This document shows positions 1-64,000 of a stretch of 64,000 bases of DNA, piece by piece. Origin of the DNA: Sinorhizobium meliloti 4H41 (GTDB lineage: Bacteria; Pseudomonadota; Alphaproteobacteria; Rhizobiales; Rhizobiaceae); NCBI RefSeq assembly GCF_000375585.1, contig NZ_AQWP01000002.1, positions 124,001-188,000 of the forward strand. The letters are read 5' to 3'. The translations under genes were made by a program, and so were the position numbers. A model generated the notes under the pieces. That model made no database searches and had not been told where the DNA came from. It saw nothing but the letters and a program-made list of their open reading frames with translations. How positions within the stretch are numbered: position 1 is the first letter of the stretch; each line of letters begins with the position of its first letter.

Positions 1-8411: not shown

Positions 8412-8717
8412 CTAATTCTCGATCTGTTTCAGCGTGTCGGCACCGTGCTGCTCGGCCAGAAGCTGCAATTCCTTCAGGCGACGCCGGTACTCGGCTTCGG
8501 AGATCGCGCCGGACCGGCGCTGCCCGGCAAGTGCGGTCAACTGCCCCTGCATGTTCAGCGCCTCCTCATTGGTCATCTGCTGCATGGCGGCGGGCTTTTG
8601 ACCGTAAACGGAAGGATAGGTGGCAAGGTCCGCCGTCGAATTGCAGCCCGCGAGCACGCCTGCGAGAATCAGTGCGGACATCCAAGAAAGCGAACGCTGT
8701 TTTCCGACGGCAAGCAT
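8412..8717 (-). CDS. Small lipoprotein with SHOCT-like C-terminus
   Basis: From the ATG at 8717 the product has 101 residues. It has a basic start, a hydrophobic segment and the lipobox LAGVLAGC, so the mature protein should be lipid-anchored in the envelope. The C-terminal 45 residues (LTALAGQRRSGAISEAEYRR and on) resemble the short amphipathic SHOCT domain, with the pattern of a gap then ISEAEYRRRLKEL. Function is unknown. An upstream in-frame start at 8846 would put 43 residues before the signal and is rejected. It is divergent from phaC. Confidence 0.75.
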   Translation of the reverse strand: MLAVGKQRSLSWMSALILAGVLAGCNSTADLATYPSVYGQKPAAMQQMTNEEALNMQGQLTALAGQRRSGAISEAEYRRRLKELQLLAEQHGADTLKQIEN

Positions 8718-8863
8718 GCTGGCGATGACCTCTGTTTCTGCGGCGCAACGATGCGCTACAGCGCCGCGCGTCTCCCGGGACGCACAAAGGTCGCTGTAGC
8801 ACTTTGATCTGCTGCATGTTTTTGTCCTTCGACCGGCTACGATCACGGGAACATGCAGTAGCC

Positions 8864-8892
8864 CTTGTAATCATTTTCGGGCAGAATGTAAA
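8864..8892 (+). promoter_or_regulatory. Candidate phaC promoter
   Basis: CTTGTA and TGTAAA with 17-base spacing lie 36 bases upstream of the phaC GTG. The -35 fits the rhizobial CTTG type; the -10 is weak. Confidence 0.35.
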
Positions 8893-8928
8893 AATACAAA
8901 ACAAACAAGATGCTGTGGAGGACGCCGG

Positions 8929-10764
8929 GTGACAGCAGAGAAGGCTGAGGGCGCTACGGGCTTTGCCGGCTTCGACCCGAAATCTGTCGAGCCCTACATC
9001 GTCAAGGATCCCGAAAGCCTGGCCATCAACATGGCTCGTGCGGCAGAGCAGCTCGGAAAAGCCGCTTCTGCATGGCTCGCCCCGCGCGAAGCGGGCGAGA
9101 AGACGGATAGTTTCGCCGAGCCCGTCTCCGATATGGTCAAGACGCTTTCCAAGGTCTCGGAATACTGGCTCTCCGACCCTCGGCGAACACTCGAAGCCCA
9201 GACTCATCTTCTCGGCAGCTTCTTCGATATGTGGTCGCGGACGCTCCACCGCATGGCCGGCGAGGCCGTGGAGGAGCCGGCCAACCTTCAGCGCAACGAC
9301 AAGCGCTTCGCCGACGAAGACTGGGTGAAGAATCCGTTTTTCGACTTCATCCGCCAGGCCTATTTCGTCACCTCAGACTGGGCGGAGCGCATGGTCAAGG
9401 ACGCCGAGGGCCTTGACGATCATACCCGCCACAAGGCGGCCTTCTACGTTCGCCAGATTGCCAGCGCGCTTTCCCCGACCAACTTCATCACGACCAATCC
9501 GCAGCTCTATCGCGAAACGGTGGCTTCGAGCGGCGCCAATCTCGTGAAAGGCATGCAGATGTTGGCGGAAGACATAGCCGCCGGGCGCGGCGAGCTTCGG
9601 CTCCGCCAGACGGACACCAGCAAGTTCGCCATCGGAGAGAACATCGCGATCACTCCGGGCAAGGTGATCGCGCAGAACGATGTCTGCCAGGTGCTGCAAT
9701 ACGAGGCGAGCACCGAGACCGTGCTGAAGCGGCCGTTGCTCATTTGCCCGCCCTGGATCAACAAATTCTACGTGCTGGACCTCAACCCGGAGAAGTCCTT
9801 CATCAAATGGGCGGTCGACCAGGGCCACACGGTCTTCGTCATCTCCTGGGTAAACCCGGACGAACGCCATGCCTCCAAGGATTGGGAAGCCTATGCACGC
9901 GAAGGCATAGGCTTCGCGCTTGATATTATCGAACAGGCAACCGGCGAACGCGAAGTCAATTCCATCGGCTATTGCGTCGGCGGGACGCTGCTCGCCGCCA
10001 CCCTGGCGCTCCATGCCGCGGAAGGCGACGACCGCATTCGCTCCGCGACGCTCTTCACCACGCAGGTGGATTTCACCCACGCCGGCGATCTCAAGGTCTT
10101 CGTGGACGACGACCAGATCCGCCACCTCGAAGCCAATATGAGCGCCACCGGCTACCTCGAAGGCTCGAAGATGGCGTCTGCCTTCAACATGCTCCGGGCT
10201 TCGGAACTGATCTGGCCCTATTTCGTCAACAATTACCTCAAGGGCCAGGATCCCCTGCCCTTCGACCTGCTTTACTGGAACTCCGATTCAACGCGAATGC
10301 CCGCGGCCAACCACTCTTTCTATCTGCGCAACTGCTATCTCGAGAACAGGCTCTCCAAGGGCGAGATGGTGCTTGCCGGCCGCCGCGTCTCCCTCGGCGA
10401 CGTAAAGATTCCGATCTACAATCTCGCGACGAAAGAGGACCACATCGCGCCGGCAAAGTCGGTTTTCCTCGGCAGCAGCAGCTTCGGCGGCAAGGTGACC
10501 TTCGTGCTCTCCGGCTCCGGGCACATCGCCGGTGTCGTCAACCCTCCTGCCCGAAGCAAGTATCAATACTGGACGGGAGGCGCGCCGAAGGGCGACTTCG
10601 AGACCTGGATGGGTAAGGCGAAGGAAACGGCCGGGTCGTGGTGGCCGCATTGGCAGGGCTGGGTCGAACGGCTCGACAAACGCAGGATCCCGGCGCGCAA
10701 GGCCGGAGGTCCGCTCAATTCCATCGAAGAAGCGCCCGGCTCCTACGTGCGCGTGCGCGCCTGA
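8929..10764 (+). CDS. phaC: Class I polyhydroxyalkanoate (PHB) synthase
   Basis: The 611-residue protein polymerises (R)-3-hydroxybutyryl-CoA into poly-3-hydroxybutyrate at the granule surface. The lipase-like box is GYCVGGT with the nucleophile cysteine at residue 349, as expected for PhaC; an N-terminal PhaC_N region (about 100-270) and an alpha/beta-hydrolase core follow, including DHIAP and [13 protein letters not shown], which carry the catalytic Asp and His. The start is a GTG preceded by GTGGAGGACG. It is called phbC in Sinorhizobium. No phaA/phaB lies in the window, which is normal for rhizobia. sfsA follows after 20 bases. Confidence 0.96.
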
Positions 10765-10784
10765 CCGCAGAGAGTGCAATCCCC

Positions 10785-11504
10785 TTGAATTTCCCTCGCC
10801 CGCTCGTCCCTGCGACGCTTGTGCAGCGTTACAAACGCTTCCTGTTCGACGCTATTCTGGCCGATGGAACGGCAATCACGGGTTCATGCCCGAATACCGG
10901 CTCGATGCGTGGCCTGACCACACCGGGCTCGCCGGTCTGGCTCTCGGAACACGACAGTCCGACACGCAAGTATCGCCACATGCTGGAGATCGTCGAGGCG
11001 GACGGCACGCTGGTCGGCATCAACACCGGATTGCCGAACCGGATCGCCGAAGAGGCGATCATGGCCGGACAGGTGGGCGATCTTCACACCTACGGCACGC
11101 TCCGGCGCGAGCAGAGATACGGCCGCAACTCCAGGATAGATATTCTGCTCAGTGATGCGGAAAAGGGCCTCGCCTATGTCGAGGTGAAGAACGTCCATTT
11201 CAGCCGCGTCCGCGGTCTCGCCGAATTCCCGGACAGCCCGACCCAACGCGGTGCGAAACATCTCGAGGAACTGGGCGATATGGTCGAGGCGGGACACCGC
11301 GCGATCATGCTCTATCTTATCCAGAGAGGCGATTGCAGTCGCTTCCGCATATGCCGTGAGCTCGACCCGGTCTATGCTCGTGCTTTCGAAAGGGCGAGCG
11401 CACGCGGCGTCGAGGCCTATGCGGTCAAATGCGCGGTATCGCCGGCGCAAATCCTGGCGGCAGGACCGATCGTAGTGGACGAACCGGTCCCTGCTGTTTT
11501 ATGA
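10785..11504 (+). CDS. sfsA: SfsA family DNA-binding/sugar fermentation stimulation protein
   Basis: From the TTG at 10785 the product has 239 residues, the family length, and begins [19 protein letters not shown]. Characteristic SfsA segments are [20 protein letters not shown] and [20 protein letters not shown], the latter resembling a nuclease-like D...E-x-K core. E. coli SfsA was described as a maltose-operon affecting DNA-binding protein; its biochemical role is unsettled. The longer in-frame start at 10638 lies inside phaC and is not credible. phaC-sfsA-map-radC form a co-directional run. Confidence 0.9.
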
Positions 11505-11532
11505 AAATCGCCTGAAACAACGGAAATCTGGA

Positions 11533-12372
11533 ATGGTAACTTACATCGAGGCCGACGCGGCTCCCTACAAGAACACCGGTGTCATTCGACTTTACGGGCC
11601 GGAGGGGTTTGAAGGCATGCGCAAGGCCTGTCAGGTGACCGCACGCTGCCTGGACGAGCTCGTCGCGCGCGTGAGTCCGGGCGTGACCACGGACGAGATC
11701 GACCGCTTCGTCTTCGAGTTCGGCATGGACCACGGCGCACTCCCCGCAACCCTCAATTATCGCGGCTACACCAAATCCTCCTGCACCTCGATCAATCACG
11801 TGGTCTGTCACGGCATCCCCAACGACAAGCCGCTGCGCGAAGGGGACATCGTCAACATCGACGTGACCTATGTGGTCGATGGGTGGCACGGCGATTCAAG
11901 CCGGATGTATCCCGTCGGCGAGATAAAGCGTGCCGCCGAGCGCCTGCTGGACGTAACGCATGAATGCCTGATGCGCGGAATAGCGGCGGTCCGCCCGGGC
12001 GCGCGCACGGGAGCAATCGGCGAGGCGATCCAAGCCTATGCGGAAGCCGAGCGTTGTTCGGTGGTTCGCGACTTCTGCGGTCACGGCGTCGGCCGGCTCT
12101 TTCACGACGCGCCCAATATCCTTCACTATGGCAGCGCCAATGACGGGCCGGAGCTCAAGGAAGGCATGATCTTCACGATCGAACCGATGATCAATCTTGG
12201 CCGCCCGCATGTGAAGGTCCTCTCGGACGGATGGACGGCGGTTACGCGCGATCGGTCCCTGTCGGCCCAATACGAACACACGGTGGGCGTGACGGCGGAC
12301 GGCTGCGAGATATTCACGCTCTCACCGGCCGGTCTCTTCAAGCCCGGCATTCACGTCGCGGGCGACGCGTGA
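11533..12372 (+). CDS. map: Methionine aminopeptidase, type I
   Basis: This 279-residue pita-bread fold enzyme removes initiator methionine. Metal ligands of type I MetAP are visible in [18 protein letters not shown] (two Asp), [12 protein letters not shown] (His), and [10 protein letters not shown] (Glu), plus a final Glu in SAQYEHTV. The N-terminus ([20 protein letters not shown]) is the short rhizobial form without an SH3-zinc extension. Its stop overlaps the radC start. Confidence 0.96.
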
Positions 12373-13157
12373 CGAAGACCCCGCCCGCCGAACCCGACGA
12401 CCTTTTCGACGCCGCGGACGAACGCCGGTTTTTCCCGCAGAAGCCGACCCACGAGAGCCACGCAACCGCGCCGGCGCCGGCAACCGATACGCACTACCAC
12501 GGCCATCGGGACCGCCTGAGAGCCCGCTACCGCGAACACGGTGATGCGGCGCTGGCGGATTACGAACTCCTCGAGCTCATCCTCTTCCGCCTCATACCCC
12601 GCCGCGATACCAAGCCGATCGCCAAGGCGCTGCTCGACCGCTTCGGCACGCTGGCGGCCGTCTTCGGCGCTCCCTTGCACCTCCTTCAGGAAGTCAAAGG
12701 CGTCGGAGAGTCCGTCGCGCTCGATCTCAAGCTCGTCGCGACCGCCAGCCACCGCATGCTCAGGAGCGAATTGCGCAACAAACAGGTTCTGTCCTCCTGG
12801 AGCGCCGTGATCGACTATTGCCACGCGGCGATGGCGCATGAGACGAAGGAGCAGTTCCGCATCCTTTTCCTCGACAAGCGCAACACGCTGATCGCCGACG
12901 AGGTTCAGCAGCAAGGAACGATCGACCACACGCCCGTATATCCCCGCGAGGTGGTCAGGCGCGCTTTAGAACTTTCCGCTACCGCCTTGATTTTGGTGCA
13001 CAACCATCCCTCCGGCGACCCGACGCCGTCACGCGCCGACATCGACATGACCAAGCTCATCGCCGAAGCCGCCAAGCCGCTCGGCATCGCGCTTCACGAT
13101 CACGTCATCATCGGCAAAGACGGCCACGTCAGCCTCAAAGGGCTTCGATTGTTCTGA
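12369..13157 (+). CDS. radC: RadC/YicR family JAB-type protein
   Basis: The GTG at 12369 overlaps the map stop as GTGA, giving 262 residues. The N-terminal part contains a helix-hairpin-helix-like segment ([17 protein letters not shown]). The C-terminal domain has the JAMM/MPN metalloprotease motif [18 protein letters not shown], following an upstream Glu. The family was historically tied to DNA repair, but its enzymatic role is unknown. Translational coupling with map is likely. Confidence 0.93.
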
Positions 13158-13298
13158 TGGAAAATATGCAGCAGACGCATCCAGAACAGGGCGCTGCGGC
13201 ATTGCACGTCATCAAACGGTGCGATTGACGATATAGCTGTGCCTGCGCGAAAGATACCGCATCGCACAACGATTCTCACGCGAGCAGGGGAAGCGTTC

Positions 13299-14702
13299 AT
13301 GAACCAGTACGATCTCATCGTTGTCGGCAGTGGTCCGGCCGGGCGCAGGGGCGCCATCCAGGCCGCGAAGCTTGGCAAGAAGGTGCTCGTCATCGAACAG
13401 GGAAAACGGGTCGGCGGCGTTTCCGTCCACACCGGTACCATTCCGTCGAAAACGCTGCGTGAAACGGCGCTCAACCTGACCGGCTGGCGCGAGCGCGGCT
13501 TCTACGGCCGCTCCTATCGGGTCAAGCAGGAGATCAGCGCCGAAGATCTGCGCCGTCGTCTGATCATAACGCTCAACCACGAGGTGGAGGTGCTCGAACA
13601 CCAGTTCGCGCGAAACCGCGTACAGCACATCCGTGGCAGGGCGAGCTTCGTCGGGCCGACGACGCTCGAGATCTCCAAAGATGACGACGAGAGCATGCTC
13701 GTTTCCGGCACCAGTATCCTGCTTGCCGTGGGAACGAAGCCCTTTCGGCCTGACTACATGCCTTTCGACGGCAGGACAGTCGTAGACAGTGACGAACTGC
13801 TTGACATCCGTGAACTGCCCCGCTCGCTTGTGGTGATCGGCGCCGGCGTCATCGGCATCGAATACGCCACCATCTTCAGCGCCCTCGACATCCAGGTAAC
13901 GGTCATCGACCCGAAGGCCACCATGCTCGATTTCATCGACCGGGAGATCGTCGAGGACTTCACCTATCAGTTGCGCGACCGCGCGATGAAACTGAACTTG
14001 GGCCAGAAGGCGGAGAAAGTGGAGCGGCTCGACAACGGCAAGGTGCTGCTTAGCCTCGACAACGGCCGCAAGATCACGACGGACATGGTGCTTTTCGCGG
14101 CCGGCCGGATGGGCGCGACGGATGCGCTCAACCTTCCTGCGGCAGGTCTCGAGGCCGACGCCCGCGGTCGGCTGAAGGTCAATCCGGAAACGTTCCAGAC
14201 GACCGTTCCGAATATCTACGCCGCCGGCGATGTCGTCGGCTTTCCGAGCCTCGCTTCGACCTCGATGGAACAGGGCCGCATCGCGGCCCGTGTTGCGGTC
14301 GGCGCAATCGCCAAGGAGCCGCAGAAATATTTCCCCTACGGCATCTATGCCGTGCCGGAAATATCCACCTGCGGCCTATCCGAGGAAGAGGTCAAAGAGC
14401 GCGGAATTCCCTACGAATGCGGCATCGCCCGGTTCCGTGAGACTTCGCGCGGGCACATCATGGGCCTGGATTCGGGACTCTTGAAGATGATCTTCTCGCT
14501 CAGGACGAGGCGGCTGCTCGGCGTCCACATCATCGGCGAAGGTGCGACCGAACTCGTCCATATCGGCCAAGCCGTCCTCAACCTGAAGGGCACCGTCGAA
14601 TATTTCGTCGAGAATACCTTCAACTACCCTACCCTGGCCGAAGCCTACAAGATCGCCGGCCTCGACGCATGGAACCGCATGGGAGAGATCAAGACGGAGT
14701 GA
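13299..14702 (+). CDS. sthA: Soluble pyridine nucleotide transhydrogenase
   Basis: The 467-residue flavoprotein starts MNQYDLIVVGSGPAGRRGAI (FAD-binding GxGxxG). At the position of the disulfide motif of lipoamide dehydrogenases it reads GGVSVHTGTIPSKTLRE, without the redox cysteine pair, which is diagnostic of SthA over Lpd or glutathione reductase. A second dinucleotide motif (VVIGAGVIGIEYATIF) and the dimerisation domain follow. It equilibrates NADPH and NAD+. The ATG at 13299 has AGGGGAAG upstream; the in-frame ATG-like start at 13239 is less likely. Confidence 0.93.
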   Translation: MNQYDLIVVGSGPAGRRGAIQAAKLGKKVLVIEQGKRVGGVSVHTGTIPSKTLRETALNLTGWRERGFYGRSYRVKQEISAEDLRRRLIITLNHEVEVLEHQFARNRVQHIRGRASFVGPTTLEISKDDDESMLVSGTSILLAVGTKPFRPDYMPFDGRTVVDSDELLDIRELPRSLVVIGAGVIGIEYATIFSALDIQVTVIDPKATMLDFIDREIVEDFTYQLRDRAMKLNLGQKAEKVERLDNGKVLLSLDNGRKITTDMVLFAAGRMGATDALNLPAAGLEADARGRLKVNPETFQTTVPNIYAAGDVVGFPSLASTSMEQGRIAARVAVGAIAKEPQKYFPYGIYAVPEISTCGLSEEEVKERGIPYECGIARFRETSRGHIMGLDSGLLKMIFSLRTRRLLGVHIIGEGATELVHIGQAVLNLKGTVEYFVENTFNYPTLAEAYKIAGLDAWNRMGEIKTE

Positions 14703-14717
14703 CGGCGGGACTAAGTC

Positions 14718-14745
14718 CCTTCTTCCCGTCAAAACGGGGAGAAGG
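14718..14745. terminator. Hairpin between convergent sthA and sufA (rhizobial palindromic unit)
   Basis: CCTTCTTCCCGT and ACGGGGAGAAGG pair over 12 bases (one G-U) around a CAAA loop, just past the sthA stop. The sequence, with following GCGGCCGGCAGG, resembles a small intergenic repeat frequent in Rhizobiaceae. It likely ends transcription from one or both sides. Confidence 0.55.
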
Positions 14746-14784
14746 CGGCCGGCAGGCTGGATGAGGGGCTGATAGGGTACGGAA

Positions 14785-15177
14785 TCAGCTGGCGCGGACC
14801 ACCGCGTCGCCGCGCTCGGCAAGTGCCGCGAGATCGGCCGGCTTCAGTTCCACCGACTCGCCGCAGCCGCAGGCAGAAGTTTGATTAGGGTTGTTGAAGG
14901 TGAAGCCCGAGCGCAGCGTGGTGGTCTCGAAATCCATCTGCGTGCCCAGAAGGTAAAGCACGGCCTCTGGGGCCACCCAGACCTTCGCCCCCTGGTGCTC
15001 GACCAGGTCGTCCTTCGAATTGGGTTCGCTCACGAGATCGACGGCATATTCCATGCCGGCGCAACCGCCCTTCTTGATGCTGACGCGGATGCCTTTGGCC
15101 TCGCCTCCGGCATTTTCCACGATCGACCGGACCCGGCTGGCGGCGGCATCGGTCAGGCTCATAACGGCAAAGCCCAT
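14785..15177 (-). CDS. sufA: A-type Fe-S carrier protein (SufA/IscA/ErpA family)
   Basis: The 130-residue protein has the three conserved cysteines of A-type carriers: one in KKGGCAGMEY and the pair in SACGCGESV. It would receive Fe-S clusters from the SufBCD scaffold and pass them to apoproteins. The ATG at 15177 is chosen since AAGGAG lies 9 bases upstream; an ATG at 15186 directly abuts that ribosome site. A C-terminal tail of about 20 residues extends past the CGC motif. It is the last gene of the suf operon, 94 bases after the SufT-like gene. Confidence 0.92.
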   Translation of the reverse strand: MGFAVMSLTDAAASRVRSIVENAGGEAKGIRVSIKKGGCAGMEYAVDLVSEPNSKDDLVEHQGAKVWVAPEAVLYLLGTQMDFETTTLRSGFTFNNPNQTSACGCGESVELKPADLAALAERGDAVVRAS

Positions 15178-15271
15178 AGGCTCCATCTCCTTCGTATCGC
15201 CGGGTTAAAGGCCCGGCGCTTCCAGACTGAATGTAATGCCCGCGTGCCGACGGATCAATATCGGCAGGTGC

Positions 15272-15652
15272 TCAATACCAGCCGAGCGCAACCTGCGCCT
15301 CTTCCGACATGCGGTCAGGCGTCCACGGCGGATCGAAGGTCATCGACACTTCGACGCCCGAAACGCCCTCGACGGCGCCTACGGCATTTTCGACCCAGCC
15401 CGGCATCTCACCGGCAACGGGGCAGCCCGGCGCGGTCAGCGTCATGTCGATCTTCACCATACGGTCGTCTTCGATGTCGATCTTGTAGATGAGACCGAGT
15501 TCGAAGATGTCCGCGGGTATTTCCGGGTCATAGACGGTTTTGAGTGCCGCGATGATGTCGTCGCTGAGGCGCGCCAGTTCCTCCGGCGGAATGGCCGAAT
15601 GAACGATGCCTTCGCGGACGTCGACTTTTTCTTGTGTTTGCTCGAGACCCAT
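15272..15652 (-). CDS. sufT: SufT-like (DUF59/MIP18) Fe-S assembly protein
   Basis: From ATG 15652 the product has 126 residues with the MIP18/DUF59 core: TVYDPEIPADIFELGLIYKI, then LTAPGCPVAGEMP with the conserved reactive cysteine. Such proteins act in Fe-S cluster maturation of client enzymes and sit in alphaproteobacterial suf operons. It lies 10 bases after sufS. The symbol is by family and position. Confidence 0.87.
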   Translation of the reverse strand: MGLEQTQEKVDVREGIVHSAIPPEELARLSDDIIAALKTVYDPEIPADIFELGLIYKIDIEDDRMVKIDMTLTAPGCPVAGEMPGWVENAVGAVEGVSGVEVSMTFDPPWTPDRMSEEAQVALGWY

Positions 15653-15662
15653 GTCCGTCTCC

Positions 15663-16907
15663 CTAAGCGAAAAACTTGCGTGCGTGTTCCAGCGCGTCCG
15701 CCAGCGCATCGACTTCGGCCGTGGTGTTGTAGAGACCGAAGGACGCCCGGCATGTGGAGGTGACGCCGAACCGTTTCAAGAGCGGCTGCGCACAATGCGT
15801 TCCGGCCCGCACGGCAATGCCGGCACGGTCGATGACCATCGACACGTCATGGGCATGGATGCCGGCGATCTCGAAGGAAAAGATACTCCCCTTGCCGGGT
15901 GCGTCGCCGAAAACCCTCAGCGAATTGATCGAGGACAGGCGCTCGCGGGCATAGGCCGTCAGGCTCGCCTCATGAGCCCTGATCGCCTCGCGGCCGACCT
16001 TCTCCATGTAATCGAGCGCATAGCCGAGCCCGATCGCCTGGACGATCGGCGGCGTACCGGCCTCGAAGCGATGCGGCGGATCGTTGTAGGTGACGCCGTC
16101 CTCCGTCACTTCCTCGATCATCTCGCCGCCACCCATGAAGGGGCGCATTTCCTTCAACCGTTCGGTCTTGCCATAGAGCACGCCGATGCCGGAAGGACCG
16201 TAGAGCTTGTGACCGGTCATCACATACCAGTCGCAATCGATGTCCTGGACGTCGACGGGCATATGCACCGCACCCTGGCTGCCGTCGACAAGCACCGGAA
16301 TGCCGCGCTCGCGGGCAATGCGGCAGATCTCCTTGACCGGGACCACGGTGCCCAGCGCGTTCGACATGTGCGTGATGGCGATGAGCTTCGTCCGCTCCGT
16401 CAGGCATTTGACGAAGTCCTCGATGTGGAACGCGCCGTCGTCGTCGATCGGCGCCCAGACGAGCTTCGCGCCCTGCCGCTCGCGAATAAAGTGCCAGGGA
16501 ACGATATTGGAGTGATGCTCCATGATCGAGACGACGATCTCATCCCCCTCGCCGAGCTGCGGCATTCCATAGCCGTAGGCGACCGTGTTGATCGCCTCCG
16601 TCGAGGACTTGGTGAAGATGATGTTGTCGACCGACGGCGCATTCAGGAAACGGCGAACCTTTTCGCGCGCCTGTTCATAGGCTTCCGTCGCGGCATTCGA
16701 CAGGAAATGCAGGCCGCGATGGACGTTGGCGTATTCGTTGGAATAGGCATGCGCAACGGCGTCGATGACGAGCTGCGGCTTCTGCGCCGACGCGCCGTTG
16801 TCCAGATAGACGAGCGGCTTGCCATAGACCGTCCGTGACAGGATCGGGAAATCCTTCCTGACCGCTTCGACGTCGTATGCCGCTACCGGCGGCGCAGGAT
16901 GTTCCAT
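15663..16907 (-). CDS. sufS: SufS-type (class II) cysteine desulfurase
   Basis: The 414-residue PLP enzyme provides persulfide sulfur to SufBCD. Visible motifs are VYLDNGASAQKP, EHHSNIVPWH, DGSQGAVHMPVDVQDIDCDW and VMTGHKLYGPSGIGVLYGK with the PLP lysine; the active-site cysteine is in RAGTHCAQPLLKRFG, as in group II desulfurases. The ATG at 16907 is preferred over a TTG at 16919. It lies 12 bases after the sufD stop, so the two are co-transcribed. No SufE gene is seen in the window. Confidence 0.95.
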   Translation of the reverse strand: MEHPAPPVAAYDVEAVRKDFPILSRTVYGKPLVYLDNGASAQKPQLVIDAVAHAYSNEYANVHRGLHFLSNAATEAYEQAREKVRRFLNAPSVDNIIFTKSSTEAINTVAYGYGMPQLGEGDEIVVSIMEHHSNIVPWHFIRERQGAKLVWAPIDDDGAFHIEDFVKCLTERTKLIAITHMSNALGTVVPVKEICRIARERGIPVLVDGSQGAVHMPVDVQDIDCDWYVMTGHKLYGPSGIGVLYGKTERLKEMRPFMGGGEMIEEVTEDGVTYNDPPHRFEAGTPPIVQAIGLGYALDYMEKVGREAIRAHEASLTAYARERLSSINSLRVFGDAPGKGSIFSFEIAGIHAHDVSMVIDRAGIAVRAGTHCAQPLLKRFGVTSTCRASFGLYNTTAEVDALADALEHARKFFA

Positions 16908-16919
16908 GTCTCTATCCAA

Positions 16920-18197
16920 TCAGGCGTGCTTTTCGAGCCAGGCCGCGACTATGCCTTCCAGCGCCTCGACCAGTGCCTCGTCGTCTTCCAGTTCCTCGAC
17001 GATCTCGGCGACGAAAGCATTGACGAGCATGGCGCGCGCCTTGTTTTCCGGAATGCCGCGAGCGAGAAGGTAAAAGAGCTGCGTGTGATCGATATCGATG
17101 ACCGTTGCACCGTGGCCGCACTGCACGTCATCTGCAAAGATTTCGAGTTCCGGCTTCGCAGAGAAATCGGCGTCGTCGGACAAGAGCAGCGTGTTGCACG
17201 ACATTTTGGCGTCGGTCTTCTGCGCGTCCTGGGCGACCAGGATCTTGCCTTGAAACACGCCCTTCGCCCGATCGAAGACGACGTTGCGGATGATCTCGCT
17301 CGACGTCGTGTGCGGCACGTTGTGGCTCAGCGTGAACGTCAGATCCGTGTGGCTGTCCCCGCCGAGCAGGTTGATGCCGCGCAGCGTCAGGTCGGAGCCC
17401 TCGCCGCTCGCACGGCCATGCAGTTCCTGACGGACCAGCTTGCCGCCGGCGTTGATGACGAAGAGGTGCAGCTTCGCGTCCTTGCCGAGATCGAAGCGGA
17501 TCTGGCCGAGATGCGTGTCCGCCGGACCCTGCTGCTGCAGGATGATCCAGATCACGTCGGCGCCGTCTGCGAGCGTCACGTCGCTTACCGAGGAAACGAA
17601 GCTCGGCTCCGCATTCGTCGAAAGATGACGTTCGATTACGGTCGCTTTCGCGCCGGCGCCGAAGGAGACCGGAAAGCGCGTATGCGCCTGACCATGACTC
17701 TGAACCACCTGGATTTCGATCGGAGCTTCGATCTGCGCGCCGGCGGCGACGGTGATTTCCAGTCCGCCGCGCACGAGGCCGCCATTGATTCGGCCGATCG
17801 CATCATCCGAGCCGAGCACTGAGAGCCCGGCTACCGCCGAGCCATCGAGCAGGCTCTCGGTATAGGAGCGCGCCGTCAGCTCTTCGGGAACGCTCTTGAT
17901 ATCCGCCTGGCCGTTGCGCACGGACAGAACGGACGAACCCGGGACGACCGGCTCGACGCGTTCGGCAAACGCGGTCGGATCGGCCGCCGGCACCGCCCGC
18001 AGCAGCGTACGCAGGTCGGTATAGTGCCAGGCTTCGACGCGGCGCGTCGGCAGACCTGCCGTCTTCAACTCGTGGACCAGCGTGTCGCGAAGCGACAGCA
18101 CGGAGCCGTCGCCCGGCAGATCACCGATCTGCGCCGTATAGGCATCGACGAGCGCCGTTTCGGCCGCCGTCATCTTGATGGCCTGTTGCATATTCAT
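16920..18197 (-). CDS. sufD: Fe-S scaffold complex subunit SufD
   Basis: The 425-residue protein begins MNMQQAIKMTAAETALVDAY with AAGGAGTG upstream of the ATG at 18197. The C-terminal half holds the SufB/D beta-helix core (AQKTDAKMSCNTLLLSDDAD, CGHGATVIDIDHTQLFYLLARGIP). The H of CGHGAT corresponds to the conserved SufD histidine involved in cluster assembly. It forms SufBC2D with its neighbours. A longer open frame upstream (to 18419) lies inside sufC and is not coding. Confidence 0.95.
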   Translation of the reverse strand: MNMQQAIKMTAAETALVDAYTAQIGDLPGDGSVLSLRDTLVHELKTAGLPTRRVEAWHYTDLRTLLRAVPAADPTAFAERVEPVVPGSSVLSVRNGQADIKSVPEELTARSYTESLLDGSAVAGLSVLGSDDAIGRINGGLVRGGLEITVAAGAQIEAPIEIQVVQSHGQAHTRFPVSFGAGAKATVIERHLSTNAEPSFVSSVSDVTLADGADVIWIILQQQGPADTHLGQIRFDLGKDAKLHLFVINAGGKLVRQELHGRASGEGSDLTLRGINLLGGDSHTDLTFTLSHNVPHTTSSEIIRNVVFDRAKGVFQGKILVAQDAQKTDAKMSCNTLLLSDDADFSAKPELEIFADDVQCGHGATVIDIDHTQLFYLLARGIPENKARAMLVNAFVAEIVEELEDDEALVEALEGIVAAWLEKHA

Positions 18198-18219
18198 TCG
18201 AACACTCCTTCGACAGGCG

Positions 18220-18975
18220 TCAGGCTGCCGCCTCGATGATATCCGCGTAGCCGTTGGCCTCGAGTTCGTGCGCCAGCGTCTTGTCGCCGGACTTGATGAC
18301 CTGGCCCTTGTAGAGCACGTGGACGGTGTCCGGAACGATGTAGTTGAGCAGGCGCTGGTAGTGCGTAATGACGACGACAGCGCGATCAGGCGAGCGCAGT
18401 GCGTTGACGCCATCGGCAACGATCTTCAGCGCATCGATGTCGAGGCCGGAGTCGGTCTCGTCGAGAACGCAGAGCTTCGGCTCGAGCAGAGCCATCTGCA
18501 GGATTTCCGCGCGCTTCTTCTCGCCGCCCGAGAAGCCGACATTGAGCGGACGGCGCAGCATTTCGGGCGCGATCTTCAGCTCGGCGGCAGCTTCCTTGAC
18601 GCGGCGCATGAATTCCGGCGTCGTCAGTTCCTCTTCGCCGCGGTATTTGCGCTGTTCGTTCATCGCCACCTTCAGGAACTGCATGGTGGCGACACCCGGG
18701 ATCTCGACCGGATACTGGAAGGCGAGGAAGATACCCTTCGCGGCTCGCTCCGAAGCGTCGAGCTCCAGGATGCTTTCGCCGTTATAAAGAATGTCGCCTT
18801 CGGTCACTTCATAATCTTCGCGCCCCGACAGGATGTAGGAGAGCGTCGACTTGCCGGAACCGTTCGGCCCCATAATGGCCGCGACTTCGCCGGCCTTCAC
18901 GGTCAGGTTCAGGCCGCGGATGATCTCTGTGCCGTCCTCGGCGATGCGTGCGTGCAGGTTCTTGATTTCAAGCAT
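18220..18975 (-). CDS. sufC: Fe-S assembly ATPase SufC
   Basis: This 251-residue ABC-type ATPase has Walker A GPNGSGKST, a Q-loop (FQYPVEIPG), signature LNVGFSGGEKKR, Walker B CVLDETDSGLDID and the H-loop VVVITHYQRLL. The LDETDSGLD form is typical of SufC. It powers conformational change in SufBC2D in the cytosol. The ATG at 18975 fits the family start (MLEIKNLHARI). It lies 77 bases after sufB. Confidence 0.97.
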   Translation of the reverse strand: MLEIKNLHARIAEDGTEIIRGLNLTVKAGEVAAIMGPNGSGKSTLSYILSGREDYEVTEGDILYNGESILELDASERAAKGIFLAFQYPVEIPGVATMQFLKVAMNEQRKYRGEEELTTPEFMRRVKEAAAELKIAPEMLRRPLNVGFSGGEKKRAEILQMALLEPKLCVLDETDSGLDIDALKIVADGVNALRSPDRAVVVITHYQRLLNYIVPDTVHVLYKGQVIKSGDKTLAHELEANGYADIIEAAA

Positions 18976-19052
18976 GTGTGTTCGTCCTCTTGGGAAACGA
19001 AATCTTCTATCGCGCACAAATTCCGTGCGCCGGTTCGGTATTCGGACGGGCC

Positions 19053-20522
<1,470 letters not shown>

Positions 20523-20633
20523 GTCGTTCTCCAATCTCGCCGGATCCAAGGTCCGGCAGCTTGTCAATACGATGCAAGTATTCGCGCACCGCTTATGTAA
20601 TGGCTAAAAGGCGCTTTTCACCCCATTTGCCAA

Positions 20634-20653
20634 GCGGAAAATTGCTTTTCCGC
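20634..20653 (-). promoter_or_regulatory. Hairpin in the leader between desulfurase gene and sufB
   Basis: GCGGAAAA and TTTTCCGC form a perfect 8-bp stem with a 4-base loop. On the transcript an alternative hairpin ATTGC/GCAAT shares the same bases, so the two are mutually exclusive. There is no U-run directly behind, so it may be an mRNA processing or stability element. Confidence 0.4.
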
Positions 20654-20676
20654 AATTTCATTCAATGCTCTCCGCT

Positions 20677-21843
20677 TCACGCCGCCTGTCCGGCCGAGCG
20701 GCGCCGCGCCGCCACTTTCGCGAATGCTGCCGCGCAGCGCTCGATTTCCGCTTGCGTCGTCGCCTCGCCGATCGAAATCCTGAGCGCACCCTGGCGGGGA
20801 TCGTAGCCCATGGCGGTCAGGACGTGACTTTGCCCGACCTTTCCGGACGAGCAGGCCGAGCCCGCCGACAAGGCGACGCCCTCGAGATCGAAAGCGATTT
20901 GCCCGGTCTCGGCTTTCAGCCCCGGAAGCGTGAAGAAGCAGGTATTTGCCAGGCGGGGCTCGTCGCGCCCGTGGATCACCACATCGGGGGCGCAGGACTG
21001 CATTTCCGCCTCGAGGCCGTCGCGCAGCGCGGCTATGGCGGCCATGCGCCCGTCGATATTCCCAGCCGCGGCGCGTGCTGCAGCCGCAAAGCCCGCAAGC
21101 GCGGCTGCATTCTCGGTCCCCGAACGGTGGCCCCTCTCCTGTCCGCCGCCGCGAATCAGTGGAGAAGGCATCATGATCTCGCCGCGGACGACGAGTGCGC
21201 CCGCTCCCTTGGGGCCGCCGATCTTGTGCGACGACAGGATCAGAAAGTCAGCACCGAGCGATGAAATCGAAAGCGGCAGACGGCCGGCCGCCTGGACCGC
21301 ATCGACGACCAGGATACCGCCATGTGCGCGCACGATCGCCGCAACCTCGGCGACCGGCTGGATGATGCCGGTTTCGTTATTGGCAAGCATCACGGCCACC
21401 ATCGGCAGACCGGTCTCACGGTCATGGGCCTGAAGCAGATCGTCGAGCGCTGCGCAGTCGACGATCCCGGCATTTGTCACCGGTATCTCGCAAACATCCT
21501 CGCGCGCGAAACGCCCGCCCTCGCGCACGGCCGGATGCTCGATCGCCGAAACATAGAGCTTGCCTGCCTTGAGCGGCGTGCGCCCCATGCGCAACTGCGG
21601 CGTCAGCACCATGTTCGCCGCTTCCGTCGCGCCGCTGGTAAAGACGACCGCTGCGGGTTGCGCGCCGCACAGAGTGGCAACATCGCGTCTGGCGCTCTCG
21701 ACAAGGGCGCGCACCGCACGCCCTTCGCCGTGGACCGAAGAGGGATTGCCGAGCTGATCGAGCGCGTACAGGAGCGCCTCGCGCGCTTCCGGCAGAAGCG
21801 GCGCCGTGGCGTTCCAGTCCATGTAGATGCGCGATCCCGACAT
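20677..21843 (-). CDS. IscS/NifS-type (class I) cysteine desulfurase
   Basis: The 388-residue PLP enzyme starts MSGSRIYMDWNATAPLLPEA. Features are TSGATEAANMVLTPQ, the internal aldimine motif LSSHKIGGPKGAGALVVR, and the active-site cysteine in SAGSACSSGKVGQSHVL, which is the flexible-loop SSGKV motif of group I (IscS/NifS) desulfurases. It is thus distinct from the SufS encoded five genes on in the same operon. Being first after the suf promoter, it probably supplies sulfur for Fe-S assembly or tRNA thiolation. The ATG at 21843 is chosen by family alignment, with GCGAAGGAATCG before it. Confidence 0.92.
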   Translation of the reverse strand: MSGSRIYMDWNATAPLLPEAREALLYALDQLGNPSSVHGEGRAVRALVESARRDVATLCGAQPAAVVFTSGATEAANMVLTPQLRMGRTPLKAGKLYVSAIEHPAVREGGRFAREDVCEIPVTNAGIVDCAALDDLLQAHDRETGLPMVAVMLANNETGIIQPVAEVAAIVRAHGGILVVDAVQAAGRLPLSISSLGADFLILSSHKIGGPKGAGALVVRGEIMMPSPLIRGGGQERGHRSGTENAAALAGFAAAARAAAGNIDGRMAAIAALRDGLEAEMQSCAPDVVIHGRDEPRLANTCFFTLPGLKAETGQIAFDLEGVALSAGSACSSGKVGQSHVLTAMGYDPRQGALRISIGEATTQAEIERCAAAFAKVAARRRSAGQAA

Positions 21844-21978
21844 CGATTCCTTCGCTAGGCTGCTGCGACCGCTTCGAACGGCCCGTTGCATTTTCCTTGA
21901 ATTTTCCGCGCCGCTTGCCTTAAGAGACGAAGCTTATGCGGAGGTCCGCACCCAAGTTTTGAACGGTTCTAAAGTAGG

Positions 21979-22007
21979 TTCTAGAAAAGCTGACTGGTTT
22001 AGTCAAG
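21979..22007 (-). promoter_or_regulatory. suf operon promoter
   Basis: On the minus strand CTTGAC (22007-22002) and CTAGAA (21984-21979) are separated by exactly 17 bases, a near-ideal rhizobial housekeeping promoter. It would give a leader of about 130 bases before the first desulfurase ATG. Two direct TAGAACC copies 12 bases apart overlap the -10 region. Confidence 0.65.
21991..22005. promoter_or_regulatory. RirA-type iron-responsive operator overlapping the suf -35
   Basis: TGACTGGTTTAGTCA is TGA-N9-TCA, the consensus described for the rhizobial iron regulator RirA, and here a perfect inverted repeat TGACT-N5-AGTCA. It overlaps the -35 of the suf promoter by four bases, so binding should block RNA polymerase; suf would be induced when iron is low. 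RirA itself is not in the window. Confidence 0.65.
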
Positions 22008-22060
22008 ACAGATCGGCACCAAGAACGACGGAATTGAACCAAAGCACTCCCGGAGAGCCA

Positions 22061-22738
22061 ATGCCCGAAATCATTTTCAACGGACCGGCCGGTCGCCTTG
22101 AAGGCCGCTATCAGCCTTCGAAGCAGAAGAGCGCACCGATTGCGATCATCCTGCATCCGCACCCGCAGTTCGGCGGCACGATGAACAATCAGATCGTGTA
22201 CCAGCTCTTCTACATGTTCCAGAAGCGCGGCTTCACCACCTTGCGCTTCAATTTTCGGGGCATCGGCCGCAGCCAGGGCGAATTCGACCATGGTGCCGGT
22301 GAGCTTTCCGATGCCGCGTCCGCGCTCGACTGGGTACAGAGCCTGCACCCCGATTCCAAGAGCTGCTGGGTCGCCGGCTACTCGTTCGGCGCCTGGATCG
22401 GCATGCAGCTGCTGATGCGGCGTCCGGAAATCGAGGGCTTCATGGCGGTGGCACCGCAGCCGAACATCTACGATTTCTCCTTCTTGGCGCCCTGCCCCTC
22501 TTCCGGTCTGATCATCAACGGCGATTCCGACAAGGTCGCGCCGGAAAAGGACGTCAATGGGCTCGTCGAGAAGCTCAAGACGCAGAAGGGCATCCTGATC
22601 ACGCATAAGACGGTACCGGGCGCCAACCACTTCTTCAACGGCCAGGTCGAGACCCTCATGGCCGAATGCGAAGACTATCTCGACCGCCGGCTCAACGGCG
22701 AACTGGTACCCGAGCCCGCGGCAAAGCGCATCCGCTGA
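22061..22738 (+). CDS. Alpha/beta hydrolase of the serine-hydrolase (YfhR/DUF-type) group
   Basis: The 225-residue protein begins MPEIIFNGPAGRLEGRY. It has an HPHPQFGGTM oxyanion-type region, the nucleophile elbow GYSFGAW (Ser), an Asp in INGDSDKVAPE and a His in GANHFF, completing a catalytic triad. The family includes cytosolic hydrolases and acyl esterases; substrate is unknown. CGGAGAG lies upstream of the ATG. It is divergent from the suf operon across a 217-base gap and is followed by a strong hairpin terminator. Confidence 0.85.
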   Translation: MPEIIFNGPAGRLEGRYQPSKQKSAPIAIILHPHPQFGGTMNNQIVYQLFYMFQKRGFTTLRFNFRGIGRSQGEFDHGAGELSDAASALDWVQSLHPDSKSCWVAGYSFGAWIGMQLLMRRPEIEGFMAVAPQPNIYDFSFLAPCPSSGLIINGDSDKVAPEKDVNGLVEKLKTQKGILITHKTVPGANHFFNGQVETLMAECEDYLDRRLNGELVPEPAAKRIR

Positions 22739-22757
22739 ACCGCACCATTCCATGAGG

Positions 22758-22789
22758 CAGCCCGGGAATCCCGCACGTTTCCCGGGCTG
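22758..22789 (+). terminator. Terminator-like hairpin after the hydrolase gene
   Basis: CAGCCCGGGAA and TTCCCGGGCTG form a perfect 11-bp stem with a 10-base loop, about 20 bases past the stop. The U-run is poor (TCGCTTG). Confidence 0.6.
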
Positions 22790-22804
22790 TCGCTTGCCGT
22801 GCGT

Positions 22805-22923
22805 CTAGTGCCTGTTGAGATTCATTTTGAGTTTATGACGGTGCGAGATGGATAATGGCGTCGAAGCTCTGGTCGGTTTTGTCGGCACGCATGGCAATGC
22901 GCTTGAATTCCTTGAGTACCGAG
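22805..22923 (-). mobile_element. Remnant of the 3' end of an IS5-family transposase gene
   Basis: Read on the minus strand, 22921 to 22833 encodes LKEFKRIAMRADKTDQSFDA-IIHLAPS then stop. This matches the usual C-terminus of IS5-group transposases (FKRIAxRxDKTxxSF). The flank TTGAGATTC...GTTGAGATTC near 22815 looks like an element end. The rest of the IS is absent, so this is a decayed fragment. Confidence 0.55.
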
Positions 22924-22990
22924 CGTGCGCTTCTCATAAGACGCGCGGCGCTGTAGGAGGCGTATCGGAGGACTGCAATCTCTCCTTTTG

Positions 22991-23106
22991 CCTCATCCCG
23001 TGCTCGTCACAGGGATCCAGCAGCGCCGCGTATGCGGCGCGGGAGGCGTTCTTTCAGCCCAAGGACTTGGGCTGGCTGGATTCCTGTGACAAGCACAGGA
23101 ATGAGG
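22991..23106. repeat. RIME-like cloverleaf intergenic repeat
   Basis: An outer imperfect inverted repeat of about 31 bases (CCTCATCCCGTGCTCGTCAC... and its complement ending at 23106) encloses two further hairpins: GCGCCGC/GCGGCGC with a 4-base loop and CAGCCCAAG/CTTGGGCTG with a 2-base loop. The size (116 bp) and two palindromes fit the rhizobial intergenic mosaic element class. The transcript would fold as a three-way junction. Confidence 0.7.
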
Positions 23107-23198
23107 AAATCAAACAAGCGGCGGCGGTGGCCCGAATCTCTACAGGCCTTAGTCTTTCGTTATCCCCTAGGCGAAGCTTCGTCGTAAGCAGTGGCGAT

Positions 23199-24395
23199 CT
23201 AATGCCTGATCCACTGGGAAACAGCGGGGGCCACGACACGCGCGGACGGCTCTGCGGATTCGACACGATTGCGCCCCGCGGCTTTGGCAGCGTACAGCGC
23301 CTTATCCGCCCTCTGTAGCGCCGTTTCCAGCGGCTCTCCCGGTTCGATCGCCGCCACACCGAAGCTTGCGGTGATCGTCGCCGTCTCCGGGAGCCCGGGG
23401 ATAGGCGTTGAGGCGGTGGCGGCACGCATTCCCTGAGCAACGACACGCGCATCGCTCAGGCCCACGCCGGGAAGAAACACCGCAAACTCCTCGCCGCCGA
23501 GGCGTGCCGCCGCAGCACGGCTGGGCATGAGTTCGAGAAGCACACGCGCGAACTGGCGGATTACCTCGTCGCCCGTGTGGTGGCCGTAGGTGTCGTTGAC
23601 GCCCTTGAACCGGTCGAGATCCGTAAGGATCAGCGCGCCCGGACCCTCGGCGTTGCGGGTCGGCAGCAAAGGGGCGACGCGCTCGATGAAGCCGCGCCGG
23701 TTCAGGAGACCCGAAAGGGCGTCGGTCTCGGAGCTGGCGCGTGCCTTGTCGACGATGTCCTTGACCATGACGCCCAACATCGCGACGCCGGTCCCGACGA
23801 TCAGCGCGGCGCCGAACGCCTGCGAAATCAAGGCGAAGGGGCTCTGAAGATAGTCCGAAGCCGTGGCGCCCGCCCCCGCGGCGACGGCCGCATAGATCTT
23901 GACGAGGAAATGGAGCGCATTCATCGCGAGGAAGCCAATTAGGATCCAGTCCGCGTAGGAGCGGCGCCGGGAACGGATAACCGCGGCTGCGGTCCAGGCC
24001 TGGATGAGGAAGAACGGTGCCTGGTAGAAGAAGGCGTGCCGCAACGTTCCGCGCGGAAGATCGTAGATAAACAGATCGAGGATTACCGAAGCGGCGAAGA
24101 AAGCCGCAAGGGCCCGCGGCTTTGACGGTACGCCATAAAAGAGCCCGAGGCCGAAACGCAGGAGACAAAAGCCGGCAAGGACACTTGCGAAAGCCCCGAC
24201 GGCGAACAGCTTGGGTACAGGCGTAAACGGCACAACGGCTTCACAAATCGCAGCCAGAGAAGCTATGGCAAATCCAGCGGCGCACCAGGCTGCCGGCCGC
24301 CCCGGACGGCGTTTCGCGGCGATGACGAGAAAAGCCGCCGCGAATATCTGGGCAATGACGAAATTCACCGCCAGAAGTGAAAGTGCACCACCCAT
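23199..24395 (-). CDS. Membrane-bound diguanylate cyclase (GGDEF)
   Basis: The 398-residue protein has about six predicted membrane segments in residues 1-200 (for example LSLLAVNFVIAQIFAAAFLV) followed by a GGDEF domain. The active-site signature is GGEEF (ARLGGEEFAVFLPG), and LTDLDRFKGVNDTYGHHTGDE is the usual substrate/metal region, so it should make c-di-GMP from two GTP. The inhibitory RxxD site normally five residues before GGEEF is not present. The sensor input of the membrane part is unknown. It is transcribed toward the RIME-like repeat. Confidence 0.9.
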   Translation of the reverse strand: MGGALSLLAVNFVIAQIFAAAFLVIAAKRRPGRPAAWCAAGFAIASLAAICEAVVPFTPVPKLFAVGAFASVLAGFCLLRFGLGLFYGVPSKPRALAAFFAASVILDLFIYDLPRGTLRHAFFYQAPFFLIQAWTAAAVIRSRRRSYADWILIGFLAMNALHFLVKIYAAVAAGAGATASDYLQSPFALISQAFGAALIVGTGVAMLGVMVKDIVDKARASSETDALSGLLNRRGFIERVAPLLPTRNAEGPGALILTDLDRFKGVNDTYGHHTGDEVIRQFARVLLELMPSRAAAARLGGEEFAVFLPGVGLSDARVVAQGMRAATASTPIPGLPETATITASFGVAAIEPGEPLETALQRADKALYAAKAAGRNRVESAEPSARVVAPAVSQWIRH

Positions 24396-24482
24396 CGAAG
24401 TTCCGAAAGTCCTTCCGCGGTCAACGAGCCCACGGCTCTCCGCTGTCGTGGCGTAGGTTAGCGAAGGCGCGCGAAGAAATCA

Positions 24483-25631
24483 TTAAGCCGACTCGGCTTG
24501 TGCGGGTTTTGCGGCCTGCCGACCTCCGCTTACCGGGCGGCTGACGCCGGTCGTCCCCGGATAGGTCAAAGGCAATCCGTACCGCGATCTCACGGCGAGG
24601 TAGGCCCAGGCCTCCGCTTCCATCGAATCCCCGTTGAGACCCGCCGCTTCCGCGGCAAGCACGCGCGCGCCCTCCGCTTCCGCAAGCGCGCGAAGGTCGC
24701 TCATGATTACGGAATTCAGGCGGCCGCCGCCGCAGACAATGTAGGTTGCCGGACTTGCCGGAAGATGGCGTGCGGACCGGACGATGCCGGCAGCCGTCAC
24801 ATGAGCGAGGGTACGCGCGCCATCCTCAAGGCTGGCATCGCTTGCCGCCGGAGGCGCGAAGTCGTTACGGTCGAGCGAGCGGCGTTTCTCAGCACTGAAG
24901 AACGGGTGAGAAAGATAACGGTCGGCGAGTTCCGGCAGGACGCCGCCCTCGCTCGCGATCATGCCGCCCTGATCGTAGGGAATGCCGGCGTGAGCCTCTA
25001 CCCACTGATCGATCAGCGTATTGCCGGGTCCGCTGTCATAAGCGACGATTTCTTCGCCTGCGCCTATGTAGGTGAGATTGGAAATGCCGCCGATATTGAC
25101 GAAGACGACGGGAGTGGCGAACTCCCCGATCTCGGAGAGACCGCGCGCCAGGGCGGCGTGATAGGCGGGAATGAGTGGCGCGCCCTGGCCTCCATGGGCC
25201 ATGTCATTGGCCCGCATGTCATAGACCACGTCGAGCCCGGTCTCCCGCGCCAGCAGATCGCCATCGCCAAGCTGTACCGTCAACGCTTGGTCAGGGCGAT
25301 GCAGGACGGTTTGACCGTGAAAACCTATTACATCAACATTATCGGGTAAAATATTGTTTTCCTGAAGAAACATCCGGACGGCCACTGCGTGCCGCAACGT
25401 CAGGTCGCGCTCAAGGTCTGCGAGAGTACCCGGCCGCTCTTCTCGTTTGACAATCGACCGGGCATCTTCGAGGCCCTGTTTCAGGCGCTCCCGGAACTGC
25501 GGATCATAGGCATATCCGGCGGACGGGCCGCGATCGACGATGGTGTCACCGTCCGTTCGCACGACTGCGATATCTATGCCGTCCATGCTCGTGCCGCTCA
25601 TCAGGCCGATCGCCGCCAATACCTTGCCCAT
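24483..25631 (-). CDS. anmK: Anhydro-N-acetylmuramic acid kinase
   Basis: The 382-residue protein starts with [16 protein letters not shown], the AnmK ATP-binding motif, and includes [25 protein letters not shown] and [12 protein letters not shown]. It phosphorylates and opens 1,6-anhydro-MurNAc during peptidoglycan recycling in the cytosol. It is divergent from tyrS over 144 bases, a pairing common in alphaproteobacteria. Confidence 0.95.
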
Positions 25632-25775
25632 GCATTATCCTCCGCCGAACGCGCGCCGCTTCCTACCCGCGTCTGCGTTCATAGCAAAACACCCGCCAAG
25701 CAAAAACGTGCACTTTCGAAGAAACAGTGATAAAGGCCCGGCGCACACGTTCTACCCAGCCGAAAGAGACAGGTT

Positions 25776-27029
25776 ATGTCCGAGTTCAAGTCCGATTTCC
25801 TTCATACTCTCAGCGAACGCGGTTTCATCCATCAGACATCGGATGATGCCGGCCTCGACCAGCTGTTCCGGACGGAAACCGTGACCGCCTATATCGGCTT
25901 CGACCCCACGGCCGCGAGCCTGCACGCCGGCGGGCTCATCCAGATCATGATGCTGCACTGGCTGCAGGCGACCGGACACCGTCCTATTTCGCTGATGGGC
26001 GGCGGCACGGGCATGGTCGGCGACCCGTCCTTCAAGGACGAGGCGCGGCAATTGATGACGCCCGAAACGATCGCCGCCAACATAGCGAGCATCAAAACGG
26101 TCTTTTCGAACTACCTGAGATACGGCGACGGCCCCAAGGACGCGCTGATGATCAACAATGCCGACTGGCTGCTCGGCATCAACTACCTCGAATTTCTGCG
26201 CGACGTCGGCCGGCATTTCTCGGTGAACCGCATGCTGTCTTTCGACAGCGTCAAGATGCGGCTCGAGCGCGAGCAGTCGCTGTCCTTCCTTGAATTCAAC
26301 TACATGATCCTGCAGGCCTACGACTTCGTCGAGCTTTACGAGCGCACCGGATGCCGGCTCCAGATGGGCGGTTCGGATCAGTGGGGCAACATCGTCAATG
26401 GCATCGATCTCGGCCACCGGATGGGAACGCCGCAGCTCTACGCCCTCACCTCGCCGCTGCTGACCACTGCCTCCGGCGCGAAAATGGGCAAGTCCTTGAG
26501 CGGTGCCGTCTGGCTCAATCCGGATATGCTCGGACCCTACGAGTTCTGGCAGTACTGGCGAAACACCGAGGACGCCGACGTCGCCCGTTTCCTCAAGCTC
26601 TACACGACGCTGCCGATGGCCGAAATCGACCGGCTGTCGAAGCTCGGCGGTTCCGAGATCAACGAGGTCAAAAAGGTTCTGGCAACCGAGGTCACCGCCA
26701 TGCTGCACGGGCGGGCGGCGGCGGAGCAGGCCGCCGAGACGGCGCGCAAGACCTTCGAGGAAGGTGCGCTTGCCGAGAACCTGCCCTCGGTCGAGGTCCC
26801 GGCTCCCGAACTCGAATCGGGGCTTGGCCTGCTGACGCTTCTGGTCCGCGCCGGTCTGGCCGCTTCGAACGGCGAGGCGCGCCGCCATGTTCAGGGCGGC
26901 GCCGTCCGGATCAATGACGATCAGGTCAGCGACGAACGCCGCATCATCGGAAGCGGCGACGTGACCGGCGACGGCGTCATCAAGCTCTCGCTCGGCAAGA
27001 AGAAGCACCTGCTCGTTCGGCCCGTGTGA
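25776..27029 (+). CDS. tyrS: Tyrosyl-tRNA synthetase
   Basis: The 417-residue class I synthetase has the HIGH-equivalent [11 protein letters not shown], the Tyr-specific [11 protein letters not shown], the KMSKS-type [10 protein letters not shown], and a C-terminal S4 RNA-binding domain ([20 protein letters not shown]). It charges tRNA-Tyr. GAAAGAGACAGG precedes the ATG. The gene is followed by a strong terminator. Confidence 0.97.
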
Positions 27030-27054
27030 GCGGGTGACAAGGCAATGGGAACCT

Positions 27055-27079
27055 GGCCGGCCGCAGCGCCGGCCTTTTT
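27055..27079 (+). terminator. Rho-independent terminator of tyrS
   Basis: GGCCGGC and GCCGGCC with a 6-base loop, then TTTTT. The T-run overlaps the stop codon (TTA on the plus strand) of the convergent AsmA-like gene, so the genes are packed against each other. Confidence 0.8.
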
Positions 27080-30000
27080 ATTGAAACTCGAAAATGTTGC
27101 GGAAGACGCCCGGCGCTATGATCGACAGCGGGTTGATCGTCAGATTCGGCTGACTGAACGGACCGGTGAGTTTGAACGTGATGCCGAGCAGACCGCGGTC
27201 ACGGCCATTTCCGAGGAGGACACCGATCAGCGGCAGCTCGCCGAAGAGCCGGTTCAATCCATAGGCCGGCATGAAGGTTCCCGTCATGTCCATGCGGCCG
27301 TTGGAGTCGCGGACGGTACCCTGGAACGTCGCGCCGACGTCGACGCCGCGGACGACCCCGCTGCCGACGCGGATCGCGCCCTGATCCAGCAGGAGTTGCG
27401 CGTAACCGCGCTCGAACTGAGCCGTACTCACATCGATATCGCGCCTGACCGCCTCATTGAGGCTGCGCCCGTCCTGCCCCGCCGGCGTCGAGACCATCGA
27501 TTGCAGCCTCTGCTCCCCGACGAGCGAGAACTTGCGGATATCCACGGTCCCACGCCAGGAATTGGCGCCGCGATCACGCAGTCGCAGATTGAGGAGGCCG
27601 CCGCGCATATTGCGATAGATATCGATGAAGCGCGCGAAAGCCCCGGCATCGCTTGTCGTCAGTTCCAGTGTGTTGTCCGCCCCGGCCTTCACCAGTCTGG
27701 CGACGACGGCCTGACCGCTTGCAGTCAACGCAGAAAGATCGACATCGTCGATCTGCTGACCGCGGCTCGAATAGGCCAGGTTTACATTCGAGAGCACTTC
27801 GCCGTTAAAGCCGGTAACCCGATCGAGCCGCGCATTGATCTTCACATTGCCCGAGCCTTTCGAGCCCGATCCGCTCTTCACGCGGGCGAGCGCCGGCCGG
27901 ATGTCAGCCGCAGTGCCGGTCAGGTCCACCGAGTAGCCTCCATTGCTGCGCCCGACCGTGACGGCGAAATCGTCTCCGCTTGCGAGGCGCACGCCGCGCA
28001 GCCGCGCCGCTGCAAGACCCGATTCGTCGACGCGCAATTCGCCGGTGCCGCCAAAACCCTCACCGGTGAGCCGGAGGTCGTTTATTTCCGTGGTGCTGCC
28101 GACGGGCCGGATTGTGAACGCCGCCTGTGCGGCGATGCCCGCCCCCTTGCTCCAGCCGATCCAGGGAAGCGACAGGACGGCCTTGCCGAGGTCGGCCTTC
28201 ACCGCCTGACTGCCGTCTTCCGCAAGCGACACGTCGATGCCGACGGGCCCCTTGACGATGCCGGACAGCGCGGGGGCGATTTTCGCCCGCGCCGCATCGT
28301 CGAGCGTCCCCGAGATTTCTCGCGTTCTCGTCACACCGGCCGAGCCGTCCACCGGTTCGGTGAGCGCGACACGCATCTTCGCACCGTCGATGAGGGCATT
28401 CGCCTGAAGCACCGCACGCTCGTTGTCGATCCGCATCTTACCGTCGAGATTGGCGATCGATCGTCCCGCTATGGGCCGCTTTATCGTGACGTCCTCAAGC
28501 TGCATCTCCACCTGCCACAGCGGCGGCGGCGGCATCTGGTCGGATATGAGGCCAAACCGTGCGCCCACCAGTGCCGTCATCGGCCCGGCGAAATCCTCCG
28601 GCGCGAAGGGCGTCTTCTGAAGGGCCTGGATGGGCTTGTAGCGAACGAGCTCCGCTATGGCGTCCGCCTGTCCGGCGACCTCGATCTTCATTTCCGCCAT
28701 CAGCGGCTTCTCATAGACGTCGGCGATAACGAAATCCCCCCCGTTCAAGGCGACGGACCGCCCGGACGGGAAAAAGGCGGCGCCCTTCCGGACCGCAACG
28801 GACATGCGCTCGCCGCTCAGGCTGAAGTGCCCGGCCGTGTCGCGCAGCGGCGGGATCTCGCCGGCGATGTTGATGCGCGTCTCGTCGATGGCGAAGTTGA
28901 TGTTGAGCTCCTTTTCGTCGAGCCTCAACTCACCGCCGCTGCTGGCGATGCGCCCCTCTGGTATCGAGACCTCGATGCGTGCATCGCTCACCGTCCCGCC
29001 GAAGAGATTGCCGATCGCCCAGCGGCGAGCCCCCTTCGCGAGCCACCATGGCCATAGCTGCTTCACCGCCCGGGCATGCAGCCTGTCGCTGAGTGCGGCG
29101 AAACTGATCCTTGGCGACGTCTTGCCGAAGGCGACCGAGAGCGAGCCCGCCATCGAACCGAGCGGGCTCGATATTGCCAGCTGATCGAAGATCAGCCGGT
29201 GCGCGTCGGACTCGAATCGGCCGCTCGCCTTGGCGTCAAATGCAAGCGGCCGCTCCTGAATGTCTTCGGGATCGGAACTGGCGTTCTTGAGCAGAAGATC
29301 GACCGCAAAGCCCTTGCGATCGGCGCCGGCGATCTTGTCGAGATCGATCAGGGCGCCGGTAAAAGGGAAGCTCGAACGGCCGATCCTGATCATCGACGAC
29401 AGAATTTCGACGGAGGCCCGCTCGAAATCGTAGGAGAGGTTCAGGTCAGAGGAATTGAGAGTCGAGACGAGACCGCCGGCGTGGAAGGAGCCCTTGGAAG
29501 TCTTGACCGTTGCCGTAAGTGCAGGCTTCCTGCCGTCCGTCGCGCGAGACGCGTTGAGCATCACATCGGCGGTGGTCTCGATGCCGAAGGCCTCCTCCCT
29601 GGCCGATTTTCCGTGATAGAGGAACGGCGAAAGCGAGAGCGCGTCGAGGCGGGCCTCGAAGGCAGCAATGCGCCCATTTTTGCCGAGAGCCTTTGCCGTC
29701 AGCACCGACTCTGTCCCGTCGACCGCGATCGTACCGTCAACGCGCATCGAGCTGTCCGGATCGTTTCTGAATTCCAGCGTCCTGATATCGACGGGAACAA
29801 CGCGCCCCCGGGCGCCGCTGACTTTCAGGCTGAAATCCGAGAGCACGACGGTCTGCGTCGCCCGCCCCGCGGTCAACCGTGACATCCGGTCGCCCTGCGC
29901 GAACAGCTCCTCAAGCGCGTTACCCACATCGGCGATGCGGATGGCGGTGAGATCGATCGGCTCGCCGCGCGGCAAGAGGCCGGTGTCGAGTTCGCCTCCC

Positions 30001-30494
30001 TCCGCTTCGAGCCTCGAGACGTCGATGCGGCCGGTCGCCAGCGCGAAGGGATCGAGGGCGATCGAGATCGCACCGAGCTTGGCGAGGTGCCGGCCCGAAC
30101 CGCTCTCCTTCAGGGTCACGCCGCGCGCCTTGAGCGCAATTGCGCCGCCGCCCGTCAAGCGGATGACCGTGCTTTCGACATCGGCGCGGTAACCCTGGCC
30201 GAGCGCGGCGTTGAGCGCATTACGTGCCCGGGCATTCAACGGTCCGTCGACGACCCCGCTTTCTATGATGGCGACGAGCGAAGCAACGGCGATGAAGACA
30301 AGGAGGGAGCAGCACAGGAAAAGCCGTGCGCAGAAGCGCCACGCCCCGCCCGGGCGCGGCGTGTGCACGATGACCGGGTCGTGCGCCTGGGCCGAGGGCA
30401 ACGCGTGCAGCGCGACGATGTCCTCTCTGCGAAAGTCGACTTTTTCGCCGCGGATTTCAGTCATCGGCCCGAGCGTCCGACCTGATCGCCCCAT
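27078..30494 (-). CDS. Large AsmA/YhdP-like (DUF3971) envelope protein
   Basis: The 1138-residue protein has one N-terminal membrane segment (residues about 55-80, FCARLFLCCSLLVFIAVAS) and a very long beta-rich periplasmic part, ending in an AsmA-like C-terminal domain (FTLTGPFSQPNLTINPLSI-type). The layout matches DUF3971/YhdP, AsmA-clan proteins proposed to carry phospholipids between inner and outer membrane. Here that role is inferred from family only. Start is either the ATG at 30494 or the ATG at 30464 (MTEIRGEKVDF); no ribosome site decides. It converges on tyrS. Confidence 0.82.
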   Translation of the reverse strand: MGRSGRTLGPMTEIRGEKVDFRREDIVALHALPSAQAHDPVIVHTPRPGGAWRFCARLFLCCSLLVFIAVASLVAIIESGVVDGPLNARARNALNAALGQGYRADVESTVIRLTGGGAIALKARGVTLKESGSGRHLAKLGAISIALDPFALATGRIDVSRLEAEGGELDTGLLPRGEPIDLTAIRIADVGNALEELFAQGDRMSRLTAGRATQTVVLSDFSLKVSGARGRVVPVDIRTLEFRNDPDSSMRVDGTIAVDGTESVLTAKALGKNGRIAAFEARLDALSLSPFLYHGKSAREEAFGIETTADVMLNASRATDGRKPALTATVKTSKGSFHAGGLVSTLNSSDLNLSYDFERASVEILSSMIRIGRSSFPFTGALIDLDKIAGADRKGFAVDLLLKNASSDPEDIQERPLAFDAKASGRFESDAHRLIFDQLAISSPLGSMAGSLSVAFGKTSPRISFAALSDRLHARAVKQLWPWWLAKGARRWAIGNLFGGTVSDARIEVSIPEGRIASSGGELRLDEKELNINFAIDETRINIAGEIPPLRDTAGHFSLSGERMSVAVRKGAAFFPSGRSVALNGGDFVIADVYEKPLMAEMKIEVAGQADAIAELVRYKPIQALQKTPFAPEDFAGPMTALVGARFGLISDQMPPPPLWQVEMQLEDVTIKRPIAGRSIANLDGKMRIDNERAVLQANALIDGAKMRVALTEPVDGSAGVTRTREISGTLDDAARAKIAPALSGIVKGPVGIDVSLAEDGSQAVKADLGKAVLSLPWIGWSKGAGIAAQAAFTIRPVGSTTEINDLRLTGEGFGGTGELRVDESGLAAARLRGVRLASGDDFAVTVGRSNGGYSVDLTGTAADIRPALARVKSGSGSKGSGNVKINARLDRVTGFNGEVLSNVNLAYSSRGQQIDDVDLSALTASGQAVVARLVKAGADNTLELTTSDAGAFARFIDIYRNMRGGLLNLRLRDRGANSWRGTVDIRKFSLVGEQRLQSMVSTPAGQDGRSLNEAVRRDIDVSTAQFERGYAQLLLDQGAIRVGSGVVRGVDVGATFQGTVRDSNGRMDMTGTFMPAYGLNRLFGELPLIGVLLGNGRDRGLLGITFKLTGPFSQPNLTINPLSIIAPGVFRNIFEFQ

Positions 30495-30879
30495 TGCGTG
30501 TTTCCCATCGGGCCGCTGCCACGTGAGCGATGGCCGGGTCTTTCATTCGCCCCATTTAGATCGATACTCGTCCAACCAAATCACCATGCTTCGTCTCTCG
30601 CGGGAGCGAGAAGACTAGCCATTTCCCCTTTCGCGCAAGATCGCTTATGGCATTGAGCCAGCACGATTTCACCTCCACTCGAATCCGAGTTAAAGGATCA
30701 TACAGTAGCTACGAAGCCGTCCGGCACCTGTCAAATCTATCACAACTCTTCTGGACGGACTTCGGCGATCTCCGATATGCCTCAAGCGCGCTGCATTCGA
30801 TCCCGAAGACGCTGCACGATTTTGGGACATGCATTAACCGCGGAATGCCCACAAAACGTGACGTAAGAAAGGTTTGATC
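30495..30879. other. Divergent intergenic region upstream of bcp
   Basis: This 385-base gap is AT-richer than its surroundings and contains no tRNA, repeat or strong hairpin. A 76-codon open frame at 30647-30877 has no recognisable family and no ribosome site. Promoters for the AsmA-like gene and bcp should lie here. Confidence 0.4.
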
Positions 30880-31347
30880 ATGGCAGGATTGGGACAAGGC
30901 GATATCGCCCCGGAGTTCGAACTTCCTCGTGATGGCGGCGGTTCGATCGCGCTCGCTGCGCTGCGCGGAAAGCCGATCGTTCTGTTCTTCTATCCGAAGG
31001 ACGATACCAAAGCCTGCACGGAGGAGGCTATCGCCTTCTCTGCTCTGCAGGAGGAATTCCAGGAAGCGGGGATTGCGCTCGTCGGCATATCGCCAGATTC
31101 GGCCAAGAGCCACGATCGTTTCACAAAAAAACACGACCTCACGGTCGCCCTTGGCGCCGACGAGGACAAGGCTGTGGCAAACGCCTACGGCGTCTGGGTC
31201 GAGAAGAGCATGTACGGCCGCAAATACATGGGCGTCGAGCGGACCACCTTCCTTATCGATCGGCAGGGCGTGATCAGCCGCGTCTGGGAAAAGGTCAAAG
31301 TCCCCGGCCACGCCGACGAGGTTCTGGCCGCCGCAAAGGCGCTTTGA
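30880..31347 (+). CDS. bcp: Bcp/PrxQ-type peroxiredoxin with a single cysteine
   Basis: The 155-residue thiol peroxidase has the AhpC/TSA fold: FFYPKDDTKACTEEA holds the peroxidatic cysteine at residue 46. The usual PrxQ resolving cysteine five residues later is an Ile (C46-T-E-E-A-I51), and no other cysteine exists in the protein. It should therefore work as a one-Cys enzyme, with an external thiol resolving the sulfenic acid. The ATG at 30880 follows TAAGAAAGG. A DUF455 ferritin-like gene follows within 18 bases. Confidence 0.9.
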   Translation: MAGLGQGDIAPEFELPRDGGGSIALAALRGKPIVLFFYPKDDTKACTEEAIAFSALQEEFQEAGIALVGISPDSAKSHDRFTKKHDLTVALGADEDKAVANAYGVWVEKSMYGRKYMGVERTTFLIDRQGVISRVWEKVKVPGHADEVLAAAKAL

Positions 31348-31364
31348 GCGGATACGGCAAGACC

Positions 31365-32192
31365 ATGACGCGACTTCCGCAATTCCACAGCCTGCGCGGC
31401 GCCGCCGTCGAAGCGATCCGCGCCGCCGATCTTGCCGTCAAGACCGAGCTTGCGCAGGAGGCGGCGCGGCGCTGGCAGGCGCGAACGCTGTCCCTGCGCT
31501 CGCCCTTGGACCGCGCCGTGCCCGAACGGCCCGGCCGCCCGGAAAGACCCGTTCTGACGCCACCGACCCAGGTCAAGCGGCGCTCGCTCGGCTCGCTGAA
31601 AGGGCGCATCGCTCTGCTTCACGCTATCGCCCACATCGAACTGAACGCGGTCGATCTGGCCCTCGACATCATCGCACGCTTTGCATCCGAGCCGGTGCCG
31701 AATTCCTTCTTTGACGGGTGGATGCAGGTTGCCTTCGAAGAGGCCAAGCATTTTCGAATGGTACGGCAACGGCTGAACGACCTCGGCGCAGATTATGGCG
31801 ACCTTCCCGCCCATGACGGCCTCTGGCAGGCGGCGCACGACACGCGCAACGACCTGACCGCCCGCCTGGCCGTCGTTCCGCTGATTCTCGAAGCCCGTGG
31901 CCTTGATGTGACCCCGGCACTGCGTGCGAAGATGCGGGAGACCGGCGACGATGAGAGCGCTGCCGTCCTCGACGTCATCTACGAAGACGAGAAGGGCCAC
32001 GTCGCGGTCGGAGCGAAATGGTTCCGCTTTCTCTGCGCACGGCAGAAGAAGGACCCCGCCGCAACCTTTCAAACGCTGGTGCGGGCGAATTTCCGCGGAC
32101 CGCTCAAACCCCCGTTCAACGACATTGCCCGGGCGGAAGCGGGATTGACCCCCTCCTTCTACCGATCGATGACCGCCTCCACCAACATCTGA
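31365..32192 (+). CDS. DUF455 ferritin-like protein
   Basis: The 275-residue protein is mostly helical and carries repeated carboxylate/histidine motifs of ferritin-like di-iron proteins: AHIELNAVDLALD, AFEEAKHFRM and YEDEKGHVAVG. The ExxH pairs should bind two metal ions. Its function is undetermined; family members are linked to tRNA hydroxylation or unknown oxidations only by analogy. A TTG at 31344 overlapping the bcp stop is an alternative start. Tight coupling to bcp suggests shared oxidative-stress or iron context. Confidence 0.78.
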   Translation: MTRLPQFHSLRGAAVEAIRAADLAVKTELAQEAARRWQARTLSLRSPLDRAVPERPGRPERPVLTPPTQVKRRSLGSLKGRIALLHAIAHIELNAVDLALDIIARFASEPVPNSFFDGWMQVAFEEAKHFRMVRQRLNDLGADYGDLPAHDGLWQAAHDTRNDLTARLAVVPLILEARGLDVTPALRAKMRETGDDESAAVLDVIYEDEKGHVAVGAKWFRFLCARQKKDPAATFQTLVRANFRGPLKPPFNDIARAEAGLTPSFYRSMTASTNI

Positions 32193-32311
32193 GATAGCGC
32201 CTCGCACACACGCTTTATTAACCCTAACAAAGTGTAATTGCCGTCGAGCAACGCGAACTACGGCGCAGCGCGTCTACTGACGCGCAACCGGGGCGCATCG
32301 GCGGGGGTGAT

Positions 32312-33640
32312 GTGGTGTCTGTTGGTTCGGTAAACGCCTTCGGGAAACGCAGGCAAAGTCACGTCCTGATCCTGGCGAGCGGCGACCGGGTCCGGCACAT
32401 GACTGTCCGCCCATGGATGGCGACCCTGGCCATCTGTTTCCTGGGAATGTTCGGCACAGGATATCTTGCCGCAACCACATATCTGGTGCTTCGCGACGAC
32501 CTGATCGGCGGAACGATCGCACGGCAGGCGCGCATGCAGCATGAATACGAGGACCGGATCGCTGCACTGCGAGCGCAGGTTGACCGTGTCACGAGCCGGC
32601 AATTGCTGGATCAGCAGGTTGTCGAGCAGAAGGTAGAGAAGCTTCTGCAGCGGCAGCTGGCACTGACCTCGAGAAGCGGCCAGTTCGGCGCACTCCCGGA
32701 AAACGGTACGGCCCTTAATCATGCCGGACAGCAAAACACTCTGCCGGCGACGGAACCGCTGGCCTATGACGGGCGCGCAGAAGCTCGGAGCGGCGTCAAG
32801 GCCATCGAGACGATCATGGGTATTGCCGGCAAGGATGATGATCGGCCTCCCCGCTCCGCCGTCCTCGGCTATGCACCCGTCTCTTCCGCGAATGTGGATG
32901 GCGAAAGCGCTTCCGACCGGGCCGACAGGGTGTTTTCCAATGTTACGCTTTCGCTTAAGGGTGTGGAGCGCGAACAGATGGCGCATCTCCGGCAGATGAC
33001 GGACAGCGCACTAAGGACGTCCGCGACGATCAGGGCGATCGTGGAGGATACCGGTTTCACGCTTCCCGCAGCCGACGAAGCGCTCGCCACGGATACGGCC
33101 GCGGAAGCCGGTGTCGGCGGTCCCTTCGTCGAACCGCAGAACGGAGACGTATTCGATCGGTCCCTGGTCGGTCTCGACACTGCTCTCCTGGAGCTCGAGC
33201 AGACCCGTGAGGCAGCAAAAAGACTTCCTCTCGCCAGCCCGGCGCCTGCAGCCGATGTCTCCAGCGGCTTCGGAAATCGGCTGGATCCATTTCTCGGCCG
33301 CCCGGCGCTGCACGCGGGGACGGACTTTCGCGCACCGACCGGCACGCGAGTCCGCGCGACCGCCGATGGCACCGTAACGGCCGCAGGGTCTGCGGGCGGC
33401 TATGGAAACATGATCGAAATCGATCACGGCAACGGCGTCTCGACCCGCTATGCACATCTGTCGGCCATCCTGGTCGATGCCGGCGATGTGGTGAAGGCAG
33501 ACGCGGTCATTGCCAAGTCGGGAAGTACCGGACGGTCGACGGGACCGCATCTTCACTACGAGGTTCGCCTGAACGGGCACGCCGTCGATCCGGCGCGCTT
33601 CCTGAGGGCCGGAACGGAGCTCGCCGGCTATCTCGATTGA
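32312..33640 (+). CDS. Inner-membrane-anchored M23 metallopeptidase
   Basis: The 442-residue protein starts at a GTG preceded by CGGGGGTGAT. One membrane segment lies at about residues 36-57 (ATLAICFLGMFGTGYLAA), then a coiled-coil region (about 75-120) and linker, and a C-terminal LytM/M23 domain. Zinc ligands are H334 and D338 (HAGTDF) and H415 in HLHYEV (H413-L-H415). The complete set suggests an active peptidoglycan endopeptidase in the periplasm, or an EnvC-like activator; the intact ligands favour catalysis. Confidence 0.9.
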   Translation: MVSVGSVNAFGKRRQSHVLILASGDRVRHMTVRPWMATLAICFLGMFGTGYLAATTYLVLRDDLIGGTIARQARMQHEYEDRIAALRAQVDRVTSRQLLDQQVVEQKVEKLLQRQLALTSRSGQFGALPENGTALNHAGQQNTLPATEPLAYDGRAEARSGVKAIETIMGIAGKDDDRPPRSAVLGYAPVSSANVDGESASDRADRVFSNVTLSLKGVEREQMAHLRQMTDSALRTSATIRAIVEDTGFTLPAADEALATDTAAEAGVGGPFVEPQNGDVFDRSLVGLDTALLELEQTREAAKRLPLASPAPAADVSSGFGNRLDPFLGRPALHAGTDFRAPTGTRVRATADGTVTAAGSAGGYGNMIEIDHGNGVSTRYAHLSAILVDAGDVVKADAVIAKSGSTGRSTGPHLHYEVRLNGHAVDPARFLRAGTELAGYLD

Positions 33641-33839
33641 CAACGGGCGTGCGGGCCGCTACCTCTCCCGCGCCTGACGCGAAAAGCATGAGAATCGGGC
33701 GGATTCAACTTCCAGTGTTTCAAGGTGCTGGATTTCTTGACTTTCGGCGCCTTTGGTCGTATGAGCGCCGCCACATGCTGTTGCATTTTCCAACGATCGA
33801 TCAGAGTTCATCAGAACCGGAACGGAAACAGTTTCCCCT

Positions 33840-35339
33840 TTGACCAATTTCGCTGACCTTGGCCTGAGCCAGAAAGTTCTCTCCGCAGTTACCGATGCGG
33901 GCTACACGATACCGACACCGATTCAGGTTGGTGCCATCCCGCCGGCGCTTCAGCGCCGCGACATTCTCGGCATAGCCCAGACCGGAACCGGCAAGACCGC
34001 ATCCTTCGTGCTGCCGATGCTGACCCTTCTGGAAAAGGGACGCGCACGCGCACGCATGCCGCGTACGCTGATCCTCGAGCCGACGCGCGAACTCGCTGCG
34101 CAGGTTGCAGAGAACTTCGACAAATACGGCAAGAATCACAAGCTCAACATCGCGCTTCTGATCGGTGGAGTTTCCTTCGACGAGCAGGACCGCAAGCTCG
34201 AGCGTGGCGCCGATGTGCTGATCTGCACGCCCGGCCGCCTGCTCGACCATTGCGAGCGCGGCAAGCTCCTGATGACCGGAGTCGAAATCCTCGTCATCGA
34301 CGAAGCCGACCGCATGCTCGACATGGGCTTCATTCCCGACATCGAGCGAATCGCGAAGCTCATTCCCTTCACGCGCCAGACCTTGTTCTTCTCCGCGACC
34401 ATGCCGCCCGAAATCCAGAAGCTTGCGGATCGCTTCCTGCAGAATCCGGAGCGGCTCGAGGTGGCGCGCCGGTCCTCGACGGCCATAACCGTTACGCAGC
34501 GTTTCGTAGCCGCAAACGGCAAGGATTACGAGAAGCGCGCGGTGCTTCGTGAACTCATTCGGTCCCAGGAGGACCTGAAGAACGCGATCATCTTCTGCAA
34601 TCGCAAGAAGGATGTCGCCGAACTCTTCCGCTCGCTCGATCGCCATGGCTTTTCGGTCGGCGCGCTGCACGGCGACATGGATCAGCGTTCACGCATGGCC
34701 ATGCTCGCCAATTTCAAGGACGGCAACATCAAGCTGCTGGTCGCCTCCGACGTCGCGGCGCGAGGGCTCGACATTCCCGACGTCAGCCATGTCTTCAATT
34801 TCGACGTGCCGATCCACGCTGAAGACTATGTCCACCGCATCGGCCGAACGGGCCGTGCTGGCCGCTCCGGCGCCGCTTTCACGATCATCACGAAGCGCGA
34901 GACGAAGTTTTCCGATGCCATCGAGAAACTGATCGGCCAGAAGGTCGAATGGTACAACGGCGACCTTTCGGAATTGCCCGAGCCGATGGAGAGCCACGAC
35001 AGCCGTCGCGACCGCAGCAGCGACGGGCGCAAGGATCGGAAGAGGGAGCGTCCCGGCAAGGCTCACGCCGATCGCAAGCCTGTCACGGCTTCAGGCAATA
35101 TTACAGAAGAACTCGAAACAGTCCCGGAAAGGGTCGACGCGGTGAAGATCGAACGCAATGCCGACAGCAAGGATCGTCATAACGGCCGTAGCGACCGTCC
35201 CGGCCGCGCGCAGAATGCAGCCAATGACGACAATCGCGACCGTCGCCAGCGCAACCGCCGGGATCATGACGACGGTCCGACGCCGGTCGGTTTCGGTGAC
35301 GACATTCCGGCCTTCATGCTGATCATGGGCAAGGCCTGA
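33840..35339 (+). CDS. DEAD-box RNA helicase (RhlE-like)
   Basis: The 499-residue protein has all DEAD-box motifs: Q-motif region TPIQVGAIP, AQTGTGKT, PTRELA, DEADRMLDMGF, SAT (FFSATMPPE), DVAARGLDIP and HRIGRTGRAG. From about residue 370 a charged, Arg/Asp-rich disordered tail follows (RDRSSDGRKDRKRERPGK). Such helicases unwind structured RNA in ribosome assembly or decay. The TTG at 33840 is taken as start (MTNFADLGLS). Ribosome site is weak. Confidence 0.92.
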   Translation: MTNFADLGLSQKVLSAVTDAGYTIPTPIQVGAIPPALQRRDILGIAQTGTGKTASFVLPMLTLLEKGRARARMPRTLILEPTRELAAQVAENFDKYGKNHKLNIALLIGGVSFDEQDRKLERGADVLICTPGRLLDHCERGKLLMTGVEILVIDEADRMLDMGFIPDIERIAKLIPFTRQTLFFSATMPPEIQKLADRFLQNPERLEVARRSSTAITVTQRFVAANGKDYEKRAVLRELIRSQEDLKNAIIFCNRKKDVAELFRSLDRHGFSVGALHGDMDQRSRMAMLANFKDGNIKLLVASDVAARGLDIPDVSHVFNFDVPIHAEDYVHRIGRTGRAGRSGAAFTIITKRETKFSDAIEKLIGQKVEWYNGDLSELPEPMESHDSRRDRSSDGRKDRKRERPGKAHADRKPVTASGNITEELETVPERVDAVKIERNADSKDRHNGRSDRPGRAQNAANDDNRDRRQRNRRDHDDGPTPVGFGDDIPAFMLIMGKA

Positions 35340-35349
35340 TTCTCCGCTG

Positions 35350-35757
35350 ATGGCACTGCCCGGCATCGATTTCCCCGGTCTCGGCTGCGGTCTGGCAATC
35401 CTGCGGGATGGAAAGATCCTCCTTTGCCGACGCCTGAAGGCGCCGGAGGCCGGTCACTGGAGCATCGTCGGCGGTAAAGTCGATCATATGGAGCTCGCGC
35501 AGGATGCGGCCCGACGCGAGGCGGAGGAGGAAAGTGGCCTTTCCATCCATTCGACCCGCTTTCTATGCATCAGCGAACAGATGATCGAAGCCGATCGGCA
35601 ACATTGGATCTCGCTGATCTATGTGACGGAAAATTTCTCCGGCGAGCCGCGTCTCACCGAGCCGGACAAACTCTCCGACATCCGCTGGTTCGACCTGAGC
35701 GCCCTGCCCCAGCCTCTATCCCGCTTTGCGGCTGATGCGGTGCGGGCGCTCGCCTGA
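35350..35757 (+). CDS. Nudix hydrolase
   Basis: The 135-residue protein carries a full Nudix box, GGKVDHMELAQDAARREA then EEESGL (G-x5-E-x7-REUxEExGU). It should hydrolyse a nucleoside diphosphate linked to another moiety; substrate unknown. It starts 10 bases after the helicase stop and is probably co-transcribed. Converges with the TfoX-like gene. Confidence 0.9.
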   Translation: MALPGIDFPGLGCGLAILRDGKILLCRRLKAPEAGHWSIVGGKVDHMELAQDAARREAEEESGLSIHSTRFLCISEQMIEADRQHWISLIYVTENFSGEPRLTEPDKLSDIRWFDLSALPQPLSRFAADAVRALA

Positions 35758-35772
35758 ACCCCGCCACTCACC

Positions 35773-36090
35773 CTACTTTTTCGCCCTGAGCGCGGCCGCA
35801 TAGGCAAGTCCAACCCAGCGCGCCATTTCATCCGGGTCGTCCCAAGCCGGCTCGGGGATGCTCCAATAGGGCATTTTCACCGGCTTGCCCTTGCCTTCAT
35901 AGGCCCACTGCCGCGCGCCTGCTTCCTCGAGCGCCGGCGCCGATTCGGCATCGCCCTTCAAAAGAATTTCGCCGTTCACTTCCAAAGCAAGAATGATGCC
36001 GTCGAAATAGATGCCCTTGCCGCCGAACATGCGGCGAATCTTGACCGGGCCGAGTGTTTCGAAAATCTCCTCGATTGCCGCATTGTCCAT
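35773..36090 (-). CDS. TfoX N-terminal domain protein
   Basis: The 105-residue protein begins MDNAAIEEIFETLGPVKIRR and contains the signature RRMFGGKGIYFDGIILALEV and KPVKMPYWSIPE of TfoX_N. In gamma-proteobacteria TfoX regulates competence, but this family is widespread without that role, so no competence function is claimed. It is the last gene of the cox-like maturation operon, 3 bases behind the MobA-like fusion. Confidence 0.85.
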   Translation of the reverse strand: MDNAAIEEIFETLGPVKIRRMFGGKGIYFDGIILALEVNGEILLKGDAESAPALEEAGARQWAYEGKGKPVKMPYWSIPEPAWDDPDEMARWVGLAYAAALRAKK

Positions 36091-36093
36091 CGC

Positions 36094-37710
36094 TCAATCC
36101 CTCAATAGCCCGCCGGCAGCCACTATCGCCTCCGGCGTGTCGAGATCAAGACGCGCCGCAGCACCGAGTTCGACGTCGATCACCGGCAAGCCGCATCGCT
36201 CGACGATGTGCCTCGCCCCGACGTCGCCGACGAGCTGCCGGACGGCATGGAAGGTCTCCTTCGGCAGAATGACCGGGTTGCCGCGCTGCCCGTCGGCGAC
36301 GGCACGCACCACGGCACGGCCGGATTCGGCTTCAAAGGCAGCGATCAACTTCGCCAGGTGTGCCGAAGTGATGCCCGGCATGTCGGCAAGCATGACGAGC
36401 ATCCCGCCGGAGTCGGCGTCGAGGGCGGAGAGACCGGCAATCAGCGAAGCGGCCATCCCGCTCCGGTAATCGGGGTTCGAGACGAATGTGGGCTGCAGCC
36501 CCGCGAGTGCCGCCCGGATCTCCGCCTCCCGATGCCCTGTTACCACGATCACTCTGCCCGGAACCGCGGCGATGGCGGTTTCCACCGACCGGCGCACGAG
36601 CGGGATGCCTTCGAACTCCGCAAGCAGTTTGTGGCGGCCGTCCGGCCCCATCCGGCTTGCCTGGCCGGCTGCGAGCACCACGATCCCGACGGGACCGGGC
36701 CGCTTGCCGCCGGTGCCTTCCCGGGGCTGCGGACGCGTCGGGATTTCCTTGAGCAACCCGCCGACGCCGAGCCCGGTAATATCGGCATTGCTCGGCCACT
36801 CGCCCGCGATCAACCGGTCGAGAATCCAGTCGAAGCCGTTTTCTCGCGGGCTTCGTGCACATCCGGGAGCACCCAGGACCGGAATATCCCCTAGCCGCCC
36901 GAGCACGAGCAGATTGCCCGGATCGACCGGCATCCCGACGTGTTCTACGACTCCGCCCGCGCGCCGGATGGCGGCAGGGATCACATCGTCCGGATCAGCC
37001 ACGGCCGAAGCGCCGAAGACGATGATCATGTCATGCGAAACGGCAGCGTCCGAGATCGCGGCGGCGACCGCTTCGGTGGTATGAGCCACGCGTTGCTCGC
37101 TATCGAGGCGGCTGCCCGATTGCAGGAGCCTTGCGGTGAGAACGGCGCGCGTCTTGTCCATCACCTGGCCCTTCAACGAAGGCAGCTCGGTCGCCACCAG
37201 GGCCGCGCGCCGGGGCGTGAACGGCTTGACTTCGAAGGCCAGATCCGCCCGAAGCAGCGCCTGCGCTCGCTCCACGAGCGCTTGCTGGACGGCCAGCGGG
37301 ATGATCTTGATCGTAGCCACCATGTCGCCTGCGTCGACGGCAACATGATCGGCAAGACAGGCGAGCGTGATCGCCGGATCTATACGGTTCAGCTGATCGA
37401 CGACGGCGCGATTGGCAACGAAAAGACCGGCAACGGTAGCATAGACGTTGACCCGGCCCGTGGCAGCCCGCGAGAATCGCAGATGATCCGGGGCGATCGC
37501 CGCAGCTATGCGCGCCGCGGCTTCGTCCTCCGCCAGATCGTCCGGCTCGAGCCTCGCGACAATGACCTCCGTAAGATCCGCTTCGGCAAGTGCCGCGACA
37601 TCGTCGGCGCTCAGGCGATGCCCCTTCGCCAGTTTCATTGTACCGATCTTTACCGAATGGCCCAGGAGAGCGCCTTCGGCATCGGCAAGCCGCACGGGTC
37701 CGAACCTCAC
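36094..37710 (-). CDS. Molybdopterin-binding / MobA-like nucleotidyltransferase fusion
   Basis: From a GTG at 37710 the product has 538 residues. Residues 1 to about 335 resemble the MoeA/CinA-type molybdopterin-binding fold (MRFGPVRLADAEGALLGHSV, and HDMIIVFGASAVADPDDVIP). Residues about 345-535 are a MobA/MocA-like NTP transferase with VVLAAGQASRMGPDGRHKLL and MLVMLADMPGI. MocA-like enzymes make the cytosine dinucleotide form of the molybdenum cofactor (MCD) used by xanthine-oxidase-family hydroxylases, which fits its XdhC/Cox-type neighbours. The GTG overlaps the preceding gene's stop (GTGA), implying coupled translation. Confidence 0.82.
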   Translation of the reverse strand: MRFGPVRLADAEGALLGHSVKIGTMKLAKGHRLSADDVAALAEADLTEVIVARLEPDDLAEDEAAARIAAAIAPDHLRFSRAATGRVNVYATVAGLFVANRAVVDQLNRIDPAITLACLADHVAVDAGDMVATIKIIPLAVQQALVERAQALLRADLAFEVKPFTPRRAALVATELPSLKGQVMDKTRAVLTARLLQSGSRLDSEQRVAHTTEAVAAAISDAAVSHDMIIVFGASAVADPDDVIPAAIRRAGGVVEHVGMPVDPGNLLVLGRLGDIPVLGAPGCARSPRENGFDWILDRLIAGEWPSNADITGLGVGGLLKEIPTRPQPREGTGGKRPGPVGIVVLAAGQASRMGPDGRHKLLAEFEGIPLVRRSVETAIAAVPGRVIVVTGHREAEIRAALAGLQPTFVSNPDYRSGMAASLIAGLSALDADSGGMLVMLADMPGITSAHLAKLIAAFEAESGRAVVRAVADGQRGNPVILPKETFHAVRQLVGDVGARHIVERCGLPVIDVELGAAARLDLDTPEAIVAAGGLLRD

Positions 37711-38414
37711 TTCGCCCCCTCCACCGGCAGGTTCACGTCGCGACGCCGCAGCGCCCCGATGATTTCCGCCAGCACGGCAACCGCAATCTCGGCCGGGCTC
37801 GCGGCACCTATATCGAGGCCGATCGGGGCCTTTATACGTGCGATCGCCTCCCCCTGCACCCCTTGCGCCTGCAGGCGTTCGGTCCGAGCCGCATGGGTTT
37901 TGCGGCTGCCAAGCGCGCCGACATAGAAGCATCCCGCTTCCAGCGCCGCCCTGATCGGATAGTCATCGATCTTCGGATCATGCGTGAGAGCGGCGACTGC
38001 CGTATAGCGGTCGAGCGGTCGAGCGGGCAGAACGTCTTCGGGCCAGTCTGCAAGAAGCTCGACGCCATGGAAACGCTCGGCCGTTGCAAAGGCGGTACGC
38101 GGATCGATGACCGCCATGTCGAAACCTGCGACCGGCGCCAGATGCGCCAATGCCTGCGAAATGTGAACCGCGCCGATCGCGACGATACGTGGGGGCGGCA
38201 GATGAACGTTGATGAAAAACGCCCTTTCCTCGACCTTCAGAAGACGGGGCCGGCCCGAGTGCAGCGCTTCGGAGACGGGCGCGGCCCATTCGGGGGGAAT
38301 GCGATCGCCTTCGACAAAAGCCTGACTGCTGCCGTCCGAAAGATCCCCGACGACGACGGCGGCGCGCCGCGACGCACGGGCGAGATTGAGTGTCTGCAGT
38401 GTGCTCAGTTCCAT
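37707..38414 (-). CDS. XdhC/CoxF family protein, Rossmann domain
   Basis: This 235-residue protein has the C-terminal XdhC Rossmann domain: AVHISQALAHLAPVAGFDMA, DPRTAFATAERF, THDPKIDDYPIRAAL and YVGALGSRKTHAAR. XdhC-type proteins bind molybdenum cofactor and hand it, sulfurated, to molybdenum hydroxylases. The N-terminal XdhC half is encoded separately by the next gene upstream, so the family protein is split in two. Its stop overlaps the start of the MobA-like fusion. Confidence 0.86.
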   Translation of the reverse strand: MELSTLQTLNLARASRRAAVVVGDLSDGSSQAFVEGDRIPPEWAAPVSEALHSGRPRLLKVEERAFFINVHLPPPRIVAIGAVHISQALAHLAPVAGFDMAVIDPRTAFATAERFHGVELLADWPEDVLPARPLDRYTAVAALTHDPKIDDYPIRAALEAGCFYVGALGSRKTHAARTERLQAQGVQGEAIARIKAPIGLDIGAASPAEIAVAVLAEIIGALRRRDVNLPVEGAK

Positions 38415-38417
38415 CGT

Positions 38418-38750
38418 TCAGCCGTCAATTCGTTCGACATAGACGCGGATCCGGCCACCGCAGGAAAGGCCGACGCGCCAAGCCGTCTCATCGGCCACTC
38501 CGAATTCGAGAACCCGCGGCGTACCGGACGCAATCACCTCGGCAGCCTCCGCAATAACCGCGCCCTCGACGCAGCCGCCGGAAACGGAACCCTGAAAATT
38601 GCCTTCGCCGTCGATCACCAGATGGCTGCCGACGGGACGGGGCGCGGAACCCCAGGTTTCGATCACGGTCGCGAGAGCCACGGAGCGACCTTGACCGTGC
38701 CAGGTCTCGGCCACCTCCAGAGGATCGAGGATGTTCGGCTCGTTCTGCAT
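38418..38750 (-). CDS. XdhC/CoxI N-terminal domain protein
   Basis: The 110-residue protein has the XdhC N-terminal signature: LATVIETWGSAPRPVGSHLV and GSVSGGCVEGAVIAEA, the latter with the conserved cysteine. It ends 3 bases before the Rossmann-domain gene and should pair with that protein to form a split XdhC. It follows the VWA gene after 55 bases. Confidence 0.87.
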   Translation of the reverse strand: MQNEPNILDPLEVAETWHGQGRSVALATVIETWGSAPRPVGSHLVIDGEGNFQGSVSGGCVEGAVIAEAAEVIASGTPRVLEFGVADETAWRVGLSCGGRIRVYVERIDG

Positions 38751-38805
38751 GCTGCAACTCCGAAAATTGCACTCAGGCGATGATCCTGCATCGGATCAAG
38801 TCACA

Positions 38806-40068
38806 TCACTGTGACGCATTCGCCGGCGCGCGGTCAACGGCCGGCCGTCCATGGTTCAGGAAGCGCCGCGGATCGGCGTCGCGCGCTCCGCGCCCGGACA
38901 GCGATTTCACCAGATCGGCGACGGATTCGAGGTTGTGGATCGGGCGGAACTCGTCGACATGCGGAAGCATGGCCCTGACACCTCGGGCGCGCGCCTCGAA
39001 ACCGTCGAAACGCAGCAACGGATTGAGCCAGACGAGACGGCGGCAGGAACGGTGCAGTCGATCGATCTCGATCTCCAGTTCGGCCGTATCGTCGCGCTCG
39101 AGCCCGTCGGTCATCAAGAGGACAACGGCCCCCTGCCCGAGCACCCGGCGCGACCAACGGCGGTTGAACTCGTGAAGCGTCTCTCCGATACGCGTGCCGC
39201 CCGACCAGTCCTTGACTGCCGCGATGCAGTCGTCCAGCGCCTCGTCGGGGTCGCGGTTGCGCATCTGCCTCGTGACATTCGTCAACCGCGTCCCGAAAAG
39301 GAAAGTACGGACACGATGGCGCTGTTCGGTGAGGGCGTGCAGAAAGTGCAGGAATATCCGGGTATACTTGCTCATCGATCCGGAAATGTCCGCAAGCACG
39401 ACCAATGGCGGATGGACGAGCCGCGGCTCGCGAAAGCGCGGCAGGATGAAGTCCCCGCCGAACCGCATGGCATCTCGCATGGTGGAGCGCGGATCGATCC
39501 GCACCGGGCGGTGGGACCGTCGATAGCGGCGCGTGCGTACCCGGTCGAGCGGCAGCAGGACTGCGGACAATGCCTTTCTTGCCTCCGCGATCTCCGCGGC
39601 CGTCATCTGGCCGAAATCCGCCTTGCGGAAGAGTTCGCGGCCCGAGACCGTGTAGCGTGCGTCGACCTCCACCTCCGGCGCTTCGCTTGGCTGCTGCGCG
39701 CCGTCCCGGCCGGCAAGAAGCGCATCACGGACGCGTTCTTCGCCGGCGCGCCGACGCCGATCCTCCCCGGAGCGGGGCATGGCAATGGGCGACATGAGCG
39801 CGATCATCTTGTTCACCAGATCCGGCGAGCGCCAGAACAGCCGGAAAGCCTCGTCGAATACGGCCTGGTCTTCATGCCGCTTGACGAAGGTGCATTGGAG
39901 CGCTGCATAGAACTCGCCGCGGGAGCCGATGCCGATCAGCTTCACGGCACCGATCGCATCGGCGATGGCGGCCGGACCGATCCGCAGTCCCGCCCGCCTG
40001 AGGGCACGGGCGAAGAAGACGATATTATCGGCGAGCCTTCCATCATTCGCATGGGCTCCCGCGGTCAT
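38806..40068 (-). CDS. VWA-domain protein, CoxE-like
   Basis: The 420-residue protein has a von Willebrand A domain with MIDAS motif LADISGSMSKY and later GGTRIGETLHEF and LLMTDGLERDD; the N-terminal half carries the helical CoxE-type region. In CO-dehydrogenase clusters CoxD (AAA ATPase) and CoxE act together to build the Cu-S-Mo active site. Here it sits directly after a MoxR/CoxD-like ATPase with 5 bases between. Confidence 0.87.
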   Translation of the reverse strand: MTAGAHANDGRLADNIVFFARALRRAGLRIGPAAIADAIGAVKLIGIGSRGEFYAALQCTFVKRHEDQAVFDEAFRLFWRSPDLVNKMIALMSPIAMPRSGEDRRRRAGEERVRDALLAGRDGAQQPSEAPEVEVDARYTVSGRELFRKADFGQMTAAEIAEARKALSAVLLPLDRVRTRRYRRSHRPVRIDPRSTMRDAMRFGGDFILPRFREPRLVHPPLVVLADISGSMSKYTRIFLHFLHALTEQRHRVRTFLFGTRLTNVTRQMRNRDPDEALDDCIAAVKDWSGGTRIGETLHEFNRRWSRRVLGQGAVVLLMTDGLERDDTAELEIEIDRLHRSCRRLVWLNPLLRFDGFEARARGVRAMLPHVDEFRPIHNLESVADLVKSLSGRGARDADPRRFLNHGRPAVDRAPANASQ

Positions 40069-40073
40069 CCTGC

Positions 40074-41003
40074 TCAGCCCTGCGCCAGCAATTCGGCCTT
40101 CACCTCGGCAAGCAGGCGGCGGCCTTCGGCACCTTCGATCCGGGCGATGTCGTCCTGATATTTAAGAAGCGTCCCCAGCGTATCGGCTACCGTCTCGGGA
40201 TCGAGCGCCAGCGCGTCGAGCTCCGTGAGTGCCGTGGCCCAGTCGATCGTTTCCGCGACGCCGGGGTTCTTGAAAAGGTCGAGCGCCCTCAACCTCTGAA
40301 CATAGGCAACGATCTCGCGCGAAAGCGCCGCGTTGCAGCCCGGGACCTTGCGGCGGATGATCTCCAGTTCCTGCGCCGCCCCGGGGTAGTCGACCCAGTG
40401 ATAGAGACAGCGCCTCTTCAAGGCGTCGTGGATTTCGCGCGTCCGGTTGGTGGTGATGATGACGATCGGCGGCTCGTCGGCCCTGATCGTCCCGAGCTCG
40501 GGGATTGTGACCTGGAAATCGGAAAGCACCTCCAGGAGAAAGGCCTCGAAAGCTTCGTCGGTGCGGTCGAGCTCGTCGATCAGGAACACCGGCGCCCGCC
40601 CGGCCGTCGTTGATATCGCCTGCAGCACCGGCCGTCTTATGAGGAACCGCTCGGAAAAGATGTCGCTTTCCACTCTCTGGCGGTCGACGGTGCCCGCCGC
40701 TTCCGACAGGCGGATTTCCAGCATTTGGGCGGGATAGTTCCACTCGTAGACGGCCGAGGCGACGTCAAGTCCCTCGTAGCACTGAAGCCGGATAAGGGGC
40801 CGGTCGAGGGCGCGCGCCAGCACCTTGGCGATCTCGGTCTTGCCGACGCCGGCCTCGCCTTCGAGGAATAGCGGGCGCTTCATCCTGAGGGCCAGGAAGA
40901 GAACGGTCGCCAGCGCGGTTCCGGCGAGATAATCCTGCGCCTCCAGCATCGCCCTCGTCTCGTCGATGGACTGAGGCAGCTTTCCTGTCACCTGTCTCGC
41001 CAT
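40074..41003 (-). CDS. MoxR-family AAA+ ATPase, CoxD-like
   Basis: The 309-residue protein has Walker A GEAGVGKTE, Walker B VFLIDELDRTDEAFEAF, sensor 1 (VIITTNRTREIHDALKRRC) and the MoxR-type N-terminus LEAQDYLAGTALATVLFLAL. MoxR ATPases work with VWA partners as metal-chelatase-like machines or chaperones. Position in the operon supports a CoxD role in molybdenum-enzyme maturation. Confidence 0.9.
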   Translation of the reverse strand: MARQVTGKLPQSIDETRAMLEAQDYLAGTALATVLFLALRMKRPLFLEGEAGVGKTEIAKVLARALDRPLIRLQCYEGLDVASAVYEWNYPAQMLEIRLSEAAGTVDRQRVESDIFSERFLIRRPVLQAISTTAGRAPVFLIDELDRTDEAFEAFLLEVLSDFQVTIPELGTIRADEPPIVIITTNRTREIHDALKRRCLYHWVDYPGAAQELEIIRRKVPGCNAALSREIVAYVQRLRALDLFKNPGVAETIDWATALTELDALALDPETVADTLGTLLKYQDDIARIEGAEGRRLLAEVKAELLAQG

Positions 41004-41027
41004 GCTTCCTCCCGCGTGGACGAAAAC

Positions 41028-41555
41028 CTATAGCGTGTGATATCCGCGGTCTACATAAATGAGCGGTGGCTGCTTCGGGCCAAGCTGCACATCCACGACC
41101 TCGCCGATAAGGATGAGATGCGTGGCCACTTCCTTGACTTCGATCAGGCGGCAGTCGAAGGCAGCGATCGCCTCGACGAGGATGGGTGCACCGGTCGTGC
41201 GCTGCGTCCACCGGCCGAGGGCAAAACGTCGTTCCATGTCGAGCTGGTCGCGGCCAGAAAAGGCGTGAGCCAGGGCGTGATGCTGGGAGCCGAGCAGGTT
41301 CAGCGCGAAACTGCCGCCACGCGAAAAGATGTCGTTGCGCCGGTTGGCTGCGTTGAGGCAAGCGAGCACTGTCGGCGGATCGTCCGATACCGAGCAGGAC
41401 GCGGTGATCGTGACGCCACGCCGCTCCTTGCCATCGGCCGCCGTGATCAGCTGCACATGCGACGACATGCGGCTCATCGCATCACGGTAGGTTATCGGGT
41501 CCAGCCGGGTCTTCTCCAACACATCTCGCTCCGGAACGATATCTCGCACATACAT
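41028..41555 (-). CDS. Flavin reductase-like (FMN-binding split barrel) protein
   Basis: The 175-residue protein has the flavin-reductase domain: YRDAMSRMSSHVQLITAADG, RRGVTITASCSVSDDPPTVL and NLLGSQHHALAHAFSG. Relatives (HpaC, RutF) supply reduced flavin to monooxygenases. No monooxygenase lies nearby; it precedes the cox-like genes by 24 bases and probably starts their operon. It is divergent from the binding-protein gene. Confidence 0.87.
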   Translation of the reverse strand: MYVRDIVPERDVLEKTRLDPITYRDAMSRMSSHVQLITAADGKERRGVTITASCSVSDDPPTVLACLNAANRRNDIFSRGGSFALNLLGSQHHALAHAFSGRDQLDMERRFALGRWTQRTTGAPILVEAIAAFDCRLIEVKEVATHLILIGEVVDVQLGPKQPPLIYVDRGYHTL

Positions 41556-41714
41556 AGACTCTCGCGGAAAATATGAAACCCGGCGATGCGAGAATCTTGC
41601 GGATCAGCGGCGCTTGCAATCGATGCGGCGACAAAGCCTCGTTATGCCTCGATCTTTTCCTTTGACCGGCGCGCCCACATCCTTAAAACATGGCGGTCGA
41701 TAGCGGGAAATGAC

Positions 41715-42803
41715 ATGCCTAGATCAATCGCCACGAGCCTCTTTGTCGCTGCACTTGCCCTGACCGGTCCTGCTTTCGCTGCCGGCGTAAAGGTCGCGGT
41801 CGTGGCTCCCGAGGAAGGGCCCTTCGCCTCCCTCGGCAGGCAGATTTCTGCCGGGGCAGTATTCCAGGCCGGCGACCGCGGAAGCCAGGTGATCCCGATC
41901 AGCGAAACCTGCGATCCTGCCGGCGGCGAGGCGCTGACGAAGGCCCTGCTTGCGAGCGGCGCCGAAGCGGCGATCGGCTTTCTGTGCACCGAGAGCCTTG
42001 AGGCCGCGCTGCCGGCCCTGGCCGAAGCCGGCATTCCGGCGATCACCGTCAGCGTCCGTTCCGACATCCTCATGGAGGACGCACTCAAGAAGGAGTGGCC
42101 GTTCTATCGCCTGGCGCCGGGCGGCAAGGCGGAAGCGGCGGCGATCACCGATGCCATCGTCGCGAACTGGAAAAGCAGGCCGCTCGCTCTGATCGACGAC
42201 GGGACGATCCACAGCCGCGAGCTTGTCGAGAGCGTGCGCAACGGGTTGGCCGAGATCGGCATAACGCCCGTTTTCACCGACACCTACCGCCCCTCGCAGG
42301 AGCAGCAGGTGAGCCTCGTTCGGCGACTGGCGAAGAGCGGTGCAACGCATGTCTTCACCGGAGGCGATCGCAACGATACGGCGGTGATTGCGCGTGACGC
42401 GAAAGCGGAAAACGTCCCGATAACCCTTTTTGGCGGCGACACGCTGAACGCTGCCGATCTCGACGTGCCGCTCGAGAACGGCGTCCTTGCCATGACGATA
42501 CCCGACCCCGCACGATCGTCGGAGGCTGCGGCGGTGGCAAAGGCCATGCGCGCCGCCAAGATCGAGCCCGAGGGATATGTTCTGCCCGCCTTTGCCGCAG
42601 TGTCGCTCCTCGAGCAGGCAAAGGACCAGGCGGCAAAAGACGGCAGCTCGCTTGCCGATGCCCTGACGAAAGGACCCTATCCGACGGTGCTCGGGCCGAT
42701 CGGGTTCAACAATGCGCACGAGCTTGCCGAAACCCCTTACAGGCTGATGCGATGGCAGGACGGGCGTTTCGTCGATGCAACCGCTACGGACAATAAGGAA
42801 TGA
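41715..42803 (+). CDS. Branched-chain-amino-acid-type periplasmic binding protein (orphan)
   Basis: The 362-residue protein starts with a signal peptide (MPRSIATSLFVAALALTGPA, cleavage after AFA). The mature part is a type I periplasmic binding fold (VKVAVVAPEEGPFASLGRQI, then GAEAAIGFLCTESLEAALPA). No ABC permease or ATPase genes accompany it. It overlaps the next gene (P1 peptidase) as ATGA, so the two are translationally coupled; the ligand may be a peptide or amino acid connected with that peptidase, an inference only. Confidence 0.85.
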   Translation: MPRSIATSLFVAALALTGPAFAAGVKVAVVAPEEGPFASLGRQISAGAVFQAGDRGSQVIPISETCDPAGGEALTKALLASGAEAAIGFLCTESLEAALPALAEAGIPAITVSVRSDILMEDALKKEWPFYRLAPGGKAEAAAITDAIVANWKSRPLALIDDGTIHSRELVESVRNGLAEIGITPVFTDTYRPSQEQQVSLVRRLAKSGATHVFTGGDRNDTAVIARDAKAENVPITLFGGDTLNAADLDVPLENGVLAMTIPDPARSSEAAAVAKAMRAAKIEPEGYVLPAFAAVSLLEQAKDQAAKDGSSLADALTKGPYPTVLGPIGFNNAHELAETPYRLMRWQDGRFVDATATDNKE

Positions 42804-43807
42804 TGCGGAAAGGGGCCAGAAATCTCATCACGGACGTGCCCGGATTGCTGGTCGGCAATGCCGAGGATGTCAGGCTGAAATCCGGGGTTACGGCCGTGCT
42901 TTGCGATCCGCCGGCGACGGCCGCCGTTCAGGTTCTCGGTGGCGCTCCCGGTACGCGCGAGACCGAGCTGCTTGCGCCCCACAATACGGTCCAGGTGGTC
43001 GACGCGATCGTGCTCTCCGGTGGCTCGGCCTTCGGCCTCGATGCCGCCTCGGGCGTTCAGGCGGCGCTGCGCGAGATGGGGCGCGGTTTCGCCGTCGGCC
43101 CGCATCGTGTGCCGATCGTGCCCGCGGCGATCCTCTTCGATCTGGCAAATGGCGGCGACAAGGATTGGGGACGCTACGCTCCGTATCGCGATCTCGGCTA
43201 CGAAGCGGCGCATGCGGTATCGGCGGACTTCGGCACCGGCAGCACCGGCGCAGGCACGGGCGCGCTTACCGCGACCTTCAAGGGCGGTATCGGCTCCGCG
43301 TCGACGGTGCTGGCCAATGGGATCACTGTCGGCGCCCTCGTGGCCGTGAATGCCGTCGGCTCCGCGACCGTCGGCGACACACCTCATTTCTGGGCTGCAC
43401 CCTTCGAGATGGACGACGAGTTCGGCGGGCTGGGCCAGCCCACGCCCTGGCCGCAGGACGCCGCTACCCCGCGCTTCAAATTTCGGGAGCGGCAAGCGTC
43501 GGGGACGAACACGACCATCGCAGTCATAGCCACCGATGCGCTGCTCACCAAGGCGGAAGCCAAGCGTCTGGCGATCGCGGCCCATGACGGCTTTTCGCGT
43601 GCCCTATGGCCGTCTCATACGCCCCTTGACGGCGATCTGGTCTTCGCGCTTTCGACGGGCACGAGCGGAAAGACGCCGCTGCTTCAGGATTTCATCGATC
43701 TCAGCGCCGCGGCAGCCGCCACGATGGCCCGTGCGATCGCGCGCGGCGTCCATGATGCACGAGATGCCGGAGACGATCTGATACCTGCCTGGTCCTCACG
43801 CTCCTGA
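42800..43807 (+). CDS. P1 (S58/DmpA) family aminopeptidase
   Basis: The 335-residue protein has DmpA-family segments: [34 protein letters not shown] and [20 protein letters not shown]. Members self-cleave to expose an N-terminal Ser/Thr nucleophile; here the likely nucleophile is T238 (N237-T238). Such enzymes release N-terminal D-, L- or beta-amino acids from peptides. There is no signal peptide. It overlaps the binding-protein gene by 4 bases. Confidence 0.88.
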
Positions 43808-43869
43808 TCTTCGCGCCGGTTGTTCGGGAGGCCCGAGAATGCTATGGCGCGGGAAAGAGCCGGAGCCCG

Positions 43870-44550
43870 ATGATGACCCACCCAATTCGCATTGCCCCGT
43901 CGATCCTGGCGGCCGACTTCTCCAAACTCGGCCAGGAGGTTCGCGACGTCGCCGAGGCCGGCGCAGACTGGATCCATCTCGATGTCATGGATGGACATTT
44001 CGTGCCGAACATCACCTTCGGGCCCGACGTCATCAAGTCGCTGCGCCCGCACACCCGGGCAACCTTCGACTGCCACCTGATGATCGCGCCGGCCGATCCC
44101 TTCCTCGAAGCCTTCGCGAAGGCCGGTTGCGACATCATAACAGTCCATGCCGAAGCAGGCCCGCATTTGCACCGCTCGCTGCAGACTGTGAGGTCGCTCG
44201 GAAAGAAAGCCGGCGTCTCCATCAATCCGGCGACGCCGGAAAGCGCCATCGAATATGTCCTCGACACCGTCGATCTCGTTCTTGTGATGACGGTCAATCC
44301 TGGCTTCGGCGGCCAGAAGTTCATCGGCGCGACGGAGGAGAAGATCCGGCGGATCAAGTCAATGATCGGCAGTCGCCCGATCGAGATCGAGGTGGATGGC
44401 GGTATCGCGCCGGATACGGCCGGCGTCGCAGCGAAAGCGGGCGCCAATGTGCTGGTCGCCGGCTCCGCCATCTTCAAGGGCGATTCCGTCGATGCGTATC
44501 GAAGCGCCATCGAAGTGCTCCGCACACAGGCGGAAAAGGCACGCGGATGA
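43870..44550 (+). CDS. rpe: Ribulose-phosphate 3-epimerase
   Basis: The 226-residue TIM barrel has [57 protein letters not shown] and [12 protein letters not shown], with the catalytic aspartates and metal histidines. It interconverts ribulose-5-P and xylulose-5-P. Either of two adjacent ATGs (43870, 43873) can start it. Its stop overlaps the next start (ATGA). Confidence 0.97.
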
Positions 44551-45284
44551 AGGCGCGCGCAGCCACTGCCGGCATCATGGTGGCGATGCTTGCCGCATCG
44601 GGTGCCGCGGTCGGCGACTATGCCGCCTTTCAACCGATCGGCTTTTCATCGGATGGCGATGTCTTCGCCTTCGAGGAATACGGTATCCAGGACGGCTCCG
44701 GCTTTCCCTATTCTACGATTTACGTTCTCGACACCAATACCGACGCCTTCCTGCCAGGCGCGCCCGTGCGCGCCGTTGCGGAAGAGGACGGAGCCGATCT
44801 GCACACGGCGCGCGGTGAAGCCCACAGGCGCTCTGCGCCGCTCATCGATGCCTATCGTCTCCACCACACGCCGGGAGTGATCGCCGCCTATAATCCTGTG
44901 ACCGAGCTCGATGCAGAGCCGCGCACGCTGACCTATTCCTCATTTCCCGCCGATGCACCCTTCCGCAAGGTTTATACGCTGAAGCTCGAAGAGAAGGTCT
45001 TCGAGCCGGAAGGGATTTGCGAGGGCTTTCTGAAAGAGGTAAAGGGCTTCCGTCTGACGATGACCGAGAAGGCCGGAAAACCCGCAGCGGAAATACTCGA
45101 AGACGATCAGCGGATCCCACTGAGCCGACGTTGCCCGACGGGCTACCGCATCGGCGGCGTCGTGACCCATGTCAAGACCGATGGCTCCGAGGTCCATGCA
45201 GTGATGATCCTGGTCGAGTCGCTCGGCTTCGAAGGCACCACCGACGGCCGCTGGATCGCGGTACCGGTGCGGATTCCCGGTTGA
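44547..45284 (+). CDS. DUF2259 secreted protein
   Basis: The 245-residue protein has an N-terminal signal ([20 protein letters not shown]) and the DUF2259 pattern [20 protein letters not shown] followed by [12 protein letters not shown]. It is predicted to be periplasmic; function is unknown. It overlaps rpe by 4 bases and the following membrane-protein gene by 1 base, so all three are coupled. Confidence 0.85.
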
Positions 45285-45841
45285 TGGAGGGGAAGGCCGC
45301 GGTCCGGGCAAAGGTGCTCGTCGCAGCCCCGGACCGGCCCAAGCGCTTCCGTCTCTCCCATTCGGTTCCGAGCCTGCGGGAAGCGATCCTGGGCGCGCTC
45401 TGCTGGGGCTTCGCGATGGCGCTCTCGGCGTGGCTTGCACTTTGGTGGCGGGAAAATGACGCCACCTTCCACCTGAAAAGCATCCTCGCGCTTTACGCGT
45501 GGGGCGGTCTCATCGCATGGCCGCTCTCGCTATTTGCCGCCCGTTGCCTGTCGCAGAACCGACCGGTCGAGACACGCTTTTCAGCTTTTTTCCTGTGTCT
45601 CACCGCCGGCACGATCGGAACGACGGCATTCCTGTTCGCCCTCGACTACCGCGCTTTCTATGCGCAGTGGCATGCGACGACCGGGACTCGCACCTGGATG
45701 TTCCAGTTCGCGTTCACGTCGCTGGCCGCCTTCTACCAGTTTCTGGTCCTCGGCGTTCGCCTTTATCTGCCGCTCGGTGCCGTCGCGCTCGTGGCAACGA
45801 GTCTGCTGCTCGCGCGATCGGACGCGCGGCAACGGCGTTGA
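45284..45841 (+). CDS. Four-helix membrane protein of unknown function
   Basis: The 185-residue protein has four hydrophobic segments: about 37-53 (GALCWGFAMALSAWLALWW), 64-82, 96-115 and 142-168. No family is recognised. Its ATG shares one base with the DUF2259 stop. purB follows after 63 bases. Confidence 0.75.
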   Translation: MEGKAAVRAKVLVAAPDRPKRFRLSHSVPSLREAILGALCWGFAMALSAWLALWWRENDATFHLKSILALYAWGGLIAWPLSLFAARCLSQNRPVETRFSAFFLCLTAGTIGTTAFLFALDYRAFYAQWHATTGTRTWMFQFAFTSLAAFYQFLVLGVRLYLPLGAVALVATSLLLARSDARQRR

Positions 45842-45904
45842 GCTTCACCGCCATCTTTGATAGAGGCACAGCCATCCTCCACTCTCGACGAAAGCTTGAA
45901 GCCC

Positions 45905-47212
45905 ATGATCTCCCGTTACTCCCGGCCGGAAATGGTGGCCATCTGGTCGCCGGAAACCAAGTTCCGCATCTGGTTCGAGATCGAGGCGCATGCCTGCGAC
46001 GCCTTGGCCGAAATCGGCGTGATCCCCAAGGAAGCTGCAAAGACCATATGGGAAAAGGGCGGCGCGGCAACCTTCGACGTCGCCCGCATCGATGAGATCG
46101 AAGCCGTCACCAAGCACGATGTCATTGCCTTCCTCACCCATCTTGCGGAATTCGTCGGCCCCGACAGCCGCTTCATCCATCAGGGCATGACCTCTTCCGA
46201 CGTGCTGGACACCTGCTTCAACGTTCAGCTCGTCCGCGCGACCGATCTCCTGCTCGCCGATCTCGACAAGCTGCTCGAGGCGCTGAAACGGCGTGCCTTC
46301 GAGCACAAGGACACGGTGACCATCGGCCGTTCGCACGGCATTCACGCCGAGCCGACGACCTTCGGCGTCAAGCTCGCGCTTGCCTATGCGGAGTTCGACC
46401 GCTGCAAACAGCGCCTTCTCGCTGCACGCGAGGAGATCGCGACCTGCGCCATTTCCGGAGCGGTCGGCACCTTCGCCAATATCGATCCCCGCGTCGAGGA
46501 ACATGTGGCAGAAGCACTCGGCCTCAAGGCTGAACCCGTTTCGACTCAGGTGATCCCGCGCGATCGCCACGCGATGTATTTCGCAACGCTCGGCGTCGTC
46601 GCCTCCTCCATCGAGCGTCTCGCAACCGAGATCCGGCATTTGCAGCGCACCGAGGTCCTGGAGGCGGAGGAATATTTCTCGCCGGGCCAGAAGGGCTCTT
46701 CCGCCATGCCTCACAAGCGCAATCCGGTGCTGACGGAGAACCTGACGGGACTCTCCCGCATGGTCCGCGCCTTCGTCGTTCCGGCCATGGAAAACGTCGC
46801 CCTGTGGCACGAACGCGATATCTCGCATTCGTCGGTCGAGCGCATGATCGGTCCGGATGCGACGGTCACGCTCGATTTCGCGCTGGCCCGGCTGACCGGC
46901 GTCATCGACAAGCTTCTCGTCTACCCGGACAATATGTTGAAGAATATGAACAAGTTCCGCGGACTTGTTCACTCCCAGCGTGTTCTTCTCGCCCTCACCC
47001 AGGCCGGTGTTTCGCGCGAGGATGCCTACCGGCTCGTACAGCGCAATGCCATGAAGGTCTGGGAACAGGGCAAGGACTTCCTCGAAGAACTGCTCGCCGA
47101 CACGGAAGTCCGTGCAGCTCTTTCCGAAGAGGACATCCGGGAGAAATTCGACCTCGGCTATCATACCAAGCACGTCGACACGATCTTCCGGCGGGTTTTC
47201 GGTTCCGTCTAG
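45905..47212 (+). CDS. purB: Adenylosuccinate lyase
   Basis: The 435-residue enzyme of the fumarase/aspartase superfamily has MTSSDVLDTCFNVQL, GRSHGIHAEPTTFG and the signature SSAMPHKRNPVLTE. It cleaves SAICAR and adenylosuccinate in purine synthesis. The ATG at 45905 (MISRYSRPEMVAIWS) is the family start; 45857 would add 16 residues. A hairpin terminator follows. Confidence 0.97.
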   Translation: MISRYSRPEMVAIWSPETKFRIWFEIEAHACDALAEIGVIPKEAAKTIWEKGGAATFDVARIDEIEAVTKHDVIAFLTHLAEFVGPDSRFIHQGMTSSDVLDTCFNVQLVRATDLLLADLDKLLEALKRRAFEHKDTVTIGRSHGIHAEPTTFGVKLALAYAEFDRCKQRLLAAREEIATCAISGAVGTFANIDPRVEEHVAEALGLKAEPVSTQVIPRDRHAMYFATLGVVASSIERLATEIRHLQRTEVLEAEEYFSPGQKGSSAMPHKRNPVLTENLTGLSRMVRAFVVPAMENVALWHERDISHSSVERMIGPDATVTLDFALARLTGVIDKLLVYPDNMLKNMNKFRGLVHSQRVLLALTQAGVSREDAYRLVQRNAMKVWEQGKDFLEELLADTEVRAALSEEDIREKFDLGYHTKHVDTIFRRVFGSV

Positions 47213-47257
47213 GTGGGACGGAAACCGCTGATCCCGGAATGGCGCACGTTTTTCCAT

Positions 47258-47291
47258 GCCCGCATTTGACGTCCTTCGTTCAAATGCGGGC
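47258..47291 (+). terminator. Hairpin terminator after purB
   Basis: GCCCGCATTTGA and TCAAATGCGGGC form a 12-bp perfect stem with a 10-base loop; CGAAGTCTTTAG follows. It lies 46 bases past the purB stop. Confidence 0.6.
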
Positions 47292-47362
47292 GAAGTCTTT
47301 AGCGGTCCTTTAGGTGCTCCATGTGAAGCTTACAGCTGTCGCAATCAGGTTTCGAGAAAACC

Positions 47363-47668
47363 ATGGTTTACAAGGACAGCCTTCAGCGCGCCTCTTCGCG
47401 CGAAAAGACGAAGATAACCGGGACCGTCACCTGCAAGACGGGTTCGACCAACGGGATTGTGGTCGATCTTTCCGACGAAGGCATCTGCTTCAGGCTGCTC
47501 TTCGATATCGGCGCGCGGACCGGTCAGGAAGTGACGATCAGGAGCGAGGAGCTCGGCTTTCTCTCCGGCATGGTGCGCTGGGTCCGCGGCGACAGGATCG
47601 GCATCAAGCTGAACCTGTCCTCGAACACGGCAGCCCAGATCTCATCCTATTACAAGTTCTTTCGCTGA
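47363..47668 (+). CDS. Single-domain PilZ protein
   Basis: The 101-residue protein has the PilZ core with VVDLSDEGICFRL (D/NxSxxG motif) and MVRWVRGDRIGIKL. The first c-di-GMP motif RxxxR is imperfect: the stretch reads SSREKTKITG, with R, K and K instead of two spaced arginines. It may bind c-di-GMP weakly or not at all. The window's GGDEF protein is a possible but unproven source of the ligand. Confidence 0.85.
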   Translation: MVYKDSLQRASSREKTKITGTVTCKTGSTNGIVVDLSDEGICFRLLFDIGARTGQEVTIRSEELGFLSGMVRWVRGDRIGIKLNLSSNTAAQISSYYKFFR

Positions 47669-47731
47669 TCAGTGGCGATCCGAGCGGGATGTTGAGGCGG
47701 TCGCTCCCAACTCCCCGCTCGAGCGGGAGAC

Positions 47732-48544
47732 CTATCGCGCCGGACCGGCCGGTTGTTCCACCAGCTTGCGGTAGAGATGCCACGTCGCGTGGCCGAAGAT
47801 CGGCATGATGACGGCAAGACCGACGAAGACCGGGATGGAGCCGATCACCAGTCCGGCTGCGATGATCAAGCCCCACAGGGCCACCGGCACCGGATTGGCG
47901 AGCGTCGCTCTGACCGATGTTTCCATCGCCGTCAGCGCACCGACGTCGCGATCGAGGAGCAGCGGGAAGGTGACGACGCTTATCGACAGCACGACGACGG
48001 CAAAGACGAAGCCGACAAGATTGCCGACCAGGATCAGATTCCACCCCTGCTCGGTGGTGGTCACACTGGTCCAGAACTCCGAGATCGAAGCCGGAGGCGT
48101 CGAACCGAAGATGGTTAGATAAAGACCCTGGGCGACCAGCAGCCAGACGACGAAGATGACGAAGAGGACAGCGGCAACCGCGAGGATCGACGGGATTGCC
48201 GGATGGCGATGCAGCCGCATTGCGTGCGGCCACCGCGCGTCCATGCCGAGTTCGCGACGCCTGCTGACCTCATAGAGGGCGATGGCAGCAACAGGCCCGA
48301 TGAGGGCAAAGCCGGAAGCGAGCGGATAGAGCAGCGGCAACATGTTCGCTCCCGCACTCCACGTCATCAGCACGACGCCGGCGATTGGATATATGAGGCA
48401 CAGAAAAACATAATGCGACGGCTTTTCCCGGAAGTCATCCAGCCCGAGACGCAACGCGTCGAACACATCCGCAATGCCAATCTTTCGTATGCCGGGATGC
48501 GCGACGGTCGGATCTGCCCCCGACAGAACATGGAAGGTTGTCAT
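47732..48544 (-). CDS. DUF2189 integral membrane protein
   Basis: The 270-residue protein has about six membrane segments (YVFLCLIYPIAGVVLMTW, LLYPLASGFALIGPVAAIAL, AVLFVIFVVWLLVAQGLYL and others) and the DUF2189 hallmarks DALRLGLDDFREKPSHY and GPVAAIALYEVSRRRE. Function unknown; located in the inner membrane. Its 3' end faces the PilZ gene, with a CCCGCTCGAGCGGG palindrome at 47714-47727 between them. Confidence 0.86.
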   Translation of the reverse strand: MTTFHVLSGADPTVAHPGIRKIGIADVFDALRLGLDDFREKPSHYVFLCLIYPIAGVVLMTWSAGANMLPLLYPLASGFALIGPVAAIALYEVSRRRELGMDARWPHAMRLHRHPAIPSILAVAAVLFVIFVVWLLVAQGLYLTIFGSTPPASISEFWTSVTTTEQGWNLILVGNLVGFVFAVVVLSISVVTFPLLLDRDVGALTAMETSVRATLANPVPVALWGLIIAAGLVIGSIPVFVGLAVIMPIFGHATWHLYRKLVEQPAGPAR

Positions 48545-48708
48545 GGCTCACACTCCTCAACGAACCAGAGCAGCCACGGACCCGCGACAGTGGTGTTAAA
48601 AGATGGGCCGCTGTCGAACCGCGACTGTGAGTGTGATTATACAGAAAATGCCGCCTCTGTCGCCTCCGCCTTGACTTCGGCCTTTTTCGACTTCAAATCG
48701 CGACGATC

Positions 48709-49263
48709 ATGAAGGTTTCCGAAACACATATCCTCATCGTTCCCGGCTACACCAACTCGGGCCCGAACCATTGGCAGACCCGATGGGAGCGTAAACTGTC
48801 GACCGCGCGCCGCGTCGAGCAGGCAGAATGGTCGAAGCCGGTGCGGGAGGATTGGGTGGCGCGCATGATCGAGGAGGTCAATGCCGCAGAGAAGCCGGTC
48901 GTCATTGTCGCGCATTCGCTCGGCGTTGCCACGGCGATCCACGCACTGCCTCATTGCACGCGGCAGATTGCCGGCGCATTCCTGGTTGCCCCGCCGGACG
49001 TCGCCAACCCGAATATCCGGCCGAAGCACCTGATGACCTTCGGCCCCTATCCGCGCGATCGCCTGCCCTTCCCGTCGATCATGGTGGCCAGCCGCAACGA
49101 TTCCTTCGGCTCCTACGAGCACGCCGGCGATATCGCAAACGCCTGGGGATCGCTGCTCGTCGATGCCGGCGACGCCGGCCACATCAATACGGAATCCGGC
49201 CACGGCCCCTGGCCGGAAGGTTCGATGGTCTTCGCCCAGTTCATGAGCCGCCTGCGGGCGTAG
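48709..49263 (+). CDS. RBBP9/YdeN-type serine hydrolase
   Basis: The 184-residue alpha/beta hydrolase starts MKVSETHILIVPGYTNSGPN, has the nucleophile elbow VAHSLGVATA, an Asp in DSFGSYE and a His in GDAGHINTE. The family (RBBP9, YdeN) hydrolyses small esters or peptides of unknown identity. AT-rich leader; isolated gene. Confidence 0.86.
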   Translation: MKVSETHILIVPGYTNSGPNHWQTRWERKLSTARRVEQAEWSKPVREDWVARMIEEVNAAEKPVVIVAHSLGVATAIHALPHCTRQIAGAFLVAPPDVANPNIRPKHLMTFGPYPRDRLPFPSIMVASRNDSFGSYEHAGDIANAWGSLLVDAGDAGHINTESGHGPWPEGSMVFAQFMSRLRA

Positions 49264-49289
49264 GACACGTTATCGTTCGACATCGCAAC

Positions 49290-50519
49290 TCACGCCTGGC
49301 CGAGACCCGCTGCCGCCACCCGCAGGTATTCGAGAAAAGTTTTCTGAAGCCTGCTCGGCAGCCAGTTCTCCCGAACGGTGACACCGATCGTCCGCGTCCG
49401 GAGCCGGCTGCGCACCTCATCGGCGACCGGAATGCAACCAAGGAGATTTTCTCTTTCCTCGATGGCGATCTGGCGGCGAGAGAGCATCGACAGCCGGTCG
49501 CTTTCCAGAATGATGGCACGCGTGAGAACGAGCGAGCTCGTCTCGATACTCGCCCTTGGCGCGTCCCCGCAACCAGCAAAAAGCGCATCGAATGCGGCCC
49601 GGATAGGCGTGCCGGGACGCTGGGCGACCCATTGCTGGGCGGCGAGCTGGTCAAGTGATGCACCCTTTCCGCTGCTGTTGAGAAGCGGGTGCCCGGATCG
49701 TCCGACCACCGCGTAGGGGTCCTCGAAAAGGGGCTCCGCCCGCAGCCCCTCGAGGTCGCTGCCCGAACGCAGCGCTCCGATCAGAATGTCGCTCGCGCCG
49801 GTGCGCAACTGCTGCGACAGAGCCTCGTAGGAGCCATCCACGACTTCCACCCGGGCATTCGGGTGCTCCGCCATAAGGGGGTTGACGGCGCGCGCAATCA
49901 ACAGGGTGCGCGCAAGCGGAAGACTTGCAATCTTGATCCGCCCTTCCATGCGCCCTTCGATTTCGCGGATTTCATCCAGCGCCTGCTCCAGTTCGGTGAG
50001 GGCCACCTGCCAGCGCATCGCGAGGCGGCGGCCTAGTGTATTCGGCGCCACGCCGGCCGGGCTGCGCATGAGGATGGCCCTGCCGATATTGGTCTGCAGG
50101 TCATGCAATGCCCGGTGCAGCGCCGCCGGCGAGCCGCCGCCGCCGCGCGCCGCCTCGGTGATGGAACCGTTGCCGGCAAGGGCGATCAGCGCCTCTATCT
50201 GCCGAAAGGTTATTCGCGCGATACATTTGGCGACCAGCGTCGGATCGCGCTGCGAACTCAAGCCGAAGAGCTCGGCCAGCGCCAATGCGATCTGGTTCTC
50301 CATGCGGCGTATCCGCGTCAAGAGAACCTCGCCGGCCGCCGTCGGCTGACTGCCGGCAGCATAGCGCGACAGGAGTTTCGCGTCGAAGCGGCGCTCGATC
50401 CCCGCGAGCGCCACCGAGACGGCGGGTTGTGAAATGTGCAGCTCGGCGGCCGCCCGGTTGAGGCTGCCCGTCTCGCAGACCTGCATGAAGACCCGCAGAT
50501 GCCGGATGTTGATATCCAT
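49290..50519 (-). CDS. LysR-family regulator with two tandem winged-helix segments
   Basis: From ATG 50519 the product has 409 residues, about 100 more than a standard LysR. Residues 4-62 are a normal LysR HTH (LRVFMQVCETGSLNRAAAEL, then HISQPAVSVAL). Residues about 103-165 repeat the pattern (FRQIEALIALAGNGSITEAA), but the recognition helix is altered (GGGGSPAALHRALHDL). The substrate-binding domain begins near residue 190 (MEGRIKIASLPLARTLLIAR). It is divergent from galB and should control the gal/tct genes in response to a carboxylic-acid intermediate. Confidence 0.87.
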   Translation of the reverse strand: MDINIRHLRVFMQVCETGSLNRAAAELHISQPAVSVALAGIERRFDAKLLSRYAAGSQPTAAGEVLLTRIRRMENQIALALAELFGLSSQRDPTLVAKCIARITFRQIEALIALAGNGSITEAARGGGGSPAALHRALHDLQTNIGRAILMRSPAGVAPNTLGRRLAMRWQVALTELEQALDEIREIEGRMEGRIKIASLPLARTLLIARAVNPLMAEHPNARVEVVDGSYEALSQQLRTGASDILIGALRSGSDLEGLRAEPLFEDPYAVVGRSGHPLLNSSGKGASLDQLAAQQWVAQRPGTPIRAAFDALFAGCGDAPRASIETSSLVLTRAIILESDRLSMLSRRQIAIEERENLLGCIPVADEVRSRLRTRTIGVTVRENWLPSRLQKTFLEYLRVAAAGLGQA

Positions 50520-50634
50520 TGCGATCAACTGTGCTCCAGAGGCAGATTCGAAAAAAACTATAGCTCGGCTCGGCTTTCGTATTAGCACCGGGGCCCTGTC
50601 GGATGCCAGTGTCCACTCCGAAGAATGAAGGAGC

Positions 50635-51375
50635 ATGGATATGCATCAAAAGACCGGACTCGTCGTCAGCGCGCATTCGGCCGACTTCGTCTGGAGGGCT
50701 GGCGGCGCGATCGCGGCCCACGCAAGACAGGGTTATGCAGTCACAGTCGTTTGCCTGTCCTTCGGCGAGCGCGGCGAGTCGGCGAAGCTCTGGAAAAAGT
50801 CGGGAATGACTCTCGAGGCCGTGAAGGCGGACCGTCGGCGCGAGGCGGAAAACGCCGCGAAGGCGCTCGGCGTTCGCGATATCCTGTTCTACGATCTCGG
50901 CGACTACCCCATGCAGGTGACGCCGGAAGCCTTCGATCGGCTGGTGGACCTCTACCGCGAAATACGCCCGGAGTTCATGCTGACGCACTCGCGGCAGGAC
51001 CCTTATAACTTCGATCACCCGATGGCGACCGAGTTCGCGCAGCATGCGCGTGTCATAGCCCAGGCGCATGGGCACAAGCCCGGCACGCCCGTACTCGGCG
51101 CCCCGCCTGTCTATCTCTTCGAGCCGCACCAGCCGGAACAATGCAATTGGAAGCCGAACTTCCTGCTCGACATCACCGATGTCTGGGAGAAGAAACTGGC
51201 GGCGATCAAGTGCATGGAGGGACAAGAGCATCTCTGGGAATATTATACCCGTGTCGCCCTCCAGCGAGGCGTCCAGGCCTCGCGCAATTCCGACTACAAG
51301 ATCACCTATGGAGAGGCCTACGAGGCCGTGTTTCCGCATGTCACCGGTACACTCGGACATGGAGCGCTGGGATGA
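50635..51375 (+). CDS. galB: 4-oxalomesaconate hydratase (GalB, PIG-L family)
   Basis: The 246-residue PIG-L/LmbE-fold protein has [20 protein letters not shown] (zinc-site AHxxD) and [20 protein letters not shown]. Its close match in pattern is Pseudomonas GalB, the zinc hydratase that turns the enol 4-carboxy-2-hydroxymuconate into 4-carboxy-4-hydroxy-2-oxoadipate (CHA). Linkage to galC and galD supports this over a deacetylase role. GAAGGAGC precedes the start. Its stop overlaps galC by ATGA. Confidence 0.86.
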
Positions 51376-52046
51376 GCGTCGTTCACCGGAATATCGAGCG
51401 GACCGGTCAGAGCCTTGTCGACGCCCTGGCGGAGTGCGGCGTTGCGACGGTCCACGAGGCGATGGGCCGCACCGGCCTGATGCAGTCCTATATGCGCCCC
51501 ATCTGGCGCGGGGCGCGCGTGGCGGGTACGGCGGTGACGGTCTCGATACCGCCTGCCGACAACTGGATGATCCATGTGGCGGTCGAGCAGTGCCGCGAAG
51601 GCGACATTCTCGTGGTCGCACCGACCTCGCTGTGCGACGCCGGCTATTTCGGCGAATTGCTTGCAACCTCACTTATGGTGCGTGGCGTGCGCGGTCTGAT
51701 CATCGAGGCCGGGGTACGGGATGTCAGTGAATTGGAGGAAATCGGCTTTCCCGTCTGGTCACGGTTCGTCTCGGCACAGGGAACGGTGAAGGCGACGCTT
51801 GGTTCGGTCAACGTGCCGATCGTCTGTGCAGGCGCCGCCGTGGCACCCGGCGATGTCGTCATCGCCGACGACGACGGGGTCATGGTCGTACCGAAAGCGC
51901 AGGCAGAACAAGCGGTCGCGGCCTCGCGCGCGAGGCTTGAGAAGGAGCGCAAGACGCGTGAGCGGCTGGCCGCCGGCGAACTGGGACTGGACATCTACGA
52001 CATGCGCGGCGCACTCGCAGCCAAAGGACTGAAATACATCGATTGA
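51372..52046 (+). CDS. galC: 4-carboxy-4-hydroxy-2-oxoadipate aldolase/oxaloacetate decarboxylase
   Basis: The 224-residue protein is of the RraA/HMG-CHA aldolase group (GalC, LigK): [40 protein letters not shown] and [20 protein letters not shown], the last with the R/D pair near the metal site. It cleaves CHA to pyruvate and oxaloacetate. Translationally coupled to galB. The known product set feeds the TCA cycle. Confidence 0.86.
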
Positions 52047-52087
52047 AGCGGGAGATGGCGCAGGAGCCACTTCCGCAGGGAGGACGA

Positions 52088-52972
52088 ATGACCACGATTG
52101 CATTCATCGGCTTCGGCGAGGCAGCGCAGTCCATCGCCGGCGGGCTTGGCGGCCGGAACGCCGCGCGGCTCGCCGCTTACGATTTGCGCTTCAACGACCC
52201 GGCTGCTTCCGACGCCCTGCGGGCAAGAGCGGCGGAACTCGGTGTCGAACCGCTCGACGACGTGGCCGGCATTGCTTCCGCGGATGTCGTGCTGTCGCTC
52301 GTCGTCGGTGCCGCGACGAAGGCCGTCGCCGCCTCGGCGGCGCCGCATCTTTCCGGCGAGGCGGTCTTCATCGACCTCAACTCCGTCGGGCCGGACACCA
52401 AGGCCCTCGCAGCCGGCGCGATCGCTACCGGGAAGGGCAGCTTCGTGGAAGGCGCCGTCATGGCGCGCGTGCCACCCTATGCCGAGAAGGTTCCGATCCT
52501 CGTTGCGGGCAAGCGTGCCGTCGAGGTGGCGGGGCGCCTGAACGCGCTCGGCATGAACCTCGAAGCGGTCGGCGATACCCCTGGCCAGGCTTCGTCGCTG
52601 AAGATGATCCGTTCGGTGATGATCAAAGGTGTCGAGGCCCTGCTGATCGAAGCTCTGTCCTCGGCGGAGCGGGCCGGCGTTACCGAGCGCATTCTTGATT
52701 CGGTCCAGGAGACCTTTCCCGGCCTCGATTGGCGTAATGTGGCCGACTATTACCTGTCCCGGACCTTCGAGCACGGCGCCCGTCGCGTGACAGAGATGAC
52801 CGAAGCAGCCGAGACGATCGAATCGCTCGGACTGAGCGCCCCCATGTCGCGGGCTGCCTGCGAGACGATCGCTGCCGCTCATGCGGCGATGAAGGATCAG
52901 GGGCTCTCCGTAAATGACGGCTATCGCGGTTTCGTACCGGTGCTCGCACGCCGCCTGGCGAAGGACAGTTGA
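52088..52972 (+). CDS. Beta-hydroxyacid-dehydrogenase-like protein with DUF1932 domain
   Basis: The 294-residue protein begins TTIAFIGFGEAAQSIAGGLG, a Rossmann NAD(P) motif, as in 6-phosphogluconate/3-hydroxyisobutyrate dehydrogenases, and ends in a DUF1932 helical domain (DSVQETFPGLDWRNVADYYL, then SRTFEHGARRVTEMTE). It has GGGAGGACGA before its ATG. Its place between galC and tctA suggests it oxidises or reduces an intermediate or precursor of the tricarboxylate pathway. It is not of the LigC (Gfo/Idh) type, so its reaction is open. Confidence 0.8.
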   Translation: MTTIAFIGFGEAAQSIAGGLGGRNAARLAAYDLRFNDPAASDALRARAAELGVEPLDDVAGIASADVVLSLVVGAATKAVAASAAPHLSGEAVFIDLNSVGPDTKALAAGAIATGKGSFVEGAVMARVPPYAEKVPILVAGKRAVEVAGRLNALGMNLEAVGDTPGQASSLKMIRSVMIKGVEALLIEALSSAERAGVTERILDSVQETFPGLDWRNVADYYLSRTFEHGARRVTEMTEAAETIESLGLSAPMSRAACETIAAAHAAMKDQGLSVNDGYRGFVPVLARRLAKDS

Positions 52973-52973
52973 G

Positions 52974-54518
52974 ATGGACGGTATCTTACAGTCGCTCGGC
53001 GTCATCTTCAGCCTTTCCGGCGTTGCCGTACTCGTCACCGGGGCCCTGCTCGGGATCGTCATCGGCGCCCTGCCCGGACTTGGCCCGTCGATCGGATTGA
53101 GCCTGCTCATCCCGTTCACCTACAATCTCGGCCCCGAGCTCAGCATGCTGCTGATGATCTCGCTCTATACCTCAGCCGAATATGGCGGCTCTATCAGCGC
53201 TATCCTCCTGTCGACCCCGGGCACGGCCGCCGCTGCGGCGACCGCGATCGACGGCTATTCCATGGCTCGACAGGGCAAGGCGAACGAGGCGATCGCGATT
53301 TCGCTGACTGCCTCCACCGTCGGCGGGGTTCTCGGCGGGCTTGCGCTGCTGCTGCTGGCCATGCCGCTCGCCTCGCTGGCGTTGAAATTCGGACCGGCCG
53401 GGTACTTCGCCGTCGGCGTGTTCGGCCTGAGCTCGGTCGCGGCACTGTCCGGTGGTTCGCTGGTCAAGGGTCTTGCCTGTGCCGCCTTCGGTCTTGCGCT
53501 GGCGACGGTGGGCATAGATCCGATCGCCGGCACGCCGCGCTTCACCTTCGGACTTTTCCAGCTCTATGAGGGCGTACCGTTTCTGGCGGCACTCATCGGC
53601 CTCTTCGCCGTGTCGGAAGCGCTCGCGATGGTCGAGAGCCGCGTGGTGTCGGCGCCGTCCATCAAGGACAAGGTCGGCCACGTCTTCATGTCAGCGGCGC
53701 TGTGGAAGGAAACCTGGCGCTCCATGCTCTCCGGTTCGGCCATAGGCACCGTGCTCGGAATTCTTCCCGGTGTCGGCGGCAACATCGCGTGCTGGGTCGC
53801 CCGCGATTATGCCCGCGCCCGGGACCGTCATCCCGAAGAGTTCGGCAATGGCTCCGCAAACGGCATCGCGGCACCTGAAGCCGCCAACAACGCCACAGTC
53901 GGCGGCGCACTCGTACCCCTCCTTGCGCTCGGTGTTCCCGGTTCCCCGACGACCGCGATCATGGTCGGCGCACTCATCATGCACGGTCTGCATCCCGGTC
54001 CGCAGCTCTTCAACGAGGCGCCGTCACTGGTCTATGCGATCCTTTTCGGAACGATCATCGCGTCGCTGGTGCAATATGCCGCGGGCTCTCTTTTCCTGCC
54101 GCTCATGGCCCGGGTGATGCGGCTGCCCGACGCGGTGATCGCCGTCGGCATCATGGCCTTTGCCGTTCTCGGCGCCTTCGCCATCCGCAACCTGATGTTC
54201 GACGTCTACCTGATGCTCGGCTTCGGAGTCGTCGGCTATCTCATGAAGAAGCTCCGCTTCCCGGTCGCCCCCGTCATTCTGGCTATGGTACTCGGCTATC
54301 TGGTGGAGTCGAACTATCGTACCGCGCTCGTGTCCTCGCAAGGCGACTACACGATCTTCGTCACCGATCCGATCAGCCTGATCTTCCTCATCCTGAGCCT
54401 CGTCAGCCTGCTGACGCCGCTTTGGCGACGGATCCAGGCGCGCCGCGCCAGTGCGCGGACCGAAGAAACGCGGACTGCACTGTCCGTTGAAAGCATCCAA
54501 CTGGAGGAGAAGACATGA
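52974..54518 (+). CDS. tctA: Tripartite tricarboxylate transporter, large permease TctA
   Basis: The 514-residue protein has about 10-12 membrane segments and TctA signatures: GIVIGALPGLGPSIGLSLLI, STPGTAAAAATAIDGYSMAR and the second repeat GILPGVGGNIACWVARDYA and GVPGSPTTAIMVGALIMHGL. It is the main transport subunit of a secondary, binding-protein-dependent tricarboxylate importer. Starts 1 base after the dehydrogenase stop. Confidence 0.93.
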   Translation: MDGILQSLGVIFSLSGVAVLVTGALLGIVIGALPGLGPSIGLSLLIPFTYNLGPELSMLLMISLYTSAEYGGSISAILLSTPGTAAAAATAIDGYSMARQGKANEAIAISLTASTVGGVLGGLALLLLAMPLASLALKFGPAGYFAVGVFGLSSVAALSGGSLVKGLACAAFGLALATVGIDPIAGTPRFTFGLFQLYEGVPFLAALIGLFAVSEALAMVESRVVSAPSIKDKVGHVFMSAALWKETWRSMLSGSAIGTVLGILPGVGGNIACWVARDYARARDRHPEEFGNGSANGIAAPEAANNATVGGALVPLLALGVPGSPTTAIMVGALIMHGLHPGPQLFNEAPSLVYAILFGTIIASLVQYAAGSLFLPLMARVMRLPDAVIAVGIMAFAVLGAFAIRNLMFDVYLMLGFGVVGYLMKKLRFPVAPVILAMVLGYLVESNYRTALVSSQGDYTIFVTDPISLIFLILSLVSLLTPLWRRIQARRASARTEETRTALSVESIQLEEKT

Positions 54519-55504
54519 GTATTACAAGAAGAACGTTCGGCGCGCGCATGGCAGGCGCGGCTGTGGGGCTGGCCGTCGTCCTGTCGGGATTTGCAGCACC
54601 GGCGAACTCCCTCGCCGCGGAATTTCCGGAAAAGCCGGTGACGCTGGTGGTTTGGGCGGGTGCCGGGGGAGCGCTCGACACTTACGGCCGCAAGCTCGCC
54701 GAACTCCTGGAAAAGGAGGCAGGGTGGACGGTGAAAGTGGACAACAGGCCGGGCGGCAGCGGCGCCGTCGGCGTCTCGCAGATCATGACGCAGCCGGCCG
54801 ACGGCTACAACATCCTCGTCCTCACCGGGACACTGACCTTCGGCATCGCCCAAGGCCTCATTCCCTTCGAACTCGAGGATTTCCGCCTGCTTCGGGCCAT
54901 GCAATCGGAGCCGTCTTCGCTTGCGGTGCTTTCCGACAGCCAATTCAAGACCGTCGACGATTTCATCGGATACATGAAGGACAATCCGAACGGCCTGAAA
55001 GTCGGCGGCCATGCGCCCGGAGGCTTTCATCAGTACATGCTGTACCAGCTCATGACGAAGGGCGGCTTCGAAAGCGGCTGGATCCCGCATGACGCGTCGG
55101 GCAAGGTGACGCTCGGCCTTCTCGGCAAGCACCTCGATGCTGCCATGATGACGCCATCGACCGGCCTTGCGCAGGTCAAAGGCGGCGAAATCAAGCTGCT
55201 TGGCGTTTCGACCGACAAGCGTAGCGCATTCCTGCCCCACGTACCGACGTTTAAAGAGCAGGGCTACGACATCGAGGGGGCGGTCTGGCGCGGTATCGCG
55301 GTAAAGGCGGGAACACCCGACGACACCGTCGGCGCCATCCAGGCTGCAGTGGACAAAGTGACTGCATCCGAGGACTGGAAGAAGTTCCAGACCGAGCAGT
55401 TCCAGGATAGCCCCGACTGGAAGGAAGAGGATTTCACCAAACGGGCGCAGAGCGATCTCGCCAACCAGGTCGAATTCCTCAAGGCCAACGGATACGTCGA
55501 ATGA
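54515..55504 (+). CDS. tctC: Tripartite tricarboxylate transporter, binding protein TctC
   Basis: The 329-residue protein has a signal with twin arginines (MSITRRTFGARMAG, hydrophobic run, ASAA-type end near LAAEFPEK). The mature part is the Bug/TctC fold (PVTLVVWAGAGGALDTYGRK, VKVDNRPGGSGAVGVSQI). It should capture the tricarboxylate in the periplasm. Overlaps tctA by ATGA, and tctB by ATGA. The order A-C-B differs from the classic C-B-A. Confidence 0.92.
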   Translation: MSITRRTFGARMAGAAVGLAVVLSGFAAPANSLAAEFPEKPVTLVVWAGAGGALDTYGRKLAELLEKEAGWTVKVDNRPGGSGAVGVSQIMTQPADGYNILVLTGTLTFGIAQGLIPFELEDFRLLRAMQSEPSSLAVLSDSQFKTVDDFIGYMKDNPNGLKVGGHAPGGFHQYMLYQLMTKGGFESGWIPHDASGKVTLGLLGKHLDAAMMTPSTGLAQVKGGEIKLLGVSTDKRSAFLPHVPTFKEQGYDIEGAVWRGIAVKAGTPDDTVGAIQAAVDKVTASEDWKKFQTEQFQDSPDWKEEDFTKRAQSDLANQVEFLKANGYVE

Positions 55505-56007
55505 GCGGTCACGCATCGGGTGCTCCGGAACATGACCTCTCCGCCGGGCACGGCGGGGAGGCACCGCACGGGCACTATTGGCAAAACCTCGTCGCGGCTC
55601 TTGTGTGCATCGGCTGGAACGCGGGCTTCCTGCTGTTGAGCCTCGGTCTGCCGGCTGGACATTCACGAGGCGATGTCGGGCCGGGTTCGCTGCCCATTCA
55701 GGTTGCTGTCTTCGGTACGGCGGTGTCGGCCGTCTATCTCGTTCAGGTCCTGAGGGGCGTCGATCTCGGCGGAACGCACGGCAGGCTCGACATTGCGCGC
55801 GTCAGCGGCTTGATGGCCCTCTTCGTCGCCGTGTGTCTCGGCGCGAACTGGATGGGGCTGGCTCTTTGCCTCGGAATCGGCGCGGGCGTGGCGACGCTGC
55901 TCTTTCCGGGCGAGAAGCCGCTCGTCCGAGCCGCAGCAACCGGGGCCGGCTTCTGGGCGATCGCCTATCTGGTATTCGGCAAGCTGCTCGCGCTTCCTCT
56001 TCCTTGA
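55501..56007 (+). CDS. tctB: Tripartite tricarboxylate transporter, small permease TctB
   Basis: The 168-residue protein has four membrane segments (NLVAALVCIGWNAGFLLLSL, and around 60-80, 105-125, 140-160) typical of TctB. His-rich cytosolic start (HASGAPEHDLSAGHG). It completes the TctABC system. Confidence 0.85.
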   Translation: MSGHASGAPEHDLSAGHGGEAPHGHYWQNLVAALVCIGWNAGFLLLSLGLPAGHSRGDVGPGSLPIQVAVFGTAVSAVYLVQVLRGVDLGGTHGRLDIARVSGLMALFVAVCLGANWMGLALCLGIGAGVATLLFPGEKPLVRAAATGAGFWAIAYLVFGKLLALPLP

Positions 56008-56030
56008 AACGGCCTGACAGGAGTGAACAC

Positions 56031-57089
56031 ATGACGCCAGACGGTATCGCGTGCATGATGATGAGAGGCGGCACGTCGAAAGGCGCCTATTTTCTCGCCG
56101 ACGATCTTCCGACCGACGCTGGAGAGCGCAACCGGCTCCTGCTGCGCATCATGGGGTCGCCCGACCCGCGCCAGATCGACGGCATAGGAGGGGCCGATCC
56201 GCTGACAAGCAAAGTAGCCGTCGTCCGCGCCTCGGCTCGGCCCGGTTTCGACGTAGATTTTCTCTTTCTCCAGGTCTTCGTCGATCAGGCACTGGTAAGC
56301 GACAGCCAGAATTGCGGCAATATCCTTGCCGGTGTCGGCGCTTTTGCCGTCGAGCGCGGGCTGGTCGAAGCCGCGGAAGGCGAAACCGCCATCCGCATCT
56401 ACATGGAGAACACGTCCCAGTCTGCTGTCGCGCGCATCCGCACCGCGAAAGGCCGACCCGTCTATACGGGCGACGCGTCGATCGACGGGGTGCCGACTCC
56501 CGCCGCCCCCGTCTATCTGACCTTCACGGACGCCGCCGGATCAAGCTGCGGCGCATTGCTGCCGACCGGCTCGGCCGTAAACGAGATCGAGGGTGTTGCC
56601 TGCACGCTGATCGACAACGGAATGCCGGTCGTGGTCATGCGGGCGGCGGATTTCGGCCTGACGGGATATGAGAGCCGCGAAGAGCTCGAGGCGAACGAGG
56701 CTGTCAAGGCGCGTATCGAGCGCATCCGCCTCGCCGCAGGACCGCTGATGAATTTGGGCGACGTCACGAAAAAGTCGGTCCCCAAGATGACCTTGGTCGC
56801 CCTTCCGGTGAATGGCGGCGCCATCATGACCCGCAGCCTCATTCCCCACCGCGTGCATGCTTCGATCGGCGTCTTTGGCGCGCTCAGCGTGGCCACGGCG
56901 TGCCTGCTGCCAAACAGTCCCGCAGCGTCCCTCGCCACCTTGCCGGAGGGCGAGGAAAAAACCCTGGCCGTCGAGCACCCGACGGGCCGCATGGAAATCC
57001 TGCTTCGGCTCGACAACGCCGGCAGCGTGGAGGAATGCTCGTTTCTACGAACCGCGCGAAAACTCTTCGATGGTCGCGTCTTCGCATGA
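56031..57089 (+). CDS. galD: 4-oxalomesaconate tautomerase (PrpF superfamily)
   Basis: The 352-residue protein has the PrpF/GalD signatures CMMMRGGTSKGAYF, IDGIGGADPLTSKVAVV and SDSQNCGNILAGVGAFA. GalD tautomerises keto 4-oxalomesaconate to the enol that GalB hydrates. Association with galB and galC makes the OMA tautomerase role more likely than aconitate isomerisation. ACAGGAGTG precedes the ATG. Last gene of the cluster. Confidence 0.87.
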   Translation: MTPDGIACMMMRGGTSKGAYFLADDLPTDAGERNRLLLRIMGSPDPRQIDGIGGADPLTSKVAVVRASARPGFDVDFLFLQVFVDQALVSDSQNCGNILAGVGAFAVERGLVEAAEGETAIRIYMENTSQSAVARIRTAKGRPVYTGDASIDGVPTPAAPVYLTFTDAAGSSCGALLPTGSAVNEIEGVACTLIDNGMPVVVMRAADFGLTGYESREELEANEAVKARIERIRLAAGPLMNLGDVTKKSVPKMTLVALPVNGGAIMTRSLIPHRVHASIGVFGALSVATACLLPNSPAASLATLPEGEEKTLAVEHPTGRMEILLRLDNAGSVEECSFLRTARKLFDGRVFA

Positions 57090-57115
57090 CAGCGGGGGCG
57101 CCGCTCAAAGAAACA

Positions 57116-57137
57116 CCGCCCGGTCTCTGCCGGGCGG
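57116..57137. terminator. Hairpin between galD and the zeta-subunit gene
   Basis: CCGCCCGG and CCGGGCGG with a 6-base loop. On the minus strand TGTTTCTTT follows, so it best ends the zeta-subunit transcript, and may also stop the gal operon. Confidence 0.6.
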
Positions 57138-57154
57138 CGGCATGCAGGTGTCGT

Positions 57155-57469
57155 TTAGTTTTTCTGTAGCTGTGCAACCGCTTCCGAGAGCAATTCAATC
57201 ATGCGGACGCGAATGTCGTCCTCGGATATTGCAACGCCAGCCGCGTCGAAATCGGCCTTGATCTTGCGCACGACGTCCTCGTGCCCGGCCTCTTCGAAAT
57301 CCGCGGCAACGATCTCGCTCGCATAGGCTTCCGGGTCGGACTTGGCGAGAAGACCGGCGGCCCAAAGGCCAAGCAGTTTGTTGCGGCGGGCGGTGGCCTT
57401 GAACCTCAATTCCTCGTCCAACGCGAACTTCGCCTCGAAAGCCTTCTCGCGGTCCTGCATCGTCGTCAT
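57155..57469 (-). CDS. F1-ATPase inhibitor zeta subunit (DUF1476)
   Basis: The 104-residue protein (MTTMQDREKAFEAKFALDEE) has the DUF1476 pattern with helices ARRNKLLGLWAAGLL and DFEEAGHEDVVRKIKADFDA. In Paracoccus the family member zeta blocks reverse rotation of F1-ATPase. Start at ATG 57469, following GGGAGATCGATTG. It lies apart from any atp genes and is divergent from purC. Confidence 0.86.
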   Translation of the reverse strand: MTTMQDREKAFEAKFALDEELRFKATARRNKLLGLWAAGLLAKSDPEAYASEIVAADFEEAGHEDVVRKIKADFDAAGVAISEDDIRVRMIELLSEAVAQLQKN

Positions 57470-57698
57470 CAATCGATCTCCCTGAAAAATATGCTGCCCG
57501 AAGCACTATCGCCATAAACCAAAAGGCTCTCGAAAGTGCAATGCGCCTTTTCGCCTTCGGCGACTTTCATGATAGCCTAATCTAATCCGGGGATGGAAAG
57601 ACACGCCGATTGTTAATTGTCTTCTTTTCGGATATGGACCCGCTGAGAAAATTCCCAATGCGCCTCCCAAGAGCGCCAACAACCACAGAGACAGATCC

Positions 57699-58463
57699 AT
57701 GAATCGTCGCCGCCGTATCTACGAGGGCAAGGCCAAGATCCTTTACGAGGGTCCGGAACCGGGCACGCTGATCCAGTTCTTCAAGGACGACGCCACCGCC
57801 TTCAACAAGAAGAAACATGACGTCATCGACGGCAAGGGCGTACTCAACAACCGCATTTCCGAGTACATCTTCACGCATCTGAACAAGATCGGCATCCCGA
57901 CCCATTTCATCCGCCGCCTCAACATGCGCGAGCAGTTGATCAAGGAAGTGGAGATCATCCCGCTGGAGATCGTGGTGCGCAATGTTGCCGCCGGCTCTCT
58001 TGCCAAGCGCCTCGGTATCGAGGAAGGCACCGTCCTGCCGCGCTCGATCATCGAATTCTATTACAAGGCCGACGCCCTCGACGACCCGATGGTCTCCGAG
58101 GAGCACATCACGGCTTTCGGCTGGGCGAGCCCGCAGGAACTCGACGACATCATGGCGCTCGCCATCCGCATCAACGATTTCCTTTCCGGCCTCTTCCTCG
58201 GCGTCGGCATCCAGCTGGTCGACTTCAAGGTCGAATGCGGCCGCCTCTATGAGGGCGACATGATGCGCATCGTCCTGGCCGACGAGATTTCCCCCGACAG
58301 CTGCCGTCTCTGGGACATAGAGACGAAGGAAAAGATGGACAAGGACCGGTTCCGCCGCGATATGGGCGGACTTGTCGAAGCCTATCAGGAAGTGGCCCGC
58401 CGCCTCGGCATCATCAATGAAAACGAGCCGCCGCGCGGTTCGGGTCCGGTGCTGGTCAAGTAA
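57699..58463 (+). CDS. purC: SAICAR synthase
   Basis: The 254-residue enzyme begins [20 protein letters not shown] and has [29 protein letters not shown] and [10 protein letters not shown]. It joins CAIR and aspartate to give SAICAR. First gene of the purC-purS-purQ run. The 226-base gap upstream includes an AAAAGGC/GCCTTTT inverted repeat at about 57519-57556. Confidence 0.97.
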
Positions 58464-58481
58464 TCTCGGGGATAAGCAAAA

Positions 58482-58724
58482 GTGATCAAGGCACGCGTAA
58501 CCGTGACGCTGAAGAACGGTGTTCTCGACCCGCAGGGCAAGGCTATCGAAGGCGCTCTCGGCGCTCTCGGCTTTGACGGCATCGGCCAGGTGCGACAGGG
58601 CAAGGTCTTCGATCTGCAGCTCGAAACCGCCGACAAGGCCAAGGCTGAAGCCGACCTCAAGGCCATGTGCGAAAAGCTGCTCGCCAACACCGTTATCGAA
58701 AACTACAGCATCTCCCTCGCCTGA
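58482..58724 (+). CDS. purS: FGAM synthase subunit PurS
   Basis: The 80-residue protein (IKARVTVTLKNGVLDPQGKA) bridges PurQ and the small PurL. It starts at a GTG 18 bases after purC. Its presence shows that the purL in the window is the small, non-fused form. Confidence 0.95.
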   Translation: MIKARVTVTLKNGVLDPQGKAIEGALGALGFDGIGQVRQGKVFDLQLETADKAKAEADLKAMCEKLLANTVIENYSISLA

Positions 58725-58805
58725 CGGCGGGGGCGGCCATTGCACTGCGTTGAAACAGCCCCGGAAATCCTTATATGCCGGGTGCAAAGGCAAGATAGGT
58801 ACGTC

Positions 58806-59477
58806 ATGAAGTCCGCCGTCGTTCAGCTTCCTGGTCTCAATCGCGACCGCGACATGATCGCGGCGCTGACGAAGATTTCCGGCAAGGCGCCTGTCACCGT
58901 CTGGCAGACCGAGACCGAAATCCCGGATGTGGATCTGATCGTCATTCCCGGCGGCTTTTCCTATGGGGACTATCTGCGCTGCGGCGCGATCGCTGCACGC
59001 ATGCCGGTGATGCAGGCGATCAAGGCCAAGGCGGAGCAAGGCGTGCGCGTCCTCGGCGTCTGCAACGGTTTCCAGATCCTCGTCGAAGCGGGCCTCCTGC
59101 CCGGCGCGCTGATGCGCAACGCCTCGCTGAAGTTCGTCTGCCGCGAGGTGAAGCTGGAAGTCGTCAACGCCGACACCGCTTTCACCCGCGCCTACGCCAA
59201 GGGTCAGGTAATCCGCAGCCCTGTCGCCCACCATGACGGCAACTATTTCGCCGATGCGGAAACGTTGAAGGCAATCGAAGGCAGCGGCCAGGTCGTGTTC
59301 CGCTATGCCGAAGGCACCAATCCGAACGGCTCCGTCAACGACATCGCCGGCGTCCTGAACGCGAAGGGCAATGTGCTCGGCATGATGCCGCATCCGGAAA
59401 ATCTGATCGAGTCCGCCCATGGCGGCGCGGACGGCCGAGGACTCTTCGCCTCGGCGCTGGACGTAATTGCTGCTTAA
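58806..59477 (+). CDS. purQ: FGAM synthase glutaminase subunit PurQ
   Basis: The 223-residue class I glutamine amidotransferase has [16 protein letters not shown], the catalytic cysteine in [11 protein letters not shown], and MMPHPENL with the His of the triad. It supplies ammonia to PurL. Start at ATG 58806 by family ([16 protein letters not shown]). Confidence 0.96.
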
Positions 59478-59582
59478 GTTTTGTCATGTAGCACTACGGG
59501 CGGAAAATCGCTTCGTACTTATGAAATTGCTCCGGTCGCCGCTGGAAGGCGGCATTCGCCACCAGTTCCCGTGAGACCTCCT

Positions 59583-59990
59583 ATGTCATCCATTGTTAAC
59601 GGACGTTCCCTTGCGCTCGCCTGCGTTGCCGCCAGCCTGACGCTTGTCGCCGGTTGCCAGTCGGGGCGCCCTGCCGCACCGGCCGCGAGTTCCGCCGCGC
59701 TGCCGACCATGGAACGCATCGCTCTCGGCGCGAATGGCTGTTGGTTCAAGTCTGGCGATGCGGCGTTCAAAGCCTATCGCCTCGCCCCCGAACTCAACTC
59801 CTTCTCCGGACGCCCGCGCATCCTGATTGTCCCGCGCAAATCACCGGAATCGCGCCCGCTTGCCGTGGTCGAGGCCGAGGGTCAACCAGCCCGCCTGCAG
59901 GCGTTCGGCCCGCTGATGAGCGAGCCCGTAGGGACGCGCATCGCCGCGGACGTGCGCCGTTGGGCCGCCGGCGGCAAAGGCTGCAGCTGA
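59583..59990 (+). CDS. Small lipoprotein of unknown function
   Basis: The 135-residue protein starts MSSIVNGRSLALACVAASLT and has lipobox LVAGC. The mature part includes ANGCWFKSGDAAFKAYRLAP and a terminal GKGC; two further cysteines may pair. No domain is recognised. It lies 105 bases after purQ. Confidence 0.72.
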   Translation: MSSIVNGRSLALACVAASLTLVAGCQSGRPAAPAASSAALPTMERIALGANGCWFKSGDAAFKAYRLAPELNSFSGRPRILIVPRKSPESRPLAVVEAEGQPARLQAFGPLMSEPVGTRIAADVRRWAAGGKGCS

Positions 59991-60084
59991 TCCGACCATC
60001 TTCGGCAACGCGCCCTTCCGCGGGGGCGATGCTCTCACGGAGGAGTCCGGCCAGGCCAAGTCATTGGACTGGAAAGACTCTTCC

Positions 60085-60102
60085 GCGCCGCAGACGCGGC
60101 GC
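60085..60102. terminator. GC hairpin between lipoprotein and DUF1127 genes
   Basis: GCGCCGC and GCGGCGC with an AGAC loop form a perfect 7-bp stem in the convergent gap. No strong U-run on either side. Confidence 0.45.
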
Positions 60103-60150
60103 CGCTCTCATCTCGTGTGACGGGACAGGGAGGAAGCAATCGCCGGACAC

Positions 60151-60405
60151 CTACTGCCAGAAAGGGACGGCCGACTCACGCCGCGCCTCTTTTTCACTCA
60201 CACCGATATCGTCGAGCAGATGCGTGCTCAGTTCGTCGAGCGCCAGACGGCTGCGCCTCTTGGACGCCAGTTTGCAATAAAGTTGCCAAAGCCGCGACAA
60301 CAGGTTTCCCGCGCCACTTCGTGAATCAATGCCGAAGCGGGCCGGTGGCCGCGCATTGCACTCCCGGGGCTGAATTGCATCAATTGCACCCATTGTCACC
60401 ACCAT
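60151..60405 (-). CDS. DUF1127 small protein
   Basis: The 84-residue protein has the DUF1127 domain in its C-terminal 50 residues: LYCKLASKRRSRLALDELST, then HLLDDIGVSEKEARREA-like end. Such Arg-rich proteins have been tied to RNA and phosphate metabolism in rhizobia-like bacteria. The start is ATG 60405 or 60393. It is divergent from the MocR-type regulator with inverted repeats between. Confidence 0.75.
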   Translation of the reverse strand: MVVTMGAIDAIQPRECNARPPARFGIDSRSGAGNLLSRLWQLYCKLASKRRSRLALDELSTHLLDDIGVSEKEARRESAVPFWQ

Positions 60406-60439
60406 TGCTCACATTGAATCTGTTCCCATAGAGATAATT

Positions 60440-60482
60440 GACATGATATGTCGCGCAATATAGAGAATTGTCACTATGACAA
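60440..60482. promoter_or_regulatory. Two inverted repeats in the DUF1127/MocR intergenic region
   Basis: GACAT-GAT-ATGTC (60440-60452) and TTGTCA-CTA-TGACAA (60468-60482) are both perfect, with centres 29 bases apart, about three helical turns. Both contain TGACA/TGTC half-sites. The second encloses the mocR start codon, so binding would affect mocR itself, and both genes may be controlled. Confidence 0.55.
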
Positions 60483-61894
60483 CTTGGCTTCCCGACATTG
60501 AACAAGGTCACGGGCCGCTTTACGCGCGTATTGCCGACCAGATCGAAGAGGCGATCGGCAACGGCACCCTGCCCGCGGGTACGAAGCTGCCGCCCCAGCG
60601 CAATCTCGCTTTCGATGTAGGGGTCACGATCGGCACGATCGGGCGCGCCTACGGCATTGTCCGCGAGCGTGGCCTGGTCAGCGGCGAGGTCGGCCGCGGC
60701 ACCTACGTTCTCGATCATCCGGAAAGCCGGCCGCCGGAGCAGTCGGATCCGCTGACGACGTCGCTTTCAGGGACGCGCCCGCTCATAGCTCCAGCCGGCA
60801 AGCTCCGCTTCGACAGCACCGCCGCTCCTGATATCGGACAGGGCGACATCCTGGCGCAATTGCTCGGAGACATCAGCCGCGAGCATCACGGGGACATTGC
60901 GAGCTATGCCCGCAACTTTCCGGATCATTGGTTCGAGGCTGGATCTCAATGGCTGGCACGCGGCAATTTCCGGCCTGGGCCGGAAACGGTCGTCCCGACG
61001 CTTGGGGCTCATGCCGCAGTCGTCGCGGTGATCTCGGCCGTCACCTCCCCGGGCGACCGCATCGCCTTCGAGACGCTGACCTATTCCCAGATCAGCCGCA
61101 GCGCGGGCCTCATCGGCCGGCGGATCGCGCTGGTGGAAAGCGACGAATTCGGAATGCGGCCGGAAGATTTCGAGCGTGTCTGTGCCCAGCAGCACCCGAA
61201 ACTCGCCTTTCTGATGCCCGGCGCGCAGAACCCTACGGTGGCGGTCATGCCGCTCGACCGGCGCCAGGCAATCGCCGACATCGCGCGCAAATACGGCGTC
61301 TGGCTGGTCGAGGACAATCTCTACGGTTCCATGACCGGCGACCCGCTGCCATTGCTGATGGAGCTTGCGCCCGAGCGAACCTTCCTCGTCGGCGGTCTTT
61401 CGAAGTCCGTTGCTGCCGGCGTGCGCGGCGGCTGGGTCGCCTGCCCGCCGCATTTCAGCCAGCGCATCCGCGTAGCCCACAAGATGGTGAGCGGCGGCCT
61501 GCCTTTCATTCTCGCGGAGCTTTGCGCCCGTCTGGTCCTCTCCGGATCGGCGTCGGTATTGCGCAATCGCGGCGTCGAGGAAATAGGCGCACGCGAAGCT
61601 CTGGCGCGCGAGATCTTCACAGGCTTCGATTTCAACTCGCATCCGAAGATTCCGTTTTTCTGGCTGAAGCTGCCCGAGCCCTGGCTTTCCGGAACCTTCA
61701 AGCAGGCCGCCCTGCAGGAGGGCGTGCTCATCGACGACGAGGATGAATTCAAGGCCGGACGCTCCGACCGGGTTTTTCACCGTATCCGCGTCGGTTTCTC
61801 CTCGCCAATCGAACGATCCGAGGTACGAAGAGGCTTCGAAATACTGCGCCGTCTCCTCGATAGCGGGCGCGCCGGATACGACAGTTTCGATTGA
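60476..61894 (+). CDS. MocR-type GntR regulator with aminotransferase domain
   Basis: The 472-residue protein has an N-terminal GntR winged helix (YARIADQIEEAIGNGTLPAG, KLPPQRNLAFDVGVTIGTIG, REREGLVSGEVGRGTYV-like) and a fold-type I PLP domain with PGAQNPTVAVM, VEDNLYGSM and the Schiff-base lysine K310 in GLSKSVAAGVRGGW. MocR proteins sense PLP-linked amino compounds and usually act on the divergent gene, here DUF1127. Confidence 0.9.
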   Translation: MTTWLPDIEQGHGPLYARIADQIEEAIGNGTLPAGTKLPPQRNLAFDVGVTIGTIGRAYGIVRERGLVSGEVGRGTYVLDHPESRPPEQSDPLTTSLSGTRPLIAPAGKLRFDSTAAPDIGQGDILAQLLGDISREHHGDIASYARNFPDHWFEAGSQWLARGNFRPGPETVVPTLGAHAAVVAVISAVTSPGDRIAFETLTYSQISRSAGLIGRRIALVESDEFGMRPEDFERVCAQQHPKLAFLMPGAQNPTVAVMPLDRRQAIADIARKYGVWLVEDNLYGSMTGDPLPLLMELAPERTFLVGGLSKSVAAGVRGGWVACPPHFSQRIRVAHKMVSGGLPFILAELCARLVLSGSASVLRNRGVEEIGAREALAREIFTGFDFNSHPKIPFFWLKLPEPWLSGTFKQAALQEGVLIDDEDEFKAGRSDRVFHRIRVGFSSPIERSEVRRGFEILRRLLDSGRAGYDSFD

Positions 61895-61984
61895 TTACTT
61901 TTTAGAGGTGACTTTCGCACAAGCCTCGGCAATCTATTCTTGCTTTTTATCCCGCAGAATTGATTCGCACTGGAAGGTTTGGGC

Positions 61985-62572
61985 ATGAAGGATTTCCGCT
62001 CGTTTGCAGGTCGGGGACCGTTTACATTCGTTGCAGCAGCCCTGACGCTTTCGAGCGCACTCATCGGTTCTCAGGCCGGTGCAGCAGAAGGTGTCTTCGA
62101 TGAATTGCGGTTCGGCGCTACGACCTCGATCGGCAATGGCTCAAATCAGGAAGACGGGGTCTTCCCCTCCGCTACATTGTTCTTCGATCCGCTCGGCGCC
62201 GGCAGCGCAAGCGGCCTTGTCGAGAAAATCCTGCGGCCGCGGATCCATGCCGGCGCGTCCGTCGCGACCTCGTCCAGCGGCGTAAACGAAATCTACGCCG
62301 GCTTGAGTTGGAATGCCGACATCACCGAGCGCTTTTTCATCGAGCTCGGCGCCGGCGGCACGGTGCATGACGGCGATCTCAATGACGATGGATCGGACGG
62401 ACCGAAACTCGGCTGCAGGCTGCTGTTTCGCGAATATGCAGCCGTGGGCTACCGTTTCGACGATCACTGGAATCTCTCGGCCACGGTCGAGCATGCGTCC
62501 AATGCCAACCTCTGCGACGGCCCGAACGACGGGCTCACGCGCGCGGGGCTGATGCTCGGCTATCAGTTCTAG
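61985..62572 (+). CDS. PagL-like lipid A acyloxyacyl/3-O-deacylase family protein
   Basis: The 195-residue protein has a signal peptide (FTFVAAALTLSSALIGSQAG, cut near AGA-AEG) and a beta-barrel-like mature part ending in ...LMLGYQF (aromatic C-terminus of outer-membrane proteins). The PagL motif HASNANL carries H170 and S172, the expected catalytic pair. It should sit in the outer membrane and trim 3-O-acyl chains from lipid A; activity is inferred. Confidence 0.82.
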   Translation: MKDFRSFAGRGPFTFVAAALTLSSALIGSQAGAAEGVFDELRFGATTSIGNGSNQEDGVFPSATLFFDPLGAGSASGLVEKILRPRIHAGASVATSSSGVNEIYAGLSWNADITERFFIELGAGGTVHDGDLNDDGSDGPKLGCRLLFREYAAVGYRFDDHWNLSATVEHASNANLCDGPNDGLTRAGLMLGYQF

Positions 62573-62754
62573 AGTCCCGGTCCGACGGACTGAAATCCGG
62601 GCTGCCGCCCTGTTGATCGACCGTATTTTTCTGTCGCGCCGCGCCGCAGCATAGGCTAAAGAAGCCGCAAAGCGCCCCTGTTACGTTGCGGTACGCACGC
62701 GCCTTCCCTTCGAAGCGAGGGTTGCGCGCCGCCCGAAGGATTTGACGGTCGACG
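62573..62754. other. Gap upstream of purL
   Basis: No gene, repeat or strong hairpin is seen. The purL promoter is presumably here, as the gene is not contiguous with purQ. Confidence 0.4.

Positions 62755-64000
<1,246 letters not shown>

Follow-up and report, generated by a model that had tools for sequence, protein, structure and literature searches.

Among the closest described systems is the gal cluster of Pseudomonas putida KT2440, with which the locus studied here shares galB, galC and galD homologues and a divergent LysR gene beside galB. Unlike that cluster, our operon lacks galA and galT/galP, carries tctABC and a DUF1932 gene, and is accompanied by a regulator with two HTH stretches. 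It shares the lower steps from 4-oxalomesaconate (OMA) with protocatechuate 4,5-cleavage (lig/pmd) clusters, and 8 of the 26 alphaproteobacterial galC loci that we sampled carry LigC together with DUF1932; in the genome under study, in contrast, the LigB family has no match and a search detected no close LigI. Type I extradiol clusters (L065, L087, L093 and others) resemble it in galB, galC, galD, DUF1932 and the LysR type, although they carry an extradiol enzyme and some of them a TRAP importer, neither of which occurs in our operon. Many Alphaproteobacteria have a type I extradiol enzyme next to galBC(D)-DUF1932, and this enzyme is a candidate alternative ring-opener. Compared with described tripartite tricarboxylate transporters (TTT; TctCBA), all three subunits are present, with unusual partner genes.

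The operon and its gene products

The window, i.e. the whole 64,000-nucleotide stretch of Sinorhizobium meliloti 4H41 DNA that was analysed, contains at positions 49290-57089 a single tight operon, galB-galC-DUF1932-tctA-tctC-tctB-galD, with a divergent LysR gene. By coordinates, the intergenic gaps from galB to galD are -4, 41, 1, -4, -4 and 23 bases in gene order. Pfam and NCBIfam models and solved relatives place all of these genes where the sequence-only reading had put them.

The product of galC (51372-52046, plus strand) scores above both equivalog cut-offs for 4-carboxy-4-hydroxy-2-oxoadipate (CHA) aldolase (NF006731, 376.7 bits vs. 179; TIGR02798, 356.3 vs. 304.5), matches the solved CHA aldolase 3noj at 5.5e-85 and retains the Gly-Val-Arg-Asp stretch when aligned with it. 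Similarly, the product of galD (56031-57089, plus strand) exceeds the cut-off of the OMA tautomerase equivalog (NF033377, 511.8 bits vs. 440) and matches the solved oxalomesaconate isomerase 6p3j at 4e-149. GalB (50635-51375, plus strand) belongs to the PIG-L family according to Pfam and matches the solved P. putida 4-oxalomesaconate hydratase 5cgz at 4e-103 (phmmer); no NCBIfam model scores it above its cut-off, and its assignment as the OMA (enol) hydratase is made by sequence likeness. Judged from these matches, the GalBCD gene set of the lower OMA pathway is present.

The importer genes lie on the same strand and comprise tctA for the large membrane subunit (52974-54518; PF01970, 486.5 bits), tctC for the periplasmic solute-binding protein (54515-55504; PF03401, 124.1 bits) and tctB for the small membrane subunit (55501-56007; PF07331, 39.1 bits vs. 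29.1). The closest solved structure to TctC is 25hk (1.2e-52). TTT transporters are reported to import dicarboxylates and other solutes besides tricarboxylates (PMC5812351).

The LysR-type regulator (409 aa; 49290-50519, minus strand) contains two HTH_1 stretches and a substrate domain. Its start codon was chosen by resemblance to LysR starts, while the open frame extends to 50636. The closest curated model is PcaQ, whose cut-off of 303.8 is far above the score obtained (175.6). Between the regulator and galB, an alignment of the window with 13 relatives reveals a conserved block at 50545-50586, containing GATTCG, an A-run, CTATA and, further along, GCTTTCGTATTAGC. Twelve of the 13 relatives show this block clearly and with few substitutions, and it is poor in L046. 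It may serve as a divergent promoter/operator, and a computed search detected no inverted repeats in this promoter region. Two terminator-like sites are predicted 3' of galD (57114-57155) from a stem and a T-run. One, at 57139-57114, has a 10-pair stem and its T-run on the minus strand; the other, at 57136-57155 on the plus strand, is weaker, with 8 pairs. The region holds five such sites against a shuffled mean of 5.2, so that only the location supports the two after galD.

The operon genes are under purifying selection, with pN/pS of 0.05-0.49 against L036, L037, L039 and L048, and of 0.17-0.64 against L046. On this ground, a former gallate cluster in decay was rejected.

Importer and ring-opening enzymes across genomes

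The sequence-only reading had noted that the cluster contains no GalA or LigAB dioxygenase, and had named such a gene, co-regulated elsewhere, as a refutation of direct uptake. The absence is borne out for the cluster and extends to the whole genome (6.79 Mb, 99.99 % complete), in which PF02900, the LigB family, has no match; of 14 control genomes, 4 gave a match in the same search. By this search, GalA-type and LigAB dioxygenases are absent. The type I extradiol enzyme, searched for with proteins of two relatives, also gave no match in this genome; one of these searches was positive in 10 of 22 genomes. An assembly gap was rejected as the origin of the missing dioxygenase, given the completeness of the genome and the like pattern in most of the relatives tested. 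Since the genome does encode the intradiol protocatechuate 3,4-dioxygenase PcaHG, the statement that there is no ring-cleavage enzyme is limited to the cluster and to the usual kinds of gallate and protocatechuate-4,5 cleavage.

Thirteen related genomes with the operon type were compared. PF02900 matches occur in two of them, both nearest to the 4,5-DOPA dioxygenase model and below its cut-off. A type I extradiol enzyme is found at 71-83 % identity in three, and three more have a match at 30 % only; an enzyme of at least 59 % identity is missing from the other ten. Such an enzyme is present in one of the 11 genomes with tctABC, in contrast to both genomes without it (Fisher p 0.038, uncorrected for kinship and dependent on the two tctABC-less genomes). 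G400 has tctABC and the extradiol enzyme together. In this small set of close relatives, tctABC thus tends to substitute for the extradiol ring-opener. This exchange, the absence of the usual ring-openers and the purifying selection on the operon together favour TctABC as a replacement entry point for the pathway.

We have to consider that TctABC may import an aromatic acid, e.g. gallate, with an unrecognised or unlinked enzyme elsewhere in the genome opening the ring to OMA. Some TTT proteins do bind aromatic acids, as in the solved terephthalate-binding relatives 8hk9-8hkb, and tctABC orthologues (TctC 72-78 %) adjoin the extradiol enzyme in two cases, L084 and L060, the latter judged by contig position. 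The substrate of TctABC may thus be aromatic, which counts against our preferred reading. A ring-opener is also located within the fetched stretch at 17 of the 26 sampled galC loci. On the other hand, neither PF02900 nor the extradiol search finds a match in this genome, most of the relatives lack the extradiol enzyme, and an extradiol enzyme accompanies the strong TRAP binding protein at all six loci that have the latter (five within the stretch, L060 just beyond its end), unlike most tctABC loci. We regard aromatic import as rather unlikely.

Alternatively, PcaHG might open gallate to OMA or to its lactone PDC, either of which the operon would use; both products are conceivable because the C3-C4 and C4-C5 bonds of gallate are equivalent. 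Conversion of gallate to PDC by PcaHG has been reported for P. putida and, at a minor level, for A. baylyi (PMC12481942). PF00775 is found in all 13 genomes with the operon type, but its presence is weak evidence since it is common throughout the group (23 of 25 genomes searched). Moreover, the reported product PDC needs LigI. Among six amidohydrolases of the genome, the nearest to LigI-like proteins of relatives shares 31-36 % identity with them and is sited in another cluster; L117 was rejected as the genome's own LigI at this identity, its surrounding genes resembling a sugar-acid cluster by eye. This proposal, weakened by the failure to find a close LigI and leaving DUF1932 and the conserved importer unaccounted for, seems improbable.

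Import of PDC itself, followed by hydrolysis to OMA, would be suggested by L046, where a LigI-like gene adjoins the operon in a genome with no PF02900 or extradiol match, and by L084, where such a gene adjoins tctABC. However, a close LigI is found neither in our genome nor in the other window-type stretches fetched, and we consider this route very unlikely. There is an even slighter chance that the galB and galD names mislead and that the true substrate is a different branched hydroxy-keto acid, e.g. of the 4-hydroxy-4-methyl-2-oxoglutarate (HMG) type: the GalC family is reported to cleave HMG too (PMC5065237), but GalB and GalD are close to OMA enzymes and GalD lies above its equivalog cut-off.

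The DUF1932 dehydrogenase

The third gene of the operon (52088-52972, plus strand) encodes a 6PGDH-like DUF1932 dehydrogenase (PF09130, 65.1 bits vs. 25) that is nearly identical to the solved, uncharacterised protein 4ezb and is predicted confidently (mean pLDDT 95.3). Lys172, which we take to have a catalytic role, is invariant in an alignment of 97 rows. In the tree, the window-type proteins form a separate clade (15 rows, support 99/92) that groups with the L047 and L176 proteins. At nine positions, the 15 window-type rows all have a state that is rare in the 79 others, and the L047 and L176 rows share the window state at most of them. The gene next to DUF1932 encodes a D-2-hydroxyacid dehydrogenase in L047, where an FAD oxidoreductase follows, and also in L176, at one copy out of two.

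DUF1932 is present at 15 of the 26 galC loci and is found in LigABC clusters and extradiol ring-opening clusters as well. It is thus a general companion of the pathway, ring-opening clusters included. A simple stand-in for LigC was rejected as its role, since 8 of these 15 loci carry LigC too. Gene neighbourhoods, whose comparison had been proposed earlier for this protein, place the nearest relatives outside the clade next to 2-hydroxyacid enzymes. Among the papers listed by literature searches on DUF1932, PDC uptake and a Sinorhizobium version of the operon, nothing pertinent appeared.

A proposed route for an imported acid

Our preferred, still tentative, reading is that the operon could be a self-contained uptake-and-catabolism unit for a non-aromatic polycarboxylate. 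The acid would be bound by TctC in the periplasm and brought in by TctAB. Strong homology indicates conversion of the keto form of OMA to the enol by GalD, hydration of the enol to CHA by GalB, and cleavage of CHA to pyruvate and oxaloacetate by GalC. By analogy with P. putida GalR, whose likely effector is 4-OMA (PMC9942251), the LysR protein may sense OMA or CHA and switch on the divergent operon.

A broader version is somewhat more doubtful: beyond its role at the end of aromatic degradation, the lower OMA pathway of rhizobia would serve by itself for the use of an imported aliphatic polycarboxylate. This acid would enter through a DUF1932 dehydrogenase with a specificity class of its own, and importer and ring-opener would have been exchanged more than once. 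In favour of the preferred reading, tricarballylate or 2-hydroxyacid dehydrogenases lie next to a few related clusters in whose locus no ring-opener is present. In L096, TcuA (665.4 bits, cut-off 369) and TcuB adjoin galDCB, and its stretch contains no ring-opener. The small number of loci with TcuAB or hydroxyacid-enzyme neighbours counts against the preferred reading. So does L057, where tctABC-DUF1932-LysR is present in a genome with no galB match. Furthermore, we know of no environmental acid that a single oxidation converts into OMA or CHA. The earlier proposal that a tricarboxylate is taken up directly is thus upheld in part: the exchange of tctABC for a ring-opener and the missing ligB-family gene speak for it, whereas a tricarboxylate is one candidate solute among several, given the wider range of TTT transporters, and the tie of DUF1932 to uptake is undercut by its occurrence with LigABC and extradiol enzymes.

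A soil rhizobium may therefore eat an already opened acid from outside. The galBCD genes are readily taken to mean that an organism degrades gallate or protocatechuate. If the operon feeds on an opened acid, readings based on them can mislead, and an undiscovered carbon source in soil or at roots, together with its importer, would be implied. As this group of organisms is genetically tractable, the substrate could be searched for by simple growth and binding assays.

Layout, gene identities and selection

Gene coordinates together with Pfam and NCBIfam matches confirm the content and order that a sequence-only reading had assigned to the cluster. On the forward strand, galB (50635-51375), galC (51372-52046), the DUF1932 gene (52088-52972), tctA (52974-54518), tctC (54515-55504), tctB (55501-56007) and galD (56031-57089) are separated by gaps of -4 to 41 bases, and a divergent LysR-type regulator gene on the reverse strand (50519..49290) faces galB. 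The region is bordered by purine genes, identified by visual inspection of the translations as purB on the upstream side and purC on the downstream side. Both GalC and GalD score above the cut-offs of NCBIfam equivalog models. GalB exceeds the cut-off of no NCBIfam model; it is matched at 4e-103 to 5cgz, a solved 4-oxalomesaconate hydratase. Judging from homology to characterised enzymes, GalD, GalB and GalC would together yield pyruvate and oxaloacetate.

Since pN/pS is 0.05-0.49 against the related loci L036, L037, L039 and L048 (all genes but LysR for L036) and 0.17-0.64 against L046, the operon is maintained. In L036, from a MAG (1715-6539), tctA, tctC and tctB lie at dS 0.15-0.21 from the window versus over 1.0 for galB and galC, reflecting either recombination or a chimeric bin.

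Possible sources of the pathway substrate

The sequence-only reading had proposed direct uptake of a tricarboxylate, no GalA or LigAB dioxygenase being present in the cluster. The genome (6.79 Mb, 46 contigs, 99.99 % complete) is consistent with this proposal: a whole-genome search with PF02900, the catalytic family of GalA and LigB, returned no matches and hence no galA/ligB-family gene elsewhere, although it gave hits in four of the 14 control genomes. A type I extradiol enzyme that accompanies gal genes in relatives likewise has no match when sought with queries from two of them. Among rival explanations that invoke a known enzyme, the leading one is that PcaHG, the intradiol protocatechuate 3,4-dioxygenase, which is present in this genome, supplies the operon by acting on gallate. 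However, the reported product is PDC (PMC12481942), so that LigI would then be required, and none of the six amidohydrolases of the genome is close to LigI, the best showing 31-36 % identity and being sited in another cluster. A third Dioxygenase_C (intradiol-type) match lies apart from PcaHG at G000:C3:121659-122018 (L139).

For the uptake route, family knowledge suggests that TctABC would import a carboxylate, which may be converted to 4-oxalomesaconate (OMA) or CHA, perhaps via the DUF1932 protein. Its name does not reveal what TctC binds, because the ligands of different members of this binding-protein family are citrate, dicarboxylates, amino acids or nicotinate (PMC5812351). Among the open-licence papers listed, titles and abstract openings report neither the operon nor uptake of OMA, CHA or PDC via a TTT system.

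The window DUF1932 protein is almost identical to 4ezb, a solved but uncharacterised protein that we take to come from S. meliloti 1021, and it is modelled with high confidence (mean pLDDT 95.3). The window-type proteins form one set of 15 (support 99/92) in a 97-row tree, closest to the rows of L047 and L176. Nine positions are fixed in these 15 rows and rare in 79 others; at V73, G74, Y222, T226, V234, T235 and H265, the window state occurs in 2, 3, 3, 3, 3, 2 and 1 of the three L047/L176 rows, respectively. Of the two DUF1932 copies at L176, one is followed by a D-2-hydroxyacid dehydrogenase gene, as is DUF1932 in L047; beyond it stands a DAO-type FAD oxidoreductase (Pfam) in L047 and a third gene, similar by eye, in L176. 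We read the window protein as a dehydrogenase class with a substrate other than that in ring-opening clusters. The invariant basic residues Lys172, Arg175, Lys180, Arg225, His229 and Arg232 would suit a polycarboxylate.

Ring-openers and transporters in relatives

A galC-drawn sample covered 27 of 385 genomes of the class, our own included, and 26 other loci were fetched. A ring-opener is in the stretch in 17 of the 26, and tctA and tctC occur together in none at the thresholds used. As DUF1932 is found in 15 of the 26, eight of them with LigC, it generally accompanies the pathway and alone says nothing about uptake. Within the genus, the window DUF1932 type is present in 3 of 33 genomes (our own, one of the same species and one 70 % complete), with two copies at 54-56 % in a fourth; PF02900 occurs in nine of the 33, none of them among these four.

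In the scan with the DUF1932 protein, which had at least 144 relatives, the best 80 were named as loci L034-L113, and all were labelled with profiles built from their own proteins. Among these best 80, 14 loci (L034-L046, L048) have the window-type galB-galC-DUF1932-galD, 12 of them with tctABC; a ~320-residue extradiol protein is present in 42 and LigB in five. The nearest NCBIfam model of the extradiol protein is catechol 2,3-dioxygenase (305.7, 321.7 and 336.1 bits for three tested; cut-off 320.2). Any gal-type match is found in 53 of these 80 loci, and a ring-opener lies within the stretch in 30 of the 53. The other 23 have none there; they include L050 and L052 (weak galC-like matches only), L063 (galD-like only) and L060, whose extradiol gene sits just beyond the end of the stretch. 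In all six loci with a strong TRAP binding protein, the extradiol enzyme is encoded too, within the stretch in five and just past it in L060. In L065, L087, L093, L098, L106, L149, L152 and others, galC and galB are separated by a gene for a glyoxalase-fold type I extradiol dioxygenase, which is a candidate for alternative ring opening in the 4-oxalomesaconate pathway. In L156, L157 and L158, galB-galC-galD adjoin genes resembling, by eye, parts of a branched-chain-type ABC importer, with no ring-opener match in the fetched stretch.

We searched 13 genomes with a window-type operon, the L036 host being excluded. PF02900 matches occur in two, both proteins being nearest to a 4,5-DOPA dioxygenase model and under its cut-off (113.8 and 125.9 vs 233), and the intradiol family in all 13. 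The extradiol enzyme is present at 71-83 % in three (G400, G407, G408), and three further genomes have a 30 % match only. G407 and G408 host L044 and L045, the two loci lacking tctABC, which lie on separate branches of the DUF1932 tree. The enzyme is thus in 1 of 11 genomes with tctABC vs 2 of 2 without (Fisher p 0.038). Given this small table and the kinship of the genomes, the pattern is suggestive, not proof, of an exchange of tctABC for the extradiol ring-opener. Against an exchange, G400 has both, and orthologous tctABC and the extradiol enzyme are neighbours in L084 and, judging from contig position, L060 as well.

Several clusters without a ring-opener in the stretch have dehydrogenase neighbours; being few loci among many, these are hints only. 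In L096, galDCB-DUF1932-LysR adjoin TcuA (665.4 bits, cut-off 369) and TcuB (TIGR02484, 348.4 over 246.6, yet below the NF011607 cut-off), and the extradiol search found no match in its genome. These tricarballylate dehydrogenase genes lie at 4698-7200, directly beside galD; TcuAB-like genes are also near DUF1932 in L094, around 2716-5200. A result that counts against the uptake reading comes from L057, which has tctABC, DUF1932 and LysR, its genome giving no galB, PF02900, extradiol or PF00775 match. A YdiJ-like 2-hydroxyglutarate dehydrogenase, under the equivalog cut-off, is near the regulator in L057 and L084; L084, unlike L057, has the extradiol enzyme. L067 encodes an isocitrate/isopropylmalate-type dehydrogenase (PF00180); its second protein of OMA-tautomerase type scores 463.8 against a cut-off of 440. 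In L053 and L067, galDCB-DUF1932 has as neighbours a second tautomerase-type gene together with those of a ThDP enzyme and a D-2-hydroxyacid dehydrogenase (families from the L067 proteins).

Regulation

The LysR regulator (49290-50519) has 409 aa, with two HTH_1 stretches followed by one substrate domain; the median called length of its relatives is 410 (22 clustered). Within the 115-base divergent promoter, one block of the window is conserved in 12 of the 13 relatives aligned, and poorly so in L046. In P. putida, published evidence suggests that 4-OMA is the GalR effector (PMC9942251). If the window regulator senses 4-OMA as well, OMA or a precursor would have to be either imported or made without the usual ring-openers.
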